NCBI GenBank assembly: GCA_029916745.1
Contig: JARXWK010000005.1
Span: 1 to 64,000, forward strand
Direction of reading: 5' to 3'
Source: Dysgonomonadaceae bacterium PH5-43
GTDB taxonomy: Bacteria > Bacteroidota > Bacteroidia > Bacteroidales > Azobacteroidaceae
Length of the DNA: 64,000 bases
Shown here: piece by piece, positions 1-64,000 of the stretch
How the letters are laid out: every line of letters starts with the position of its first letter
Position numbering within the stretch: the stretch's first letter is position 1
The notes under the pieces: model-generated
Seen by the model: only the letters and a program-made list of their open reading frames with translations
Told to the model about the DNA's origin: nothing
The model's database searches: none
Made by a program: the position numbers and the translations under genes

Positions 1-1
1 T

Positions 2-70
2 AGCTTTCTGCCTAAGAAGCCTGCCATCAAAGTTGATTATGTAGAGGACATGCAGCTTGCTTTATTCTAA
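2..70 (+). CDS. 3' end of an unidentified gene (partial)
   Basis: An open frame enters from the left edge and stops with TAA at 68-70, giving the last 22 residues of a protein. The tail ends in QLALF, which resembles the QLxLF pentapeptide that many bacterial DNA-repair and polymerase proteins use to bind the sliding clamp. That resemblance is the only clue, and it could be chance. The reading is open, but the stretch is too short to prove it is coding. It converges on the M60 peptidase gene that ends at 108. Confidence 0.4.
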   Translation, partial: SFLPKKPAIKVDYVEDMQLALF

Positions 71-107
71 TCTTATATCGAACTCACGTTAATTATTTAG
101 TAGTTAC

Positions 108-2120
108 TTATAAAGAAAATCTACCGCCAAGAGGTTTAACCAAACAAACATCTTCATCTGGTTTATCATATCCCTTTTCTTTAATATATTCTCTAAACTC
201 TTCCAACTCGGCTGTTGTAAAGGCATAGTGTCCTGTTCCATAATCATCAATAGTGAAAGGCTCTCTACCTTCTAAGTCTGTGCAATAAAGCATTCCCCAG
301 TCAACAAAGAAATCAACAAGATCAAGTTCGGTCAAGTCACACACTGCTTTAGCGAAGTGTAATTCGTATTGAGCCGACGTCCAGCCTTCTGTGTTTGCCG
401 TAGAAGTTCTAAGCTTTCTATTCAAATCAGGGAAGAAGTCAGCATATCCTTTTTCCATAAAATAATAGAATAATTGAGAGAATGGAATAAGCGTAACACC
501 TACATCACCATATTTAAGGAGTGCAGTTTTTCCTTTAATTGCCGTTAATCCAGCTTTGAATCTATCTTCTTCATCTGAATACGTTGGATCAACAACATAG
601 TATCTAAAAAATCTATTAGGGAAATTCACACTTGTTTCACCCATTCCCGACCAGTTATTGAACTTGTACTGGTGAATATGCCCTACTTCGTGGCAAGGTC
701 CCCAGTTGTTGTCGCTACTTGGTCCGCCGTAAAAACGAACAGAATTAGCCATATTGTACATAGTACCATATTCGAAAGAAGCTCCCGCATTGTCTTTATA
801 CATATAATAGCTTCCATTAGCGCGACATTGTACTCTGTTTTTAGGAAGCCCTTCGTATTTCTGCCAACCCATATATTTTTGTTGGTGAAGAACCATATTA
901 TCGTAACGTTTTACTAATTCAGTTACGTCATCGGTATAGTTGCGATAAGCTTCAACTGTATAAGTTATTTGTGTGCGGTTGCCAACTAAATCTAAGAATG
1001 GATAAGCATTTGCATTAGCAAGAATTTCTACAAAATCTTCATTTGTGTGAATAGATGCATCGAAATATCCTTGAACAATACCCATAGGAATATGAATATT
1101 AACTTTGCCCGCTTCTTCCCAATCGGGAGTAAAATAACTAATGTAACCTATACCTGCAAAATCTTTAACGTCAACAACATTAATACCTTCTTGCAGCGGG
1201 TAGCTTCGTGATTGCAAAGACCAATTGTCGGTTGTTTGTCCTAAGTAGTGAGGAATTACTAAGCTAACATTTCTGCCTTCTTCCAAGTTTTCGACAACAA
1301 TAACATTTTTACCTAATGGGAAATAGATACCAGTAGGGTTTTCGTGTAAGTTATAAGCACTAACGCTATATAGTTTAGAGAAAGAAGATCTATCCATATA
1401 GGCTTCACATTCTCTTGTTCTAAAATTTAAAGAATAGTTTCCTTTATATATATTAGTCGCCAATTCTCTAAAGAAAGGGTTTTCCATAGCATCTATATCA
1501 TTCATAGAAACACCATCTTTCAATTTAGTAAGAAGTTTATCTGCAAATAATGTTGTATTGTTATCTCTTGCTGGATTAATTCTATAAAATTCCATTTCGG
1601 CACAACTTGCAAATCCATTACCATCGCCAGCTCCTGATAAGATTGTAAACTCTATAGTTTTTACTTTGCTTAGTTGTTCGCTAAACTTAACTTTAGAGGC
1701 ATTTCCACTTCCTGCAAAGTCATAAGCACCAATAAGTGTTTTTTCACTCTTATCAACAGAAGTATAATAGATTTCTACTTCTTTGAAGTTTCCATTACTA
1801 CCCGATGTTCGAGGATTATATATCAGATAATCAAGATCTTCTTCTGCTATATTAAAAACTAAAGTTATAGGAAACTCTTGTACCGACCAACTTGAGTGAT
1901 ACATAGTAGCCATATCTCCATCGAAAGCCTTGCTAATTTCAGCCCCTCCTTGATAAGAACTTGCAGTACCGCTTTTAGGAGTAATCTTAAAATCACCCGG
2001 GATAGATGAAGCCAACTCCGAAACAGGAGCTATAGAAGTCATAAAATAATCTTGTGCATTAGTAGGCATTGTAAATCCCAATAAACACAATATGCTTAAA
2101 AATATATGTTTTACTTTCAT
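108..2120 (-). CDS. Secreted M60-like (enhancin/mucinase type) zinc metallopeptidase
   Basis: Predicted secreted protein of 670 residues. Residues 1-23 form a signal peptide ending in NAQ. Residues about 40-180 look like an F5/8 type C (discoidin-like) carbohydrate-binding domain. The catalytic part carries HEVGH at 477-481 followed by a glutamate at 495, matching the M60 pattern HExxH(x8-28)E. Members of this family cleave mucins and other O-glycosylated proteins at the cell surface, so that role is inferred here. The gene starts 11 bp after the stop of the ricin-like protein gene at 2132-3361, so the two are probably co-transcribed. It lacks the C-terminal sorting-type domain found on several other secreted proteins in this window. 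Confidence 0.85.
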   Translation of the reverse strand: MKVKHIFLSILCLLGFTMPTNAQDYFMTSIAPVSELASSIPGDFKITPKSGTASSYQGGAEISKAFDGDMATMYHSSWSVQEFPITLVFNIAEEDLDYLIYNPRTSGSNGNFKEVEIYYTSVDKSEKTLIGAYDFAGSGNASKVKFSEQLSKVKTIEFTILSGAGDGNGFASCAEMEFYRINPARDNNTTLFADKLLTKLKDGVSMNDIDAMENPFFRELATNIYKGNYSLNFRTRECEAYMDRSSFSKLYSVSAYNLHENPTGIYFPLGKNVIVVENLEEGRNVSLVIPHYLGQTTDNWSLQSRSYPLQEGINVVDVKDFAGIGYISYFTPDWEEAGKVNIHIPMGIVQGYFDASIHTNEDFVEILANANAYPFLDLVGNRTQITYTVEAYRNYTDDVTELVKRYDNMVLHQQKYMGWQKYEGLPKNRVQCRANGSYYMYKDNAGASFEYGTMYNMANSVRFYGGPSSDNNWGPCHEVGHIHQYKFNNWSGMGETSVNFPNRFFRYYVVDPTYSDEEDRFKAGLTAIKGKTALLKYGDVGVTLIPFSQLFYYFMEKGYADFFPDLNRKLRTSTANTEGWTSAQYELHFAKAVCDLTELDLVDFFVDWGMLYCTDLEGREPFTIDDYGTGHYAFTTAELEEFREYIKEKGYDKPDEDVCLVKPLGGRFSL

Positions 2121-2131
2121 TGTTTATAATT

Positions 2132-3361
2132 TTAATAGTTTGTAACAGCTTTTGTTTTATTGTTTACAGTAACAAGATATACACCAAGAGGTAAAGATGT
2201 GTTTTTGTTTACAGTAACACCTGTTAGGGTTCTAACAGTGAAATCGTCTACTCCTTCAACAAAAATACGTCCTTCTATAGAGTAAATATTAATATTATCC
2301 CAATCGTTAGGTTTAGCGATATAATCAATATCCATAGTTACTTCTCCTTTTACAAAGTTCCACGAAAACCCAGAGCCAATTAATGAGTTTTCATTATAAG
2401 CTTCAGGAGTTTCGTTTGCTGCAGTAGTATTAAGGTATCGTGTTAGTCCATCGCTATCTTTACCATAAAGGATATATTCTTTATTTGCAATATAATCTAA
2501 GTTCCAACCATTACTTTCTTCTATTGTTTGAGTAGCTTTAGTGTATTGATAACCATCTTTTACTAAATAATCAGCCTGTATAATATTACCTGTTGCACGG
2601 TTTACTAACTCAAAACGAGTATCTTTTGAAGTTGTACCTTTCTTAATAGCTTTCCATTGTTGGCTGTAATCGTCTTCTTTGTAATCGTCGATACCAAAAC
2701 AAATATTAGGAAGAGCCGAGCTTACAATATCAGTAATGCATTTGTTTTCGCAACCAGCACGGTTACTTTTTATAACATACCAAGTTTGCGATTTACTGTC
2801 GCTCATTACAAGATTAGGATCTTCGTATTCTACGAAACTGAAGTTAGAGTTTCTATCATTTTCCCAAGTAGAGGTTTCTAATACAACTGGAAATTTTTCA
2901 CCCTTGTATGAATTACCTTGATGGATAAATTTATAACTTGATTTTCCCGACACAGTTGTTACTGCCTGAATGCCGAAATAATTACCTTTTTTGTTGATTT
3001 TCCAAGCAGTTGTAGGCGTTCTGTTAATAATTACACGAACCGAACCTGTTTCCGAATCTAAGAAAACATCCATTTTTCTTGTAGATGCTGCTTTGTTGAT
3101 GAAAATATAGTTGCCGTCGGCATCTAATTCAAATCTCCAAAGTTGAGAGTTTAACTTACTTTGGGTTGCAGAATAAATTCTTTCTCTCCCAAACAAGACG
3201 TTACTCTCGTTTGTGAACACCATACCCGAACGTTCATCGTTTCCGCGAACTTCAATAAAATACCATTTGGGGTTGCTTGAGGTGCTAACCTCAGGTTGTG
3301 CAAATAAATGACTCGAAATGGTCATTAGAATGCCCAACATTAAAAAGAAATGCTTTTTCAT
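2132..3361 (-). CDS. Secreted protein with two ricin-like modules and a C-terminal sorting-type domain
   Basis: 409 residues with a signal peptide (1-21). Two related modules lie at about 32-180 and 192-338. Each opens with W-Y-x-I and contains a QxW-type motif (QLW near 73, QQW near 234), as in ricin B-type beta-trefoil lectins. The last ~50 residues form a small beta domain ending in a G-V-Y-L-V pattern, like T9SS type A or DUF6383-like C-terminal domains in Bacteroidales. No catalytic motif is visible, so it is probably a glycan-binding partner for the M60 peptidase encoded just downstream. A -7 box lies 92 bp upstream. The precise function is unknown. Confidence 0.7.
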   Translation of the reverse strand: MKKHFFLMLGILMTISSHLFAQPEVSTSSNPKWYFIEVRGNDERSGMVFTNESNVLFGRERIYSATQSKLNSQLWRFELDADGNYIFINKAASTRKMDVFLDSETGSVRVIINRTPTTAWKINKKGNYFGIQAVTTVSGKSSYKFIHQGNSYKGEKFPVVLETSTWENDRNSNFSFVEYEDPNLVMSDSKSQTWYVIKSNRAGCENKCITDIVSSALPNICFGIDDYKEDDYSQQWKAIKKGTTSKDTRFELVNRATGNIIQADYLVKDGYQYTKATQTIEESNGWNLDYIANKEYILYGKDSDGLTRYLNTTAANETPEAYNENSLIGSGFSWNFVKGEVTMDIDYIAKPNDWDNINIYSIEGRIFVEGVDDFTVRTLTGVTVNKNTSLPLGVYLVTVNNKTKAVTNY

Positions 3362-3679
3362 GAAATTAATTAATGTTTGTTGTTTATTAACTATCGATTG
3401 CCAAATATTATATATAACAAGCTACAATACAAAAAACAAGGCTATCTCCGCGCAAAGATAACAAAAAATTGATATATCATAATATTTTTAATTAATATTT
3501 GCCATTTTTTCATCTTTAGTAATTAATCCTATATACGCAAGGAATAATGAATGTGCATTGGCAAATAGTATTTTACACTATTTACCAACAACACAATCCA
3601 ATTTCAACTCCAATTCTTTTTTCAGATATTTAGCAAAACAACCGCTTTATTAAAGTGCTTGTGCAAAAAACGACATCTT
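3362..3679. other. Intergenic region, no gene seen
   Basis: About 320 AT-rich bases between the ABC exporter gene and the ricin-like protein gene, both on the minus strand. It holds the -7 box at 3453-3460 and an inverted pair, ATTTGCCA near 3499 and TGGCAAAT near 3558. The second half of that pair runs into a short palindrome, AAATAGT and ACTATTT. These may be part of a terminator for the exporter gene or an operator. No ORF with coding character was found. Confidence 0.4.
3453..3460 (-). promoter_or_regulatory. Bacteroidetes -7 box for the ricin-like/M60 operon
   Basis: On the minus strand the sequence reads TATCTTTG, a perfect match to TAnnTTTG. It lies about 90 bp upstream of the start at 3361. 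No clear -33 TTTG was identified. Confidence 0.5.
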
Positions 3680-5422
3680 TTAATATTGCTTTATGCTATC
3701 CGTTTGTCTCTCAACCATTCTCGCAAATATCCCATTTTGCTTTTTCAGTTCTTCGGGCGTTCCCGTTTCGGCAACGGTTCCGTTTTCCAATACTACAATT
3801 TTGTCAGCATTGGAAACGGTTCTCATACGATGGGCGATAATCAGTACCGTTTTATTACGAACCAATTCTGATATTCCCGCCTGAATCTTAGTCTCATTCT
3901 CGACATCAAGCGAGGCTGTAGCCTCGTCCAACAGCACAATCGGCGCATTTTTCAATAAAGCACGTGCAATAGAAACACGCTGGCGTTCACCACCCGACAA
4001 TGTTTCGCCGTTCTCGCCAATAATGGTGTCGTAACCTTGCGGCATTTGGCTTACAAACTCATCGCATTGAGCTAAGTGTGCTGCACGCTTCACTTCTTCG
4101 TCCGAAGCATCGCGCTTGCCAATTCGTATATTGTCTTTAATTGAAGTATTAAAAAGAGTTACATCTTGAAAGACAACCGAATAATTCTCAAATAAAGTTT
4201 CAGGCTCAATTAGGCTAATATCTTTTCCGCCAAGCATAATCTCACCAGATTGAATATCCCAGAAACGAGCCACCAGCTTCGCTACCGTACTTTTCCCGCT
4301 ACCAGATGATCCTACCAAAGCAGTTATTTCACCTTGTTTGGCTGTAAAAGAAGTTTTTTTCAACACCTGTTTGCCCGATTCATATGAGAAATCCACGTTT
4401 TTAAATTCTATGTTGTAGTCAGTCGGTGCAAAATCAGTCGTCCCCTGCTGAATAGGTAAAGCTTCCATTTCATTCATACGGTCGATACGAATATCGAGAT
4501 AAAACAATGCTGCCAAATTGTTCATCACGTCATCTACTGGGGCATAAATCCGTGAACCAACTACTAAAAATATCAGGTAAGTAAATAAATCAATTGCTCC
4601 TGTTGCCAATAAATTAGCTCCAATAATTATCACACTCGCCAAACCGAGTTTCAGTAAACTTTGTGCGCCTTTCACCAAAACTCCAGTTAACAATTCACTT
4701 TTAGTAAGCTCTGTTTCGTAATGGTCTATTTTATCATCTAATTTGAGAAGATAATCTGCCTCCTGATTGTAAGATTTTATCTCTTGAATAGCTTCCAACC
4801 CTTCCTGTATTTGTTCGGTTACAGCACGTTTGTTTATGTAATTGGTCTTATTCGCTTTGGTGATTTTTCGTTTGGATAACAGAATTACTGCCAATGCAAA
4901 CGGAACCACCCAAAACAAAGCCAATGCCAGTTGCCAGTTGTAGAAAAACATTCCGCAAGCAATTAGCAGAATACTAATCATTGATGCGAACAACTGCGGA
5001 ACAGCATGAGAGAATGTATGTTCTAAATCGGTGCAATCGTCCATAATGGTTGATGTTACATCTGATAAGTTTTTCTCTCCAAAGAAAGCCAAAGGCAACT
5101 TACGAAGTTTCTCGGCAAGCGAAATACGATGGTTTGCGCTTTCTTCGTACACTGTATTGAATGTGCTTTTGTATTGAAACAAGGCAATCACATACATCAC
5201 CAGTATAAATACAAGACCAAGAATGCTATAATAGGTGATTCCGTGCGCAACCGAAGCTGACGGATTAATCACAGGTTGCAGATAGTCTTCAAGAAACAAG
5301 AAGACAAAAACGGCTGGCATCATCAATGCGATGTTGAGCAGGGTTGTCCAATATACGCCTTTACAGAAATCTTTAGCTCCTTTTTGCGAAAGAGCAAATC
5401 GTTGCTGAATCATTTTAAGCAT
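3680..5422 (-). CDS. ABC exporter half-transporter (permease fused to ATPase), intact partner
   Basis: 580 residues: a six-helix transmembrane domain (about 20-310) followed by a nucleotide-binding domain. Walker A GSSGSGKST is at 371-379, the LSGGE signature at 475-479, and Walker B IVLLDE at 495-500, with an H-loop near 531. Size and layout match the heterodimeric exporter-type family that includes YbtP/YbtQ and IrtA/IrtB. The substrate cannot be read from sequence. The start codon overlaps the end of the upstream half-transporter gene by 8 bp, showing that the two were one operon. Because the partner is broken, this subunit may now be an orphan or work as a homodimer. The locus looks less AT-rich than its neighbours, which may reflect horizontal transfer; this was judged by eye. 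Confidence 0.85.
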   Translation of the reverse strand: MLKMIQQRFALSQKGAKDFCKGVYWTTLLNIALMMPAVFVFLFLEDYLQPVINPSASVAHGITYYSILGLVFILVMYVIALFQYKSTFNTVYEESANHRISLAEKLRKLPLAFFGEKNLSDVTSTIMDDCTDLEHTFSHAVPQLFASMISILLIACGMFFYNWQLALALFWVVPFALAVILLSKRKITKANKTNYINKRAVTEQIQEGLEAIQEIKSYNQEADYLLKLDDKIDHYETELTKSELLTGVLVKGAQSLLKLGLASVIIIGANLLATGAIDLFTYLIFLVVGSRIYAPVDDVMNNLAALFYLDIRIDRMNEMEALPIQQGTTDFAPTDYNIEFKNVDFSYESGKQVLKKTSFTAKQGEITALVGSSGSGKSTVAKLVARFWDIQSGEIMLGGKDISLIEPETLFENYSVVFQDVTLFNTSIKDNIRIGKRDASDEEVKRAAHLAQCDEFVSQMPQGYDTIIGENGETLSGGERQRVSIARALLKNAPIVLLDEATASLDVENETKIQAGISELVRNKTVLIIAHRMRTVSNADKIVVLENGTVAETGTPEELKKQNGIFARMVERQTDSIKQY

Positions 5423-6949
5423 GAGCAGCCTCCTTTCCTATTGTCCATTGAACGGACTGTTGATATTCGTTCCACATATTATTATATATTCCTTGTTTTT
5501 CGATTAATTCATTGTGAGTGCCATATTCAGCGATTTTCCCTTTATTGATTACGATAATATTGTCGGCATCGGCAATGCTTGTAAGTCGATGGGCAATCAT
5601 TAAAACCGTTTTCCCTTTTGTTAGTTCCTTTAATGCTTGTTGTATCAGATGTTCGTTTTCCGGGTCGGCAAAGGCAGTAGCCTCGTCAAGAACAACAATG
5701 GGAGCATTCTTTAGAATAGCACGGGCAATATCTCCTTCACATTAATTCCACCAATCAATACCGCGCCTTTACTGGCATCCCAGAAGCGAGGGATAAGGCG
5801 TGCTATAGTAGTTTTTCCACTTCCCGAAGCTCCGACCAAAGCAACTGTATTTCCCTGTGGAATGGAAAAACTCACTCCGTCAACTGCATTCTTTTTGGCA
5901 TCGGGATAAGCAAACACGACATTCTCAAAATTGACATCAAAGCTTTTCAAAGGTTGCGAATTTTTCAACACTGGGAATAATTCAATATCCGTTAAGTTGT
6001 CTAAGCGATTAATGGCTTCACCTGCTTGACCCATAGCCTGCTGCAAATACATAATTTTCATAATACTTTGCGAGAATACGGGAGTAATTAATATGAATAG
6101 AAAAAAGTTAAGCAAGACAGAAACGAGATCACCTATATTTCCTATCAGCAAGATTGAGACGGGAGCCAATACAAACACAAAAGAATTAATAACCACTGTA
6201 TAGCCCGACATCGCTTTTTCACAACCCTTGCTATATTGGGAGACCATTTTATTGTAATTCATAATGCTTTTATGGAAATTCTTAAATGAGTAAATGGTTT
6301 GTTGAAAAACCTTTACCACAGGGATTCCACGCACATATTCTACAGCTTCGGTATTCATTTCCTCTAGCGAAGTCATGTACCTTTTCATAAACTCACGCTC
6401 TTTTTCACCCATCATCAGCATAATTAAAACAAAAGAAATAACGATAGGAACCAAGCATGCCAATCCGAGTTGCCAGTTAAACACAAAAATCAGGACGAGA
6501 GCAACTATCGGTATGATAATAGCAACAGCCAAATCGGGTAGTTGGTGTGCTAGAAAACTGTGAGTAATACTTGCATTATCATCTATAATCTTTCGTATCT
6601 TTCCGCTAGTATTGTTATCAAAAAAACCAAGCGGCATCCGCACTATCTTACGCATAGCTTCGCGCCGCATATTCGATTCCACTTTGAATGCTGCCAAATG
6701 CGACAACATCAATGCACCAAAATAGAGGATAACACTTGTGATTGCTGAACCCGCTGCCCACCAAGCATAAGTGATTACTGTTTTGGAAGAAAAGCTATCT
6801 CCCGGATTCAAAAGCTCTCTGACTATAAGCCAGATAAAAATAAATGGCAGCATTCCTGCCAAGGCACTGATGGCTGACAATGCCATAGACAAGGGGAAGA
6901 GTGTTTTCCGCTCGCCTGCATAGTGTTGAAGTTTGTTTAATGTACTCAT
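5415..6949 (-). pseudogene. ABC exporter half-transporter broken by an internal deletion
   Basis: The first part, starting at 6949 (MSTLNKLQ; the frame stays open to 7024 but has no better start), encodes the transmembrane domain and the nucleotide-binding domain through Walker A (GASGSGKTT) and GGINVKEI, then stops at 5711. The rest of the ATPase continues in another frame, from IARAILKN through Walker B (IVVLDEAT) and IAHRL to the stop at 5415. Compared with the intact partner, about 78 residues between these points are missing, including the Q-loop and the LSGGE signature. A loss of roughly 235 bp near 5728-5736 that is not a multiple of three would explain both the missing segment and the frame change. 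No functional ATPase can be made. A fault in assembly is the main alternative. Confidence 0.8.
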
Positions 6950-7001
6950 ATATTTATAATTTATAATGTTTAAATATTCTCGTTTCCAGCTTTTCAATAG
7001 C

Positions 7002-7020
7002 GAACAATGTTCAATTTTGT
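7002..7020. promoter_or_regulatory. Candidate TetR operator upstream of the ABC exporter
   Basis: GAACAATGTTC (7002-7012) is a perfect 5-bp dyad around one central base, and a further GTTCAAT follows at 7019. The site lies about 55 bp upstream of the exporter start at 6949 and just downstream of the TetR gene. Dyads of this kind are typical of TetR operators. The assignment is inferred from position and symmetry only. Confidence 0.35.
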
Positions 7021-7024
7021 TCAA

Positions 7025-7053
7025 TAAAAAAGGGAAGCAATCTATGCCTCCCT
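7025..7053 (-). terminator. Rho-independent terminator after the tetR gene
   Basis: On the minus strand an 8-bp stem (7046-7053 with 7031-7038, one G-U pair) and a 7-base loop are followed by a run of six T. It begins at the TetR stop codon, so the exporter genes probably need their own promoter. Confidence 0.75.
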
Positions 7054-7662
7054 TTAAGTTCCTTTAAGTTCTCGCCATCCTGCAAAACTAAACCGGAAAT
7101 ATTCATAAAAGAAATCCCGTATCTTCTGCCTGTCCATATCATGCATTACGATTTCTCCCAAAATACTTACCATCCACGAAGAAATCGTGTGAATAAAGAA
7201 GGGAGAAACCGTACGCGCTTGCGAATTATGTTTCTTCTCTAATGCCATATAATCATGGCTTATATGAGTTATGTGGTCGGCTAATTCATTCCTAAAATTA
7301 GCCATAGATGAACCTTCCGAACAATACAGCAAAAGACGATATTCCTCTTTATACTTCTCTATTAAATCAATGTAATACGCTATAGCATTCTCGTTATGAC
7401 CATAGGGTGCTATGTGGCTAAAGTCGAAAAAATCTTCGGTATGCTGCTGGGTAATAAACGTAAAAATGCTGTTCTTGGCAGGCTTCATAATGGCTCTATA
7501 TATCTCATCTTTGTTCTGAAAGTAGTTATAAACATTGCTTAAGCCAACATTTGCTTTATTTGCTATATCACGCATAGAGGCATTCTTGTAGCCTTTAGAG
7601 AGAAACTCTTGCCTGGCTACCGAGAGAATGGATTCGAATATTTCGTCTTTTAGTAATTTCAT
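7054..7662 (-). CDS. TetR/AcrR family transcriptional regulator
   Basis: 202 residues. The N-terminal helix-turn-helix (about 10-56, with ASMRDIANKANVGLSNVYNY and then FQNKDEIY) is typical of TetR repressors. The C-terminal ligand-binding part is not specific. It sits directly upstream of the ABC exporter pair on the same strand, so it most likely represses those genes and responds to an exported compound. That link is inferred from position and from a dyad at 7002-7012. A TTCCTTTG sequence near 7692-7699 may be an imperfect -7 box. Confidence 0.85.
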   Translation of the reverse strand: MKLLKDEIFESILSVARQEFLSKGYKNASMRDIANKANVGLSNVYNYFQNKDEIYRAIMKPAKNSIFTFITQQHTEDFFDFSHIAPYGHNENAIAYYIDLIEKYKEEYRLLLYCSEGSSMANFRNELADHITHISHDYMALEKKHNSQARTVSPFFIHTISSWMVSILGEIVMHDMDRQKIRDFFYEYFRFSFAGWRELKGT

Positions 7663-7762
7663 TAATGAATACTTTACTTTTTAGACTACAAAGGAACGGC
7701 GTTCTTTAATGATATGCAATCCCTATTTCTTGGTATTTTTTTGATAATAAATACAACAAAAG

Positions 7763-7819
7763 CTATCTTAAAGCAAAGAGGATATGTGTTAAGCACATAT
7801 CCTCTTTGCTTTAAGATAG
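7763..7819 (-). terminator. Perfect 26-bp stem terminator of the SGNH protein gene
   Basis: Arms 7763-7788 and 7794-7819 are perfectly complementary with a 5-base loop. On the minus strand the stem follows the stop codon at 7830 by about 10 bases and leads into a T-rich tract. The stem is unusually long for a simple terminator. Confidence 0.8.
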
Positions 7820-7829
7820 TAACAATCTG

Positions 7830-10800
7830 CTATAAAATAACCTTAAAAGATTTTCCATCAACTACCAAAATATAGCAACCTTCTTTTATATTATTAGTAG
7901 GAAGCATTCTTCCCGACAAGTCGAAAAGCTTAACACTGGCATTGTCTTTTGTGATAATACTCCCATCAACAATAGTGAAAGGCATATCGTCAGATTTTTC
8001 ATCTATTGATATAATATCGTCAATAACAACCTTATAATCAATAGCAGATACTTGCTCCGCAGTTAGCACACCTGGGAAGAATTGAACTGAGTGAATCGTC
8101 CCCGTGAATGGATAACGATTATTATCGTTTGCCGAAACTATACCGCCAATATAAAGTTGTGCATCTTTTATTGCTTCTTTTCCGAAATAATAATAACCAT
8201 AAGCCCCCATACCACTAACTTCACGATTGAAAACGCCATCAACGTAATAATTGTAGTTAGGAGTGCTAGGCGACATAGTAATTACTATTTGGTGACGTTT
8301 GGTAGCATTTGAATAACCTCCAGTGTACCAGCCTTCCAACTCGTTATTACCTACGAAACGAATGCCGAATTTAGAAAAGTTAGAAATTGTTCCTACTCCG
8401 AAAAATTTATTATCAGCAGCTATATCGCTAGAGCCAACTAATATCGCATCTCCTGTTGTGCTTGAAGGAGTGAAGTCTATAGCAACGGTAAGCGACTCTT
8501 CAGCTAAAACTGGAGCTGCTTGAGTGCTTGGCACAAGCACTGGTCCATCACATTCGATGTTAGCTAATGTTAATAAAGATGCAGGAAGTTCAGGTTTTTC
8601 AGGTTCTTCGCCTATAACGTCGGCTATTAGATTGTCGTAACTAATTAATTTGCCAATTTGAAAGTTTGCCATTGCTCCGTCAAAAAATTGTACGGAATGC
8701 ACAGTTCCCTTAAAAGCTTGATTAATATCTTTTGTTGAACTCTTAAACCCACCAATGGTAAGAGCATTAGCGTCTGTAATTGTTCCAAAGGTTTCGTATA
8801 CCCAATCGGCATTGTTATCATAATTATAAGTGTTCTTAAAGGCTCCATCTAAGTAATAATCAATACTTTTAGGATTTTCAGCTCTGAAAACATAAACTAT
8901 TTGATGGCGAGTTGTTGCTGTGCCTAAAGAGTTAGAGAAGCGATGTTCTGAAACATCTTGATCTTGATAGAGTACCGAGTAATTGCTATCCCAAACCGAA
9001 GCAGAGAAATGACGACCAGTATTGGTTGTATCGGCAACGGCAATAAGAGATGCAAAAGAAGAACTTGCAGTAGAAGTTGTGAAATCTATAGCTATAGTCA
9101 TATCTTTTTTACCTACTATACGTTGCAGAAACTCGTCTGGCACTCTGAAAAACTCTTTGCCATTACAGCTAACATCTTTAATTGTTAGAATAATATTAGG
9201 ATCGGCGGGGTCTTTTTCTGGCGAACCTGTAACTTCTGTAAATAAAAACTGACAACCTGTGTCGCTGGTATTGCTTCCACCTCCCCAATTAAATAAAACT
9301 CCAGAGTTAGTAAGGTTAAGTTGTGTGCTTCCGCTTTTAATGATAAACTTACTAGACCCGTCGCTTTTTGTAAAAGTCCAACCAGAAGCAGGTTCTGTAG
9401 CTGTTGTATTCATTTGAGTATTGTGCGTAGCAACAGGATTTAAGAAGCTATTGTCCATACGGTTTATGATATTGAACGAATTGTCGCTTCTTTTAGTTAG
9501 TTTCCATTGTTGACTTTCGTAATTATTTGAAGAAGTAAATACTACCCCATTGTTAGCACCTTCACCTTTCATATAGATGCCGGCGTTACGTAAAGGAGCC
9601 GAAAGTTTATACCAATGCTCTTCCACTTCTGTACTAGCTAAAGGTAAGCTTATCTCGCTGTTACGAAATGTATTAGTAGCTGTTGTTAATGTGTTTGCAG
9701 CAGTTTGATAATCTTCGGCTGTTGCGTCTTTATTATTCGCTACTGCATCGGCAGCTTCTATTGCGGTACGAAAAACATTTGTAGCTTCAGTTGTGTAAGC
9801 TCCAGCACCTTCTTCTTTTAATTCATATAAAAATTGACGAGCATTTGCTACTGCCATAATTAAGTCGTAAGCATCAACTCTTAAAGGAACTATGTTTTCA
9901 TCAACATAAGGAGCTAATATTTCTGCCCATTTTAGATATCCTTTACCGTTAAATCCTCTATCGCTCCAAGCATACTGAGAATCCAATACGCCATTTTTAA
10001 CTAATGGAGTGTAAACATCGATAAAATAAATGTTATTGCTTTCGTCGGTAAGTTTTGCTAACTCTGTATTAAAGGGTACATAAAGATTGGTGTTAGTTGT
10101 AGCATTATTTCTTGGAGCCAAACTTTGAATGTAAATTTTAGTATCGGGAGCTTTTTCTTTTATTAATGCAAGAATAGCCTTGTAAGTAGTTATTGCTTCG
10201 CTTACCGATTTATTATTGTATTCGATGTCTTTGTATCCGCAAGAGATAAAAACTTTAGCAGGATTGCCTGTTATTATATGAGGAATCATATCTTTTAATT
10301 CAACAAGACTAATGCTTGAGCCTCCGTGATTTACACCTATACCCCTACTCTTAACATTTGGGTTTTGAAGAAGTTCTTTCCATTCGCCAGTATTAGTATG
10401 GAAGTCACCCAACATTAAAATGTCGTTTTCAGAAACTGACTTAGAAGCAAAGTTAGATACGCGTTGATTTACATATCCTGTATGAGACGAAGGGATAGTT
10501 GCATTAGAAGTATTAACGATAGAGGGTTTAATACCTGTGTATTTCTCAAATTCTTCTGTCCAAACATAGTATCCCGAACCCATAAGATGCAGTCTGTCGT
10601 TAGAATGATTACTATTTATGTTAAGTTCGTTGTCAGGGCTGTTAAGTTTAGAGAATACATCTATATAAGTAACTTCTTTTTCTTTACAAAGCTCTTGTAA
10701 AAGTTCATTAGTTACCTTTACGTTAGCATTGCCAGCATAAGGTAAAATACTTTGAATGTATACCTCTGTGTCGGGAGATTCTTTTTGCGCTAATTCTATA

Positions 10801-11144
10801 GACTTACGAATACAAGGAACAACAATATCGGGATTGGCACCATCGTTAATTCCTATCATAATAAACAGTTTCGCCGGCTTACCTTTTAGTATATAGTCCA
10901 TATTATTCATAATTTCGGCTGAAGTATTGCCACTAATTCCTCTGTTTACTACTCGAGGATCGTTGGAGAAAGACTCCGACCACTCATTTCCTTGTGTAAT
11001 ACTATTCCCAGTGAAAACTATACTGTTTTCATTTATAGGAAGCATTCTGAACATATCCCGTCTTTGATTGCGGAATGGTAGGTCTGCAAATGCATAACTG
11101 ATACATAAGCAAGATAACAAAATTAAAAAGACTGTTTTTTTCAT
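7830..11144 (-). CDS. Large secreted protein with active and degenerate SGNH hydrolase domains, ricin-like and LamG-like modules
   Basis: 1104 residues with a signal peptide (1-20). The first SGNH/GDSL domain (about 36-200) has block I GNSIT (nucleophile S48), block II G69, block III GIND (N100) and block V D183 with H186. A second copy (about 240-415) has lost these residues: GDFHT replaces GNSIT, GYKD replaces GIND, and no histidine follows D395. Next come a helical linker (about 424-495), a ricin-like module (509-638 with QQW), two LamG/concanavalin-like beta-sandwiches (about 650-840 and 860-1040) and a C-terminal sorting-type domain (about 1055-1104). SGNH enzymes are esterases or acetylhydrolases, often acting on acetylated sugars. 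The substrate is unknown. It is probably transcribed alone, with a promoter at 11179 and a terminator at 7763. Confidence 0.75.
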   Translation of the reverse strand: MKKTVFLILLSCLCISYAFADLPFRNQRRDMFRMLPINENSIVFTGNSITQGNEWSESFSNDPRVVNRGISGNTSAEIMNNMDYILKGKPAKLFIMIGINDGANPDIVVPCIRKSIELAQKESPDTEVYIQSILPYAGNANVKVTNELLQELCKEKEVTYIDVFSKLNSPDNELNINSNHSNDRLHLMGSGYYVWTEEFEKYTGIKPSIVNTSNATIPSSHTGYVNQRVSNFASKSVSENDILMLGDFHTNTGEWKELLQNPNVKSRGIGVNHGGSSISLVELKDMIPHIITGNPAKVFISCGYKDIEYNNKSVSEAITTYKAILALIKEKAPDTKIYIQSLAPRNNATTNTNLYVPFNTELAKLTDESNNIYFIDVYTPLVKNGVLDSQYAWSDRGFNGKGYLKWAEILAPYVDENIVPLRVDAYDLIMAVANARQFLYELKEEGAGAYTTEATNVFRTAIEAADAVANNKDATAEDYQTAANTLTTATNTFRNSEISLPLASTEVEEHWYKLSAPLRNAGIYMKGEGANNGVVFTSSNNYESQQWKLTKRSDNSFNIINRMDNSFLNPVATHNTQMNTTATEPASGWTFTKSDGSSKFIIKSGSTQLNLTNSGVLFNWGGGSNTSDTGCQFLFTEVTGSPEKDPADPNIILTIKDVSCNGKEFFRVPDEFLQRIVGKKDMTIAIDFTTSTASSSFASLIAVADTTNTGRHFSASVWDSNYSVLYQDQDVSEHRFSNSLGTATTRHQIVYVFRAENPKSIDYYLDGAFKNTYNYDNNADWVYETFGTITDANALTIGGFKSSTKDINQAFKGTVHSVQFFDGAMANFQIGKLISYDNLIADVIGEEPEKPELPASLLTLANIECDGPVLVPSTQAAPVLAEESLTVAIDFTPSSTTGDAILVGSSDIAADNKFFGVGTISNFSKFGIRFVGNNELEGWYTGGYSNATKRHQIVITMSPSTPNYNYYVDGVFNREVSGMGAYGYYYFGKEAIKDAQLYIGGIVSANDNNRYPFTGTIHSVQFFPGVLTAEQVSAIDYKVVIDDIISIDEKSDDMPFTIVDGSIITKDNASVKLFDLSGRMLPTNNIKEGCYILVVDGKSFKVIL

Positions 11145-11178
11145 GATATTTAATATTAACTAAATGTTATATAATTCG

Positions 11179-11186
11179 CAAATTTA
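11179..11186 (-). promoter_or_regulatory. Bacteroidetes -7 box for the SGNH protein gene
   Basis: Reads TAAATTTG on the minus strand, a perfect TAnnTTTG match, 35 bp upstream of the start at 11144. Confidence 0.5.
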
Positions 11187-11205
11187 CACACATTATTTTA
11201 ATACA

Positions 11206-11268
11206 CAAGTAATATCCCAAATAATTATATGATATAAATATCAATAATTTACTTTTGGAATATTACCT
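11206..11268. promoter_or_regulatory. Long imperfect dyad between the DUF2851 and SGNH genes
   Basis: GTAATATCCCAAA beginning at 11209 is mirrored by the reverse complement of the segment ending at 11266, and GATAT/ATATC lies at the centre near 11231-11242. It sits upstream of the -7 box at 11179 and downstream of the DUF2851 stop. It could be an operator for the SGNH gene or a terminator for DUF2851. It has no strong T tract. Confidence 0.3.
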
Positions 11269-11356
11269 TCACTACTTAGTCTTTATTTTTTAAGTATGAA
11301 ATATCCCATATTTACTTTACCATTAAGCACACACAAATAAGCCGCTCTTCTAATAA

Positions 11357-12628
11357 TCAAGTTGTAAATAGCTTATTCCCTATTCTACAGAAAATACATT
11401 TTTTCTTCTCACAATATTCTCGTTGCAACTGAATAAGAGCTTGGCTATCGCCTGCATTATTTACTGCCACCCCATATTTAGTAAATGCTTTTACTATATA
11501 ATTACTCTCTGGTCGTATCAAATCTAATAACTTAAGGGCTGAATCTATGTAATTTTCATTGTTAGTATGCCTTCCATAGGCAAATAATATCGGCACAACT
11601 GTATTTATTATAAGAATGTTAACAGAAGAGAGACCTAATGTTTTAACTTGATCGACCGATGGTTTACCAAAGTTATAATGCGTATTCCAATATTTATGAA
11701 TATCTGTTGTAAACAGGAATTGCATTTCATTCAAATCCTTTAAGTCTAATATTTTAGAAAAGAGTCTCGGACTTTGCCTTATTATACTCGCAAGCTGTAC
11801 TAATTTCACATAAGGGAAGTTGCCAGGTCGCATTCTTAAACTTTTAAATGAAGATGAAGAATCCAAACCTTGCAAGTTATATTTTTTAGCAAGAAACTTA
11901 TATTCTATTTTTAGAGAGGAATAATACGAGTCGTCAATATCATCATTCAACAATCCCGCCTGACCAAGAAACAAGGCTTCGGTCTGCAATATAGAGTCTG
12001 AATGTTTATACACACAAATTAAAGGCAAACTTTTAGCTAATCGCTCAAAGGCATCACTATTTACTCCAAAACCGAAATTACGAGAAAGAAGGACATAAAA
12101 GACTTCGTCCCAGTTATTCTTATACAGACTTAACAAATCTACTATTTGACCAACTTTACGCTCTAATCTTTCGGTTAACAGAGAAACTTTCCAATCGGAT
12201 ATAAATATTTCGGGTATCTTCCAAAGTTGTTCAGCACAAGGGATTAATGAATCTCTATATAATAGATATGAATAATTTTCTTTAATCTTATTTGGCACCT
12301 GCATAATCCATTGTGGAATAATTCTCCCATTTGAATCTTTTACTATTGGTTCGTCTACAAACTCTACAATGTGCAACACAACCGAATTGTAAGCTTTGTC
12401 TTTGTCGTGATGATGCTTATACCAATCACTCGATTTGATATGAATCTCCACATTACCTGCCCACATTTCTTCTCCAATTTTTATTTTAGCATTAAAGAAA
12501 TCAGGACCTGCATTTGTGTTATACACACCTACATCTATAATTTCAATAGGCGTTTCGTCGATAGTTTTAAAGTTATTATTACAAGAATACAGCTTATGCT
12601 TCCAAATGTAATGAAGTAAATTCTCCAT
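11357..12628 (-). CDS. DUF2851 family protein
   Basis: 423 residues with the typical DUF2851 start (MENLLHYIWKHKL), then D-V-G-x-x-N-x-x-A-G-P-D-F and a GNVEIH motif near 60-65. The family is common across Bacteroidetes. Its function is not established, though some members have been compared to nuclease-like folds. There is no signal peptide or membrane segment, so it is cytoplasmic. A -7 box at 12682-12689 probably drives it alone, divergent from the dipeptidyl peptidase gene. Confidence 0.85.
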   Translation of the reverse strand: MENLLHYIWKHKLYSCNNNFKTIDETPIEIIDVGVYNTNAGPDFFNAKIKIGEEMWAGNVEIHIKSSDWYKHHHDKDKAYNSVVLHIVEFVDEPIVKDSNGRIIPQWIMQVPNKIKENYSYLLYRDSLIPCAEQLWKIPEIFISDWKVSLLTERLERKVGQIVDLLSLYKNNWDEVFYVLLSRNFGFGVNSDAFERLAKSLPLICVYKHSDSILQTEALFLGQAGLLNDDIDDSYYSSLKIEYKFLAKKYNLQGLDSSSSFKSLRMRPGNFPYVKLVQLASIIRQSPRLFSKILDLKDLNEMQFLFTTDIHKYWNTHYNFGKPSVDQVKTLGLSSVNILIINTVVPILFAYGRHTNNENYIDSALKLLDLIRPESNYIVKAFTKYGVAVNNAGDSQALIQLQREYCEKKKCIFCRIGNKLFTT

Positions 12629-12681
12629 AGTTCAGCTATTTTTGGCGTTTAATTAAAAAATACAAATAAAGATTTCGACTG

Positions 12682-12689
12682 CAAATGTA
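12682..12689 (-). promoter_or_regulatory. -7 box for the DUF2851 gene
   Basis: TACATTTG on the minus strand, 54 bp upstream of the start at 12628, matches TAnnTTTG. Confidence 0.45.
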
Positions 12690-12767
12690 AAACTATTAAT
12701 CGAAGTTTTGGCTAATTAAGTGAAAAATGCTAAGTTTGCTATCTCAAAAAATAATTTATTAAACATA

Positions 12768-14948
12768 ATGAAAAAGTTATATTCTCTAACTCTATTTTTA
12801 CTTGTTACTATTACTTTATGCGTTGCTCAAAATGGCAGTAATCCTATACTTTTGGAAGATATTACGGGAGGAAAGTATTATGCTTATGGCACTAAAATGA
12901 TGCGTTCGTTATCCGACGGAGAACATTACACTTCGATAAGCAGCGATTCTAAATCCGTTCTTAAGTATTCTTATAAGACAGGAGAAATTGTCGACACCTT
13001 ATTTAATGTTGACAAGGCAAGAGAGACTAAACTTAAATCTATTCAGGGCTATGCTATAGACTCAAGAACTTACCGCATTTTAGTTTGGAATAATGTAGAG
13101 TACATTTATAGACGTTCGTGGAAAGCTGATGTTTATGATTATGACGTACGTCGCAACTACTTAAAACCTTTGTCTGATAACGAGGGTAAGATAATGATTC
13201 CTACATTCTCGCCCGATGGACGTATGGTTGCATTTGTTAGAGACAATAATATTTGGATTAAAAAATTTGATTACGATACCGAAATTCAGATCACAAAAGA
13301 TGGCGAACTAAACAAGGTATTAAACGGAGTTACTGATTGGGTTTACGAAGAAGAGTTCGGGCAAACAAATCTTATGTCGTGGTCGGCAGATAGTAAGTTC
13401 CTTGCTTATATTAAGTCGGACGAGTCGGGGGTTAAGAGTTTCGATTTTCAGTATTATAAAAACAACTTATATCCAGAGTCTTATGTGTTTAAATATCCTA
13501 AAGCAGGCGAAGACAATTCAAAGGTTGCTTGTTTTGTTTACAACTTAGAGTCGAAAGACACAAAGAAGATGGAAGTTCCTCTTGACGACGACGGATATAT
13601 CCCATCTATTCAATTCACCGAAAACATAGATCAGTTAGCTGTAATGACTCTAAACCGTCATCAAAACAACTTTAATATGTATTTCGTTAATCCTAAATCT
13701 ACAGTTGCAAAACTTATACTTCACGATGAAAGCAAATATTATGTAGACCCAGATTGGATATTAAATATTAAATTCACCAAAGACAACTTTGTATATGTGA
13801 GCGAAAAAGACGGATATGCACATATCTATCTTTATTCTATGACTGGTGTTTTAGAGAAACAACTTACTTCGGGCAATTGGGACGTTACTGATTTGTACGG
13901 TTATAATCAAGAGACAAAAACCGCTTACTATCAGTCGGCAGAAGAAAGCCCTATACATCGTGCTGTTTACAAAGTAGACACAAAAGGAAATAAAATAAAA
14001 CTCTCGACCGACAAGGGAACTAATTCGGCTGTATTTAGTAATAACTTCAAATACTATGTAAATACATTCTCTAATGTTACTACTCCTACGCTTATTACTT
14101 TGCATAACGAAAAAGGAAAAAGATTATTTATATTAAACGATAACGAAGAAACTAAGAAGCGTCTTGAAGAAACAAAGTTTAGACACAAAGAGTTTTTCAC
14201 TTTCACAAACGAAGCAGGAGTTGAACTAAACGGATGGATTATTAAACCTTCTGATTTCTCTGATAACAAAAAATATCCAGCAGTAATGATTCAGTATAGC
14301 GGTCCAAACTCGCAACAGGTAAAAGATGCTTATGGTATTGATTGGTACAACTATCTTGCCGAACAAGGCTATATTGTAGTGTCGGTTGATGGTAGAGGAA
14401 CTGCTGCGCGAGGTGAAGAGTTCAGAAAATGCACTTACCTTAAATTAGGTTTATTAGAATCGGACGACCAAATATCGGTTGCTAAGTATTTAAGCAAACA
14501 AACCTATATCGACAAAGATAATATTGCTATCTGGGGCTGGAGTTTTGGTGGTTTTACTACTCTTATGTGTATGAGCAGAGGCAACGGAATACTAAAAGCT
14601 GGCGTTGCCATCGCTGCTGTTACCGATTGGAGATTTTACGATTCTATTTACACTGAACGATTTATGCGCACTCCTAAAGAAAATATGAATAACTACGATT
14701 TATGTTCTCCTATTAAATTAGCAGACAAACTTAAAGGTCGCTTATTCTTAGTTCACGGCACGGCCGATGACAATGTTCACTTCCAGAATGCAGCAGAATA
14801 TATGAAAGCATTACAAAATGCTGGTATTCAATTTAATTCGATGACTTACCCCGACAAAAACCACAGTATAGTTGGAGGAAACATCAGAACTCATTTATAC
14901 ACAGGAGTGATAGACTTTCTTAATATCTACTTAAAAGGACAAATTTAA
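12768..14948 (+). CDS. Dipeptidyl peptidase IV (S9B serine peptidase)
   Basis: 726 residues from ATG at 12768. The open frame extends back to a GTG at 12720, but the ATG gives a clean signal peptide (MKKLYSLTLFLLVTITLCVAQ region). An N-terminal beta-propeller (about 30-470) carries the Glu motif (VYEEEF, near 193-197) that anchors the substrate N-terminus in DPP IV enzymes. The C-terminal alpha/beta hydrolase domain has GWSFGG (S592), TADDN (near 665-669) and KNHS (H699). It removes X-Pro dipeptides from peptides in the periplasm. The stop codon overlaps the lipA start by 1 bp, so the two genes are translationally coupled despite unrelated functions. Confidence 0.93.
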   Translation: MKKLYSLTLFLLVTITLCVAQNGSNPILLEDITGGKYYAYGTKMMRSLSDGEHYTSISSDSKSVLKYSYKTGEIVDTLFNVDKARETKLKSIQGYAIDSRTYRILVWNNVEYIYRRSWKADVYDYDVRRNYLKPLSDNEGKIMIPTFSPDGRMVAFVRDNNIWIKKFDYDTEIQITKDGELNKVLNGVTDWVYEEEFGQTNLMSWSADSKFLAYIKSDESGVKSFDFQYYKNNLYPESYVFKYPKAGEDNSKVACFVYNLESKDTKKMEVPLDDDGYIPSIQFTENIDQLAVMTLNRHQNNFNMYFVNPKSTVAKLILHDESKYYVDPDWILNIKFTKDNFVYVSEKDGYAHIYLYSMTGVLEKQLTSGNWDVTDLYGYNQETKTAYYQSAEESPIHRAVYKVDTKGNKIKLSTDKGTNSAVFSNNFKYYVNTFSNVTTPTLITLHNEKGKRLFILNDNEETKKRLEETKFRHKEFFTFTNEAGVELNGWIIKPSDFSDNKKYPAVMIQYSGPNSQQVKDAYGIDWYNYLAEQGYIVVSVDGRGTAARGEEFRKCTYLKLGLLESDDQISVAKYLSKQTYIDKDNIAIWGWSFGGFTTLMCMSRGNGILKAGVAIAAVTDWRFYDSIYTERFMRTPKENMNNYDLCSPIKLADKLKGRLFLVHGTADDNVHFQNAAEYMKALQNAGIQFNSMTYPDKNHSIVGGNIRTHLYTGVIDFLNIYLKGQI

Positions 14949-15808
14949 TGGCTTGTTGCAATAATAAAAACATTAGAAAACCAGAATGGATAAGGGTTAA
15001 TCTGGGCAATAACGAAAACTTCTCCCTTACTGGTAACGTTATAAAAAGCAAATCGCTTCATACAATATGCGAAAGCGGTAGATGTCCGAACAGAGGAGAA
15101 TGTTGGAATCGCAAAACAGCAACTTTTATGATAGCAGGAGATATTTGTACTCGTGCTTGCAAATTCTGTAACACCAAGTCGGGACGCCCTCTCCCTTTAG
15201 ACTCTAAAGAACCTCAAAAAGTAGCAGAGTCGATAAAAACATTACAACTAAAACACGCAGTTATTACCTCGGTGGATAGAGATGATTTGCCCGACTATGG
15301 AGCAAAGCATTGGGCAGAAACGATAATAAAAATAAAAGAAATAAATCCAGAGATTACTATAGAAGCCTTAATTCCCGACTTTGCTGGCAATAAAGAGTTT
15401 ATTACTATGGTAACAGATGCTCGTCCCGAAATAATATCTCACAATATAGAAACCGTAGAAAGACTTACTCCTTTAGTAAGAAGTGTAGCAAAATACAAAA
15501 CAAGTCTCGAAGTATTGAAACAAATATCGGAATCTGGCATTCTTGCTAAATCGGGTTTAATGTTAGGCTTAGGAGAAACCAGAGAGGAAATATTGCAAAC
15601 TATGGACGACTTACTTTCTTATGGTTGCACTCTGCTTTCTATCGGACAATACCTTCAACCATCTAAGAAGAATGTAGCCGTAGAAGAGTATATAACCCCC
15701 GAAGTTTTTGACGAATATAAAGAAATTGCACTATCAAAAGGGTTTACTCACGTAGAGTCTGGTCCATTAGTGCGCTCCTCTTATCATTCCATTGATTATC
15801 TATTGTAA
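14948..15808 (+). CDS. lipA: Lipoyl synthase (radical SAM)
   Basis: 286 residues. It inserts two sulfurs into octanoyl groups bound to carrier proteins to make lipoate for 2-oxoacid dehydrogenases and glycine cleavage. The auxiliary-cluster motif C41-x4-C46-x5-C52 and the radical SAM cluster motif C67-x3-C71-x2-C74 are intact. The conserved C-terminal RSSYH (near 276-280) supplies the serine ligand of the auxiliary cluster. The start overlaps the preceding TAA (taATG). Length is normal for the family. Confidence 0.96.
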   Translation: MACCNNKNIRKPEWIRVNLGNNENFSLTGNVIKSKSLHTICESGRCPNRGECWNRKTATFMIAGDICTRACKFCNTKSGRPLPLDSKEPQKVAESIKTLQLKHAVITSVDRDDLPDYGAKHWAETIIKIKEINPEITIEALIPDFAGNKEFITMVTDARPEIISHNIETVERLTPLVRSVAKYKTSLEVLKQISESGILAKSGLMLGLGETREEILQTMDDLLSYGCTLLSIGQYLQPSKKNVAVEEYITPEVFDEYKEIALSKGFTHVESGPLVRSSYHSIDYLL

Positions 15809-15820
15809 CTTTTTCTTAAC

Positions 15821-15855
15821 ATCTGAAAACAATCTATAGTTTGTAGATGTTATTA
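15821..15855 (+). terminator. Weak hairpin after lipA
   Basis: AACATCT and AGATGTT pair, with shorter inner complementarity, about 15 bases after the lipA stop. There is no long T run, so this may be a weak terminator or an mRNA 3'-end structure. Confidence 0.35.
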
Positions 15856-15887
15856 AGTAGAAGTTGAAAACATTGATTAATTGAATT

Positions 15888-15893
15888 AGGAGG
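15888..15893 (+). promoter_or_regulatory. Strong Shine-Dalgarno sequence
   Basis: AGGAGG lies 9 bases before the ATG at 15903. Such a full match is unusual here, where most starts have only AT-rich leaders. It fixes this start codon. Confidence 0.6.
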
Positions 15894-15902
15894 AATATAT
15901 TT

Positions 15903-17036
15903 ATGAGCACACAAAAAGCAATAGCACCTTTGATGACGCCAATACTTGGTATGACACCAATCATAGTATTCTTTTTATTAGATAGTTTCTTACCTTATCC
16001 AATTGCATTTTGCAGTGCCTTAGCAGCTGGTGTTATTTACTTTATAATTAATGTATTTTTAGCAAAACAGGAAGTGCCATACACTTTACAAGTTTCATTA
16101 GTCGCCTTGTTTGCTTTTATTGTTCTTGGTTTTATACCTATCGTACGAAATTATGTATATATAGAAAATGCTTCTGCCATTTTAGGCATTTTATTAGTAA
16201 TATCTTTTTTTATATTCATTCGTATTCAAGGATACTTTAGAGCAAAAATCCTAACTACTGATGACATATCTCAGGATACCAAAATACTAAAGTTTAATGG
16301 GGAAATTTATGTAATGAATGGTGTTATATTTACACAAACACTTTACTTGCTTATCATTTTAGTTTACAGCCTACTCCCATTAAGTTATCATAATGTCACA
16401 GCCGATTTTATCATTTATCATCTTATTATTTTAATTTTCATAGTAATACACGTAGCTTATGAACTTATAAACTGGCATATAGTACGTAAAGAGATGGAAA
16501 AAGAAGAATGGCTTCCTATTATTGACGAAACAGGAAGCGTACACGGTCGTGTTGCTTTAAGTGTAAGTCGGGAGTCGGGAGACAAATATATGCACCCAAT
16601 AATTCGTATTGCTCTAATAAACAAAGGGCGACTATATTTAAGAGAGCGAAATAATAGTTTCCCCATAAGTGAAAGTCATTATATCGACTATCCATTTGAG
16701 CGTTATCTTCGTTTCGGTGAATCATTAGATGAAGGAGTAAGACAGACGTTTATTAACAATGGAGCTGACGCTGATTTGCCTTACCGTTTTGTTTTCAGAT
16801 ACGTCGACAAAACAATAGAAACTAATCGTCTTGTATATCTTTATGCGTGTACTATAAACGACGATAAGTTACTCAGCAAATTACAGATTCAGAGAGGTAA
16901 ATGGTGGACAGAAAAACAAATTAACGACAGTATTGGTATGGATTTCTTCTCTCCAAGCTTCGAAAAAGAATACGAGTTTCTTGACGCTACCATATTAACG
17001 GCAGAACGATTGATGGGCATCATTAATGATGAGTAA
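15903..17036 (+). CDS. Polytopic membrane protein with a degenerate Nudix-like C-terminal domain
   Basis: 377 residues. The first ~190 contain about six hydrophobic segments. The remainder (about 200-377) is soluble and reads like a Nudix hydrolase fold. The stretch near 271-287 (GESLDEGVRQTFINNG) aligns with the Nudix box GES..EA..RE..EE.G, but the catalytic RE..EE residues are replaced by Q, I, N and N. It is therefore probably not a hydrolase; a sensor or scaffold role is possible. No gene name is recognised. It has an AGGAGG ribosome site and lies between lipA and dprA, converging on dprA with a 9-bp gap. Confidence 0.6.
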   Translation: MSTQKAIAPLMTPILGMTPIIVFFLLDSFLPYPIAFCSALAAGVIYFIINVFLAKQEVPYTLQVSLVALFAFIVLGFIPIVRNYVYIENASAILGILLVISFFIFIRIQGYFRAKILTTDDISQDTKILKFNGEIYVMNGVIFTQTLYLLIILVYSLLPLSYHNVTADFIIYHLIILIFIVIHVAYELINWHIVRKEMEKEEWLPIIDETGSVHGRVALSVSRESGDKYMHPIIRIALINKGRLYLRERNNSFPISESHYIDYPFERYLRFGESLDEGVRQTFINNGADADLPYRFVFRYVDKTIETNRLVYLYACTINDDKLLSKLQIQRGKWWTEKQINDSIGMDFFSPSFEKEYEFLDATILTAERLMGIINDE

Positions 17037-17045
17037 CTCATTTCT

Positions 17046-18152
17046 CTATAACTGATATTGACCGCCTGGAATACAACGAACTACTCCTTTCATTTCTAAC
17101 TCGAATAGCAATGGCGACAGCTTACTCATTGGTAAGTTAAGGTCTATACTCATATTATTAACGTGTGCACTGTCTTTATTTGTTAGATAATCAACTATGC
17201 TTTGTTCTTCTTGCGATAAGTCGGGAAATAAGGGTCGTTGTATGTTCTTTGGTTTCTCTAACTGTTCTCCCCAATTCATTTCTCTGATTAAATCATCGGC
17301 ACAAGTAATAAGAGATGCTTTCTTGTTTTTAATTAGCTTATTGCAACCTATAGAATAAGGATCGGTTACTTTACCCGGAAATGCAAAAACATCTTTATTG
17401 TATGAGTCTGCAATAGATGCAGTAATCAATGCGCCTCCCTTTTCTGCCGACTCAATAATGATTGTACAATCTGATATACCAGCGACTATTCGATTCCTTT
17501 TAATAAAGTTTTGTCTATCAGGATTTGTTTCGCTAATAAAATCAGTCAGGAGACCACCGTTACTAATCATCTCTATTGCCGTATTTCTATGAACTAAAGG
17601 ATAAATGCGATCTAAGCCGTGTGCTAAAACTCCAACCGTAGACACATTATGTTTAAGTGCTGCTTTATGGGCAGCTATATCTATACCATAAGCTAATCCA
17701 CTAAATATTATAATATTAGGATATTGCTCCGAAATATCTTTCATTAGAGCTTCGATAATCTCTTTACCATAATTAGTAGCATTACGAGTACCCACAATAC
17801 TTATAGATTTATCTGTATTAAAGTTGCAATCCCCTTTGAAATAAAGCATAACAGGTGCATCTATACAATCTTTCAACTTATCTGGGTAATCCTTATCGGT
17901 AAAGAACAATGGCTTTATATTACTCTTATTTATAAAAGCAATTTCTTTTTCAGCCCTACGCAACACTTCAGGGTTTTGTATTTCCGATATTATTTTATGA
18001 GATATTCCCGGAATACGCTCTAACAATCTTTTCTTTTCAGTAAAAAGCGACGACACATCTCCTAATGTATTTACTACCTGACGAGCAGTTATTGAGCCTA
18101 TCCCTTTTACTAAAGTTATTCCTATTTCATACAACAAGTTTTGGTTATTCAT
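17046..18152 (-). CDS. dprA: DNA-processing protein A (natural transformation / DNA uptake)
   Basis: 368 residues. DprA binds incoming single-stranded DNA and loads RecA. A helix-hairpin-helix-like region lies at the N-terminus (about 8-70). The Rossmann-like core contains SIVGTRNATNYG, the FSGLAYGIDIAAH segment and a later GALITA. A winged-helix domain ends the protein (about 305-368). Its start at 18152 is 17 bp after the stop of the thioesterase gene upstream, so it lies in a compact minus-strand group with that gene and the U32 peptidase gene. Confidence 0.93.
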   Translation of the reverse strand: MNNQNLLYEIGITLVKGIGSITARQVVNTLGDVSSLFTEKKRLLERIPGISHKIISEIQNPEVLRRAEKEIAFINKSNIKPLFFTDKDYPDKLKDCIDAPVMLYFKGDCNFNTDKSISIVGTRNATNYGKEIIEALMKDISEQYPNIIIFSGLAYGIDIAAHKAALKHNVSTVGVLAHGLDRIYPLVHRNTAIEMISNGGLLTDFISETNPDRQNFIKRNRIVAGISDCTIIIESAEKGGALITASIADSYNKDVFAFPGKVTDPYSIGCNKLIKNKKASLITCADDLIREMNWGEQLEKPKNIQRPLFPDLSQEEQSIVDYLTNKDSAHVNNMSIDLNLPMSKLSPLLFELEMKGVVRCIPGGQYQL

Positions 18153-18169
18153 CTAAATTAATTATTTGG

Positions 18170-18574
18170 TCATTGAATGTATTCTTTCATTAAATCATCG
18201 AAATAATCCCCTCGAGAGAGGACTCCTTTTATCAGGACTACCGCCTCGACCGTTGCCTTACAGCAGAGTTCATTATCTTTTTTTCTTCGTATCTCTTGAT
18301 GAAAGACTATCTTTACTCCTTTTCTTTCTACAGTAAGAGAAGATATAAAATATTCACTACCAGTTAACGACGCCTTATAACGCAAATCGGCACGAGCCAC
18401 AACAGGATCAATCTTTTGTTCGTGCATTTCAACAAAAGAAGTTCCTACGCTTTCCATAAATTCGTGACGAGTAGTCTCGAAGTAATGAAGATAATTGGCA
18501 TTATTTACTATTCCTTGTATATCACATTCATAGTCGCGCACTTTCATTTCAATTTGAAAGTTTTTTTTGCTCAT
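18170..18574 (-). CDS. Acyl-CoA thioesterase, YbgC/4HBT hotdog family
   Basis: 134 residues of a single hotdog fold. The motif with Asp near 17 followed by QGIVNNANYLHYF matches the 4-hydroxybenzoyl-CoA thioesterase/YbgC signature, where the aspartate is catalytic. It probably hydrolyses short or medium acyl-CoA thioesters in the cytoplasm. The exact substrate is unknown. It lies between the U32 peptidase and dprA genes with short gaps, suggesting co-transcription. Confidence 0.85.
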   Translation of the reverse strand: MSKKNFQIEMKVRDYECDIQGIVNNANYLHYFETTRHEFMESVGTSFVEMHEQKIDPVVARADLRYKASLTGSEYFISSLTVERKGVKIVFHQEIRRKKDNELCCKATVEAVVLIKGVLSRGDYFDDLMKEYIQ

Positions 18575-18584
18575 AGGTTTAATC

Positions 18585-19832
18585 TTATTTTGTTGTAATT
18601 ATCTTAAATAGCTTATCAGAAGGACGAATTTTCTCTGACACTTTCATTGAGAAGTGCATTCCCTTCGAGGCTTCATCAACGGAGTTTAACTCGACTCTTA
18701 TTTCATCAACATCAACAAACAAAGCTCCCGTTGTAGGGCCGGTAATCAATACTTTATCCCCTTTGTGTAAAGTTTGTGTTTCTATAAGAAACTCCGCAAC
18801 TCCAAGTTTAGAAAAATATTTAATAGCTTTACCTATATACATTTTCTTTTCGGTAGCTTCATTACCATATTTATCACTCCATTCGCCTAACCGTTGTCCT
18901 AAGTAATAACCATTCCAGAAGCCTCTATTAAAGACTCTTTTTAACCTTGTATCCCAATCGGCTATTTTATCTTCAGTAAAGCTATCGTTGCAATAAGCAG
19001 TAATGGCTTCTTTATAACATTCGCATACAGTTCTTACATACTCAGGACCTCGAGCGCGTCCTTCTATCTTAAACACTCGCACACCCGAATCCATCATTTT
19101 ATTGATGAAGTGTATAGTCTTTAAGTCTTTGGGCGACATTATATACTGGTTATCTATTTCCAGTTCAATATCGCTTTCTTTGTCTTTTACTATATAACCT
19201 CTGCGACATATCTGATTACAAGCTCCTCTATTTGCTGAAGAGTTCATTTCGTGTAAACTCAAGTAGCATTTACCTGAAACTGCCATACACAAAGCTCCGT
19301 GAGCAAACATTTCTATACGAATAAGTTCACCTTTAGGTCCACAGATATTTTGTTTTATTATTTCTTCATAAATAGCTTTTACTTGGTCGAGATTAAGTTC
19401 TCGTGCCAACACAACAACATCGGCAAAGTTAGCATAGAATTTCAACGATTCAATATTGGTTATATTTAATTGAGTCGACAAGTGCACTTCCACACCTATA
19501 CTTTTCGCATAGTTCATAGCAGCTACATCTGCAGCTATAATCGCCGATAACTTAGCCTCTTTTGCTGCATCAATTATTTCGTACATTCGATTTAAGTCGT
19601 TGTCGTAAATAATTGTATTTACCGTAAGATATGTTTTAAGATTATGTTTGTTACAAATATCTGCTATCTCGTGAAGGTTTTTAATAGTAAAATTATTTGC
19701 CGAACGAGAGCGCATATTCAGCCCTTCTATACCAAAATAAATCGAATCTGCACCTCCTTGAATAGCGGCAGCCAAAGATTCAAAAGAACCTACGGGAGCC
19801 ATTATTTCGTATTTACTAATATCTTTAATCAT
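18585..19832 (-). CDS. U32 family peptidase-like protein (tRNA/ubiquinone hydroxylation type family)
   Basis: 415 residues from ATG at 19832. The frame extends 24 bp further, but MIKDISKYEIMAPVGS is the usual U32 start. The family signature is present: AVSGKCYLSLHEMNSSANRG, then ACNQICRRGY. The cysteines probably bind an iron-sulfur cluster, as in TrhP (formerly YegQ) and UbiU/V. The C-terminal ~80 residues form a beta domain. By analogy the likeliest role is in tRNA uridine-34 hydroxylation; classical protease activity is less likely. A TATTTTTG sequence near 19855 may be its promoter, divergent from dus. Confidence 0.82.
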   Translation of the reverse strand: MIKDISKYEIMAPVGSFESLAAAIQGGADSIYFGIEGLNMRSRSANNFTIKNLHEIADICNKHNLKTYLTVNTIIYDNDLNRMYEIIDAAKEAKLSAIIAADVAAMNYAKSIGVEVHLSTQLNITNIESLKFYANFADVVVLARELNLDQVKAIYEEIIKQNICGPKGELIRIEMFAHGALCMAVSGKCYLSLHEMNSSANRGACNQICRRGYIVKDKESDIELEIDNQYIMSPKDLKTIHFINKMMDSGVRVFKIEGRARGPEYVRTVCECYKEAITAYCNDSFTEDKIADWDTRLKRVFNRGFWNGYYLGQRLGEWSDKYGNEATEKKMYIGKAIKYFSKLGVAEFLIETQTLHKGDKVLITGPTTGALFVDVDEIRVELNSVDEASKGMHFSMKVSEKIRPSDKLFKIITTK

Positions 19833-19874
19833 TATACTATTGAATAAGAGCCACAAAAATACAAAAATAAACTG

Positions 19875-19882
19875 TAATTTTG
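19875..19882 (+). promoter_or_regulatory. -7 box for the dus gene
   Basis: TAATTTTG, matching TAnnTTTG, lies 31 bp before the dus start at 19914. Confidence 0.5.
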
Positions 19883-19913
19883 TAATCGAACAGAATTATA
19901 GACAAACAAAGCA

Positions 19914-20897
19914 ATGAAAATAGGCAATATAATATTCGATAAGTATCCTGTATTTTTAGCACCAATGGAAGATGTAACAGATATTTCTTTCAGACTGTTA
20001 TGTAAGAAATTCGGTGCCGATATGGTTTATACCGAATTTGTATCAAGCGATGCTCTTATCCGTAATGTTAATAAAACAAAGGCGAAGTTAGTAGTTTCAG
20101 ACGAAGAACGCCCTGTTGTTATTCAAATATATGGTAAAGACGTCGACACAATGGTTGAAGCCGCACGTATATGCGAAGAAGCTAAACCAGACATTTTAGA
20201 CATCAACTTTGGTTGTCCAGTAAAAAAGATAGCAGGCAAAGGAGCTGGTTCTGGTATGTTACGCACTCCCGAATTAATGCTCGAAATAACTGAGGCTGTT
20301 GTTAAGGCTGTTAACATTCCCGTTACGGTAAAAACACGATTAGGCTGGGATCATAATTCTCTAATAATTACCGACTTAGCCGAAAAGTTACAAGATTGTG
20401 GCATTGCAGCATTAACCATACACGGACGTACACGCTCCCAGATGTACACTGGCGAAGCCGACTGGTCTCTTATTGGTGATATTAAAAATAATCAAAGAAT
20501 ACATATTCCTATAATTGGGAATGGAGATATTACTTCTCCCGAACTATGTAAACGCGCTTTTGATGTTTATGGAGTAGATGCCGTTATGGTTGGTCGTGCA
20601 AGCATTGGGGCACCTTGGATATTTGAAGAAATGAAACACTTTCTAACAACAGGACAACATTCAGAGAAAAAGCCTTTCAATGATTACATCGAAATACTAA
20701 AACAGCAAGTATTAAAAAGTGTAGAACGGTTAGATGAGCGTAGAGGCATACTTCATAGTCGCCGACATATAGCTGCGAGTCCTTTATTTAAAGGCATTCC
20801 TGATTTTAAGTCTACAAAGATTGCTATGCTTAAAGCCAATACTGTCTCGGAATTATTCGACATTATTAACAGAATAGAATCAAATATAGGTTTTTGA
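19914..20897 (+). CDS. dusB: tRNA-dihydrouridine synthase (DusB-like)
   Basis: 327 residues. It reduces uridines in the D-loop of tRNA using FMN and NADPH. LAPMEDVTD (15-23), the catalytic cysteine C101 in NFGCPVKK, GKGAGSG, VTVKTRLGWD, the HGR motif and IIGNGDI all match the family. Assignment to DusB rather than another Dus subtype rests on general similarity, because Bacteroidetes usually carry DusB-type enzymes. It has its own promoter box and is followed by a region rich in small non-coding features. Confidence 0.9.
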   Translation: MKIGNIIFDKYPVFLAPMEDVTDISFRLLCKKFGADMVYTEFVSSDALIRNVNKTKAKLVVSDEERPVVIQIYGKDVDTMVEAARICEEAKPDILDINFGCPVKKIAGKGAGSGMLRTPELMLEITEAVVKAVNIPVTVKTRLGWDHNSLIITDLAEKLQDCGIAALTIHGRTRSQMYTGEADWSLIGDIKNNQRIHIPIIGNGDITSPELCKRAFDVYGVDAVMVGRASIGAPWIFEEMKHFLTTGQHSEKKPFNDYIEILKQQVLKSVERLDERRGILHSRRHIAASPLFKGIPDFKSTKIAMLKANTVSELFDIINRIESNIGF

Positions 20898-20939
20898 TGT
20901 TAAATCATTTTAATTTTGAAAGTTTTATCATCAAATTAC

Positions 20940-21051
20940 TTGACATATTAAAAATTAATCTATACTTTTGCAAAGTAGTTTTTTCATAATAGTATTAGAT
21001 TTAAGGTTAACAAAGATTGAATTAGGGAGTTCGTGAGAATTCCCTTTTTTT
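20940..21051 (+). ncRNA. Candidate small RNA with its own promoter and terminator
   Basis: TTGA at 20940-20943 and a perfect -7 box TACTTTTG at 20963-20970, separated by 19 bp, form a good Bacteroidetes promoter. About 50 bases downstream of the expected start near 20977 a hairpin (21025-21032 with 21037-21044, GTGA loop, one G-U pair) is followed by seven T (21045-21051). The transcript would be about 75 nt and has no convincing ORF. It could instead be an attenuator, but no gene follows on this strand. Confidence 0.5.
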
Positions 21052-21091
21052 ATTTATGAGATTTTTTTACATAGACATAATCCATTTCATA

Positions 21092-21215
21092 CTTTGAAAC
21101 GATCCGTTTCACGGTTTGATATAATTCGTTTCACGGTTTGAAAACACTTGTTTCATATAGGTGAAACACTTTGTTTCATACTAATAAACTACCTGTTTCA
21201 TACGGGTGAAACGAC
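21092..21215. repeat. Palindromic repeat array 1 (GAAAC-N5-GTTTC, 22-23 bp period)
   Basis: Six units begin at 21095, 21117, 21139, 21162, 21185 and 21207, with spacings 22, 22, 23, 23 and 22. Most carry TGAAAC, five bases, then GTTTCA. The second unit is degenerate (TGATAT, then AATTC before GTTTC). Array 2 at 55706-55858 has the same early spacing and the same degenerate second unit. The array lies about 200 bp from the gene remnant at 21419. Confidence 0.75.
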
Positions 21216-21221
21216 AGGCAA

Positions 21222-21325
21222 GCAAGAAAAAAGTTAAAAGATAAAAACTAAAAGTTAGCGCAAAGCGAAGCACATAACTCTTAGTTCTTCACTCTTAGTT
21301 CTTAGTTCTAAAATATTGCTGTCCG
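21222..21325. repeat. Short dispersed repeat (third partial copy)
   Basis: An AACTAAAAGTTAGCGCAAAG block is followed by repeated CTCTTAGTTCTT words. Both features recur within the long repeats near 31080-31160 and 48580-48730. Confidence 0.6.
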
Positions 21326-21418
21326 CTAAAATGTGTACTTTTACCAATGATTAGTTTTGTTTGTTTAGGAGCCCTAACAACCTCCTTGCCTCTTATTACT
21401 AATATTGTTATATGATTT

Positions 21419-21691
21419 TTATCTTTGACTAAAATTCTTCTTTAACTGCTTTCCTAATATTGTCAGTCTATATTTTTGCAAGCGACTATTCGGTTTATCG
21501 GGGATTGTCATCTCTATAAATCCCTGTTCTAATGCTGGCTTAAGATAATTAGATCGAAAGTTTTCTCTATCTGACAAATTTAATTGCTCTTGTATCTCTA
21601 ATCGATTCATATCCTTTGTTAACACACTAATCAAAGCAGTGACTTGCTCGGTGACTTGCTCGGTGACTTGCGGGGTTGCAGGAAATGTCAT
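21419..21691 (-). pseudogene. C-terminal remnant of an AlbA-type/divergent AAA ATP-binding regulator
   Basis: A 90-residue frame starts with a TEQV-type linker repeat, encoded by three 12-bp tandem copies at 21639-21674. A winged-helix segment follows, with the typical [20 protein letters not shown] motif and a run to KYRLT. These are the last residues of large ATP-binding proteins (AlbA_2/HATPase_c_4, Fic-linked and RecG-like wHTH types) common in Bacteroidales. The 400 or so residues expected before it are absent. Only 35 bp separate it from the GH27 gene stop. It might be a stand-alone small DNA-binding protein, but a truncated relic is likelier. Confidence 0.6.
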
Positions 21692-21726
21692 TCGTAAAAA
21701 ATAAATCGCAACAATCTATGGTTTTA

Positions 21727-24700
21727 CTAACCAATTACAACTTTACCATTAAACACTGCTCCATCTTTATAAGTAACTGCTACTATATAGCTGCCTGCTT
21801 CAGCAATAGAGAAAGAGAATGAAGTTGAATTAGTATCTAACAGCTGACCTGTTATAGAATAAATATTAACTTTAGATATATTATTGCCAGTTACTATCAA
21901 TGTTTTACCATTCACTGTGAAAGTAGGAATATCCATAACTTCTACTTTATAGATACCCGACAGTGTGGGTTCTGCCTGATCAAGATCTACAAATACTAAA
22001 GTATTTCTTGAATTGTTTTTAGTCCAATCGGTAATTTTCTTATTAAAACCAGCACTCGAATGCTGACTAAGATGACGAGTTGAGCCTTCGCGAGCTAACT
22101 CCCACGCTGGTTTGTATGTTGAGTTTGTTGTTGCTACGAAATTAAATTTAGCTGCTTCTGTTATTAAGTTTGTTGTTAAGTAAACACCAGTCGATATTCC
22201 AGAGACTGTAGGATTATATGAAATAATATTTCCATTTTTATTCACCAACACATATTTGAAACCTGTGGTTGCTTCTGTAGTTGCTAAAACTTTCCATATC
22301 TGACTATTATCATTTTTAGTCATTTCCTTAGTAAGAAGTTCTTCACCTACTCCCATATCGGTTATTACACCATTGCCATTTCTGAATTGTATATAATACC
22401 AAGATTCATTATTTGTGGTGCTTACTGTAGGAATATTATAGACAACTTCTTTAGCGGCTCTAAACTCAATAGCATTCTTTTTATCATTGGTAGCATTCTC
22501 TCCTATTGTTATGCCCGTTGTTTGACCTAAAGCTGTAGCCGTAGCATCTTTTCTTTGCAATTCCCATGCTGCTCCATTTTCGGTTTCTGTATAATTAATA
22601 TCAAAAGGAACGCCTTTAATTTCAGATACATCTGTATCGTAAGCATTATTATTGAATGCAATACTATTCCCAAGTTTATTTGTTAATATGTATTGTTCGC
22701 CTGAGGCTGTAATTTTCCATAGCTGACCATCTTTATTAGGTAGAGGATCACGAGCAATTATAGGTTCCCCTGCATTACCTCCCTGTATAACTTTATTAGA
22801 GTTTATAAATTGTAAGTAATACCATTTTACATTATTTGCATCGCTTACCTCTGGAAAGAAGTTACGGATTCTGTCAGCACAGACAAAAAGGAGAGCATTA
22901 CCCGCATCTCCTTTTGACCATTCCCCTAATTGTACATCTAAGCCTGCGCCTCCCCATTGATTCATACAACCGCTGGCTCCAGTTCTTTGTATTTCCCAAG
23001 CGGGAGTGTAGCTCGAATTTGTAGTTGCTACAATATCAACTGTAACCGATTCAGTACTACTTGTATTAAAGCGACCATCAGCAAAGCTCATTTTTCTACC
23101 TGTTTTATTAACAAAGGTATACTTATTGGCAGTTTTTATAACTTTCCATAATTGAGCAGAACTACCTATGGCTTTTTGTTTTGTTTCTATAAGTTCTCCT
23201 TCGCCCATATCGCACAATACTCCATTTTCGCTTCTAAATTGAATGTAGTACCACACTTCATTAGAGTCGTCTTCTGAGCTAATTGTGGGAAATTTGGTAT
23301 TTACTATTATCTCTTCATCAAGAATTAAATCTTCTTCATTGTCATCTCCTGGGTCGTTTGGGTCTAACAATACAAACTTATCAATTTCAGGAGCTTTACC
23401 CGTTGCGTTAGAGAAGCGAATAGTATTATATCCTTGTTTTAATTCTATTTCGTTTAAGAAAGCTCTTCCCCTTACTCCATCTCCACCAGAGTTTAGGTTT
23501 GTCATCTGATATTCCGTACCATTTACTGTTACTGTAAGATTTCTGTCATCTCCGGAATAGTAAAATAATTTAAGTTTATATTTTCCACCATCAGTACTAT
23601 AAACTCTACGAAACTCCGCCCAATTATCAGCTTTGCCACCTAAGTTTTTCAATGTGTAATCACCCGATGCTCCATATTTTGAAGAGAATAATGCACCTGT
23701 GTATTTATTGTCATCAATAGCTACACCATTGTATAAGTTTATAAAAGCATCTTCTCCTTCAAATTTAGTTTTATCGAAAGCACTTTCTCCTTCTATTCTA
23801 AGCATTGCAATTCCATTGGCAGGAACGTTTACTTCATAGAATCCTGTAAATGTACCTAAATCTTGCTTTGCATAAAGATCTCTAACCTGAGCTTTTTCGC
23901 TTAAGTCTATATCTTTAAAATTTATTCGCATTTTAGCTGCCGATGATGTTCCATTAAACAAAGCAACACCTCTCACTTTACCTTGATCTTGTTCTATCAT
24001 CTTAGCCAATACATATTTTTTGCCATCGCGACTAACAACTTGAGCTTGCAATCCTAATACATCTTGGTTAAGAGCTATTACTTCTTTGTTTGTAATAATA
24101 TCAATACTACTCTGAGGTATATTACGCATATCGCAACCAATCATAAGAGGAGAGTTCATAATACACCACAATCCGAAATAACTTTTTTCTTGGTCGTCTG
24201 AGAATGCTTTGTTAGAGCCCGACATAGAACCTATCCACATCATATCCATATCATTAAAATGACCAGGACCAGCATAAGCCGACAAGTAAAGATTATGTTC
24301 AAGTACGTCTATCACACCCAATGTGCCCGAAAAGTTTTGTCTTATATCGTGTGATATACGCCAAGAGCCTGCTATATCGCCAGCCCAAGTACCAGGAAAC
24401 ATCCAACGACAGATATTCCAACGAATCTTTCCTCCGTTTTTAACTTTATCTGTCTTTTGCATTGCATTCCAGATGTTGGTATATTGTGTCTCTTCATCTA
24501 AACCTAAAGTCTGACCTCCACAATAATCTATCTTGATAAAATCGTAGTCCCATTCATCGAAATACATTTTAGCGTCTTGTTCTTCATATCTATATAAACC
24601 AACAGTCTCACCATAAGTATCTGCATCGTAAATAGAGCCACAAGTGCGTGTTCCGGCATCAGAATAAATACCTGCTTTTAATCCTTTACTATGAATATAA

Positions 24701-25002
24701 TCTGCAACAACTTTCATTCCATTAGGAAAGCGCGTAGGGTGAATAAGCATAGTACCATCGGTTGCTCTTCCTCCAAAGAACCCATCGTCTACATTTACAA
24801 AGGTATAACCTGCATCTTTAAGACCTTTATCTACCATTGCATCTGCACTCGCTTTAATTAAATCTTCGCTAATGTTTATTCTGAATGTATTCCAAGAACT
24901 CCACCCCATCATAGGAGTATTATCGTTCTGAGCCTCAATAGTACTATTGAGTGTAAATAAGCACATCAAGGCAAACAGAGAAGCATAATATTTCTTTTTC
25001 AT
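21727..25002 (-). CDS. Secreted GH27 glycoside hydrolase (alpha-galactosidase-like) with CBM and three ricin-like modules
   Basis: 1091 residues with a signal peptide (1-24). The GH27 TIM barrel (about 28-310) starts with MMGWSSWNTF. The nucleophile is D159 in IKIDYCGG and the acid/base is D219 in SWRISHD. A C-terminal beta domain (about 310-403) and a CBM35/CBM6-like module (about 408-547) follow. Three ricin-like modules lie at about 583-712, 726-850 and 867-1006, each opening W-Y-Y and holding a QxW-type motif. A sorting-type domain ends the protein (about 1025-1091). GH27 enzymes release alpha-galactose or alpha-N-acetylgalactosamine; related beta-L-arabinopyranosidases exist. The true substrate is not determined. 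The gene lies 27 bp after the DUF3472 gene, so they are probably co-transcribed. Confidence 0.88.
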   Translation of the reverse strand: MKKKYYASLFALMCLFTLNSTIEAQNDNTPMMGWSSWNTFRINISEDLIKASADAMVDKGLKDAGYTFVNVDDGFFGGRATDGTMLIHPTRFPNGMKVVADYIHSKGLKAGIYSDAGTRTCGSIYDADTYGETVGLYRYEEQDAKMYFDEWDYDFIKIDYCGGQTLGLDEETQYTNIWNAMQKTDKVKNGGKIRWNICRWMFPGTWAGDIAGSWRISHDIRQNFSGTLGVIDVLEHNLYLSAYAGPGHFNDMDMMWIGSMSGSNKAFSDDQEKSYFGLWCIMNSPLMIGCDMRNIPQSSIDIITNKEVIALNQDVLGLQAQVVSRDGKKYVLAKMIEQDQGKVRGVALFNGTSSAAKMRINFKDIDLSEKAQVRDLYAKQDLGTFTGFYEVNVPANGIAMLRIEGESAFDKTKFEGEDAFINLYNGVAIDDNKYTGALFSSKYGASGDYTLKNLGGKADNWAEFRRVYSTDGGKYKLKLFYYSGDDRNLTVTVNGTEYQMTNLNSGGDGVRGRAFLNEIELKQGYNTIRFSNATGKAPEIDKFVLLDPNDPGDDNEEDLILDEEIIVNTKFPTISSEDDSNEVWYYIQFRSENGVLCDMGEGELIETKQKAIGSSAQLWKVIKTANKYTFVNKTGRKMSFADGRFNTSSTESVTVDIVATTNSSYTPAWEIQRTGASGCMNQWGGAGLDVQLGEWSKGDAGNALLFVCADRIRNFFPEVSDANNVKWYYLQFINSNKVIQGGNAGEPIIARDPLPNKDGQLWKITASGEQYILTNKLGNSIAFNNNAYDTDVSEIKGVPFDINYTETENGAAWELQRKDATATALGQTTGITIGENATNDKKNAIEFRAAKEVVYNIPTVSTTNNESWYYIQFRNGNGVITDMGVGEELLTKEMTKNDNSQIWKVLATTEATTGFKYVLVNKNGNIISYNPTVSGISTGVYLTTNLITEAAKFNFVATTNSTYKPAWELAREGSTRHLSQHSSAGFNKKITDWTKNNSRNTLVFVDLDQAEPTLSGIYKVEVMDIPTFTVNGKTLIVTGNNISKVNIYSITGQLLDTNSTSFSFSIAEAGSYIVAVTYKDGAVFNGKVVIG

Positions 25003-25029
25003 ATTATTTATCTGTAAATTTATGTTTGT

Positions 25030-26334
25030 TTATAATTTCTCTAAAGCTTCAAAGTCTATAACAGGACGATTACCAAGAGCTTTTCTTTCAAACATTTTTC
25101 GGTATTCTGTATTCTCATTAAAGAAACCTCCATTCTTTAGATAGAATTTTTCTTCATTAACCAATCCTCCTTGATAATCTAAACGCACTCCTGCTTGCGC
25201 AGTTCCATCGTTAGTAAAAATACCTCTTGTAATTTCGAGCCAATTACCATCTATATCCATTGCCCATTGGTTAGAGAATTTAACTTCACGACTTAGATAG
25301 CCTTGTAGTGGACTAAAGTTTTCCAAGAAAGAGTGCGCTCCTCTATACCAAGTATCTGTTTCTGGACGCATAAAGCTTGCTATCAAACGCCATCTGCTTT
25401 CATCTGTAGCATAAAAATATGCAGTGTAAATAGTATTGCCTTCTCCATCAGGGTGAACCTGCATTAAAAACTTGTAGGTAAGACCTGGAGTCCAGTTATA
25501 ACGAAGGAAGCTTTGTCCGCCCGAACCTTCATTCCCAAATTCTCCAATATTAACATCTTCTCCTTTTCTTAATAGTTTTATCTTTTGTTCGTCTGGAATA
25601 GATTTAGGATCGTCTGTTACAAAAGGGCTCCACACCGAGAACAACACCCTTCTTTCTACCTGAGAATTGTTTTGCATACCAAAATATCCTTCTCCAAATC
25701 CATTAGCCATATAATAACTTGCTATAACATCTCCTTCTTCAGGAACTGTTACTTCATTATAAAACCATTCTATTTTTTTATCTTTAGGTAATTGATAACC
25801 TATGTGAACCGACGGACCTCTTCGTCCCCAATAGTTTGAGAAATCGTGAACATATACAACTTCACCTTCTGGATTTTTCAATATTAGCTCTGTAATATTT
25901 CCGAATGTTTCTCCTTTTTTATCTAATCCTTGTAAATCTATTTTTACATAACCTGGAGTTTTAACCTTAAACTTACCTACTTTAACTGTAGTAAGCGACT
26001 CTGACTTTAGTTTTACTTTATGCGATTTACCTTCATAAGAAACTTTTATAGTCGACTCTCCTTGTCCTTTTAAAGATACATTTAAGGTTTGAGCTTTTTC
26101 TAAATGAAAATAAACACTTATCACTTCGTCTGTCTTATCCCAAGCACGAATACCTCCATCTGTTATTTTATCTCGATTACCACCTCTACGTCTCTCATTG
26201 CTTTCGGGTTGCTGAGACTGTTTAGTAACATAAGCATTACCTCCTATACCTACACTTACGTCTTCATTGGTAGACTTTGCATTAGATGGAATCAATGTCC
26301 ACACGAATAACAATGTAAAAAGAATTTTCTTCAT
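25030..26334 (-). CDS. Secreted DUF5077/DUF3472 domain protein
   Basis: 434 residues with a signal peptide (1-19). The N-terminal ~130 residues resemble DUF5077. The rest matches DUF3472, with NYWGRRGPSVHIGYQLP near 167-183 and YMANGFGEGYFGMQ near 207-220. DUF3472 proteins are common next to glycoside hydrolases in Bacteroidetes and are thought to bind or act on carbohydrate. Catalysis is not proven. The gene is followed closely by the GH27 gene in the same direction and is preceded by a promoter box at 26366. Confidence 0.82.
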   Translation of the reverse strand: MKKILFTLLFVWTLIPSNAKSTNEDVSVGIGGNAYVTKQSQQPESNERRRGGNRDKITDGGIRAWDKTDEVISVYFHLEKAQTLNVSLKGQGESTIKVSYEGKSHKVKLKSESLTTVKVGKFKVKTPGYVKIDLQGLDKKGETFGNITELILKNPEGEVVYVHDFSNYWGRRGPSVHIGYQLPKDKKIEWFYNEVTVPEEGDVIASYYMANGFGEGYFGMQNNSQVERRVLFSVWSPFVTDDPKSIPDEQKIKLLRKGEDVNIGEFGNEGSGGQSFLRYNWTPGLTYKFLMQVHPDGEGNTIYTAYFYATDESRWRLIASFMRPETDTWYRGAHSFLENFSPLQGYLSREVKFSNQWAMDIDGNWLEITRGIFTNDGTAQAGVRLDYQGGLVNEEKFYLKNGGFFNENTEYRKMFERKALGNRPVIDFEALEKL

Positions 26335-26365
26335 ATCTGAATATATAAAATGTTTATTAATAACG

Positions 26366-26373
26366 CAAATGTA
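26366..26373 (-). promoter_or_regulatory. -7 box for the DUF3472-GH27 operon
   Basis: TACATTTG on the minus strand, 32 bp upstream of the start at 26334, matches TAnnTTTG. Confidence 0.5.
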
Positions 26374-26392
26374 CGATAATTTATCAAAAGCA

Positions 26393-26423
26393 AAAAGCCA
26401 GACGATAAAATCGTCTGGCTTTT
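26393..26423 (-). terminator. Terminator of the 1427-residue protein gene
   Basis: A perfect 14-bp stem (26393-26406 with 26410-26423) with a 3-base loop and A/T ends lies 25 bp after the stop at 26449. It could act in both directions. Confidence 0.8.
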
Positions 26424-26448
26424 AATCTATTTATAATATAAGTCTATA

Positions 26449-29400
26449 TTATTTTACAAATACTTTGTAAGCTGTGCCATCAATAATTACGATATAAGTA
26501 CCTTGAGCAAGAGACTTAGCGTAACGTGCTGTAGCATTAGCTTGATCTATTGATAATCCAGAAGTTGAGATTACTTGAATGTTTTTGCTTCCTTCGAAAG
26601 TTACTTCAAGCATACCATCTACTGCATTGATTGTAATACCGTTAGCAATAGCGTCTATACTGTTTAGTATGTCAACTGTAATTGTATAAACCTGAACTTT
26701 TCCATTTTGAGCAGTTACAGTAACCTTAAGTTCTTTAACACCACCTTCTTCAGGTACTCCAACAGCAGTAGCGCCTTCTACAGTAGCAGCAGGATTAGTA
26801 GGAGTTGCAGTTATTATAACACGTTTTGTTCCCTTAGGTATATCATTACACTTGTAATCTAATACTTCAGGATTAAACTCTGGAGTTAATGTTCCAATAT
26901 TAAGTTTCAACAATGACAATGAAGCATCATCACTTGGTATAATAACATTAATTTTATAGCTAGCTACATTATTTTTATTCTTTACAGTAACAGAGAATGC
27001 ATTGTCTCCACTTACAAGATTTTCTAATAATCCACCACCTATTACGGTTGCATTAGGATCGTTAGCAGTAATAGTTAATGTAACTGAATTTCCTGTAGTA
27101 ACAGTTACGATGTAATCGTAAATAGAACCTTCTCCACCTTCTACAACAGTACCATTATCTGCTGTAATAGAAGCGATAGTAGCATCAGCAAATTCGTTGA
27201 ATACTAATCTTGAACCACCATCAGTAATACCATAAGTACCTATGTAATTATCAACAGACGAACCTCCAATAGGATTAAATCCAGAAGTTGCAGCCATTGA
27301 TGCTTCTGAGATACCAAATAAACCATCCATACCAAATACTATTCTGAAGTTAGAAGCTGTAGTTGCTGTATCGCTAACACAGAATCCTTTTTCGTATGTC
27401 AAAGAACCTGTACTTGTTGAAGTAAATGCACTATCAGTATAAATTACAAGGTGATCAGGATAGTCTTTAGATACTATATTATAAAGACCTTCCTCTTCAG
27501 CAGCTGAAATCTTGAATAACTGATTAGCTCCAGCTACAACGTCTTTGTTGGCAGCTTTGAAAGCACCATTGTCATCAAGAGCAACAACTAAACCGTTAGC
27601 TGCATTATTATTTCTGTTAAACTGAATGTAATACCAGTATTCATTAGTATCATCACTTAATTTAGGGAATGTTGATTCAGGAGCATCTTCTTGAGCAATA
27701 AATTTAATAGCATTACCTGCATCATTCTTAACTCCGTAAGATGTATATAGGTAATTATTATTTGTTTTATTCATATAAGAACCTGAAGTTCCAATAGCAC
27801 TAGCAAATAATTGCCAGCAATCAGCAGTTGAATGTTCTACTGCATCTATTCCAGAGAAAGGAGAAGGTGTAGTTGCTGTAATAAATGTATTAGCAGAAGC
27901 ACCTTCCTCTATAGCATCTGTAGTATAAGAAAGGAAATTATTATTCTTGCTAACAAACATATATTGATTTGAGAATGGAGACTCGTAAACTTTCCATAAC
28001 AAATCGTCAGAATCTGTTAGGTAAGTATTTTCAATTGAATTGTTAGCACCTGCGTCTTTAATATAAGCGTTACCTCTTACATTGTAGATATAGTACCAAT
28101 ATTCTGCTCCACCTGCGCTTTGTTCTGAGCACTTAAATGGAAGCTCTGGAAGTTCAGCACCTGTAGCTGTAATTTCGATTACTTTATCTGCTTCTGCATT
28201 TTTAGTTGTTAAAGTAAGAGTAGCTGTATAGTCTCTCAACTCTGTTGGAGTGATAAGTATACGTAGTCCACCTCCTGCATTTTCACCAGCAGTAGCGTCC
28301 CAATTAGTTGGTATTACATTAAATTGTGTAGCATCAGCACCTGTTACATCGTAAGTAATACCTTCTGCAAGAGCTATACCACTAACATTCAAATCCAAGA
28401 TTTTCATCTTACCTTGTGTAACATTACCAAAAGTAATAGCATCTTTGTCTGTAATAATTCTTGGGCGACCTAAACCTTCTCCCTTAAGAGTAGTAGTTGC
28501 TGTATAATCGCCAGAAGTGATTGTAAGAGTTGCTTCGTATACTTTTTCTTCTGTTGGTTTGAATACGATAGAAACATCATCACCTGTTGCTACTTCTTCT
28601 GCATTTTGGATTTCAAAAGCAGCAGCATCTTCACCTGTAATTGTTGCAGTGAAAGTTGCATCTGCAGCTAAGTTAACATCTAATATCGCAACTGTTTGAG
28701 GATCTGACTGAACTAAATTTAGAGCTAAAGTAGCGAAGTCAAGTTCGTCAGCAGTATAAAGAGCCGAGTGAGCAGGAGTAAATGTAACGGCTGCACCGTC
28801 TCCAGTTGGAGCACCCCAAGTTCCAAGACAATCTTTATAATCTCCACTATTTTTATGGTCTAAGTGAGTATCTCCTGAAATAATTACAGCAAATCCCGTA
28901 GCGCCACTCAAACTTGTATGAGTATTAGATCTTAATTCATAAGTACTATTAGCAGTTGGCTCGCTTTTCACAGTAGCTGCATCTCCATCTCCAACAAGAG
29001 GAATAAGGTATCCACCATCTAAAGTTTGGAGATAATATTTAGTTACACCATCAACATCAACTGGAGTAAGTTTCCAAATTTGTCTTTCTTGAATAGTTCT
29101 GTCTATTGCGATACATTTAGCAGCATTACCTACAACATCTTGAGTTAATGTTTTACCTGCACCAGCTCTATGCCAGTTTACATAATACCAAGTATCTAAA
29201 CTTGTTGTTGGATCGATAGGAAGAGCTGCGCAAGTTCCTGTAATATTAACTATCACTGTTTCACCTTCATACTCAACAGTTATTGTAGCTTTAGAATCTT
29301 TATTTGCAACAGTTGGAACATAAGTTACTTTCACACCATAATCATCTTCTACAAATGTAAAATCTGCATCACCAGCAGTAGTTATTGTAGTAGCATCAGT

Positions 29401-30732
29401 ATTTTTAAATATTACAGATTTAGTAGCTGTTTCGCCTTGTTTTACACTTCCAAAGTCAACATCTTTATTTGGCAAGTTTGCAAACTCAATAAACTCGAAT
29501 TGAGAGTTAACACCTTTACCCCAAGTTGCAGTTTCGAAGATAACCGAGTATCCCCAACCACTATTTCCTTGGTGGAAATAAGGAGAACTTGCTGTAAGAG
29601 GAGTCGCTGCTTGGAATATAGCACGTCCATTAGGAGTTGCTGGTTCAGATAAAATCCAACCTGTATTTGGTGTATCAGCTAAAGCTGCAACATCTTTATT
29701 TTTAGCAACCCATTTCCAAGCTGAAAGATATTGATCATAATATTTATTAACGAAAGCATAGTTTCCGTCTGCGTCCATTTCTGCTCTCCATAGTTGTTTT
29801 TCTACATCTCCTGTTGGTAAAGCTTTACCAAAAACTCTATTTATAACATTTTCTGGATCTGTAGCATCTTCATCTGCTGTCATTGTTAAACCTACACGAA
29901 CATCACCTCCTAATACTTGAATAAAGTACCAAGGACCTTCGTTATCTTTAGATAATTTAGGTAAAGCAGGATTAGCCGAAGTTAATGTAGCAATTTCGTC
30001 AGCTGTTAATGTATTGTTAAACAATGCTATTTGAGAAACATTAAATCTTCCGTATTCATTATCTCCATGATTATCTCCTAAAAGATATAAAAGTCCATCA
30101 GGAATAATCCATTGATTAGCATCAGTAACTCCACCGTAATAAACAACAGTACCATCTTCGTGAGCTACATAAATGTTAATCTTATTTGAAGCTGCTGTTA
30201 AATCAATATTTAGAATAATTCTGTTCCAATCGCTTGGCAACAAAGCATTTTCCTTATATTTGCCACAACCAACACCATTTACACGTCCTGAAGCTCCATC
30301 GCTAAAAGACACAAAGAAATTACCATCTCCTTTCGATTTTGTATATAAAATCGAGCTTAGATTTTGTCCAGTACCCTTATTTGCATCCATTTTAAGGTCG
30401 TACATAACAGCATACTTTTCTACTTTGTTCGATCCTTCTGTTGTTTCTGTAAGCCCGTGTGTTAAAGCAAACCCTGAAGCTACTTTAGCACCAACGTCTA
30501 AACGCATAGTACCTACACCATCAACTTTTTGCCAATAAGTTAATTCTTTATTTTGAATTGTAAGAGCCATAGACTCTCCACCTACAGTAGCAACCGTATC
30601 GGTTTCTGCTGTCTTAAATTCCCACAAACCTGCCAAAGAAGAAACCTTGGTGGGGGAATTAAAATTTGTAAACTGTGCGAATGCTCCTGTATACAGAAAT
30701 ACTGCACATACTAATAAGAAAAGCTTTCTCAT
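26449..30732 (-). CDS. Giant secreted multi-domain surface protein with LamG, ricin-like, Ig-like and cadherin-like domains
   Basis: 1427 residues with a signal peptide (1-19). A LamG/concanavalin-like domain (about 25-255) is followed by four ricin-like modules at about 267-418, 515-653, 878-1014 and 1032-1182. Between them are Ig-like sheets opening with DFGSVKQGE (near 426) and ITFGNVTQG (near 766), which resemble DUF1573/choice-of-anchor repeats, plus another near 664-753. Two cadherin-like beta-sandwich domains (about 1190-1265 and 1272-1355) precede a sorting-type C-terminus (1360-1427). No enzyme motif is seen, so it is probably a binding or adhesive surface protein. It is transcribed alone, with a promoter box at 30794 and a terminator at 26393. 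Confidence 0.75.
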   Translation of the reverse strand: MRKLFLLVCAVFLYTGAFAQFTNFNSPTKVSSLAGLWEFKTAETDTVATVGGESMALTIQNKELTYWQKVDGVGTMRLDVGAKVASGFALTHGLTETTEGSNKVEKYAVMYDLKMDANKGTGQNLSSILYTKSKGDGNFFVSFSDGASGRVNGVGCGKYKENALLPSDWNRIILNIDLTAASNKINIYVAHEDGTVVYYGGVTDANQWIIPDGLLYLLGDNHGDNEYGRFNVSQIALFNNTLTADEIATLTSANPALPKLSKDNEGPWYFIQVLGGDVRVGLTMTADEDATDPENVINRVFGKALPTGDVEKQLWRAEMDADGNYAFVNKYYDQYLSAWKWVAKNKDVAALADTPNTGWILSEPATPNGRAIFQAATPLTASSPYFHQGNSGWGYSVIFETATWGKGVNSQFEFIEFANLPNKDVDFGSVKQGETATKSVIFKNTDATTITTAGDADFTFVEDDYGVKVTYVPTVANKDSKATITVEYEGETVIVNITGTCAALPIDPTTSLDTWYYVNWHRAGAGKTLTQDVVGNAAKCIAIDRTIQERQIWKLTPVDVDGVTKYYLQTLDGGYLIPLVGDGDAATVKSEPTANSTYELRSNTHTSLSGATGFAVIISGDTHLDHKNSGDYKDCLGTWGAPTGDGAAVTFTPAHSALYTADELDFATLALNLVQSDPQTVAILDVNLAADATFTATITGEDAAAFEIQNAEEVATGDDVSIVFKPTEEKVYEATLTITSGDYTATTTLKGEGLGRPRIITDKDAITFGNVTQGKMKILDLNVSGIALAEGITYDVTGADATQFNVIPTNWDATAGENAGGGLRILITPTELRDYTATLTLTTKNAEADKVIEITATGAELPELPFKCSEQSAGGAEYWYYIYNVRGNAYIKDAGANNSIENTYLTDSDDLLWKVYESPFSNQYMFVSKNNNFLSYTTDAIEEGASANTFITATTPSPFSGIDAVEHSTADCWQLFASAIGTSGSYMNKTNNNYLYTSYGVKNDAGNAIKFIAQEDAPESTFPKLSDDTNEYWYYIQFNRNNNAANGLVVALDDNGAFKAANKDVVAGANQLFKISAAEEEGLYNIVSKDYPDHLVIYTDSAFTSTSTGSLTYEKGFCVSDTATTASNFRIVFGMDGLFGISEASMAATSGFNPIGGSSVDNYIGTYGITDGGSRLVFNEFADATIASITADNGTVVEGGEGSIYDYIVTVTTGNSVTLTITANDPNATVIGGGLLENLVSGDNAFSVTVKNKNNVASYKINVIIPSDDASLSLLKLNIGTLTPEFNPEVLDYKCNDIPKGTKRVIITATPTNPAATVEGATAVGVPEEGGVKELKVTVTAQNGKVQVYTITVDILNSIDAIANGITINAVDGMLEVTFEGSKNIQVISTSGLSIDQANATARYAKSLAQGTYIVIIDGTAYKVFVK

Positions 30733-30793
30733 AAACTTAAAAATTTTAAATTGATAAACTAAATTAAATCACTTTTGATAAATCATTATGGGG

Positions 30794-30801
30794 CAAATAT
30801 A
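30794..30801 (-). promoter_or_regulatory. -7 box for the 1427-residue protein gene
   Basis: TATATTTG on the minus strand, 62 bp upstream of the start at 30732, matches TAnnTTTG. Confidence 0.5.
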
Positions 30802-30888
30802 CGATTTTTTTTTAATCCAAAGCATTTTTATTCTTTTTTATACAAAGAAAAAAGGAAAATTGATTTTTTTAACAGTAACATAAGGCTT

Positions 30889-31694
30889 AACTGTCATCGT
30901 AGACAACGCTTCGCTCACCTCTCGCTTTATCTCTGGAAACGCGGCACGCCACGTCTCTACTGTGCATTGCGATTGGCTTCGCTTTGCGCTAACTTTTAGT
31001 TTTTAACTCTATCCCCGTAGGCAACGCTTCGCTCGCCGTACGGCTATGGAATTTTTACCCTTTGGGTAACCCTAACTTTTATCTTTTAGTTTTTAACTGC
31101 GAGCTTGCGAGCTTGTCGCTTTGCGCCAACTCTTAGTTCTTCACTCTTAGTTCTTAGTTCAAAAATGCAAAGTCTCACTTAGGGGCTTCTCTCTACTAAG
31201 AGACCCCTGCTCTCTCTTAGTAGATAGGCGAGGTGTCTCTACTAAGAAAGGCGGGGTGCTTTAAGGATAAAGACGATACCGTTCTACTAAGAGCTACATC
31301 GGGTCTCTACTAAGAAACAGCTCGCCTATCTACTAAGAACGACGAGGGGTATCTACTGAGAGAGACAAGGGGTATGTAGTAACAAACAGCTCACCTATCT
31401 ACTAAGAAAGGAAAGGTGTCTCTACTAATAGCGATAAGGGTGTTCTACTAATAGCAACGAAGTGCTTCGCAAGAGAGATAGAGCCGTCCATTTGCCCAGT
31501 CGCTAACTTTTACGCTATTCTCAGAGAGTTAAGTAATTACGGATAGTTGCCTATTGATGCGGTTTGCTTACTCTCTTGCCTTCTCTCTTGAATTAAACAA
31601 AGGGTCGATAATATCAAAATAATAGAGAAAAGAGAAGTATTGTAAAAATAAGTAAGTTGAAAAAATGTCAAGAATTTTGGTGAAATAGAAAAAG
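30889..31694. repeat. Long non-coding interspersed repeat, copy A
   Basis: About 800 bp without a credible gene. It closely matches the reverse complement of 48047-48772, over CCCGTAGGCAACGCTTCGCT, the GCGCAAAGCG block, the CTCTTAGTTCTT words, GCCGTCCATTTG, and the AT-rich end that reaches within 14 bp of the mnmD stop. The middle (about 31185-31460) holds roughly ten copies of CTACTAAGA or its complement every 20-35 bp. Some blocks are in a different order from copy B, so the element has been reshuffled. Confidence 0.85.
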
Positions 31695-31707
31695 GGAAAG
31701 ATAAAGT

Positions 31708-32364
31708 TTAGTTTTTTTGCGCCATAAGTATTTCTCTTTTCCCTGGAGGACCAGGTAGGCGACTAACAACAAAGCCAGCCGACTGCATTCGCCTGCGAAT
31801 TTCTCCTTTTGCACAATATGTGGATAAGACTCCATCAGTATTCATAGAGAGAAATATTTTGTTAAACAAATCTTCGCTCCATACTTCCGATTGTTTATCA
31901 GGAGCAAAAGCATCGTAATAAACAACGTCGTAGGTGCCGAGAGAGTAATCGTAATCGTTAAAATCGGTATGTACTTTATGAATAATTCTATCTTCAGTAA
32001 TATTAACAGGGGTATTCCATTCGGCAGTATGAATTTTTTCGAATAGTTCTTTGTCGCTATCTGAATAGTTAAGCGAGGATATTATCTCTTTCGTTAGGGG
32101 GTATTTCTCTAAGGTTGTGTAGTGTAGTTTTATATTACGCTTTGCCGCTTCCATAAAAGTCAGCAAAGCGTTTAATCCTGTTCCAAAACCCATTTCAAGC
32201 ACACGTATTTCGTCCTTTTTGCACTTATTAAAGGCTGTATTTATATACACGTGTAGAGATTCTTGCACTGCTCCGTTTACCGAATGATAGTGTTCGTCCA
32301 TATCTGGAAGGTACAACGTATGCGAGCCATCAGATGTTTTTTGTATAACAATAGGCGATTGCAT
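31708..32364 (-). CDS. mnmD: tRNA 5-methylaminomethyl-2-thiouridine methyltransferase
   Basis: 218 residues. The Rossmann methyltransferase core has the SAM-binding motif EMGFGTGLNAL (57-67). A YYDAFAPDKQSEVWS segment and LSTYCAKGEIRRRMQSAGF near the end are hallmarks of MnmD/MnmC methyltransferases. It methylates the wobble uridine of certain tRNAs. The oxidase half present in the fused MnmC of other bacteria is absent, as usual in Bacteroidetes. Its start immediately follows the thioesterase stop at 32365, so the two are likely co-transcribed with cysS. Confidence 0.9.
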   Translation of the reverse strand: MQSPIVIQKTSDGSHTLYLPDMDEHYHSVNGAVQESLHVYINTAFNKCKKDEIRVLEMGFGTGLNALLTFMEAAKRNIKLHYTTLEKYPLTKEIISSLNYSDSDKELFEKIHTAEWNTPVNITEDRIIHKVHTDFNDYDYSLGTYDVVYYDAFAPDKQSEVWSEDLFNKIFLSMNTDGVLSTYCAKGEIRRRMQSAGFVVSRLPGPPGKREILMAQKN

Positions 32365-32766
32365 TTATTTATCGGTAGTAATTGGAATGTTTTTAGTATA
32401 TCCCGTTACGGTAAACAAAGCTATTAAAGTGCCGTGTTCATCGGTAATTTCAACTTCGTAAGTTGGAATTTTCGGGTGCTTGTTCACTATGTTCGCTTCG
32501 GCGTAAAGCGTTCCGCTATTAGTACTCTTAAAGAATCGAATGCTTGTTTCTAACGACACGGTTAAGTAACCATAAGAATGAGCTGCTGCTGCGAAAGCCA
32601 AATCGGCGAGTGTAAATATTGCACCTCCCTGCACTACGTTGCCTGCATTGAAGTGACTTTCATTTACATTCATCTTGGTTCGGGCTCTGCCTTCTCCTAT
32701 CTCGATAAGTTCTACACCTGAGAGTTCGGCATATTTATCGTTCTTAAAAAAATCTTTGAGAGTCAT
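32365..32766 (-). CDS. PaaI-type hotdog thioesterase
   Basis: 133 residues with a single hotdog domain. The segment HFNAGNVVQGGAIFTLADLA (39-58) matches the PaaI family. The aspartate in LAD is kept, but the usual HGG is QGG here, which may change activity. It probably hydrolyses acyl-CoA or similar thioesters. It lies between cysS (1-bp gap) and mnmD (no gap), so the three form a tight operon. Confidence 0.85.
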   Translation of the reverse strand: MTLKDFFKNDKYAELSGVELIEIGEGRARTKMNVNESHFNAGNVVQGGAIFTLADLAFAAAAHSYGYLTVSLETSIRFFKSTNSGTLYAEANIVNKHPKIPTYEVEITDEHGTLIALFTVTGYTKNIPITTDK

Positions 32767-32767
32767 T

Positions 32768-34246
32768 TTAACGATTTAATTTCCACTCATAGCCATCTTT
32801 CGTGTCTTTTATCTCGAATCCTAAAGCAGTAAGTTCGTTACGTATCTTGTCTGATGTTGCCCAGTCTTTATTAACTTTAGCTTGCATACGCATTTCCAAC
32901 AACATATCAATAGCTTTAGAGAAAGATTCAAAAGAAGCGTTGCTGTCTTTCAATTCGTTTTTAACACCAAGAAGATCAAATAAGAATGTATTGAAGAAGT
33001 TTTTCAATTGTTCGATGTCTTGAGCCGTAAGACTTACTTGTTTTGCGACTGCCGAATTGATTATTTTTGCGGCTTCGAAAAGATATGAAATAACAATAGG
33101 AGTATTCAAATCGTCGTTCATAGCCTCATAGCTTTTGTTTATAAGTTCGGCTATATCAACAGTTGATTCTGTACTTTCTGGTTCTAACTTACCTATTTTA
33201 TCGTAAGCATCAAGAAGTCGAGACAATCCCTTTTCGGAAGCCTGCAAAGCTTCGTTACTAAAATCTACAGTACTTCTATAATGAGCTTGAAGCACAAAGA
33301 AACGGATAGTCATAGGTGCGTAAGGCTGAGTAAGCAACTCGTGAGTTCCAGTAAAGAACTCTTCAAGGTTTATGAAGTTATTATAAGACTTACCCATCTT
33401 TTGTCCGTTTATTGTAAGCATATTATTATGCATCCAATATCTCACAGAGTCGTATCCTGTAGAAGCCACACTTTGAGCTATTTCGCACTCGTGGTGAGGG
33501 AATATCAAGTCCATTCCTCCTCCGTGAATATCGAATTTTTCGCCAAGATACTTCTTGCTCATAGCCGTACACTCTAAGTGCCAACCTGGAAAACCATCAC
33601 TCCAAGGCGAAGGCCAACGCATAATATGTTCGGGCGAAGCCTTTTTCCAGAGAGCAAAGTCGTAAGATTTGTTTTTCTCGTCCTGACCATCAAGTTCGCG
33701 AGTTGTGTTAAGCATATCTTCTATATTACGCCCCGACAACACTCCGTAGTTATACTCTTTATTGTATTTATCAACATCGAAATATACAGAGCCTTTGCTT
33801 TCGTAAGCGTAACCTCTATCCAATATATCTTTAACTAATTGAATTTGCTCTATAACGTGACCACTTGCGTGAGGTTCTATACTTGGAGGCAACACATTAA
33901 GCGCTTCCATAGCTTTGTGATAACGGTTTAAGTAATACTGAACAACCTCCATAGGTTCAAGGTTTTCCAATTTAGCTTTCTTTGCTATCTTGTCTTCTCC
34001 CTCATCGGCATCATTAACCAAGTGTCCTACATCGGTAATGTTTCTTACATATCTTACCTTATATCCTAAATGAGAAAGATAACGGAATAGAATATCAAAT
34101 GTTATGGCAGGACGAGCGTGTCCTAAATGTGGGTCGCCATAAACAGTAGGTCCACAAACATAAAGCCCTACTCTTTCGGGTATTATAGACTCAAACAACT
34201 CTTTCTTTCTTGTTAGTGTATTGTAGATATAAAGTTTCTTTTCCAT
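32768..34246 (-). CDS. cysS: Cysteinyl-tRNA synthetase
   Basis: 492 residues, full length. It charges tRNA-Cys. The HIGH-type motif is HLGH (40-43), the KMSKS-type motif is KMGKS, and zinc ligands include C31 and the FPHHECE segment. A helical tRNA-binding domain follows, with a C-terminal EIKDTKDG and W element. It is the first gene of a compact run with the hotdog thioesterase and mnmD. Confidence 0.96.
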
Positions 34247-34284
34247 TATCTTTTAATCAATTATTATAATTAATACGTAAATAA

Positions 34285-34322
34285 CAACATTCTAATTCTT
34301 TAAGTTAAGAATTAGAATGTTG
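34285..34322 (-). terminator. Terminator after the aminotransferase gene
   Basis: A perfect 16-bp stem (34285-34300 with 34307-34322) with a 6-base loop lies about 40 bp after the stop at 34361. AT-rich flanks on both sides could let it work in either direction. Confidence 0.75.
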
Positions 34323-34360
34323 CTTATTATTGTTTTTATTTTTCTTTATATGAAAGAAGC

Positions 34361-35554
34361 TTAGCTTAGTTTTGCTAAAGTTTCTTTTACTCTTTTCATA
34401 GCCTCAACCAACTGTTCGTCGGAAGTAGCATAAGAGAAACGAATACAATTAGGCGCACCAAAAGCCATACCGCCAACAGCAGCAACGTGTCCTTCTTCTA
34501 ATAAGAACATAGCTAAGTCGGCAGAGTTTTCCATTTTCTTTCCGTTGAATGATTTACCTATATAATAAGAACAATCGGGGAATAAGTAGAAAGCTCCTTG
34601 AGGTTTGCTTACCTTAAAGCCTTCTATATTACTTGCCAATTCTACCATAAGGTTACGACGACGTTCGAAAGCTTCACGCATAGTTCCTACACATTCTTGC
34701 GGGCCAGTATAAGCTGCTTCGGCTGCTTTTTGTGCAATAGAACAAGGACCTGACGTGTATTGTCCTTGCAATTTATTACAAGCAGAAGCTATCCACTGAG
34801 GAGCTGCTATCCAACCTAAACGCCAGCCAGTCATTGCGTAGCCTTTAGATACTCCGTTTATAATAACTACACGTTCGCGAACGTTCTCAAACTGAGCAAT
34901 ACTTTCGTGTTTGCCTACATAATTAATATGTTCGTAAATTTCGTCAGCAATAATAGTTATGTTAGGATATTTAGCCAATACATCAGCTAAGCCTTTTAAT
35001 TCTTCTTTAGAATAAACGCTTCCTGTAGGATTAGAAGGAGAGCAAAGAATAATCGCTTTTGTTTTAGGAGTAATTGCAGCTTCTAACTGAGATGGAGTAA
35101 TTTTGAAGTCTTGTTCAATACCAGCAGTAACTATTACGTTTGTACCTTCGGCAAGCTTAACCATTTCTACATAGCTAACCCAATAAGGAGCAGGCACAAT
35201 TACTTCATCGCCAGCACCAATAATAGAAAGCAATACGTTACATACCGATTGTTTTGCTCCATTAGAACAAACAATTTGTTCTGGTTTATAGTCTAAGCCA
35301 TTTTCTTTTTTTAGTTTTGCTACTATTGCATTTCTTAATGCAGGATAACCAGGAACTGGCGAGTAGAAAGAAAAGTTATTGTCTACGGCTTTCTTTGCTG
35401 CTTCTTTAATAAAGTCGGGAGTATTAAAATCGGGTTCTCCCACACTTAGATTAATCACATCAATACCTTGAGCTTTTAGCTCATTACTTTTTTGCGACAT
35501 AGCTAACGTCTCTGATGGAGACAAGGCAGCCAAACGTTCTGATACTTGAGACAT
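34361..35554 (-). CDS. Class I pyridoxal-phosphate aminotransferase (aspartate aminotransferase-like)
   Basis: 397 residues of fold-type I. The PLP lysine is K237 in NGVSKGYAMTGWRLGW. SNPTG (174-178) and the DEIYEH motif also match the aspartate aminotransferase Ib subgroup. It most likely interconverts aspartate and oxaloacetate with glutamate, though substrate range cannot be judged from sequence. A promoter box at 35598 and a terminator at 34285 frame it as a single-gene unit. Confidence 0.9.
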   Translation of the reverse strand: MSQVSERLAALSPSETLAMSQKSNELKAQGIDVINLSVGEPDFNTPDFIKEAAKKAVDNNFSFYSPVPGYPALRNAIVAKLKKENGLDYKPEQIVCSNGAKQSVCNVLLSIIGAGDEVIVPAPYWVSYVEMVKLAEGTNVIVTAGIEQDFKITPSQLEAAITPKTKAIILCSPSNPTGSVYSKEELKGLADVLAKYPNITIIADEIYEHINYVGKHESIAQFENVRERVVIINGVSKGYAMTGWRLGWIAAPQWIASACNKLQGQYTSGPCSIAQKAAEAAYTGPQECVGTMREAFERRRNLMVELASNIEGFKVSKPQGAFYLFPDCSYYIGKSFNGKKMENSADLAMFLLEEGHVAAVGGMAFGAPNCIRFSYATSDEQLVEAMKRVKETLAKLS

Positions 35555-35597
35555 AAATAAAGTATGTTTTTGTTAATTATACACTTGTATTAGAGTA

Positions 35598-35605
35598 CAA
35601 AAGTA
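35598..35605 (-). promoter_or_regulatory. -7 box for the aminotransferase gene
   Basis: TACTTTTG on the minus strand, 44 bp upstream of the start at 35554, matches TAnnTTTG. Confidence 0.5.
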
Positions 35606-35685
35606 AAACATTTTATTTGATTAATAACAATATCAGGGAATAAATAAATCAAGTTAGCTTAGTTAAGACAAAGCTATTCATAAAG

Positions 35686-36525
35686 TTAGAGCGAACGCAG
35701 AACAATAATTCCTCTATTGCTCTTAATGGCTTTGCAATAATCCGACAGCGATTCTGGATTAACTAACACTTTTTTATGTTTCGATGAAGCGTGGATAAAT
35801 GTAAGTCCGCCTTTGTATCGGTAAGCTATTCCTAAGTGAGCAATATCAACGCCTTTGGCACTTGTTACAAAGCATATAATATCTCCGTCTTTAATAAGAT
35901 GCTGTTTGTCTTTTATTTCATTTTTAGGGAGATAGTAATAAGTTGTTCTTTTATTGATAATATTCTCTATCTCTTTCATCGTAGCCAAATCGGCAGGATT
36001 AGACTTAAGGGCAGGGTATAACTCTGGGCGAGTAGACATAATGCTAACTTCGGGATAGAATTTCTTGCCTCCTATTCCGTGTGTAATATCTTCAACTACA
36101 TTTTTATTTATATTGTCGGTTATCCAATCAGATGTATAATGTAGTCGAGAAGTATATCCTTGAATTATACCATTGCGGTATCTTATATATTTTAATTGTC
36201 GTGCGAAGTAATCGAAATCAGGATTAGCGTATCTAACTGTTCTCGACAAAGCTAAACAGTTATCAACAAAAGTCATACAATCTAACTCTCTAAGATTAAT
36301 TACTAATTGCTCCTCTTTATTAACTTCTAAAGTATGCCCAACATAAGGAGTTCCCATTAAATGCCAAGCCGCCTTAAGTAGAAGTTCGTTAGGCGACAAA
36401 GCGACTGTATCTTTCTCACATTCTTTTATAAAAGACGTAACAACTTTTTCATCTTTTCCATTATCTTGTTGTGCCTGCACTGATAGGCAAATTACAAGAC
36501 TCAATACAATTGACAATCTTTTCAT
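35686..36525 (-). CDS. DUF1460 secreted cysteine amidase (NlpC/P60-like, cell-wall)
   Basis: 279 residues with a signal peptide (1-19). The family motif LDCMTFVDN carries the likely nucleophile C83, and a later VDIAHLGIAYR supplies the histidine. DUF1460 members studied elsewhere act as N-acetylmuramoyl-L-alanine amidase-like enzymes on peptidoglycan fragments in the periplasm. The gene starts 11 bp after the murF-alr stop, and the shared cell-wall theme supports a functional link. Confidence 0.88.
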   Translation of the reverse strand: MKRLSIVLSLVICLSVQAQQDNGKDEKVVTSFIKECEKDTVALSPNELLLKAAWHLMGTPYVGHTLEVNKEEQLVINLRELDCMTFVDNCLALSRTVRYANPDFDYFARQLKYIRYRNGIIQGYTSRLHYTSDWITDNINKNVVEDITHGIGGKKFYPEVSIMSTRPELYPALKSNPADLATMKEIENIINKRTTYYYLPKNEIKDKQHLIKDGDIICFVTSAKGVDIAHLGIAYRYKGGLTFIHASSKHKKVLVNPESLSDYCKAIKSNRGIIVLRSL

Positions 36526-36536
36526 TTACTTAAAAT

Positions 36537-38993
36537 TTACTCCTTATAATATATTCTTTTTACTCTTGGCGATATAGACGTAAGTATCTCGTAAGGAATA
36601 GTTTCTAACTGCTCAGCCAACTGTGTAATAGTTATATCCTCTCCAAAAATGATAACCTCATCGCCTTCGTTAGCTTCAACATTAGTTACATCAAGCATAG
36701 AAATATCCATACATATATTGCCTATGGTAGATACGACATTCCCATTAAGCATAACTTTTCCTTTCCCATTGCCCAGACGACGGTCGAATCCATCAGCATA
36801 ACCAATCGGCAATATTGCTATTCGAGAAGGTTTATCAATTACTCCTTTGCGACTATAGCCCACAGTTTCTCCTAATTCTACATTTCGTATCTGTAATATT
36901 CTTGTTTTAAGAGAAGCAACAGGCTTTAACACTTCATTATCTTTTGCTGATATACCATAAAGACCAATTCCTAATCTTACCATATCGAACTGAGCTTCTG
37001 GAAATCTTTCTATTCCTGCCGAATTTAATATATGTCGGAGTGGCTTGTAATTTAATAGCGACTCTAATCTGTCGGCATTACGCTTAAATGTATCTATCTG
37101 CTGTTTAGTAAAGCTATCGAATAACAAAGAATCGCTACCTGCCAAGTGCGAAAACATCGACTTCACTTCTACTCCCGTTCTGTTGTTCAACTTATCGGCA
37201 ATGTTTTCTATATCGTTATAAGTAAAACCCAAACGATTCATTCCAGTATCTAACTTTATATGCACAGGATATTTGAGTATACCTCGTCGTTCTGACTCTC
37301 TAACAAAAGCTTCAAGCATATTAATATTGTAGATTTCAGGCTCAAGGTTATAATCGAAAATAGTATTAAAGGCGTGCTTTTCCGGATTCATTACTATTAT
37401 AGGCATTGAAATACCTTCTCTTCTAAGCTCTGCCCCTTCGTCGGCTAAAGCAACAGCCAAATAATCGGCACCTCGCTCTTGAAGAGTTTTTGCCAACTCA
37501 TACGACCCTACTCCGTAACCAAAAGCCTTAACCATACATATTATCTTTGTATCTGGCTTAATTAGCGAACGAAAATATTTAAGATTATGAATAATTGCAT
37601 CGAGGTTAACATCAAGCACTGTTTGATGTGCCTTTTCTTCTAACTGCTCAGTAATTCGTTCAAAACGAAATTCCCGAGAACCTTTAATCAATATTATAGA
37701 GTTTTTTATATTCCTCCAACTTCCCGAAGCAAGGAACTCTTCTGTTGTAGCATAAAATTCTCTTTCGATATTAAAAAGATGAGATCGAGACATTAAGCTC
37801 TTCCCTATTCCTATTACTTGTTGAATACCTTTTTGACTAATAAGTTCTGCTACCTTTGCATAAAAAACATTTGGCTCTATACCCGACTGAAGAATATCGG
37901 AAAGTATAAGAGTCTTTTTTAATTGCTTATCTACCGAGCGACGTTGTAAGAAGTCTAAAGCTATTGATAACGAATTAATATCTGAGTTGTAAGTATCGTT
38001 TATAAGTATGTTCCCATTAATGCCAGAACTTACATCTAATCGCATAGCTACAGGTTCGAGTTTTTGAAAACGCTCCGAAATATCTTTTATATCAGAACAC
38101 AAATACAATAGGAAAGCTAAAGAGGTTATAGCATTCTCTATACTTGCTTTATCGGTAAAAGGGATTTGTATTGTCTTTTCATTATAGCTTATAATGGTAT
38201 GGTTATCATATTTTTCTATTTGGGAAATAAAAAGAGATGCATTACTATTAGTTGTAGACCAAGAGAAAACTTTATTCACAAAACCTTTTTTCTCAACACA
38301 TCGCTTAATCAATTCGTTATCTTCATTGTAAATAACACATTGAGAATTATCGAATAAAGACAGCTTCTCCATACACTTCTCTTCCAATGAAGTAAAGTTT
38401 TCTTGATGAGCATCTCCAATAGTGGTTACAATTCCGATGTTAGGCTTAATAATGTTTTCGAGCTTATCCATTTCCCCTCTAAGAGAAATACCAGCCTCGA
38501 ATATACCTAACTCGGCTTGTTCGCTCAACTGCCAAACCGACAAAGGAACTCCTATCTGCGAATTATAACTACGCGGAGAACGCACTATAGAATATTTATC
38601 GTGCAACAATTGATAGAGCCATTCCTTTATTATAGTCTTGCCGTTACTACCAGTTATTCCAACAATAGGTATATTAAATAATGAACGAACATAACTTCCT
38701 AAACTCTGTAAAGCTTGCAAAGTATCGCTCACTTCAATATAGTTTGCATCAGATTGAATGTCTAAAGAGCAGTGCCCTTTTATTATAGCAAAATTGCGAA
38801 CACCTTTATTATATAGGTCTGCAATATATTTATGACCATCGTCGTGCTCGGTAATAAGAGCGAAAAACAAAGTTTCTTTAGAATACAACAAAGATCGACT
38901 ATCTGTTAATAATATACTAATATTTGCATCGGGATTATTTATTACTCCACGACAATCTATTACCGATACTATGTCTCGAACCGACAGTTTCAT
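36537..38993 (-). CDS. murF-alr: Bifunctional MurF ligase / alanine racemase
   Basis: 818 residues. The N-terminal half is UDP-MurNAc-tripeptide:D-Ala-D-Ala ligase, with the ATP loop GITGSNGKT (112-120). The C-terminal half, from about 457, is a PLP alanine racemase with K489 in VKAFGYG, Y713 in GYSRKG, and HLAGSD (616-621). The fusion places D-alanine supply next to its use in peptidoglycan synthesis and is typical of Bacteroidetes. The N-terminal Mur half has weakly conserved edges but an intact P-loop. Its start overlaps the small acidic protein gene by 1 bp (taATG), so the two are coupled. Confidence 0.95.
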   Translation of the reverse strand: MKLSVRDIVSVIDCRGVINNPDANISILLTDSRSLLYSKETLFFALITEHDDGHKYIADLYNKGVRNFAIIKGHCSLDIQSDANYIEVSDTLQALQSLGSYVRSLFNIPIVGITGSNGKTIIKEWLYQLLHDKYSIVRSPRSYNSQIGVPLSVWQLSEQAELGIFEAGISLRGEMDKLENIIKPNIGIVTTIGDAHQENFTSLEEKCMEKLSLFDNSQCVIYNEDNELIKRCVEKKGFVNKVFSWSTTNSNASLFISQIEKYDNHTIISYNEKTIQIPFTDKASIENAITSLAFLLYLCSDIKDISERFQKLEPVAMRLDVSSGINGNILINDTYNSDINSLSIALDFLQRRSVDKQLKKTLILSDILQSGIEPNVFYAKVAELISQKGIQQVIGIGKSLMSRSHLFNIEREFYATTEEFLASGSWRNIKNSIILIKGSREFRFERITEQLEEKAHQTVLDVNLDAIIHNLKYFRSLIKPDTKIICMVKAFGYGVGSYELAKTLQERGADYLAVALADEGAELRREGISMPIIVMNPEKHAFNTIFDYNLEPEIYNINMLEAFVRESERRGILKYPVHIKLDTGMNRLGFTYNDIENIADKLNNRTGVEVKSMFSHLAGSDSLLFDSFTKQQIDTFKRNADRLESLLNYKPLRHILNSAGIERFPEAQFDMVRLGIGLYGISAKDNEVLKPVASLKTRILQIRNVELGETVGYSRKGVIDKPSRIAILPIGYADGFDRRLGNGKGKVMLNGNVVSTIGNICMDISMLDVTNVEANEGDEVIIFGEDITITQLAEQLETIPYEILTSISPRVKRIYYKE

Positions 38994-39175
38994 TACTTTA
39001 CCTCTTCTCCATTATTATTTTCACATTCCTCTTCCTCTAATTCTTCTTCTCTTTCACCTTCTTCAAGCTCACCTTCTTCAGTATCTACAGGCGGAAAGTC
39101 TTCAACCTTTCCCATAAAGTGTCGAGCCAGCAATATTAGAACAATAATAACTCCTATGTATAGTATTTGTTTCAT
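38993..39175 (-). CDS. Small single-span membrane protein with an acidic tail
   Basis: 60 residues. Residues 1-20 form one hydrophobic helix (ILYIGVIIVLILLARHFMG). The remaining ~35 residues are dominated by glutamate, in runs of E-E-E. Its TAA overlaps the ATG of murF-alr, so translation is coupled. No family is recognised with confidence. It may sit in the membrane next to cell-wall enzymes, but that is inferred from position alone. The frame could be fortuitous, yet the coupling argues that it is real. Confidence 0.65.
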   Translation of the reverse strand: MKQILYIGVIIVLILLARHFMGKVEDFPPVDTEEGELEEGEREEELEEEECENNNGEEVK

Positions 39176-39212
39176 AGTAATACCTTTTAATAGTACGAAT
39201 GTTTTTTAGAAA

Positions 39213-39257
39213 CAAAACCTAGTAGACTTGTACTAAATGTAGGTCTACTAGGTTTTG
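39213..39257 (-). terminator. Terminator between the murF-alr operon promoter region and galM
   Basis: A perfect 15-bp stem (39213-39227 with 39243-39257) with a 15-base loop lies just after the GalM-like stop at 39293. On the minus strand it ends the galM transcript. Confidence 0.7.
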
Positions 39258-39292
39258 CAGCTAAGATATACAAATATAACTTTAGCTCTTTA

Positions 39293-40348
39293 TTAATTCA
39301 ATCCAAACTTATATATAGTGTTGCTATAGTAAGTTGAATCTTTTCTTAAGATTGTAGTAGGGAAACTTTCTTGATGTGGAGAATCAGGGAAGTGTTGAGT
39401 TTGCATTACTACAACTGGTTTATCTGATGCAGTGTATAACTGTATTCCTGGCTCTGTTGTATAAACTTCAACATTAACCCCTGTAGATGCACTTGACAAT
39501 TTAGCTGCTAAACTTTTAGTTCCTTCTATTGTATTAAGGGCATACATTACATCATAGGCTTTAGTTGTATCTATCTCTTTAGAAGAAGTAAAATCGAAAT
39601 CGCCTTTCACAGGAAGTATTTTACCTGTAGGTATTTTATCTTCATTAACTTCAATATAAGAAGGAGCATTAATCAACAAAGAATAATCAGATATTGCACC
39701 TACTTCAGCTCCCGAAAGATTGAAAGGCATATTGTTAGTAAGATTTATATATGTAGCTCTACTAACCGTAGCTTCATAAGCAATGTCGATAGAATTATCT
39801 TCTGTAACTTTATAAGTAACCGTTACATCAAGATTACCTGGCAAACCACCTTCTTCTTTTTTGTCGGTAGAAAAATAGTTACAAACCAAAGTGCTTTCAT
39901 CTGGTTGTTCTATATTAAAGTAACGAGAACTAAATCCACGAGGTCCACCATTAAACATTGTTGTTGATTCATTGGTGCGCAAACGATAAGTTACTCTATC
40001 TAAAGATATTTCACCTCCTGAAATACGACCAGCGTAACGACCTAAAACAGCACCCTTATAGTCTTTAAGGTTCAAATAAGGCTCTAATGTTTTATAACCG
40101 TCTACTACGTTAATTAAGTTTCCGCTTTTATCAGGCACCATAGCCGCTATGATACGAGCTCCGATATTAATAACAGAAACTTCCATTCCTTTAGTATTTT
40201 TAATTACAAACAACTGATTTGTACCTTGTTCAGTCGACTGTTCAAAGTCAGTAACTGCTAAACCCGAAGCAAATTCTTGTTTGTTTTTATCTCCACCACA
40301 AGAAATAAGCAACAAACCAGTAGCTAATGTTAATAAGATTTTCTTCAT
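39293..40348 (-). CDS. GalM-like lipoprotein with altered catalytic histidines
   Basis: 351 residues from ATG at 40348 (an in-frame ATG two codons earlier is possible). A lipobox LLLISCGG gives a membrane-anchored lipoprotein. The fold matches aldose 1-epimerase: GRYAGR, NGGPRGF and TTEPG are present, including the catalytic glutamate. In active GalM the two key histidines are in HGG and in NLTNH. Here both are asparagine, in FNGG and NLTNN. It may therefore bind sugars without epimerising them, or have changed chemistry. A promoter box lies at 40395-40402. Confidence 0.85.
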   Translation of the reverse strand: MKKILLTLATGLLLISCGGDKNKQEFASGLAVTDFEQSTEQGTNQLFVIKNTKGMEVSVINIGARIIAAMVPDKSGNLINVVDGYKTLEPYLNLKDYKGAVLGRYAGRISGGEISLDRVTYRLRTNESTTMFNGGPRGFSSRYFNIEQPDESTLVCNYFSTDKKEEGGLPGNLDVTVTYKVTEDNSIDIAYEATVSRATYINLTNNMPFNLSGAEVGAISDYSLLINAPSYIEVNEDKIPTGKILPVKGDFDFTSSKEIDTTKAYDVMYALNTIEGTKSLAAKLSSASTGVNVEVYTTEPGIQLYTASDKPVVVMQTQHFPDSPHQESFPTTILRKDSTYYSNTIYKFGLN

Positions 40349-40394
40349 GATCATTAATTTTTTATTATTTATTGCGTTTATACTATATTATCTG

Positions 40395-40402
40395 CAAAAA
40401 TA
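40395..40402 (-). promoter_or_regulatory. -7 box for the GalM-like gene
   Basis: TATTTTTG on the minus strand, about 47 bp upstream of the start, matches TAnnTTTG. Confidence 0.45.
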
Positions 40403-40429
40403 AAAACTATTTTTCAGATTATGCATAGC

Positions 40430-41368
40430 TTAAAGATATTTCTTCCTCTTAAAGAAAACTAATATTATGACAACCGAAACAATCATCATCATCAAAGAAA
40501 ACAAATATCCATACTTCCAATCAAGTTCGGGCATAAACTTAAAGTTCATACCATATATACTCGCTATTAGTGTTGGAGGCATAAATATAACCGATACAAT
40601 AGTAAATATCTTTATTATTTTATTCTGCTGAATATTAAGTAGCCCGAGGAATGTATCTTGTAGATAGTCAAGACGGTCGAAACTAAATCTAATATGCTCC
40701 AACAATGAGTTAATATCCTTTATAAGAATTGTAAGCTTAGGACTTAGTTCATCTGGCACCTGATTGCTTCGTAACATATTCGACACGGCACGTTGTTTAT
40801 CAATAGTGTTCTCTCGAAACATCATCGTTTTTTCCTGAAGGTTCTTGATTTCAATCAAAGCACTTTCATCGGCATCTTGTATCCCATTACTTAAATGTGT
40901 AATCTCTCCCGTTATCTCTTCAATCATATCCGCATCAAATTCGACACGCGTTTCCAACAAAGTCAAGAATACGTGATAACCAGTCGGATAATTTTCTGGG
41001 TTAGCAAATACCTTCTTTACTGTTTCCGTAAAAGAACTAAGCTCTGCACTTCTAACAGAAATAAGAATATTGTTTTTTAGAATAAAAGATACTGGACTTC
41101 GTTCATAACTATTAAGAAGGAAGTTTGAATTAACAACTAAGGTGTCGCGAGTTTCTATATAACGAGAAGATGTTTCAATCTCTATCATCTCTTCCTCTTC
41201 TTGAATATATATTTTCAAGAAATCTTCTAATTGAGCTTCTACTTCTTCATCGACATCATTAAGATCAATCCACAGATACTGATCTGTAGGAGTTTTCTTT
41301 AGAAATTCTAAACTACGGCTAACTTTAACCGCCCCATCTTTGTGATAAAATAGTTTGAATTCTGACAT
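40430..41368 (-). CDS. corA: CorA family magnesium/cobalt transporter
   Basis: 312 residues. A large cytoplasmic domain is followed by two C-terminal transmembrane helices with the conserved YGMNF motif at the end of the first. It forms a pentameric Mg2+ (or Co2+) channel in the inner membrane. The short RKKKYL-type tail is typical. A promoter box lies at 41431-41438. It is divergent from the B12 uptake locus, with no evident functional tie beyond possible cobalt transport. Confidence 0.92.
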   Translation of the reverse strand: MSEFKLFYHKDGAVKVSRSLEFLKKTPTDQYLWIDLNDVDEEVEAQLEDFLKIYIQEEEEMIEIETSSRYIETRDTLVVNSNFLLNSYERSPVSFILKNNILISVRSAELSSFTETVKKVFANPENYPTGYHVFLTLLETRVEFDADMIEEITGEITHLSNGIQDADESALIEIKNLQEKTMMFRENTIDKQRAVSNMLRSNQVPDELSPKLTILIKDINSLLEHIRFSFDRLDYLQDTFLGLLNIQQNKIIKIFTIVSVIFMPPTLIASIYGMNFKFMPELDWKYGYLFSLMMMIVSVVIILVFFKRKKYL

Positions 41369-41430
41369 AATAACAAAGAGTTTTTGGGATTGAAATTCGA
41401 ATTATTGATCTCTCCTTATAAAAAGGTAGA

Positions 41431-41438
41431 CAAAAGTA
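41431..41438 (-). promoter_or_regulatory. -7 box for corA
   Basis: TACTTTTG on the minus strand, 63 bp upstream of the corA start, matches TAnnTTTG. Confidence 0.5.
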
Positions 41439-41481
41439 ATCTAAAAAAAATAAAAAGTATCAGTTTATTGCAAAAAAGATA

Positions 41482-41489
41482 TACCTTTG
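41482..41489 (+). promoter_or_regulatory. -7 box driving the cobalamin riboswitch operon
   Basis: TACCTTTG, matching TAnnTTTG, lies just before the riboswitch, so transcription should start near 41496. Confidence 0.55.
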
Positions 41490-41494
41490 CAGCC

Positions 41495-41685
41495 ATAAAG
41501 GTTCATACCTCTAAATTCTTAGAGATGGATTAAAAGGGAATCAGGTGAAAATCCTGAACAGTCCCGCTGCTGTAAACTCATAAAAGAGTTCAACATCTAC
41601 TGCCACTGATAGGTGTGCGTTGCACATATAAAACTGTCGGGAAGGCGTTGAACTTATGGAGTAAGTCAGAAGACCTGCCTTTATT
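41495..41685 (+). promoter_or_regulatory. Cobalamin (vitamin B12) riboswitch
   Basis: The leader of the btuB operon shows conserved cobalamin elements in order: a GGGAATCAGGTGAAAATCC-type core, CAGTCCCGCTGCTGTAA, a GCCACTG box, and the B12 box AGTCAGAAGACCTGCC near 41663-41680. In this class, bound adenosylcobalamin hides the ribosome site or stops transcription. No T-tailed terminator is visible before btuB, so control of translation is likelier. Confidence 0.95.
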
Positions 41686-41733
41686 TATATATTTTCAATC
41701 GTTCTCGTGGAAAAGAACATGAAATACTAAAAG

Positions 41734-43722
41734 ATGAACACAAGGATAAAATTTGCACTTACACTAATTTGTGTAGCTTGTTTTGCATATAACAATATAT
41801 ATGCTCAACAAGATTCGATTAAAACACATCAGCTAAAAACAGTTGAAGTGAAAGCTCTTGTTCGTTCTAATTCTAACCTTTCCACTTCGCCCGAACAAAC
41901 AATTACTAAAAGTGCTTTTACGAAGATAAATGCTTTTCAAGTTTCTGATGCTTTGAAATTTTTATCGGGAGTACAAATAAAAGACTATGGGGGCATTGGA
42001 GGCTTAAAAACTGTTTCACTCCGAAATATGGGAGCTAAATACACTGCTGTTGCTTACGATGGCATACCTATTACTAACTATATGACCGGACAAGTTGACG
42101 TTGGACGTTTCTCTTTAGACAATGTAGAAATGTTACGTGTTAATATAGGAGAAGCCGACAACATATTTTTACCAGCACGGCTTCAGGCTTTAGGCGGAAG
42201 TTTAGATATTATTACTCGCCCTTCTAATTTAAGCGATGAAAACAAAACCAAATTGGCAGCTTCATTCAAAACCGGCTCTTGGGGATTAATTAATCCTTCA
42301 ATATTTGCAAGAGTACCCATACACGAAAACTTCATCTTTGATGGTTCTTTTGAATATCTAATTAGCGATGGGGATTACCCATACAAACAAACTTACGGGC
42401 TTGGGTCTAATGCCCAAACAGTATCTCGCAACAGAGTAAACTCCGACATTGAAACATTTAAAGGAGAAATAAATCTATCCGGAGTCTTAAACAATGGAGG
42501 AGAGTTATCATCTAAGATTCATTATTACAATTCGGACAGAGGAATACCTGGACCTTCTTTTTATTACAACGAAAACAATACGGGAGAGAGAGTAAAAGAC
42601 GAGAACACTTTTGCTCAAATAGGCTATAAACAATCTCTCAATCACAAATGGAAGTTTCAAGCTAATGCGAAGTATGATATTAGCAACACCGATTACAACA
42701 ACCTACAAACTCTAAAGAAAGACAGATACGAGCAAACTGAGGCTTATGCTAATGCTATATTATTATACCGAACAACCGATAATTTGTCTTTTTCTTTATC
42801 TAACGATGTTAGTTATGGCACATTCAATAGCTACGATGTTGAAGATGCTAAGCAAACTTCATTACAAACTTCGTTGTCGGGCAAATACAGAACTTCAAGA
42901 TTTACAGCTACAGCAAGTTTACTAAATCATTATAATAACAACTCAAAACAAGTCAATTCTACTTTCAATAAAAAATCCAACCATATATCTCCTTATCTTG
43001 GCGTATCTGTCAGACCACTCAAAGATAGAGCTTTAAGAGTTAGAGCCTTCTATAAGAATGCATATCGCCTACCTACGTTCGGAGATTTATACTATGCCGA
43101 TGTAGCCAGAAACCTAAAAGCAGAGAATGCTCATCAGTTTAACATTGGCTTTACAACAGTTCGCTCTTCTGGAATACTATTTCCCTACTTCTCTTTTTCT
43201 ATCGATGCTTATTATAATAAGATAGATAATAAGATTGTAATCGAGCCTCGACAAAGTCAGTTCAAAGCATCGGTACGTAACTTGGGAAATGTAGATATTA
43301 AAGGGCTCGACTTAAACTTAGAATTTCACATAGCTGTAAGTAGCAACGTTACTGCTGAAGTAAGTAGCAGCTATACGTTTCAAGACGTAAAAGAGAATAA
43401 AGAAGGGCGAAAATTAATCTTAGCTTATACTCCCAAACATTCGGGTTCTACCTATCTCTCTTTAAGAATGCCTTGGTTTAATTTCAATTATAATATACTA
43501 TTCAGTGGCAAGCGTTATTACAATCAAGAAGCTGAGCCCGAATTTAAGCTCGACGCTTATTCTGAACACGGAGTTTCATTAAACAAACTTATAAAATACA
43601 AAGGCTATAGCTTAAATCTATCTGCAGAATGTTTAAATATATACAACAAACAATATGAAGTAGTACGCTCTTACCCTATGCCGGGAAGATCGTTCCGTTT
43701 CGGAATTAAGTTTATTCACTAA
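41734..43722 (+). CDS. btuB: TonB-dependent vitamin B12 receptor
   Basis: 662 residues with a signal peptide (1-24). A plug domain (about 50-165, with SDALKFLSGVQIKDYGG) is followed by a beta-barrel ending in an aromatic strand (RFGIKFIH). As an outer-membrane active transporter it would move cobalamin into the periplasm using TonB energy. The substrate is supported by the cobalamin riboswitch directly upstream and by the BtuG-type and BtuF-type genes that follow. The barrel sequence alone would not show B12 as the ligand. Confidence 0.92.
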   Translation: MNTRIKFALTLICVACFAYNNIYAQQDSIKTHQLKTVEVKALVRSNSNLSTSPEQTITKSAFTKINAFQVSDALKFLSGVQIKDYGGIGGLKTVSLRNMGAKYTAVAYDGIPITNYMTGQVDVGRFSLDNVEMLRVNIGEADNIFLPARLQALGGSLDIITRPSNLSDENKTKLAASFKTGSWGLINPSIFARVPIHENFIFDGSFEYLISDGDYPYKQTYGLGSNAQTVSRNRVNSDIETFKGEINLSGVLNNGGELSSKIHYYNSDRGIPGPSFYYNENNTGERVKDENTFAQIGYKQSLNHKWKFQANAKYDISNTDYNNLQTLKKDRYEQTEAYANAILLYRTTDNLSFSLSNDVSYGTFNSYDVEDAKQTSLQTSLSGKYRTSRFTATASLLNHYNNNSKQVNSTFNKKSNHISPYLGVSVRPLKDRALRVRAFYKNAYRLPTFGDLYYADVARNLKAENAHQFNIGFTTVRSSGILFPYFSFSIDAYYNKIDNKIVIEPRQSQFKASVRNLGNVDIKGLDLNLEFHIAVSSNVTAEVSSSYTFQDVKENKEGRKLILAYTPKHSGSTYLSLRMPWFNFNYNILFSGKRYYNQEAEPEFKLDAYSEHGVSLNKLIKYKGYSLNLSAECLNIYNKQYEVVRSYPMPGRSFRFGIKFIH

Positions 43723-43737
43723 TTAAATTATATCAAT

Positions 43738-44826
43738 ATGAAAAATTTATCTCATTTACTATTTGCTTCAATATGTTTATTAGTAGCAAGTTTAGGTTTC
43801 ACCAGTTGCGAAGACGACAATGGAGGTAACGGAGGAAAAAACGGTAACAAACAAGGAGTTTTTATTCTAAATCAAGGAGGCTGGGGAAGCAATGATGCTG
43901 GAATCAGTTTTTACTCTCCAAAAGACAGCATTATGACAAGCGACATTTTCGAGGGTCAACTTGGAGACAATGCTCAAGATATGCTACTTTATGGTGGTAA
44001 ATTATACATATCTCTTCACGGTTCTAAGACAATTGCCGTAATCAATGCTTACACCTACGATATTATAGAACAAATAAGCACAAACTTAGAAGAAGGTGTA
44101 TTCTCTCCTCGTTTTTTTGCAAGCTACGAAAACAAAGTTTATGTAACCGCTCAAAACGTAGACGCCTCTGAAGGATATGTTTGGCAAATAGACACAACCT
44201 CGTTAAAAATTGAACAAAAAGCAAAAGTCGGTATTAATCCAGAAGGCATAGCTTATTACAATAATAAACTTTATGTTGCCAACTCGGGAGATTACAATGT
44301 GGCTTACGAAAACACTCTATCAATAGTAGACATTACAACTTTCACAGAAACAGAAAAAGTAACTATTGGATTAAACCCAAAAATCGTTAAGACTGATGGC
44401 AATGGTAATCTTTATTTAATGTATCTCGGCGATTACGATCTAACTCCTGGTGGTTTCCAGATTTTCAATACTTTTACTAAAGAGGTTGACTTCGACTACA
44501 ACGAAAGACCTATTGGTAATTTTGCAGCCACAAACGACTATATATATTTCTATGGAGTATATTACGACCCTATTACTTATGCTCCTATGTGCGATGGAGT
44601 ATTTTCGTTAGATATTAAAACAGGCATAGTCGGCACTCCCGTTATTCCTTCAGAGAAAATAGAAGGTACACCTTACGGAATAGGAATTAACCCCTACAGC
44701 AAAGATATTTATCTATCTACTTATTACCCTACCGAAAGGGGTAAGGTGCATATCTTTGACACCAAGGGTAATCTGAAAACAAAAGAAACCGCAGGTATGT
44801 ATCCTTATAAATTTATTTTTCGTTAA
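43738..44826 (+). CDS. btuG: Surface B12-binding lipoprotein (BtuG-like beta-propeller)
   Basis: 362 residues. A lipobox LGFTSCEDD (C24) is followed by a glycine/asparagine-rich linker (about 28-37), typical of surface-exposed lipoproteins. The rest is a seven-bladed propeller-like series (YGGKLYISLHGS, YENKVYVTAQN, YNNKLYVANSG). BtuG proteins of Bacteroides bind B12 very tightly at the cell surface and cap BtuB. The fit rests on order, length and repeats. The gene lies 15 bp after btuB, and its stop overlaps the next start. Confidence 0.88.
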   Translation: MKNLSHLLFASICLLVASLGFTSCEDDNGGNGGKNGNKQGVFILNQGGWGSNDAGISFYSPKDSIMTSDIFEGQLGDNAQDMLLYGGKLYISLHGSKTIAVINAYTYDIIEQISTNLEEGVFSPRFFASYENKVYVTAQNVDASEGYVWQIDTTSLKIEQKAKVGINPEGIAYYNNKLYVANSGDYNVAYENTLSIVDITTFTETEKVTIGLNPKIVKTDGNGNLYLMYLGDYDLTPGGFQIFNTFTKEVDFDYNERPIGNFAATNDYIYFYGVYYDPITYAPMCDGVFSLDIKTGIVGTPVIPSEKIEGTPYGIGINPYSKDIYLSTYYPTERGKVHIFDTKGNLKTKETAGMYPYKFIFR

Positions 44827-45965
44827 TGAGAACCTCAATAGGTACAATTATAAATGTTATGTTATGCTTAGTACTGTTCGCCTCTTGCAATCAAAGAGGC
44901 AACAGTACTCATAATATTCTGAAATCAAATACCGACAGCATATATTATGCAAAAGGTTTTAATATTGAACAATACGATAGTTGCAAAATAATTAATCTTC
45001 TTAACCCTTGGAAACAAGAACAAGTATTGCAAACGTATATTCTTTGCCCTAAATCAAAACCACTACCAAATAATCTTCCTAATGGAACTGTAATTCGCAC
45101 TCCATTAAACAACACTGTAAGTTTCACATCTGTTACTTGCGGATTTTTTGACGAATTAGATATTCTAAGTACCCTTATAGGTGTAGCCGAACCTCAATAC
45201 ATTGATATTAATTATGTAAAAGAAGGTATTAAAAAAGGAAATATAAAAGATGTAGGTATGGCTTCCAATCCTAATATAGAAACTCTTATGCTTATCGAAC
45301 CTGAGGCTATATTCACTAATCCTATAAACGATTCTGGAGTTAGTGCACTTAATAAAGTAAACAGCACCATTATTAACTGTTTCGAGTATATGGAAACAAA
45401 TCCATTGGGACAAGCAGAGTGGATACGTTTCTTTGGTTTATTGTTTGAAAAGGAATCTTTGGCCGATTCTCTATTCTTTAACACGGTAAACAACTATAAT
45501 AAATTAAAAGCCTTAATACCAGATTTTGAAAATCGACCTACTGTATTTGCCGAACTTAAATATGGCGACTTCTGGTATATGCCTGGAGGCAAAAGCTATA
45601 TGGCTAATCTTTTTGCCGACGCAGGAGCTGACTACATACTTAAAGATAGTGAAAGTTCGGGGTCTACATCTTTCTCTTTTGAAACCGTATTAGACAAAGC
45701 CGAGAATGCCGACTTCTGGTTGTTTAAGCACTACAACAATTACGATATGACATATCAGCAGTTAGCTTCAGACTACTCAAACTATACTTTATTCAAAGCG
45801 TATAAAAATAAAAATATTTATGCTTGTAACACTCTTAAAAGAGCTAATTATTATATAGAATTACCTCTTCACCCCGATTGGATACTCGAAGATCTTATTT
45901 ACATCTTTCACCCCGAATTGTTGCCTAACTATACCACACGATACTACATTAAATTAAAAGAATAA
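44826..45965 (+). CDS. Periplasmic cobalamin-binding lipoprotein (BtuF-like)
   Basis: 379 residues with a lipobox (LVLFASCNQ, C21). The domain matches class III substrate-binding proteins of the BtuF/FecB type: two lobes with segments such as SVTCGFFDELDIL, IEPEAIF, and a late AGADYILKD. It would hand cobalamin to an ABC importer in the inner membrane. The importer genes (btuC, btuD) are not present after it in this window. Translation is coupled to btuG by a 1-bp overlap. Confidence 0.85.
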   Translation: MRTSIGTIINVMLCLVLFASCNQRGNSTHNILKSNTDSIYYAKGFNIEQYDSCKIINLLNPWKQEQVLQTYILCPKSKPLPNNLPNGTVIRTPLNNTVSFTSVTCGFFDELDILSTLIGVAEPQYIDINYVKEGIKKGNIKDVGMASNPNIETLMLIEPEAIFTNPINDSGVSALNKVNSTIINCFEYMETNPLGQAEWIRFFGLLFEKESLADSLFFNTVNNYNKLKALIPDFENRPTVFAELKYGDFWYMPGGKSYMANLFADAGADYILKDSESSGSTSFSFETVLDKAENADFWLFKHYNNYDMTYQQLASDYSNYTLFKAYKNKNIYACNTLKRANYYIELPLHPDWILEDLIYIFHPELLPNYTTRYYIKLKE

Positions 45966-45971
45966 ACTTAT

Positions 45972-46664
45972 CTACGCTACAGCAACTGTTAATACGCTAA
46001 CAGTTACTCCTTCGCAAGTTTGTAAAACTGAAATGCAAGACTCTAAAGTAGCACCCGTAGTAAGCACATCGTCTATTATTAAAATATGCTTACCTTTAAG
46101 TTTTGCTAAATCTTTTATTGCGAATATATTTCGAGTACCAGCCCAACGGTCGTAAACGCCTTTCTTTGTTTGCGTTTTTCCATATCTCTTTCGATACAGA
46201 GAACCAACATCTACTGGTATATGTGCAATCTTCGACACTTCGCGAGCTATAATTTCAGACTGATTAAAGCCTCGTTGCATCTTTTTCCTCCAATGAAGTG
46301 GAACAGGAATCAGCACGTCTATATCATCAAAAAAGGAAGAAGTTTTTATTTCTTCAGCCATTAATCGAGCTATCCACTTACCGGCAGCAATGTTATCCTT
46401 GTACTTCAACTCTGTAATGAACTTCTTACCCAATCCCTCCTTATTATAATATAAGAAAGATGTAGCTTTCACAATATTTGTTCTCGAACGCAGTTGAAGA
46501 TAAGCAGGATTTTTCTCAACAAGATAGTAATCCGTTTTAGGTAGCTTAAGACAACATTCGGCACAAATAACCGTTTCACTTTCCAACAGATTAGTGTTGC
46601 AATGCAAACATAGTTGAGGATAAAACAAATAGATAAAGCTTTGCAGTAGTTGCTTTATTCGCAT
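45972..46664 (-). CDS. comF: ComF family phosphoribosyltransferase-like protein
   Basis: 230 residues. The N-terminus holds a four-cysteine zinc site (C19, C22, C34, C37). The C-terminus has the PRPP-binding motif LIIDDVLTTGAT. Family members are linked to natural competence and DNA uptake, though the reaction is unknown. With dprA also in this window, a DNA-uptake role is plausible. It converges on the btuF-like gene with a 6-bp gap and starts 23 bp after the TlpA-like gene, in the same direction. Confidence 0.88.
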   Translation of the reverse strand: MRIKQLLQSFIYLFYPQLCLHCNTNLLESETVICAECCLKLPKTDYYLVEKNPAYLQLRSRTNIVKATSFLYYNKEGLGKKFITELKYKDNIAAGKWIARLMAEEIKTSSFFDDIDVLIPVPLHWRKKMQRGFNQSEIIAREVSKIAHIPVDVGSLYRKRYGKTQTKKGVYDRWAGTRNIFAIKDLAKLKGKHILIIDDVLTTGATLESCISVLQTCEGVTVSVLTVAVA

Positions 46665-46687
46665 AGTTAGAGGTTAAGGTTGTTTTA

Positions 46688-47989
46688 TTATTTCGTCTTT
46701 TCGTTTAATATCTCTCGCACTTCATCTGCCGAAGGATTCACCTTTAATATAGTACCATCTGTATCTATCAAAAAAGTAGCTCCTCCCGAATTACCCACTC
46801 CATACTTATGCCAAATTTCATTTTTGTCGTTTAACTCCAATAAGTTAAGCCAAGTATAACCATCTCTCTTTATGGCATTCTCGCCATCTTCTTTTCTGCG
46901 TTCACGAGCAACTCCTACAACTGTAAAACCTTTATCTTTGAAATCGTTATAAACAGCTATCATTTCTTTTGATTTTCTTCGGCAAGGACCACACCACGAA
47001 GCCCACAAATCTAACAACGCTACTTTATTAGCTATTTCTTTTGACAAGGTATAATCATTCCCATCGAAGCCTACACAAGAAAAATCAATAAATTTATTTC
47101 CTTCTTTAATATCTTTAGAACTTATTAATTGAGATATTCTTTTTGTTATTGAGTGATTAGGATATTTTTGTTTGTACACATTATTAAAAGTCTCAATCAA
47201 TTTGTCTTCTTTATCAGAAAAAGACAAGTCGTTTCTCTCTCTTGCCGATTTGAAAGCTTTAAGCAAATAGAATGTTTGGCATAAACCAAAAACGGAATTG
47301 TTTTCAATTAAATAATCTGCTTGCCATTTTATTCGATTATTATGACTTTGCATTAATTCATTTTGTAGTGAAATACATTCGTCGGTATAGTAATTTCCAT
47401 TCAAAGAAGCCATATCATTTCTCAAATCATTCATTTTCTGCAAAAACTCTTCATTGTCCCAATCATTTTCATATTGTTTTTCAATTTCCGACTTACGTTT
47501 ATAAATTGCGTGAGCTTGTGGAGTAAGCCCTTCATTTGGTAATAATTCTTGCTGGCGAGACAGTGCTTTCAAGCGAAACAGTTTTTCACAATTTTCTTCA
47601 AACAAACTGTATTCTTTGTTCAATCTGCCTGTACCTTTAATTACATTGTTAGAAAAAGCGAAATCTTTAGGGTAGAGTTCAAAATTTACCGTACCATTTT
47701 CACTCATAAAAAAGATTGGAGTCCAACTTCCATCAAGTATTTCTTGCTCGAACGTAAGAGCATACATCTCTTCTTCTTCGCAAATCAATTCATATTCAAA
47801 ACTATTATTTACAACAGGAATACGTATCGCCTCTACAACTCTCAAATCACTATCTTGAATAGATAGTAACAGCGTTTCGTTCTTTGGACGATCGATAGTT
47901 TTTCCCAAAAGACGACAAGTAATCTTATCTTGTCCAAAAGAATTTGTAAGCAACAGAATAAACAACGAAAAGCAAATTATTTTTTTCAT
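46688..47989 (-). CDS. TlpA-like periplasmic thioredoxin with an N-terminal DUF4369 domain
   Basis: 433 residues from ATG at 47989, which gives a clean signal peptide (an in-frame ATG two codons earlier exists). The N-terminal beta domain resembles DUF4369. A helical middle part links to a thioredoxin fold with active site WCGPC in DLWASWCGPCRRKS. Such proteins reduce or exchange disulfides of exported proteins, often in cytochrome maturation or stress response. The specific partner is unknown. A -7 box lies at 48013-48020. Confidence 0.85.
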   Translation of the reverse strand: MKKIICFSLFILLLTNSFGQDKITCRLLGKTIDRPKNETLLLSIQDSDLRVVEAIRIPVVNNSFEYELICEEEEMYALTFEQEILDGSWTPIFFMSENGTVNFELYPKDFAFSNNVIKGTGRLNKEYSLFEENCEKLFRLKALSRQQELLPNEGLTPQAHAIYKRKSEIEKQYENDWDNEEFLQKMNDLRNDMASLNGNYYTDECISLQNELMQSHNNRIKWQADYLIENNSVFGLCQTFYLLKAFKSARERNDLSFSDKEDKLIETFNNVYKQKYPNHSITKRISQLISSKDIKEGNKFIDFSCVGFDGNDYTLSKEIANKVALLDLWASWCGPCRRKSKEMIAVYNDFKDKGFTVVGVARERRKEDGENAIKRDGYTWLNLLELNDKNEIWHKYGVGNSGGATFLIDTDGTILKVNPSADEVREILNEKTK

Positions 47990-48012
47990 AAACAAACATA
48001 TTAAATTTTCAA

Positions 48013-48020
48013 CAAATTTA
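48013..48020 (-). promoter_or_regulatory. -7 box for the TlpA-like gene
   Basis: TAAATTTG on the minus strand, about 20 bp upstream of the start, matches TAnnTTTG. The leader would be very short. Confidence 0.4.
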
Positions 48021-48046
48021 GATGAATAACTTTAGTTTTCCAAGCG

Positions 48047-48772
48047 CATTTTTCTATTTCACCTAAATTCTCAACATTTTATCTACTTACTTATTTTTAC
48101 AAGACTTCTCTTTTTTCTATTATTTTGATATTATAGACCCTTTGCGTCATTTAAGAGAGGAGGCAAGATAGTTAGTAAATTACCCCCAATAGGCAACTAT
48201 CTGTAATCCCTTAACTCTCGGAGAGGAACGTAAAAATTCGCGACTGGACAAATGGACGGCTACATCTCTCTTACGAAGCACTTCGCTGCTCTTAATAGAG
48301 CTCTCTCTCCGCTTCTTAGGAGAACACCCTCGTCGCTCTTAGTAGATGGGCGAGCAGGTTGTTACTATATACCCCTTGTCTCTCTCAGTAGATACCCCTC
48401 GTCGTTCTTAGTAGATAGGCGAGCTGTTTCTTAGTAGAGACCCGATGTCGCTCTTAGTATAAACGCCTAATCTCTCTTAGTAGAACCACCCCATCGTTCT
48501 CGGTAGAGAGACCCCGCCGTTCTACTAAGAGACACAAGGGGTCTCTACTAAGAGAGACGACCCTAAGTGAAGCTTTGCATTTTTTGAACTAAGAACTAAG
48601 AGTAAAGAACTAAGAGTTGGCGCAAAGCGAAGCCAATCGCAATGCACAGTAGAGACTGACGTGCCGCGTCTCCAGAGATAAGGCGAGAGGCGAGCAAACT
48701 CGCAGTTAAAAGTTAAAAGTTAGCCGTACGGCGAGCGAAGCGTTGCCTACGGGGACAGGGTGAAGATGACTC
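48047..48772. repeat. Long non-coding interspersed repeat, copy B (inverted relative to copy A)
   Basis: About 725 bp in inverted orientation to 30889-31694. Long blocks match nearly base for base, including the CTACTAAGA-rich centre (about 48290-48560), GCCGTCCATTTG, the GCGCAAAGCG block and CCCGTAGGCAACGC. No credible gene is present, since short frames here are interrupted and have repeat-driven composition. It occupies the gap between the divergent TlpA-like and PBP4 genes. Confidence 0.85.
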
Positions 48773-48835
48773 TTAGATAATATCCCTGTGTTACAAAAAA
48801 TAAGAGAATAACGATAGCGTTTTGCCACATCATAT

Positions 48836-48843
48836 TATCTTTG
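48836..48843 (+). promoter_or_regulatory. -7 box for the PBP4 gene
   Basis: TATCTTTG lies 20 bp before the ATG at 48864 and matches TAnnTTTG. Confidence 0.45.
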
Positions 48844-48863
48844 TATGCAGAATTTACTAAACA

Positions 48864-50270
48864 ATGGATATGAAATCTAAATTATTTATCGTTATATTAT
48901 ATGTATGTTTGATTAGTTTTAATGTTGCATACACTCAAACGGCAAGTGTAAAGCTTGATAAGTTTCTTCAAAGCCCTAATCTTAAACATTCGGCTATCAG
49001 TTTTGAGCTTATCAATATATCATCAGGCAAAATAGTTTCAGAATATAATTCTGATATGTCTTTGAAACCTGCATCTATAAACAAAATCATAACAACAGCT
49101 ACTGCCTTAGAAGTTTTAGGAAGTGATTATACCTATAAAACATCTCTATTTTACGACGGAACTATTCGCAACTCTCTGCTTAACGGCAATTTGTATATAG
49201 AGGGAAGTGGCGACCCAACTTTAGGCTCGGAGTTTATAAGTAAAAATAAAGAAGCATTCTTGTTGGAATATCTGAAAGCTATGCGTTCGTTGGGTATAAA
49301 GCAGATTAAAGGCGATATAGTTATTCTTGATCAACTGTTTGGTTACAATGGAATACCTAATAAATGGTTGTTGGAAGACATAGGCAATTATTATGCTTCT
49401 GGCACTTACGGAATTAGTATATTCGATAATATGTATCGTTTATATTTACGCTCTGCACAACCCAGAAGTCGGGTGAAAGTGCTAAAAACTCTCCCTGTAA
49501 TGGATTTAGTTTATGATAATCAAATGATAGCAGGATCTACAAATGCTGACAGGTCTCTTATTACAGGAATGCCATTTTCAAGGGAAAGAAGATTGACTGG
49601 CTCTATTCCTCCAAACAAAAAGGAATACATTATTAAGGGTGATATTCCCGACCCTGGATTATTCCTTGCTTCTTATTTCAAATCGTTTTTAGAAAAGAAT
49701 AATATAAAGGTGATGGGAAAAGCCACGACATATAGATTAAATAAAATTAATGCTACAAATAAAACAAAGATTGCAGAGATTGAATCTCCAGATATTGCAA
49801 CTATCTCTCGTGTTATTAATGTCAGGAGCAATAATCATTACGCCGAACACCTATATAAGTTACTTATCTCAAAGAAAGTGAATATTGTAAACCATTGGAA
49901 GTCTAAAGGATTAGACTCTTCGTCTTTATTCATCTATGATGGCTGTGGCTTGTCGCCATGCGATGCCGTTTCAGCTTCTTTTATGAATAAGATATTAACA
50001 TATATGTATAACTCAAAAAACAAAGAAGCGTTTTACAACTCTCTGCCCTTAGCTGGGAAAGAAGGTACAGTAGTTTCGTTTCTTAAAAACTCTAAGTTAG
50101 AAGGCAAAGCCAGAGTAAAGTCTGGCAGCATTGCAAACGTATGTTCGTATTCGGGATATATAGAACACGAAGACAACATTTACGCATTTACTATAATTAT
50201 AAATAATTTCACGGGCACAAGAAGCCAACTAAGGGACGATATAAAAGCGTTGTTAGTCGGTCTTCTTTGA
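48864..50270 (+). CDS. dacB: D-alanyl-D-alanine carboxypeptidase/endopeptidase (PBP4 type)
   Basis: 468 residues with a signal peptide (about 1-25). The three penicillin-binding motifs are present: SxxK as SINK (71-74), SxN as SNN in RSNNHYAEHL, and KxG as VKSGS near the C-terminus. The long insertion between the first two motifs is typical of the PBP4/DacB family. It trims peptidoglycan peptides in the periplasm. Its 3' end overlaps the end of gldH by 18 bp on the opposite strand. Confidence 0.93.
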   Translation: MDMKSKLFIVILYVCLISFNVAYTQTASVKLDKFLQSPNLKHSAISFELINISSGKIVSEYNSDMSLKPASINKIITTATALEVLGSDYTYKTSLFYDGTIRNSLLNGNLYIEGSGDPTLGSEFISKNKEAFLLEYLKAMRSLGIKQIKGDIVILDQLFGYNGIPNKWLLEDIGNYYASGTYGISIFDNMYRLYLRSAQPRSRVKVLKTLPVMDLVYDNQMIAGSTNADRSLITGMPFSRERRLTGSIPPNKKEYIIKGDIPDPGLFLASYFKSFLEKNNIKVMGKATTYRLNKINATNKTKIAEIESPDIATISRVINVRSNNHYAEHLYKLLISKKVNIVNHWKSKGLDSSSLFIYDGCGLSPCDAVSASFMNKILTYMYNSKNKEAFYNSLPLAGKEGTVVSFLKNSKLEGKARVKSGSIANVCSYSGYIEHEDNIYAFTIIINNFTGTRSQLRDDIKALLVGLL

Positions 50271-50741
50271 TACAGTAAGTCCTATATCTGAAATCCCTTT
50301 CAAAACATCTTCTCTCATACCGTGTCTTATAGAATATCTATATAAACCCGAATCTTGTTGTTGTATGTTTTCGTATGGTATAGTAAGCGAATATAAACTA
50401 ATCCCTTTGCCGTACCAGTTGCCGTAAACATCAGCAAGTTCTACGTTTATGGAGTCGTGTCGAGTTTGCCCTGTTGGATTTGTACAGTCCACAAATAACC
50501 AAAGATTTCGGAAAGAATAATCATTGTTATTTCTTATCTGAAGTGAAACTTCATAGTCTACATTGTTACTAATCACAACCTCAAATTTAGCAGTGTCGCT
50601 CTTATCCCATTCGCTGTTTGAGAAGGAATGAAACTCTGAAAAAGTCTCTTTGTTAGAACACGAAAGCAAAGAGACTGATAGGGTAAACAACAGAAATAGT
50701 GTTGATTTATTGAGCTTCTTGCGGAGGTGCAGGATTTTCAT
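50253..50741 (-). CDS. gldH: GldH lipoprotein
   Basis: 162 residues from ATG at 50741. The frame is open far upstream, but that part overlaps ricT in another frame. A lipobox VSLLSCSNKE (C28) is present. The body has the GldH pattern SEWDKSDTAKFEV and a later RHGMREDVLKGISDIGL. GldH is required for gliding in Flavobacteria but is widespread in non-gliding Bacteroidetes, where its role is less clear. The start lies 35 bp inside the end of ricT, so the two are probably translationally coupled. Confidence 0.88.
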   Translation of the reverse strand: MKILHLRKKLNKSTLFLLFTLSVSLLSCSNKETFSEFHSFSNSEWDKSDTAKFEVVISNNVDYEVSLQIRNNNDYSFRNLWLFVDCTNPTGQTRHDSINVELADVYGNWYGKGISLYSLTIPYENIQQQDSGLYRYSIRHGMREDVLKGISDIGLTVSKKTD

Positions 50742-51915
50742 TGTCGTTTCTTTTTTTAAGAACCTTACGAGGTCGTTCGCCAGCAGGCTCTGCATTCTGA
50801 TTGTTAATGTTGTTGTTATTGTTTTTATTTCTTTGTCCCGATTTCTTTTTCTTCTTCTTAAGCGAATCAAATCGATTAACGCTTTCATCAAGTATATCGT
50901 TGTATTGTTTTTGAGGTTTAGCATCTCCGCTTTCTAATAGAGAGTTAGGACGTTCGCCTCTCTTATTCATTCTTAAAACTTCAAAAGCTCTTTCGGCGGT
51001 TAACGTTACCAAGTTAGCCGCAAAGTTTTTATCAGTCGAATATTGTATTTGGTTTTTGAAAACATCAGTTTTGAAATGATAGAATGTAGCATCTTTAGTT
51101 TCCAAAGGTATTTCGCGCGATGGGTATCTCTTTTGAGCTTCCATATAACTATCCACTTCGTAATTAAGACAACATTTAAGCTTAGCACACTGTCCAGCAA
51201 GCTTCTGAGGATTCATAGATATATCTTGTAGGCGAGCAGCTCCAGTAGATACTGATACAAAGTTAGTCATCCAACCCGAACAACAAAGTTCTCTTCCGCA
51301 AGGACCTATTCCTCCTATACGTCCGGCTTCTTGTCGCGCTCCAATTTGTTTCATCTCTATTCGTATACGAAACGCTTCTGCCAAGTCTTTTATTAGCTGA
51401 CGAAAGTCAACCCGCTCGTCTGCTATATAATAAAATATAGCTTTGTTGCCGTCTCCTTGATATTCAACATCTCCTATTTTCATATGTAAGCCAAGACGTT
51501 CAGCTATTTTTCTCGACTTAATCATCGTTTCGTGTTCTTTAGCTTTAGCTTCTTCAAACTTTTCTATATCAGCAGGCTTCGCAATTCGGTATATTCTTTT
51601 TACTTCGGCATCGGGACGGATTCGGTATTTCTTCATTTGCAACAGAACTAACTGCCCTGTCATAGTAACAGTTCCTATGTCGTGCCCTGGCGATGACTCA
51701 ACAGCCACTATATCGCCTTTTGCTAATTCTAATTTATTGCTATTAAGATAATATCCTTTACGTGTATTCTTGAATTGAACTTCAACAAAATCAGTAGCGT
51801 TAACCGATTCGGGTATATCGCTTAACCAGTCGTAGGTGTTTAGCTTGTTGCATTGTTTTTTACAATATCCTTTAGGATCAAGCTTGTTCTCTCCGTTATA
51901 TAATCTGTATTCCAT
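50707..51915 (-). CDS. ricT: RicT (YaaT, PSP1 domain) regulatory iron-sulfur protein
   Basis: 402 residues. The PSP1 region has the cysteine pattern CGRELCCSGW, then GQCAKLKCCLNYE, which in RicT binds iron-sulfur clusters with partners. In Bacillus it affects RNA processing, sporulation and biofilm. The Bacteroidetes role is not established. The last ~60 residues are low-complexity and basic with asparagine runs, and this tail overlaps gldH. It follows holB with a 6-bp gap in a compact minus-strand group. Confidence 0.9.
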   Translation of the reverse strand: MEYRLYNGENKLDPKGYCKKQCNKLNTYDWLSDIPESVNATDFVEVQFKNTRKGYYLNSNKLELAKGDIVAVESSPGHDIGTVTMTGQLVLLQMKKYRIRPDAEVKRIYRIAKPADIEKFEEAKAKEHETMIKSRKIAERLGLHMKIGDVEYQGDGNKAIFYYIADERVDFRQLIKDLAEAFRIRIEMKQIGARQEAGRIGGIGPCGRELCCSGWMTNFVSVSTGAARLQDISMNPQKLAGQCAKLKCCLNYEVDSYMEAQKRYPSREIPLETKDATFYHFKTDVFKNQIQYSTDKNFAANLVTLTAERAFEVLRMNKRGERPNSLLESGDAKPQKQYNDILDESVNRFDSLKKKKKKSGQRNKNNNNNINNQNAEPAGERPRKVLKKRNDNENPAPPQEAQ

Positions 51916-51921
51916 TAGTTT

Positions 51922-53046
51922 TTATTTTTTAAGTAAGACTGCTATCTTCATCGATATATCGAAGAAAATCATATTAGGGTTAACATTCGCTTCTATATGT
52001 TTTTCGGCGAGAGCTAACTCTTCCATAAAGTCGATGACGTTATTTTCGTTTACGTAAGGATTGAAGTTTACCGAAAATTCGGCTTCCTTACGATTCATAT
52101 AATTAATCTCTTGTATTTGTAGTTTGTATAAGAAGTTCTCTCTTATCATTTTTTGAGAGTATGCAAGAAACTCTTTTTGCTTGTCTCTCCCCATTGCAGC
52201 AAACTCTTCCGACTTAAGTTTCATATTTGAGATGTCTCTTTTCCAAGAGTTTCGCATAATGGTAATGAATAAGTCTAAGTAAGCTTCATTAGAGCCAGTC
52301 GACTCTATAATCTCTATCGCTTTATTGTAACTGCCGTTAGCCAAGCGCACTATTAAAGAAATATCTTCCGAACTTAAATCGTAGCGTTTAGATATGGCAG
52401 CAGCTAAATCTTCATCGTTAATCGGAGGGACTGCTAAGATTTGAGTCCTCGAACGGATTGTGGCAATTATATTATCTTGCTCTTCCGAAACAAATAAGAA
52501 TATAGTTTTCTGAGGAGGTTCTTCTATCAACTTTAACAATCTATTCGCCGCAGTTTCGTGCAACTTCTCAGGAAGCCAAATAATCATAATCTTATAATCA
52601 GACTCATAGGCTTTAAGATTTAGTTTGCGAAGAATCTCACTGCTTTCTCGTGCATATATTAAGCCTTGCGCATTTGCAGCGTCTATGCTGCTTAACCACG
52701 AACCAAGATTACCGTAAGGATTATTGATAGCAAACCCTCTCCACTCAGGCAGGAAGTCGTCACAGAAAGCCTCCTTAGTTCCCTTTTTATTTATTATTGG
52801 GAAAACGAAATGCAAATCTGGGTGAGTAAGCTTTAATGATTTCTTACAACTGGGGCATTCTCCGCACGAATCATTTCCTTGTTTGTTTGTACAGTGAATA
52901 TATTGGGCGTAAGCTAAAGCTAAAGGGAGGGCACCGGCACTATCTTGTTCGACAAACAAACGAGCGTGAGGAATAACCCCTTCTTTAACCGAGTTCAGCA
53001 GTTTGTCTTTTATATCCTTTTGTCCGATTACCTCTCTAAAAAACAT
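51922..53046 (-). CDS. holB: DNA polymerase III subunit delta-prime
   Basis: 374 residues of an AAA+ clamp-loader fold. The Walker A position is not a functional P-loop, as is normal for delta-prime. A zinc site is visible as CGECPSCKK. The EEPPQKTIFLFVSE segment corresponds to sensor 1 of the clamp loader family. It helps load the sliding clamp at the replication fork. It lies between metF (1-bp gap) and ricT. Confidence 0.88.
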   Translation of the reverse strand: MFFREVIGQKDIKDKLLNSVKEGVIPHARLFVEQDSAGALPLALAYAQYIHCTNKQGNDSCGECPSCKKSLKLTHPDLHFVFPIINKKGTKEAFCDDFLPEWRGFAINNPYGNLGSWLSSIDAANAQGLIYARESSEILRKLNLKAYESDYKIMIIWLPEKLHETAANRLLKLIEEPPQKTIFLFVSEEQDNIIATIRSRTQILAVPPINDEDLAAAISKRYDLSSEDISLIVRLANGSYNKAIEIIESTGSNEAYLDLFITIMRNSWKRDISNMKLKSEEFAAMGRDKQKEFLAYSQKMIRENFLYKLQIQEINYMNRKEAEFSVNFNPYVNENNVIDFMEELALAEKHIEANVNPNMIFFDISMKIAVLLKK

Positions 53047-53047
53047 A

Positions 53048-54001
53048 TTAATATATTGCTTTAGCTATTTGTCTTACGCTATCGGTAGCCATAAGCGTAT
53101 AGAAATGTATACTTGGCACTCCTCTGCGAATTAATTCTTTACATTGTTCTATAGTCCACTCTATACCTATTTGTTTCGCTTCTTCATCACTTTTACATTT
53201 CATTAGTTCAGAAGCCAAAGGTTCAGGAATGTCTGACCTGAAAACTTTGGGTAATACTGTAAGTTGATTTTTGAAAACAACCGGCTTAATGCCTGGAATG
53301 ATAGGAACGTTAATACCTTCTTGTTTACAACGTTCTAAGAAGTCGAAATACTTCTGGTTGTCGAAAAACATTTGAGTAACAGCATAGTCGGCTCCTGAAG
53401 CTATTTTTTGTTTAAGATAGTATATGTCTGAATCTATATTAGGAGCTTCTTCGTGTTTCTCGGGATAACAAGCAACACCGTAAGAGAATTTAATGTCGGG
53501 CTTATCGAAGATATTACCTTCCAAGTCGATTCCTTGATTGTAGTTGTTAACCTGTTCTATCAACTCAGTAGTGTGATTGTGGCTTTTACCTTCTGGAATC
53601 TGGTTGCGTTCTAACTTGTTAGCATCTCCACGAAGTAATAAGAGTTCAGAAACTCCAAGATATTGAAGGTCTATAAGAGCATACTCTGTTTCTTCTTTAG
53701 TAAAACCCTTGCATATAATGTGCGGAACGGCTGGTATGTTGTAATAATTCTGAATGGCAGCTGCAATAGCTACAGTTCCAGGACGTTTCCTGACATTTAC
53801 TTTCTTCAACAAACCATCAGCATTTTCCTTATAAATATTCTCACTATGGTGAGTTGTGATATTGATATATTTAGGATCAAATTCTTTCAACTTGTCTATA
53901 ATGCTACATACTTTAGAGAAATTGTTACCCTTCATAGGAGGTAAAATCTCAAAAGAAAATGCAGTTTTCTGACTGTTGTTTAATAAATCTATTAGACTCA
54001 T
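53048..54001 (-). CDS. metF: 5,10-methylenetetrahydrofolate reductase
   Basis: 317 residues. A TIM barrel with FSFEILPP at the start, the TTHHS segment, LLLRGD, and DYAVTQMFFDNQKYF. It reduces methylene-THF to methyl-THF with FAD for methionine synthesis. This links to the nearby B12 uptake genes, because a B12-dependent methionine synthase would use its product, although no metH is seen here. It is the first gene of the metF-holB-ricT-gldH group, with a -7 box at 54027-54034. Confidence 0.95.
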   Translation of the reverse strand: MSLIDLLNNSQKTAFSFEILPPMKGNNFSKVCSIIDKLKEFDPKYINITTHHSENIYKENADGLLKKVNVRKRPGTVAIAAAIQNYYNIPAVPHIICKGFTKEETEYALIDLQYLGVSELLLLRGDANKLERNQIPEGKSHNHTTELIEQVNNYNQGIDLEGNIFDKPDIKFSYGVACYPEKHEEAPNIDSDIYYLKQKIASGADYAVTQMFFDNQKYFDFLERCKQEGINVPIIPGIKPVVFKNQLTVLPKVFRSDIPEPLASELMKCKSDEEAKQIGIEWTIEQCKELIRRGVPSIHFYTLMATDSVRQIAKAIY

Positions 54002-54026
54002 ACAACTTTTAATGTAAATTTAGTTA

Positions 54027-54034
54027 CAAAGATA
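54027..54034 (-). promoter_or_regulatory. -7 box for the metF operon
   Basis: TATCTTTG on the minus strand, 26 bp upstream of the metF start. It is back-to-back with the ilvE box at 54058. Confidence 0.5.
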
Positions 54035-54057
54035 GTAATTATTAACACACTAAAGTG

Positions 54058-54065
54058 TAACTTTG
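54058..54065 (+). promoter_or_regulatory. -7 box for ilvE
   Basis: TAACTTTG, matching TAnnTTTG, lies 22 bp before the ilvE start at 54087. Confidence 0.5.
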
Positions 54066-54086
54066 CGTGTTAAAAACATATAAGCA

Positions 54087-55106
54087 ATGGAAAATATAAA
54101 TTGGTCTGATTTGTCTTTCGGTTATATGAAGACAGATTACAACGTTAGAAGTTATTACAAAGACGGCAAATGGAGTGATTTAGAGGTTACAGATTCCGAC
54201 CAAATCACGATGCACATGGCAGCAACTTGTTTGCATTACGGACAAGAAGCATTCGAAGGTCTTAAAGCATTCAGAGGTAAAGACGGCAAAACTCGCATCT
54301 TTAGAATGAGAGAGAACGCTTTACGTCTGCAAGCTTCATCTCGTGGAGTTATGATGGCTGAATTTCCAGTAGAGCTATTTGAAAAAGCAGTTATTGAAGC
54401 TGTAAAACAAAACGAACGTTTTATTCCTCCTTACGAAAGTGGAGCTTCTTTATATATTCGTCCGTTATTAATAGGAACCGGAGCCCAAGTTGGGGTTAAG
54501 CCTGCAAAAGAATATCTTTTTATTGTATTCGTTACACCTGTAGGACCTTACTTTAAAGAAGGATTTAAGCCTACTCCTTATGTTATATTGAGAGGTTTCG
54601 ACCGTGCAGCTCCTCACGGAACAGGAACAATTAAAGTTGGTGGTAATTACGCTGCAAGTCTTACAGCTGGCGAAATTGCTCACGAAAAAGGTTATTCGGC
54701 AGTTCTTTATCTTGATGCTAAAGAAAAGAAATATATAGACGAATGCGGTCCTGCTAACTTCTTCGGAATAAAAGACAATACATACATCACGCCCGAATCT
54801 TCGTCAATCTTACCATCTATAACAAACAAGAGTTTAATGGTATTGGCAGAAGAATTAGGAATGAAGGTAGAGCGTCGCCCTATCCCAGTAGAAGAACTTG
54901 AAACATTTGAAGAAGCTGGAGCTTGCGGAACAGCCGCAGTTATTAGCCCTGTTTTAAGAATAGATGATTTAGACGAAAACAAATCTTACGTTATGTCTAA
55001 AGACGGAGAGCCAGGTCCGTTAAGCTTAAAACTTTATAACAAACTTCGCGCTATACAGTACGGCGATGAAGCAGATAAATACGACTGGGTTACAATAGTA
55101 GAGTAA
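54087..55106 (+). CDS. ilvE: Branched-chain amino acid aminotransferase
   Basis: 339 residues of PLP fold-type IV. The PLP lysine is K183 in GTIKVGGNYAASL. Further family segments are HYGQEAFEGLKAF (50-62), YIRPLLIG and DECGPANFF (218-226). It makes leucine, isoleucine and valine from their keto acids with glutamate. The gene stands alone, with its own promoter and a terminator at 55123-55175. The length fits the long BCAT subgroup. Confidence 0.95.
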   Translation: MENINWSDLSFGYMKTDYNVRSYYKDGKWSDLEVTDSDQITMHMAATCLHYGQEAFEGLKAFRGKDGKTRIFRMRENALRLQASSRGVMMAEFPVELFEKAVIEAVKQNERFIPPYESGASLYIRPLLIGTGAQVGVKPAKEYLFIVFVTPVGPYFKEGFKPTPYVILRGFDRAAPHGTGTIKVGGNYAASLTAGEIAHEKGYSAVLYLDAKEKKYIDECGPANFFGIKDNTYITPESSSILPSITNKSLMVLAEELGMKVERRPIPVEELETFEEAGACGTAAVISPVLRIDDLDENKSYVMSKDGEPGPLSLKLYNKLRAIQYGDEADKYDWVTIVE

Positions 55107-55122
55107 TTCCCGCATTAATATT

Positions 55123-55175
55123 CGTCATCTCAAGCAGATTATACAGATTAAAATCTTTGCTTGAGATGACGTTTG
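55123..55175 (+). terminator. Terminator after ilvE
   Basis: A 13-bp perfect stem (55123-55135 with 55159-55171) extended by a few pairs closes a loop of about 20 bases and is followed by TTTGTTTTA. It begins 17 bp after the ilvE stop. Confidence 0.75.
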
Positions 55176-55177
55176 TT

Positions 55178-55345
55178 TTAGAAATCAAACCATTTAGTAT
55201 TACCTCTATTCCCAATTCTGTCGTTACTTTTCTTTAATTGATTAATTGGGTGATGCTTATCTTCTCTGAAATACACGGCATTCTTTGCAGTAAAGTCTAT
55301 CGAAAAAATACGGATTGGTCTTTTAATGTTAATTCTCTTTTTCAT
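55178..55345 (-). CDS. Small basic protein of unknown function
   Basis: A 55-residue frame from ATG at 55345 to TAA at 55178. It is strongly basic at the N-terminus (MKKRINIKRPIRIF) and ends GNTKWFDF. No family is recognised. There is no signal peptide or membrane segment. It lies alone between ilvE and the second palindromic array. Codon use looks ordinary for the window, but the frame is short enough to be chance. Confidence 0.4.
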   Translation of the reverse strand: MKKRINIKRPIRIFSIDFTAKNAVYFREDKHHPINQLKKSNDRIGNRGNTKWFDF

Positions 55346-55539
55346 GGCAATAGTTTTATCTTGTTAAAGTAAAACGTATATACCTTAAAAAAAGTTTAGA
55401 GTTAATAAAGAAAAGACATATCGTAGCCTAATTGGCTATCATTAGTTACTAATAACTCTATACGGTTAAGCCTGGCTGCCTATATACAAATTCAACAACC
55501 TTATACGGCTCTACATTAAAGCCTCATTTATAGCCTCAT

Positions 55540-55644
55540 TTAAAGCCTCTTCTTGAATAAACTCGGCTCTCTTAATCCTATAGCCTTACATTGATTTACT
55601 ATATCTCTCGTTCCTGTTCCCATTCTCTCAATATAACCAGCCAT
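55540..55644 (-). pseudogene. Remnant of an ATP-binding (HATPase_c_4) AlbA-type protein
   Basis: The frame from ATG at 55644 reads AGYIERMGTGTRDIVNQC, then AIGLREPS, the conserved end of the divergent-ATPase (HATPase_c_4) domain. It then stops at 55540 after an apparent shift. In another frame the following bases encode a repeated NEA-type linker (NEAINEAL), as in intact homologues. Only this fragment survives; the N-terminal domain is missing. It belongs to the same broad protein class as the 21419-21691 remnant and, like it, lies next to a palindromic array. Confidence 0.6.
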
Positions 55645-55705
55645 ATTATTCTTATTTCAGTGTAAAGATATAAATTATTTATTACTAAATACTTTCTTCT
55701 CGGCT

Positions 55706-55858
55706 GTTTCAAGCTTTGAAACTACTCGTTTCTCACTTTGATATAATTCGTTTCTCGGCTTGAAACTATTTGTTTCACTTAACTGAAACTACTTGTTTCA
55801 CCTAACTGAAACAACTCGTTTCAACCTAATGAAACAACCTGTTTCACCCGTGTGAAAC
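55706..55858. repeat. Palindromic repeat array 2 (GAAAC-N5-GTTTC, 22-23 bp period)
   Basis: Seven units begin at 55717, 55739, 55761, 55784, 55807, 55830 and 55853, with spacings 22, 22, 23, 23, 23 and 23. A partial half-site precedes them. Each full unit is TGAAAC, five bases, GTTTC, then six or seven bases. The second unit is TGATATAATTCGTTTC, as in array 1. It ends just before the DUF6078 stop codon. Confidence 0.8.
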
Positions 55859-55862
55859 AAAT

Positions 55863-56321
55863 TTAATGGTGAGGAGATACCTGAACGGAGAAGTTATATC
55901 GCTCGATATACTCGTCGAAGACTGGCTCTTTCTCTATCCCTTCTTTGCGGAAAAGGTCGCGAATAAACTCTTGTTGCTCTGGAGTTATAAGATACTCCTT
56001 GTTATATATGCGGTAATAGCGATTGTGTTCAAGGTATCTATGTATTGCCTTCTTTATTCGGTTGTATTTAGTGTGCGGCAAATCGTCGTATAAATGAGAG
56101 ATTCCCAAAGCGTAGCGTAGCTTCTTTATAGGCTCGAAGTATCGGCATTCGCTTTCCGATTTATTAACGGGTGAGGGATTGACTATCTTAAACACTGAAA
56201 CTTCGTCGGGGATTGCTTGTCCGACCTTAAAGCGTAGGCAGCTATCTGATTTCTTACATACTGCGTTCAGACAATGAACGTAACTCTGGGGGACTTCTTT
56301 GTAATCAAATTCTTCTTTCAT
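55863..56321 (-). CDS. DUF6078 family protein
   Basis: 152 residues, cytoplasmic, with paired cysteines near the N-terminus (HCLNAVCKKSDSCLRF) and one in ECRYFEP. The later part (RIKKAIHRYLEHNRYYRIY) is basic and helical. It resembles DUF6078 proteins of Bacteroidales, which have no known function. The cysteines might hold a metal. Its 3' end abuts the palindromic array, which could act on its mRNA or simply lie there. A promoter box is at 56341-56348. Confidence 0.75.
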   Translation of the reverse strand: MKEEFDYKEVPQSYVHCLNAVCKKSDSCLRFKVGQAIPDEVSVFKIVNPSPVNKSESECRYFEPIKKLRYALGISHLYDDLPHTKYNRIKKAIHRYLEHNRYYRIYNKEYLITPEQQEFIRDLFRKEGIEKEPVFDEYIERYNFSVQVSPHH

Positions 56322-56340
56322 AGCGTTTTTAATTAAGCTG

Positions 56341-56348
56341 CAAATATA
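56341..56348 (-). promoter_or_regulatory. -7 box for the DUF6078 gene
   Basis: TATATTTG on the minus strand, 20 bp upstream of the start at 56321, matches TAnnTTTG. Confidence 0.45.
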
Positions 56349-56445
56349 CAGTATTTATTTCATTTGCAACCACATCTGGCAGATAGGAAGAGTAAAATAA
56401 TATCGTCGGGCGCTTATTTTTATTACATTCTTCATTATTTTGTTG

Positions 56446-56453
56446 TACTTTTG
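56446..56453 (+). promoter_or_regulatory. -7 box for the rfbD-prfC unit
   Basis: TACTTTTG, matching TAnnTTTG, lies 18 bp before the rfbD start. Confidence 0.5.
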
Positions 56454-56470
56454 CAGGCAAATATCAAACA

Positions 56471-57346
56471 ATGAATAGAAACATTCTTATAACTGGGGCC
56501 AACGGGCAATTGGGTAGCGAACTGCGTTGCATTGCCGACAATTACTCTAACTTCATCTTCTTTTTTACCGACATAGATACTTTAGACCTTACAAACAAGG
56601 ATGCCGTGTCGAATTATGTAGAAGACAACAAAATACATTACATTGTAAATTGCGCCGCATACACCGCTGTTGATAAAGCCGAAGACGATGCCGATTTATG
56701 TTATAAGATAAATGTAGATGCCGTTAAGAATATTGCGAATGCCGCTCGCAGCAAAGCTAAAGCTAAGGTTATACATATATCTACCGATTATGTTTTTGAC
56801 GGAGAAGGCAATCGTCCTTATAAAGAAACAGACAACACCAATCCGCAATCGGTTTATGGGAAGAGCAAAAGAGAGGGCGAAGAGGCGTTGCTCGACTCTA
56901 ATCCCGACAGCATAATAATAAGAACGGCTTGGCTTTATTCTTCTTTCGGAAATAACTTCGTGAAAACGATGCTTCGTTTGAGTAAAGAAAGAGAAGAACT
57001 TAATGTTGTTGCCGATCAAAAAGGCACGCCAACTTATGCTGCCGACTTAGCGAAAGCTATATTAGATATTGTGGAGTATTCCGAAAGAAACAATAACTTC
57101 GCGTCGGGCATTTATCATTACAGCAACGAAGGCGAAACTACTTGGTTTGATTTCACCAACGAAATAGTAAAGCAGGCAGGCATCACAACTTGCAAGATTA
57201 ATCCTATATCAACAGACCAATATCCGGTAAAGGCTAAGCGTCCTCAGTATAGCGTATTAGATAAAACAAAGATAAGAGACACCTTTAATATTGACGTTCC
57301 CGAATGGAGAGAATCGCTGAAGCGAGCTATCCGTTCAATGCAGTAA
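56471..57346 (+). CDS. rfbD: dTDP-4-dehydrorhamnose reductase
   Basis: 291 residues of an extended short-chain dehydrogenase. The NAD(P) motif GANGQLGSELR (8-18) and the catalytic YxxxK as YGKSK are present, along with STDYVFDG. It makes the last step to dTDP-L-rhamnose for surface polysaccharide. The other rfb genes are not in this window. It precedes prfC with a 13-bp gap. Confidence 0.93.
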   Translation: MNRNILITGANGQLGSELRCIADNYSNFIFFFTDIDTLDLTNKDAVSNYVEDNKIHYIVNCAAYTAVDKAEDDADLCYKINVDAVKNIANAARSKAKAKVIHISTDYVFDGEGNRPYKETDNTNPQSVYGKSKREGEEALLDSNPDSIIIRTAWLYSSFGNNFVKTMLRLSKEREELNVVADQKGTPTYAADLAKAILDIVEYSERNNNFASGIYHYSNEGETTWFDFTNEIVKQAGITTCKINPISTDQYPVKAKRPQYSVLDKTKIRDTFNIDVPEWRESLKRAIRSMQ

Positions 57347-57359
57347 TAATTAATAAACA

Positions 57360-58940
57360 ATGAGCGAACTAACAAACGAAATACAGAAAAGGCGAACATT
57401 CGCCATAATAAGTCACCCCGATGCCGGGAAGACTACTCTTACCGAGAAACTTCTTCTTTTCGGGGGAGCCATACACGTAGCAGGAGCAGTTAAATCTAAC
57501 AAGATAAAGAAAACGGCAACCTCCGACTGGATGGAGATTGAGAAACAAAGAGGTATATCTGTTGCCACATCGGTAATGGGATTTGATTACAAAGACCATA
57601 AGATAAACATATTAGACACTCCCGGTCACCAAGATTTCGCAGAAGATACCTACCGCACCCTAACCGCCGTCGACAGTGTTATTATTGTAGTGGATATAGC
57701 AAAAGGAGTGGAAGCTCAGACCCGCAAACTAATGGAGGTTTGTAGAATGAGGAAAACTCCCGTGATGGTATTCGTTAATAAGATGGACCGAGATGGAAAA
57801 GACCCATTCGACCTTCTTGACGAACTTGAACAAGAACTAAAGATTAATGTTCGCCCCCTAAGTTGGCCTATCGATATGGGCGCAACATTTAAGGGCGTTT
57901 ATAACATATTCGAGCAACAATTAGATTTATATACTCCGAGTAAACAAACCGTTACCGAGTCTATTCAGTTCAAAGATGTGAATAGTCCTGAATTGGAAAA
58001 CCACATTGGCGACAACCTTGCACAACAACTTCGTGCCGACTTAGAACTTATCGAAGGCGTATATCCCGAGTTTGACGTTAACACATACTTAAAAGGAGAT
58101 ATTGCTCCCGTATTCTTTGGTTCGGCTCTTAACAATTTCGGGGTAAAAGAGCTTTTAGACTGTTTTATTCAAATAGCACCATCGCCCCGCCCTGTAATGA
58201 CGGAAGAAAGAATGGTAAATCCCGAGAACGACCCTTTCTCTGGCTTCATATTTAAGATTCACGCCAATATGGACCCTAACCATAGAAGCTGTATAGCATT
58301 CTTGAAGGTTTGCTCTGGAAAGTTTGAACGAAACACTAACTATCGCCATATCCGCTTCGACAAAATGATGAAGTTCTCTTCCGTAACTGCCTTTATGGCT
58401 CAGAAAAAGGAAACTGTCGACGAAGCTTACGCAGGAGATATTATCGGGTTACCAGATACTGGCAACTTCAAGATAGGAGATACGCTTACTGCAGGAGAAG
58501 TGCTACATTTCAAAGGGCTGCCAAGCTTCTCTCCCGAGATGTTTAAGTATATAGAAAATGCCGACCCGATGAAAACAAAGCAGCTCAACAAAGGTATTGA
58601 CCAACTTATGGACGAAGGAGTTGCTCAGCTTTTCGTAAATCAGTTTAACGGACGTAAGATAATAGGTACTGTAGGACAGCTACAGTTCGAGGTTATTCAG
58701 TACCGACTATTGCACGAATACGGAGCGCAATGTCGTTGGGAGCCACTAAGCTTACACAAAGCCTGCTGGATAGAAAGCGACTCTCCCGAAACTTTAGAAA
58801 ACTTCAAGAAGCGTAAATATCAATATATAGCGGTAGACAAAGAGGGACGCGATGTGTTCCTTGCCGATTCGGGTTATCTGCTCCAAATGGCACAACAAGA
58901 CTTCCCCGATATTCGGTTCCACTTTAGTTCAGAGTTTTAA
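57360..58940 (+). CDS. prfC: Peptide chain release factor 3
   Basis: 526 residues of a translational GTPase. G1 is SHPDAGKTT (18-26), G3 is DTPGHQDF, and G4 is NKMD. It recycles RF1 and RF2 from ribosomes after termination. Full length and all G motifs are intact. It is co-directional with rfbD and ends at a strong stem-loop terminator shared with the convergent GH20 gene. Confidence 0.96.
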
Positions 58941-58961
58941 GAAGTTCAATATTTTAAGAAG

Positions 58962-58999
58962 AATGATGTTATCCATTACCGATAACATCATTTTCTTTT
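58962..58999. terminator. Bidirectional terminator between prfC and the GH20 gene
   Basis: A perfect 12-bp stem (58962-58973 with 58981-58992) with a 7-base loop is followed by TTCTTTTTT on the plus side. The stop codon of the GH20 gene lies inside the left arm. Confidence 0.8.
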
Positions 59000-60465
59000 T
59001 TAACTGGGTCTTTAGGCTCAAGCCTCATCTCCGGCTCGAACGGATTGAAGTAGTAAACGCCTTTACTATCTAAATATTTAAGAAAAACAGGTAGCTTCTC
59101 CATAAATAAAGAATAGTTCTTAGCTCGCGGATAAGTCCACGCAGCCTCGGCAACTGCCGCCAATCGAGGAAAAACCATATAATCTAAACGTTGAGCATCT
59201 CCTATCCTTTCTGTCCACATCGACATCTGAAGCCCCATAATATTATCTTCGTAATCTTTAGTAAGGTGTATTATCGGCTGAGGGAAATTATAAACATCTT
59301 CTATTGGATTAAATCCTCCCCAGACTCTGCCTATCTTGCGTGTACTATGTTGAATAAAATCGCCATACAAAGGTCTACGAGGAGTCATAATCACTTTAAA
59401 GCCTTTCTTCAAAGCCTTTTCTAATTGATTAGGGCGATCGTGTCGCCACCACATAACCACGGCTTTAGAAGGCGAAACACCAGAGTCGGCAATCTCGTCC
59501 CAACCTATCATAATCTTACCCTTAGAAGATAATATATCGGCAACTCTTCTTATAAAATAATGCTCTAAACCGAGTTCGTTACCTAAATCATTTTCCTTAA
59601 TGAAGTTTTGAATAACAGGATCGGTAAACCATTCTTGATTACCATAATGCACTTCATCTCCTCCTATATGAATATAAGGAGAAGGAAATAGTTCGGCTAT
59701 CTCTGTTATAACATCGCTTATAAAGTTGTAGGTATCTTCTTTGCACGGGTGGTAAGTAAAATGTTTCCAACGACCTTCTCCTCCACCCGACAATTCGGGA
59801 TAAGCTTTTCCTACGGGAGTTGCGTGTCCCGGCATATCTATTTCGGGCACTACCATAATATGTCTTTCGGCTGCATAAGCAACTATTTCCTTAATATCTT
59901 CTTGAGTATAAAAGGTAGCAGGAGCATTTGGGTCGTGGTAATTACCATTCGCTCCTATAGTTGTTAATAGAGGATATTTCTTTATCTCTATACGCCAGCC
60001 CGGCTCGTCGGTCAGGTGCCAATGAAACACATTCATACGCAGAGAAGCCATAATATCTAAGTACTGCTTCACCTTTTCTTTTCCGAAAAAGTGGCGACTT
60101 TCATCAAGCATAAAACCTCTCCACTTATAGCGAGGCTTATCTTCTATATAGCACTCTGGGAGATTACCGCTATATGCTTGCATTAGTTGCGCCAGGACTT
60201 CTTTTCCATAAAACAACCCTGCATCATCAGAAGCTTTTAGGCTTATTTCGTTTCCCTTTACTTCTAATATATAGGCTTCGTTGTCTAATACACGATTAGA
60301 CACCATTTCTACATTTAGCTTATTAAGTAAAACGTCTTCATCGAACGCATATATGTTACCCTCTTTGTGTTGCACCTGTGGCGTGGGGAATATAGGTAGT
60401 TGAGCAAAACTAACCGAATAGCACAATAAGAACAAAACAGAAATCTTTCTAAAGTATGTCTTCAT
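58969..60465 (-). CDS. Secreted GH20 beta-N-acetylhexosaminidase
   Basis: 498 residues from ATG at 60465. The frame extends into the A2M gene, but this start gives a signal peptide and removes the overlap. A GH20b-like N-terminal domain (to about 110) precedes the TIM barrel. The barrel has the WHLTDEPGWRIE strand and the catalytic pair D270-E271 in HIGGDEVHYGNQEW. It removes terminal N-acetylglucosamine or N-acetylgalactosamine from glycans. The gene lies 17 bp after the alpha-2-macroglobulin gene in the same direction. Confidence 0.93.
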   Translation of the reverse strand: MKTYFRKISVLFLLCYSVSFAQLPIFPTPQVQHKEGNIYAFDEDVLLNKLNVEMVSNRVLDNEAYILEVKGNEISLKASDDAGLFYGKEVLAQLMQAYSGNLPECYIEDKPRYKWRGFMLDESRHFFGKEKVKQYLDIMASLRMNVFHWHLTDEPGWRIEIKKYPLLTTIGANGNYHDPNAPATFYTQEDIKEIVAYAAERHIMVVPEIDMPGHATPVGKAYPELSGGGEGRWKHFTYHPCKEDTYNFISDVITEIAELFPSPYIHIGGDEVHYGNQEWFTDPVIQNFIKENDLGNELGLEHYFIRRVADILSSKGKIMIGWDEIADSGVSPSKAVVMWWRHDRPNQLEKALKKGFKVIMTPRRPLYGDFIQHSTRKIGRVWGGFNPIEDVYNFPQPIIHLTKDYEDNIMGLQMSMWTERIGDAQRLDYMVFPRLAAVAEAAWTYPRAKNYSLFMEKLPVFLKYLDSKGVYYFNPFEPEMRLEPKDPVKKENDVIGNG

Positions 60466-60482
60466 AACACTACATTTAATGT

Positions 60483-63400
60483 TTACTTTACTACAACTCT
60501 GCTTCCTGCTGTATGCGAAACATATTCGGGAGCATACATACATTGTATTGTAGCCATTCCATTAGAATAATCGCCAGACGATGTTACGTATAAATCGTAC
60601 TCCAATACATAAGTACCCTTAGGCATCACGTTGAAGTAGAAATTCATAGAAGCATCTTTAGGAGCTTTGTAGTATATTAACCCTTGCTTCCACTCACAAC
60701 CCGACAGTTGAGTTGTTGGTTCGAAACACGAAGCTCTCATATCTTTCAGATGAACAAACTCCATATCTCTATCTGTGCGAATAGTTAAACGAACAGTTAT
60801 TTTATCGCCCACCTTAAGAGGATTATCTTCGCTAACAGGTATTAGTGTTTTACCAGTCTCCCCTGTTTGGTTTACATAAAGAGCCTTCTCAACATTAAGC
60901 TCTGTTGTAGCTTTGGTAAGCTTGTCTAAATCTTCGTAATATTGATAATACAAAGCCCCCCAAGCAGCACCATCACTTGTTTTCTCTAAAGTAATCTTAG
61001 ACATATTTTTCTTGATGCTTTCTTCGTTATAAATCTTCTTTATATAACCAGTACCTGCTTCTGCACCTTTAGTATCAATGGTTTGTTTACCTAACTTTAT
61101 TTTAACGTTTTCTTGATTACTCAACCAGTCAGTACCAGAGTTAAGAAGAATGTTTATTGCATTTACTGTAGCTGGAACATCCTCCCATAGTTGAGTCTGT
61201 TTCTGTTTAAGCAACCAAAGTTTCATTCCATCTATCTCTTCAGTTGTATAACCGACTTCCTTAAATGCTTGCATAACAAAAGAATGAACAGTAGTAGCAT
61301 TTTGAGACATAAAAGCATAAGTATTGTTGTTTGCCCAATACATACCCAATTCTTTATCTGTAGTAGAATGCTCTCTTAATGATTTCACTATATTATTAGC
61401 AATATCTTTATTGTTGTATCTGTTCATAACAATAGCAGAAATAGCTCTGTTGTATAGATTACCAGAGCTTGTCCAATACTTCTTTATTATATTAATATAG
61501 AAGTCTATGGCTTCTTGAGTTTCAGATGATATATCATTACTATAATATGAACGAACAAACAAATATTCTAAGTTTGTTGTAGATATACTCTTTGAGTCTC
61601 TCCAATTCTTAGTCTTCTTAAGATTTTCGTAACGTTCCACAAACTTGTAATCTATGAAAGCAATGGCATTGTCTGAGATATTAGTAGCTGCAGATGCATC
61701 ATAGTCTTTCAATTGAGATAGTTCTCCTAAACCATAAAGTATCCACTGAGTAATACTCACACTACTATTCATTCCTTTGAACCAAGTAAAACCGCCATCA
61801 CCAACTTGCAATGAAGATAGTTTGTCTATGGCTTGCTTGTTAAAGTTAGTAGCTCTATTAACATCAAACAAAGTAGCTAAACGTTGTTTTTGATCTGTTT
61901 CGTTCTCGGCTTCCATTACCCAAGGAGTTTCTTCAAGAAGAATGTTTTTAAGCTCTTGGTTCTTCTCTAAATTAGAAAGAAGCGTTTCTTTATTAGCACT
62001 TTGAGCTTTCCAAGTATCTATTATTTGTTTAATATTAGGAGTATTATTAGCTATATGAGTTGCTACTGTATTTGAATAATATCCAGCGAACCAATCTAAC
62101 ACGTTATCGTTTTGTGGTGTAGAAATACTTGGTAAAGCTTGCACTGCATACCACACTGGGTTAGACGAAAACTCTAAGGTTAAACGATAATTATCTGAAG
62201 TAGAAGAAGGATTTGCCAACTTATCTAAAGTGTACTCTTTCTTCTCTTTGCCGTAAACATTCAACGGCATACTTTCAGTTACTAATATTCTATTAGGAAG
62301 AACTGGTATTATGTGCTGCTCTCCATCGCTAAAGTTTTCCGACTTAGCTACTATCTTAAAGGTAGTAAGTTCTATTCCCGAAGGAACTGTAAACGACCAA
62401 GTAAGAGCTGTAGTCTTTCCAGATTCTAAACTAAACGACTGCGAAGAGTTATTCACCCTTATATTAGTTTTATTATTTGCAGGATCGAAGAACTCGACAT
62501 AAGCATTACCAGAAACAACTTGTTCGGAAAGGTTAGATATGTTAGATGTTATAGTTACCTTATCGCCTTCTCTTATAAATCGAGGTACGTTAGGGCTTAC
62601 CATAAGCTTTTTCTGACTAACAGCTTCTTTTATTAGTTGACCGTATTTTAAGTCTTTAGTATGAGCTAAAGTCATAAACTTCCAAGTGGTGTTGCTTTCG
62701 GGAACAGTAAACGAGATAATAGTTTCTCCTGCCTCATTAGTTTTAAGTTGAGGATAGAAGAACGCTGTTTCGTTGAAGTTTTTACGGATTTGCACTGTTT
62801 CTTCCTCTCGTTTGAGGTCTACCATTACCACTTCTTGAACAACACTTTCTTCCACCAATACCTTGTGATCCTCCATAACTTTAGGAGAACTACCTATTCT
62901 AACCTTATTGCTAGCTCCAGTATCTAATCCAGCAATATTTCCATCTAAGGCATCTTCGACAGAAACTATTTCCATACCTTCAAGATCTTGAGTTGTTAAT
63001 TTACCATCTCCTCCTTTTCGTAGATTAGAGCTATTGAAATATACTTCTTTCAAAAGAGATGAGTACCTCAAATTAAATCCGAACCAATTGAATGAGTCGT
63101 AGTTGAAGTCTGGCACTTCCTTAAAAACATAGTCGTATCTCAAATAATAACCTGATGTTCCAAATTCATTAGCAGCTCTATTATTGACGCCCCACAATGA
63201 AATAGTCTTTACTGGATAGAAGCTCCACGAATGATTATTTATTTTATCCAACGAAGAATCATACATTGCAGCAAGAACCTCAGACAGTACTGGAGATTTG
63301 TTGCCATCTTTAATAGATATTTTCCATTCTTCTGTTTGCCCTGGAAGTAGATAATCCCTAAAAACCTCCATCTTAATATCTAAAGATTTGTTTGGCTGTT

Positions 63401-64000
63401 TCTTTTTTATATCAATTGAGCGAGAAAACAACTGTTTATCTTTAATAAAGCAGAAATTAGCAGTAACTCCATCACCATAAGTTTCTAAGAAAGGAATTTC
63501 TATTTTCTTATTTTCACTATTAAGAGTAAAACGCTCTACGGCTAACTTCTTGCCTTCTTTGAATATTTCGTAAAGAACATAAGCTTCGGTAGAACTTCCT
63601 ATAATGATTTCAGCTTTCTCCCCTACAGCACATTCTGTGTTTTCCCCCAGAAACCAAAGGTAAGTTGGTATATGAGGTGTCTTATCATTCTTAGACATTA
63701 AATCAAAGAAGCCTTCAGTTTCTACTTCTCTACCTAATTGGTCTTTTGCCTTAGCAACTATCTTATATCTACCCGAAAGCAAAGAACTGACATTTGGTAT
63801 ACTTATAGCTTCCCCTGACTTTGAAGTGATAGTAAGTATTAGTTTGTCTTGCTCCCAATTATCGTTATCGTCAAGTTTATTAATATCTTTTGCCTTAAAA
63901 CTATACAGTTCGTAAGAAATATCGGTATCTATTTTATTATCTGATAAGTTTAATGCGGTAACCGTTATATTTTTAGGATTATCTTTATCTATTGTTTCAT
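60483..64000 (-). CDS. Alpha-2-macroglobulin family protein (5' end beyond window)
   Basis: The C-terminal 1170 or so residues of a larger protein. The frame is open to the right edge without a start. It contains MG-type beta domains, the A2M core with TVPESNTTWKFMTLAHTKDL, a helical TED-like domain, and a receptor-binding-like end (YAPEYVSHTAGSR). Bacterial A2Ms trap proteases in the periplasm and often pair with PBP1C. The thioester site expected as CxEQ is replaced by NVLDW. A segment near 62880-62980 resembles the SusC plug motif (EDALDGNIAGLD, then VRIGSS). It precedes the GH20 gene by 17 bp. Confidence 0.88.
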   Translation of the reverse strand, partial: ETIDKDNPKNITVTALNLSDNKIDTDISYELYSFKAKDINKLDDNDNWEQDKLILTITSKSGEAISIPNVSSLLSGRYKIVAKAKDQLGREVETEGFFDLMSKNDKTPHIPTYLWFLGENTECAVGEKAEIIIGSSTEAYVLYEIFKEGKKLAVERFTLNSENKKIEIPFLETYGDGVTANFCFIKDKQLFSRSIDIKKKQPNKSLDIKMEVFRDYLLPGQTEEWKISIKDGNKSPVLSEVLAAMYDSSLDKINNHSWSFYPVKTISLWGVNNRAANEFGTSGYYLRYDYVFKEVPDFNYDSFNWFGFNLRYSSLLKEVYFNSSNLRKGGDGKLTTQDLEGMEIVSVEDALDGNIAGLDTGASNKVRIGSSPKVMEDHKVLVEESVVQEVVMVDLKREEETVQIRKNFNETAFFYPQLKTNEAGETIISFTVPESNTTWKFMTLAHTKDLKYGQLIKEAVSQKKLMVSPNVPRFIREGDKVTITSNISNLSEQVVSGNAYVEFFDPANNKTNIRVNNSSQSFSLESGKTTALTWSFTVPSGIELTTFKIVAKSENFSDGEQHIIPVLPNRILVTESMPLNVYGKEKKEYTLDKLANPSSTSDNYRLTLEFSSNPVWYAVQALPSISTPQNDNVLDWFAGYYSNTVATHIANNTPNIKQIIDTWKAQSANKETLLSNLEKNQELKNILLEETPWVMEAENETDQKQRLATLFDVNRATNFNKQAIDKLSSLQVGDGGFTWFKGMNSSVSITQWILYGLGELSQLKDYDASAATNISDNAIAFIDYKFVERYENLKKTKNWRDSKSISTTNLEYLFVRSYYSNDISSETQEAIDFYINIIKKYWTSSGNLYNRAISAIVMNRYNNKDIANNIVKSLREHSTTDKELGMYWANNNTYAFMSQNATTVHSFVMQAFKEVGYTTEEIDGMKLWLLKQKQTQLWEDVPATVNAINILLNSGTDWLSNQENVKIKLGKQTIDTKGAEAGTGYIKKIYNEESIKKNMSKITLEKTSDGAAWGALYYQYYEDLDKLTKATTELNVEKALYVNQTGETGKTLIPVSEDNPLKVGDKITVRLTIRTDRDMEFVHLKDMRASCFEPTTQLSGCEWKQGLIYYKAPKDASMNFYFNVMPKGTYVLEYDLYVTSSGDYSNGMATIQCMYAPEYVSHTAGSRVVVK

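Follow-up and report, generated by a model that had tools for sequence, protein, structure and literature searches.

The question raised by this locus is whether two inverted repeat copies around the B12 genes of Dysgonomonadaceae bacterium PH5-43 act as a switch for the DNA between them, or whether they belong to a system that extends along the chromosome. The window, which is the whole stretch of 64,000 nucleotides analyzed here, contains both copies, and the initial annotation proposed that recombination between them would flip about 16 kb holding the genes from mnmD to a TlpA-like gene, including the B12 operon. The existence of the inverted pair was confirmed: positions 31169-31692 (+) and 48050-48576 (-) are 84% identical over the aligned core. 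When window positions 30880-31720 were compared with the genome itself by BLAST, the minus-strand match covered 48049-48630 (~580 bp, 84% identity, E 5e-172), and further blocks of the second copy were matched at 48599-48698 (90%) and 48721-48764 (93%). The longest exact match between the two copies is 80 bp (31296-31375 = 48369-48448). Between the copies, at 41482-41696 (+), there is a cobalamin riboswitch (103.6 bits) ahead of the genes at 41734-45965, which is consistent with a B12 locus.

Both copies contain a left flank, a head, an array of 23-bp units, and a tail. In copy 1 (+), the left flank (30889..31168) is a mosaic of the palindrome GCGGCACG, TTAGTTC-type heptamers, and CGCTTTGCGC. 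It is followed by a head at 31169..31190, AAAGTCTCACTTAGGGGCTTCT, which is a variant of the family consensus AAAGCTTCACTTAGGGTC, by the array with TCTACTAAGA / TCTTAGTAGA dyads at 31192..31460, and by a conserved class-1 tail of ~232 nt at 31461..31692 (profile E 7e-73). The core of this copy is 524 nt long; the commonest core length in the family is ~502 nt. In copy 2 (-), the left flank occupies 48577..48772, the head 48555..48576, the array of 23-bp units 48283..48554, and the class-1 tail 48050..48282, which ends next to where the TlpA-like gene (46688-47995, -) starts. The annotation had also described blocks that are partly reordered between the copies, and this holds as well, confined to the short dispersed repeats of the left flanks and not the conserved core. 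In copy 1, TCTCGCTTTATCTCTGG..GCGGCACG..ATTGGCTTCGCTTTGCGC stands before CCCCGTAGGCAACGCTTCGCTCGCCGTACGGCT, and this order is swapped in copy 2, whose left flank is otherwise made of similar short repeats. The left flanks of both copies are a patchwork of other short dispersed repeats, and genus relatives are matched by short left-flank pieces of copy 1, not by the core.

The pair is not a special enclosure of the B12 locus, as had been supposed, since its members are two adjacent copies of a family of 85, here called family A, whose core recurs throughout the genome (2.54 Mb, 46 contigs). A first search of the genome, with window positions 30880-31720, scored 40 candidate places. The motif TCTACTAAGA occurs 486 times in the genome (253 + 233) versus 11 times (6 + 5) for the reversed control, and the head CTTCACTTAGGG has 81 exact matches versus 0 for the control. 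The 85 listed copies are these heads without a chance match of the head 12-mer in coding sequence (C2:23371) and without a second head 149 bp from another (C8:48376), plus six copies whose head is variant or absent. Each copy runs from a fixed left end, AAAGCTTCACTTAGGG, through 23-bp units in a fixed order to a tail. One unit consists of TCTACTAAGA and 13 nt, there are roughly 7-11 units per copy, and the tails are of at least two alternative types. Among the 81 copies analyzed, 34 have the conserved 232-nt class-1 tail, as do both window copies, and in the remaining 47 the sequence trails off into a class-2 tail, which is short, or becomes degenerate. Core lengths in class 1 fall near 455, 478, 501, and 524 nt, in steps of one 23-nt unit. 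The dyad arms (TCT..AGA) are mostly at least 90% conserved in units 1-3 and 5-7, and the inner 4 nt of the units are found in both orientations (ACTA in 53 and TAGT in 22 of 81 copies for unit 1); these inner-base flips could arise via hairpin or cruciform intermediates.

Some copies of family A are damaged or have unusual surroundings. One of them (L066, C8:40767) has a head and a tail with the array deleted, and is the source of the only A-A gap below 10 kb. At both ends of contig C37, two arrays (L062 and L117) are each interrupted at CCTGAGTTTCGTTTAAG, which resembles an insertion-sequence end, and the contig breaks there. Long GATA tetranucleotide runs lie directly beyond two class-2 copies (L087 and L112).

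A second family, B, was first seen in stretches free of A. It consists of dyads of the form GTTTCA-N5/6-TGAAAC, with ~7 dyads per array and a 22-23-bp period, and is unrelated to A in sequence. We located ~45 B arrays. GTTTCA-N6-TGAAAC has 109 sites in this genome versus 1 for the control, and 0-3 sites per relative. The unit order is fixed as in A, according to an alignment restricted to the 29 arrays with at least 4 recovered units, and an A module lies within 900 bp of five of these 29 arrays. One B array (L190) is directly followed by a complete class-1 A tail. The window contains a B array with GTTTCA-N-TGAAAC dyads and a 22-23-bp period at 21084..21212 (+), with an A-type class-2 tail lacking an A array downstream at 21376..21414 (+, profile E 2e-4), and a B array of the GTTAGG subtype at 55705..55859 (-). 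Positions 20975-21054 (+) match the Rfam family of Bacteroidetes FopS paralogous sRNAs marginally (56.1 bits, cut-off 56), and the terminator-like end of this match lies immediately before the B array at 21084. A third array family, with 22-bp dyads ATTTTC-nnACGnnC-GAAAAT, has 3 copies in 720 kb (L143:8275-8450, L153:10118-10251, and L291:4136-4246), one of them ~200 bp away from an A array. A fourth family may be represented by short arrays of AAACTCACTGTGTTTTTC-like units between genes (L142:11789-11938 and L160:9939-10023).

The A arrays are intergenic, with 79 of 81 copies outside ORFs of at least 80 aa, and the tail class is tied to the orientation of the neighboring genes. Neighbors were identified by a simple rule based on ORFs, in place of a gene finder. 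For the 69 of 81 copies with both neighbors assigned, class-1 tails were found in 12 divergent and 4 convergent gaps, and class-2 tails in 17 convergent and 5 divergent gaps (Fisher P 0.0026). No replication-strand bias was seen, as the mean flank GC skew in element orientation is 0.006 +/- 0.010 (n = 81).

Both families are evenly spaced. With thresholds of 5, 8, and 12 kb picked after seeing the data, A-A gaps below 12 kb number 2 of 52 versus 21.6 expected at random (none of 4000 draws gave so few), and a defective copy is involved in each of these two gaps. B-B gaps below 12 kb number 2 of 23 versus 7.6 expected (P 0.004), where the B arrays on contigs C27 and C36 were left out of the gap counts. 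The two families also avoid each other: 3 of 43 B arrays lie within 5 kb of an A copy versus 11.9 expected when B is circularly shifted per contig (P 0.0002), and joint A and B gaps below 8 kb number 7 of 95 versus 36.8 expected. Most joint gaps (76 of 95) measure 8-25 kb. A null limited to gene-like sites agrees for A (2 gaps of 5-12 kb versus 11.1 expected). The minimum A gap is 13.06 kb in the same orientation and 13.10 kb in the opposite orientation, excluding five truncated or degenerate copies. The spacing does not look like a detection artifact, since profile searches find no missed copies: in 366 kb of A-dense contiguous sequence they returned the 22 known A copies, no other A, and one B array, and in 354 kb of A-free gaps only one A fragment. 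In 448 kb, no over-dispersion is seen for the other dispersed short repeats, with only 4-8 gaps each, and in that 448 kb alone the A and B gaps below 12 kb are borderline (2 of 11 versus 4.8, P 0.054). Large zones without arrays exist, some of at least 50 kb, such as 87-146 kb of contig C1 with neither A nor B, so the spacing is a minimum distance rather than a strict period. In two cases, an A and a B array are only ~200 bp apart. The A-B exclusion (~8 kb) is looser than the A-A exclusion (~13 kb), which fits a within-family cause.

The arrays are absent from the relatives searched. Among 38 genus genomes, the A core was found in 1, this genome itself, and in 0 of 37 relatives; family B was not found in the same 37 relatives. 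Exact A patterns gave 0 matches in GTDB genome contigs, in a search that is blind to diverged copies and may leave out this genome itself or very near ones. A motif-independent search for tandem arrays outside ORFs gave 34 arrays in 720 kb of this genome, picked around A-rich contigs and A-free gaps and not at random, versus 1 in 638 kb of relatives; 33 of the 34 consist of 22-23-bp dyads and belong to family A, B, or C. According to cysteinyl-tRNA synthetase, Candidatus Symbiothrix sp. and Dysgonamonadaceae are among the nearest named relatives, all of them Bacteroidales MAGs, which come from termite guts. The function of the arrays cannot be essential in the genus, as the relatives live without them.

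The even placement of A and B, about every 16,000 bases, suggests a role in chromosome organization rather than a B12 switch. The explanation we lean to, tentatively, is that the window repeats are members of chromosome-wide, exchangeable intergenic arrays (A ~85, B ~45) that act as BIME-like binding or barrier sites bounding ~16-kb domains. Each array, with its 7-11 dyad-symmetric units of 22-23 bp, would form a high-avidity platform for a nucleoid or topology protein. A shared placement rule, presumably under selection, would keep about one array per 16 kb between genes, and the arrays may then function as barriers to supercoiling or as anchors, much as proposed for the BIMEs of E. coli.

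The main rival, and a possibility to be taken seriously, is that the arrays are mobile repeats of a non-autonomous, MITE/BOX-like kind, dispersed in the distant past by some transposase with transposition immunity, where a copy repels insertions nearby and selection purged insertions in genes and promoters. The dispersal of the arrays implies mobility in the past, and the family is multicopy and species-specific. TnsB and MuA are known to bind end sites of 22 bp, and the A-A gaps below 12 kb (2 found, 21.6 expected) show the exclusion zone around existing copies that is typical of Tn7 or Mu. This within-family exclusion of ~13 kb, regardless of orientation, is of the order of the Mu cis-immunity range, which is strongest at ~5 kb and decays between 5 and 25 kb (PMC7350765). 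Adjacent A copies resemble each other slightly more than other pairs do (P 0.017 overall, 0.03 within class), and BOX and RUP repeats are likewise enriched between convergent genes (PMC3049150). However, the unrelated family B avoids A too, which is not predicted by Tn7/Mu-type immunity. Terminal inverted repeats and target duplications were not detected: in 29 class-1 copies, the terminal-repeat score was 13.0 versus 12.1 for shuffled sequences, and flank k-mers were shared no more often than between mispaired copies, with the caveat that short target duplications could be missed because the element ends are fuzzy. A MITE was rejected on these two grounds. Near-identical copies are also absent, the best pair reaching 96% identity over the aligned first 219 nt, none of the copies read is an autonomous one with an internal gene, and the genome has no Y1 transposase (Y1_Tnp/RAYT, PF01797, 0 matches, with the control positive in 5 of 14 genomes). 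A phage or plasmid origin was rejected as well, since no match was found among phages or plasmids; in viral contigs, there was no B pattern and one match of the A pattern, a single chance-like pair. We consider it improbable that the arrays are instead transcribed elements acting as structured RNAs, terminators, or 3' UTR stabilizers, with class-2 tails as terminators and class-1 tails carrying upstream regulatory sequence. The tail class does track gene orientation, some class-2 ends look like a GGCAAGG..CCTTGCC hairpin followed by T-rich sequence, and the minus strand of one copy folds better than shuffles (z -2.40). However, the plus-strand fold has a z of -1.28, the consensus-fold covariation term is only -1.53 with both sides changed in 4 of 71 pairs, and the even spacing is left without explanation. 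RNA-level roles of the arrays are weakly supported, and an RNA element was provisionally rejected because the folds are weak and the arrays in the window match no Rfam family.

Recombination between copies could also be considered, either as a flip of the B12 segment or as a cause of the missing close pairs. The flip of 16 kb with the B12 genes, as first proposed, is scarcely credible. The two copies are in opposite orientation, have mosaic left flanks, and share the 80-bp exact match, and recombination between them is possible in principle, but nothing singles the pair out: it is two of 85 copies, and 19 of 42 adjacent A pairs are also in opposite orientation, about chance level. Gene order in relatives, which had been suggested as a check, gave no support for a flip. 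The junctions predicted by an inversion, mnmD beside the S13 peptidase gene or the gene at 26449-30732 beside the gene at 46688-47995, were found in 0 of 20 stretches from 14 relatives (10 around mnmD and 10 around the S13 peptidase gene). The test is weak: with an MnmD identity of only 56-67%, these relatives are too remote to be decisive, and the junctions of the present arrangement are not conserved in them either. An inversion of the B12 segment was thus rejected, with no support in relatives and a pair that is not special. It is very unlikely that the lack of close pairs results from recombination that removes or flips the DNA lying between neighboring copies. Copies do share up to 80 bp of exact identity, but the exclusion is equal in the same and opposite orientations and reaches the non-homologous B arrays, and the other dispersed short repeats there, with only 4-8 gaps each, are not over-dispersed.

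We therefore favor domain arrays kept apart by a shared placement rule, as immunity alone leaves the avoidance by the unrelated family B without explanation. It is possible, though rather doubtful, that these exchangeable dyad arrays, of at least two unrelated types and placed one per ~16 kb, form a sequence-encoded ruler that sets loop or supercoil domains. If so, this would be a bacterial genome with domain boundaries written as dedicated, evenly placed elements. The barriers of bacterial topological domains are thought to be largely randomly placed, with identities still to be established, according to PMC6907758, and ~130 recognizable, evenly spaced arrays would offer a direct test bed for the identity of such barriers. 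If transposition immunity is the cause, the genome would record the immunity range in nature. Either way, a spacing rule across two unrelated families demands explanation.

Several known systems resemble these arrays in part. A CRISPR array was rejected, as the 13-nt segments at a given position are largely shared between copies (units 1-7, ~80 copies). In plasmid centromere arrays such as sopC of F, and in chromosomal parS and matS, a segregation or domain protein binds dyads that are arrayed or dispersed, as the dyads here are. The B half-site TGTTTCA/TGAAACA resembles parS half-sites; unlike parS, the B dyads have a spacer of 5-6 bp instead of 2, and there are ~130 arrays instead of a few. 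Canonical parS, GTTTCACGTGAAAC, has 0 matches in this genome and is absent from 36 of 37 relatives. Family B as a chromosomal parS of the TGTTTCACGTGAAACA type with a 2-bp centre was rejected, given the absence of the canonical site and the 5-6-bp spacers.

The closest likeness is to the REP/BIME and BOX elements. As in REP/BIME of gamma-proteobacteria, extragenic, high-copy, and species-specific palindromic units of short length are assembled into mosaic arrays. Binding of gyrase, IHF, or Pol I is characteristic of REP/BIME. BIME-2 binds gyrase (PMC2817692), and BIMEs are candidate supercoil barriers (PMC6907758). A REP/RAYT system was rejected because no Y1 transposase is present in the genome, and, unlike REP, the arrays lack a GTAG or CGTC head, as the REP super-families are named in the title of PMC3733652. 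Further differences from BIMEs are the 23-bp unit, the fixed order of the units, the presence of two array types unrelated to each other, and even spacing with mutual avoidance. The fixed ends and variable number of middle units, with 23-nt length steps and alternative tails, are like BOX of S. pneumoniae (boxA-boxBn-boxC), and in S. suis the same middle units of BOX occur with alternative end modules (PMC3049150). Unlike BOX, family A has 23-bp units, roughly 7-11 per copy, and no terminal inverted repeats or target duplications were detected. BOX, RUP, and SPRITE are often clustered together, as stated in PMC3049150, whereas families A and B avoid each other. In the literature searched, with subscription papers mostly outside its scope and sources available in part, we found no description of evenly spaced, mutually avoiding families of bacterial repeat arrays. 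The arrays are of a known kind, that of BIME and BOX, and what is new is their even spacing across two families.

Follow-up and report, generated by a model that had tools for sequence, protein, structure and literature searches.

DUF6078 genes of Bacteroidales and of a spirochaete plasmid are linked to a phased palindrome array: a probable new system of protein and DNA array

The window, by which we mean the whole stretch of 64,000 nucleotides that was analysed, carries a phased array of short palindromes directly behind a gene of the DUF6078 family, and a second, more degenerate copy of the array elsewhere. The features concerned are as follows.

55706 to 55858, no strand assigned: phased array of seven GTTTC-N7/8-GAAAC palindromes with a period of 22-23 bp
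55740 to 55754, no strand assigned: degenerate site GATATAATTCGTTTC, common to many dispersed copies of the array
55863 to 56321, minus strand: DUF6078 gene (152 aa; PF19555, E 3e-45), encoding the proposed cognate protein
21085 to 21212, no strand assigned: second, more degenerate array copy, intergenic, downstream of gene 19913-20897 (plus strand)

An earlier note on this DNA had described seven palindromic units at steps of 22-23 bp, and the half-site coordinates bear this out, with the second unit degenerate. GTTTC starts at positions 55706, 55728, 55750, 55772, 55795, 55818 and 55841 (steps of 22, 22, 22, 23, 23 and 23 bp), and GAAAC at 55718, 55762, 55785, 55808, 55831 and 55854; the degenerate half-site of the second palindrome is GATAT at 55740. 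Counted the other way, the array consists of six GAAAC-N5-GTTTC palindromes and two terminal half-sites. Only 4 bp separate the last GAAAC from the DUF6078 stop codon. Across the window, GRAAC-N5-GTTYC occurs at seven sites (five in the array and two in the copy near 21.1 kb) versus 0.14 expected, and 0 of 100 dinucleotide shuffles of the window reached this number. The recurring part of the array, as delimited by all-against-all BLAST, is confined to 55691-55868. The note had also held the spacing to be too tight for CRISPR, with good reason: CRISPR repeats are about 24-48 bp long and come with unique spacers of similar length, whereas the whole unit here measures 22-23 bp, with spacers of 5 and 7-8 bp.

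DUF6078 genes were collected by protein search alone, blind to the arrays. The eleven genes obtained come from Bacteroides finegoldii, Parabacteroides distasonis (two), Treponema saccharophilum pTS1, six human faecal contigs and the genome G577, and all but the G577 gene are from plasmid and phage-labelled records. Gene ends were then scored for a repeat of any sequence with a lag of 22 or 23 bp no more than 150 bp from the stop codon. The strongest period in that stretch was 22 bp for 10 of the 11 DUF6078 genes, which makes DUF6078 itself the constant neighbour that the earlier note had suggested seeking in Bacteroidales; the eleventh gene (L232) has an array at +260 bp. Among 645 gene ends scanned, 11 passed the lag-22/23 test, four of which belong to DUF6078 genes, and the Fisher p value for the linkage is ~1e-15. 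In most cases the array lies 0-50 bp after the stop codon. Exceptions among DUF6078 genes are L037, which has no 3' array, L165, where the array is on the 5' side, and L184, where it is ~230 bp away. When array loci were fetched by pattern, DUF6078 was found adjoining the array in the window and in G422, G416, G558, G476 and G505. On Treponema pTS1, the 3' end of the gene and the array are duplicated together at another place on the plasmid (324 bp, 97% identical; L233:33350-33673). A Pfam count of the 116 genes flanking arrays (210 families, at most 3/116 for any one) nearly missed the link because DUF6078 homologues are few and share only ~30% identity; direct protein search revealed it. DUF6078 and the palindrome array are thus linked, both in Bacteroidales and on a spirochaete plasmid.

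DUF6078 proteins are about 140-150 aa long. An eight-member alignment contains four invariant cysteines (C-x4-C-x5-C ... C), which suggests a putative zinc site; within it, the L005 and L162 proteins are 67% identical. PF19555 is the only Pfam match above cut-off, and the protein is without a recognised catalytic domain. Searches against PHROGs and PADLOC gave no match, comparison with solved structures gave none beyond chance, and no member was found in IMG/VR. An AlphaFold model built from a two-sequence alignment (mean pLDDT 47) was poor except in its helical C-terminal part; given this model and the lack of a solved relative, we do not claim a DNA-binding fold. The literature searched yielded no paper naming DUF6078, a family of unknown function that now gains a concrete, testable partner.

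The geometry of the sites is fixed. Among 283 inner gaps (GRAAC to GTTYC) from four genome groups, 278 measure 5 bp; the linker from GTTYC to the next GRAAC is nearly always 7 or 8 bp. The constant inner gap identifies GAAAC-N5-GTTTC, often flanked by T and A, as the rigid unit. Arrays in Bacteroides bouchesdurhonensis (G416) and B. faecalis (G418) occupy the same intergenic places, in flanking alignments that are about 92-97% identical. In seven clean orthologous pairs (L098, L099, L104, L106, L107, L140 and L144), differences fall on 12 of 415 half-site positions (3%) and on 103 of 431 spacer positions (24%), and in the five pairs with both flanks intact the flanks differ at 65 of 787 (8%). 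Half-sites therefore change at about one third of the rate of flanks and one eighth of that of spacers, a contrast that persists even though choosing half-sites intact in one species understates their change up to twofold. Units are gained or lost between the two species in lengths of 22, 44 or 66 bp, and spacer blocks have been swapped outright while the half-sites were kept. Neutral tandem repeats arising by slippage, with no binding protein involved, would also shift in number by whole units. Such repeats would not be expected to hold their half-sites so much more constant than flanks and spacers, to keep one geometry across genera and a spirochaete plasmid, or to be linked to one protein family, and we find this explanation scarcely credible.

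Two special arrays in B. bouchesdurhonensis (L097:2668-2729 and L110:2439-2500) contain a 39-bp perfect or near-perfect palindrome. Each has a tyrosine recombinase gene nearby and is followed by conserved sequence. We considered the recombinase as a partner of the arrays and rejected it, as it is found beside these two only and does not recur.

The position of arrays relative to genes bears on whether they act as DNA or as RNA. Of 56 arrays between co-directional genes, 37 lie closer to the 3' end of the gene upstream than to the gene downstream; 17 arrays are within 50 bp of such a 3' end compared with 6 near a downstream gene start. Like the location of most DUF6078-linked arrays just past the stop codon, this would be in keeping with an array that functions as RNA in the 3' UTR of DUF6078 and other genes, DUF6078 being an RNA-binding protein; the arrays might then form an RNA regulon or be relatives in spirit of type III toxin-antitoxin repeats. 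However, many arrays lie between genes that converge (31) or diverge (21). The inner spacer and linker show no overall complementarity beyond chance and no excess of G-U over A-C, and in gene orientation GGAAC occurs 35 times versus 45 for GTTCC, the reverse of wobble tolerance. Nothing in the array matches Rfam, the window's only matches being a cobalamin riboswitch and an FopS sRNA. As the arrays show neither complementarity nor wobble asymmetry, we rejected RNA hairpins, and what at first looked like G-U pairing in one of the strands was not upheld. In type III toxin-antitoxin systems the repeats precede the toxin gene. ToxIN resembles the present locus in having a small protein gene beside a tandem repeat array, and PMC8860590 describes its class of repeats as an RNA antitoxin. 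Here, by contrast, the array is downstream of the gene, palindromic at the DNA level and dispersed, and it carries no RNA-pairing signature. Overall, we judge an RNA role for the arrays to be decidedly unlikely.

Arrays are not confined to DUF6078 genes. TGAAAC-N5-GTTTCA occurs at 96 places in the window's 2.54-Mb genome versus 0 in a reversed control, and BLAST with the window array finds about 40-45 dispersed copies. These have their unit order in common, including the degenerate GATATAATTCGTTTC unit, indicating that they are dispersed homologues rather than repeats grown separately. All 30 copies examined are intergenic, one of them overlapping a short ORF call, and most dispersed arrays have no DUF6078 gene alongside. 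Near-identical copies form a young subfamily within larger composite repeats. In a search of 84,980 species genomes, a strict two-site pattern recovered 15 loci, all in Bacteroidales; ten of the genomes behind them hold 3-258 two-unit matches each, and the controls 0, with one exception that has 5. In a survey of one family, 18 genomes out of 151 were positive, representing 6 of its 22 genera, with up to 161 two-unit matches per genome. None of 24 relatives in the window's own genus has arrays of the window's half-site. With few genomes positive and many matches in each, the arrays are patchily spread and high in copy number where present. A mild clustering of arrays toward the origin in G416, estimated from array and parS positions, was not significant. 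Literature searches for the array returned nothing relevant, and we found no description of this large repeat class of gut Bacteroidales.

In several respects the arrays recall REP elements and their RAYT proteins: they are high-copy extragenic palindromes arranged in arrays, patchy among species, with a lineage-specific repeat sequence and a cognate gene that has repeat copies beside it. Rather than a regulator, DUF6078 could be a non-HUH equivalent of RAYT whose enzymatic activity multiplies the arrays, the arrays being selfish or domesticated and their half-sites conserved because the enzyme recognises them. The dispersed homologues of the window's genome, with their common unit order, would follow from such activity, as would the patchy distribution with its high copy numbers, the wholesale spacer swaps and the turnover of 22-bp units within arrays that keep their sites, and the cis array at the DUF6078 gene, placed as REPs are around RAYT genes. 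The protein itself argues otherwise, having no recognised catalytic domain and being unrelated to RAYT by Pfam, and PF01797 (Y1/HUH transposase) was absent from the whole genome of the window, although 5 of 14 control genomes were positive for it. In addition, orthologous arrays keep fixed sites between species with no sign of jumping, and in sampled parts of two P. distasonis records the DUF6078-linked half-site types recur only beside DUF6078, bar isolated GRAAC/GTTYC matches. REPs are described in PMC3733652 as having a GTAG or CGTC tag at one end, which the GTTTC-N7/8-GAAAC-N5 units lack. The arrays also differ in their strict 22-23 bp phasing, their 5-bp half-sites and their place mostly only behind the stop codon. 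Because the Y1 transposase and the tags are both missing, we do not file the array and DUF6078 under REP-RAYT, and we regard a multiplying enzyme as unlikely; if DUF6078 does spread arrays, this would be a new route to extragenic repeats without an HUH transposase.

Around the arrays, composite repeats are abundant (21277-21309, 31129-31155 and 48591-48617), made up of stretches of ACTCTTAGTTCTTC, runs of AAAGTTAAAAGTT and a GGCGCAAAGCGAAG motif; a terminator-like AAAAAGGCTTTCAGCCTTTTTT adjoins the array in other copies. Another dispersed repeat, with a 23-bp period, is present as two inverted copies at 31180-31460 and 48320-48560; its unit, TCTACTAAGA plus 13 bp, is of a different type from the N5 palindrome. 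The FopS sRNA match (RF04319, 56.1 bits) lies at 20975-21054 on the plus strand and ends 30 bp before the second array, and a weaker match in C20 is ~180 bp from an array. With three copies, two of them near an array, we judged FopS to be incidental and rejected it as an array partner. The cobalamin riboswitch (RF00174, 103.6 bits) is at 41482-41696 on the plus strand.

Other DNA-binding proteins were considered as readers of the arrays, with DUF6078 merely a frequent neighbour: ParB, an XRE-type repressor or a nucleoid protein. Some phage contigs (L060-L069 and L071-L076) have the identical palindrome, with the same 8-bp linker, before an XRE-like repressor gene, in the manner of CI/Cro operators, and the array geometry would fit a dimer on a 15-17 bp palindrome. 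These phage operators are two or three sites before the repressor gene, however, neither dispersed nor behind a gene. Arrays have no recurring XRE gene beside them (HTH_18 and TetR_N are each found in 2 of 116 neighbours) and lie near 3' ends. The site geometry of the phage contigs appears to have been reached by convergence, and we set aside 16 of 17 viral-contig matches as apparent phage repressor operators. The GTTTCA/TGAAAC half-site also resembles that of parS, but the array spacings are 5 and 7-8 bp compared with 2 in parS. The arrays are not GTTTCACGTGAAAC-type parS palindromes of 14-16 bp, and a separate single parS was present in all five genomes tested. In the window's genome it reads GTTCCACGTGGAAC, whereas every sampled array half-site reads GAAAC at the variable base; parS being a separate site with another half-site variant, we rejected the ParB/parS reading. 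More generally, the DUF6078 linkage is far above chance and persists where the half-site differs, which leaves another host protein as a very unlikely reader. In plasmid iterons and ParR-parC centromeres, sites of about 11-22 bp are repeated in tandem and in phase next to the gene for the protein that binds them. The present arrays resemble them in adjoining the gene of a putative binding protein and differ in their palindromic sites and tens of chromosomal copies. Among the recurring families listed for the 116 flanking genes there is no Rep or partition NTPase, and with no recurrent replication gene the earlier note's suggestion of iterons finds no support.

We think it rather probable that the DUF6078 gene and its array make up a single module, in which DUF6078 is the cognate, putatively dimeric DNA binder and from which copies have spread. 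The earlier note had proposed operator sites bound in a row by a dimeric protein. The fixed 5-bp gap, the conserved half-sites and the missing RNA signature agree with that proposal, and binding is predicted from the sequence; dispersal and lineage-specific half-sites were not foreseen. DUF6078 dimers would occupy neighbouring sites (in the window, TGAAAC-N5-GTTTCA) along a single face of the DNA, and the cis array would, in some genomes, have given rise to copies in intergenic regions, for the most part close to the 3' ends of genes. Acting in trans, these copies may form a family of extragenic palindromes, like enterobacterial REP/BIME elements. Alternatively, they could serve as platforms whose binding alters DNA structure or read-through at gene ends, or be passengers multiplied with the help of DUF6078. 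Direct binding of the array by DUF6078, and any function, are what we infer from linkage and geometry. An ordinary operator for autoregulation would not be expected behind the stop codon, where the cis array lies. DUF6078 and its arrays are probably a new protein-plus-DNA-array system.

The half-sites at DUF6078 genes, read by eye, vary within a total period that stays at 22. GAAAC-N5-GTTTC is found in the window, L218, L109, L184, L165 and L227, AAAAC-N5-GTTTC in Treponema, and GATAC-N5-GTCTC/GTATC (GATAC-N5-GTMTC) in L162 (G577). With a 4-bp inner spacer there are GAAAC-N4-GTTTC (L224, L229 and L230), AGTAC-N4-GTACT (L226), GGCAA-N4-TTGCC (L228) and GKCAC-N4-GTGMC (L223). On a weakly supported tree of 17 DUF6078 proteins, the choice of a 4- or 5-bp spacer is clustered, requiring 3 changes versus 5.5 when shuffled, and 10-12 of 500 shuffles were as low. 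DUF6078 might found a new class of self-linked DNA-array protein, with a lineage-specific half-site code on a 22-bp scaffold, co-evolution of protein and array and, in some Bacteroidales, a genome-wide binding network of arrays behind genes, a bolder proposition to which we give a little less than an even chance. If DUF6078 reads its array, the natural pairs with differing half-sites would be a set for studying the co-evolution of DNA specificity.

DUF6078 presence and dispersed arrays were compared in four further genomes of the window's genus. The three without DUF6078 had no lag-22/23 array in 495 kb (G216, 99% complete), none in 200 kb (G575, 97% complete) and one in 120 kb (G012, 98% complete); G577, which has the gene and is 51% complete, had ten in 381 kb. 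Most dispersed arrays in G577 (L234-L252) are of AACTT-N5-AAGTT with a 7-bp linker and differ from its DUF6078-linked array of the GATAC type, which shows that half-site types in cis and in trans can disagree. This counter-example is the chief puzzle: the half-complete assembly may lack a second DUF6078, the arrays may have outlived a change in specificity, or another protein may be involved. One G577 array (L234:4297) consists of TCTGTACAGA units. In P. distasonis, a 22-bp-period array of CGTATATACG palindromes (L295:15269) lies between convergent genes and has no link to DUF6078.
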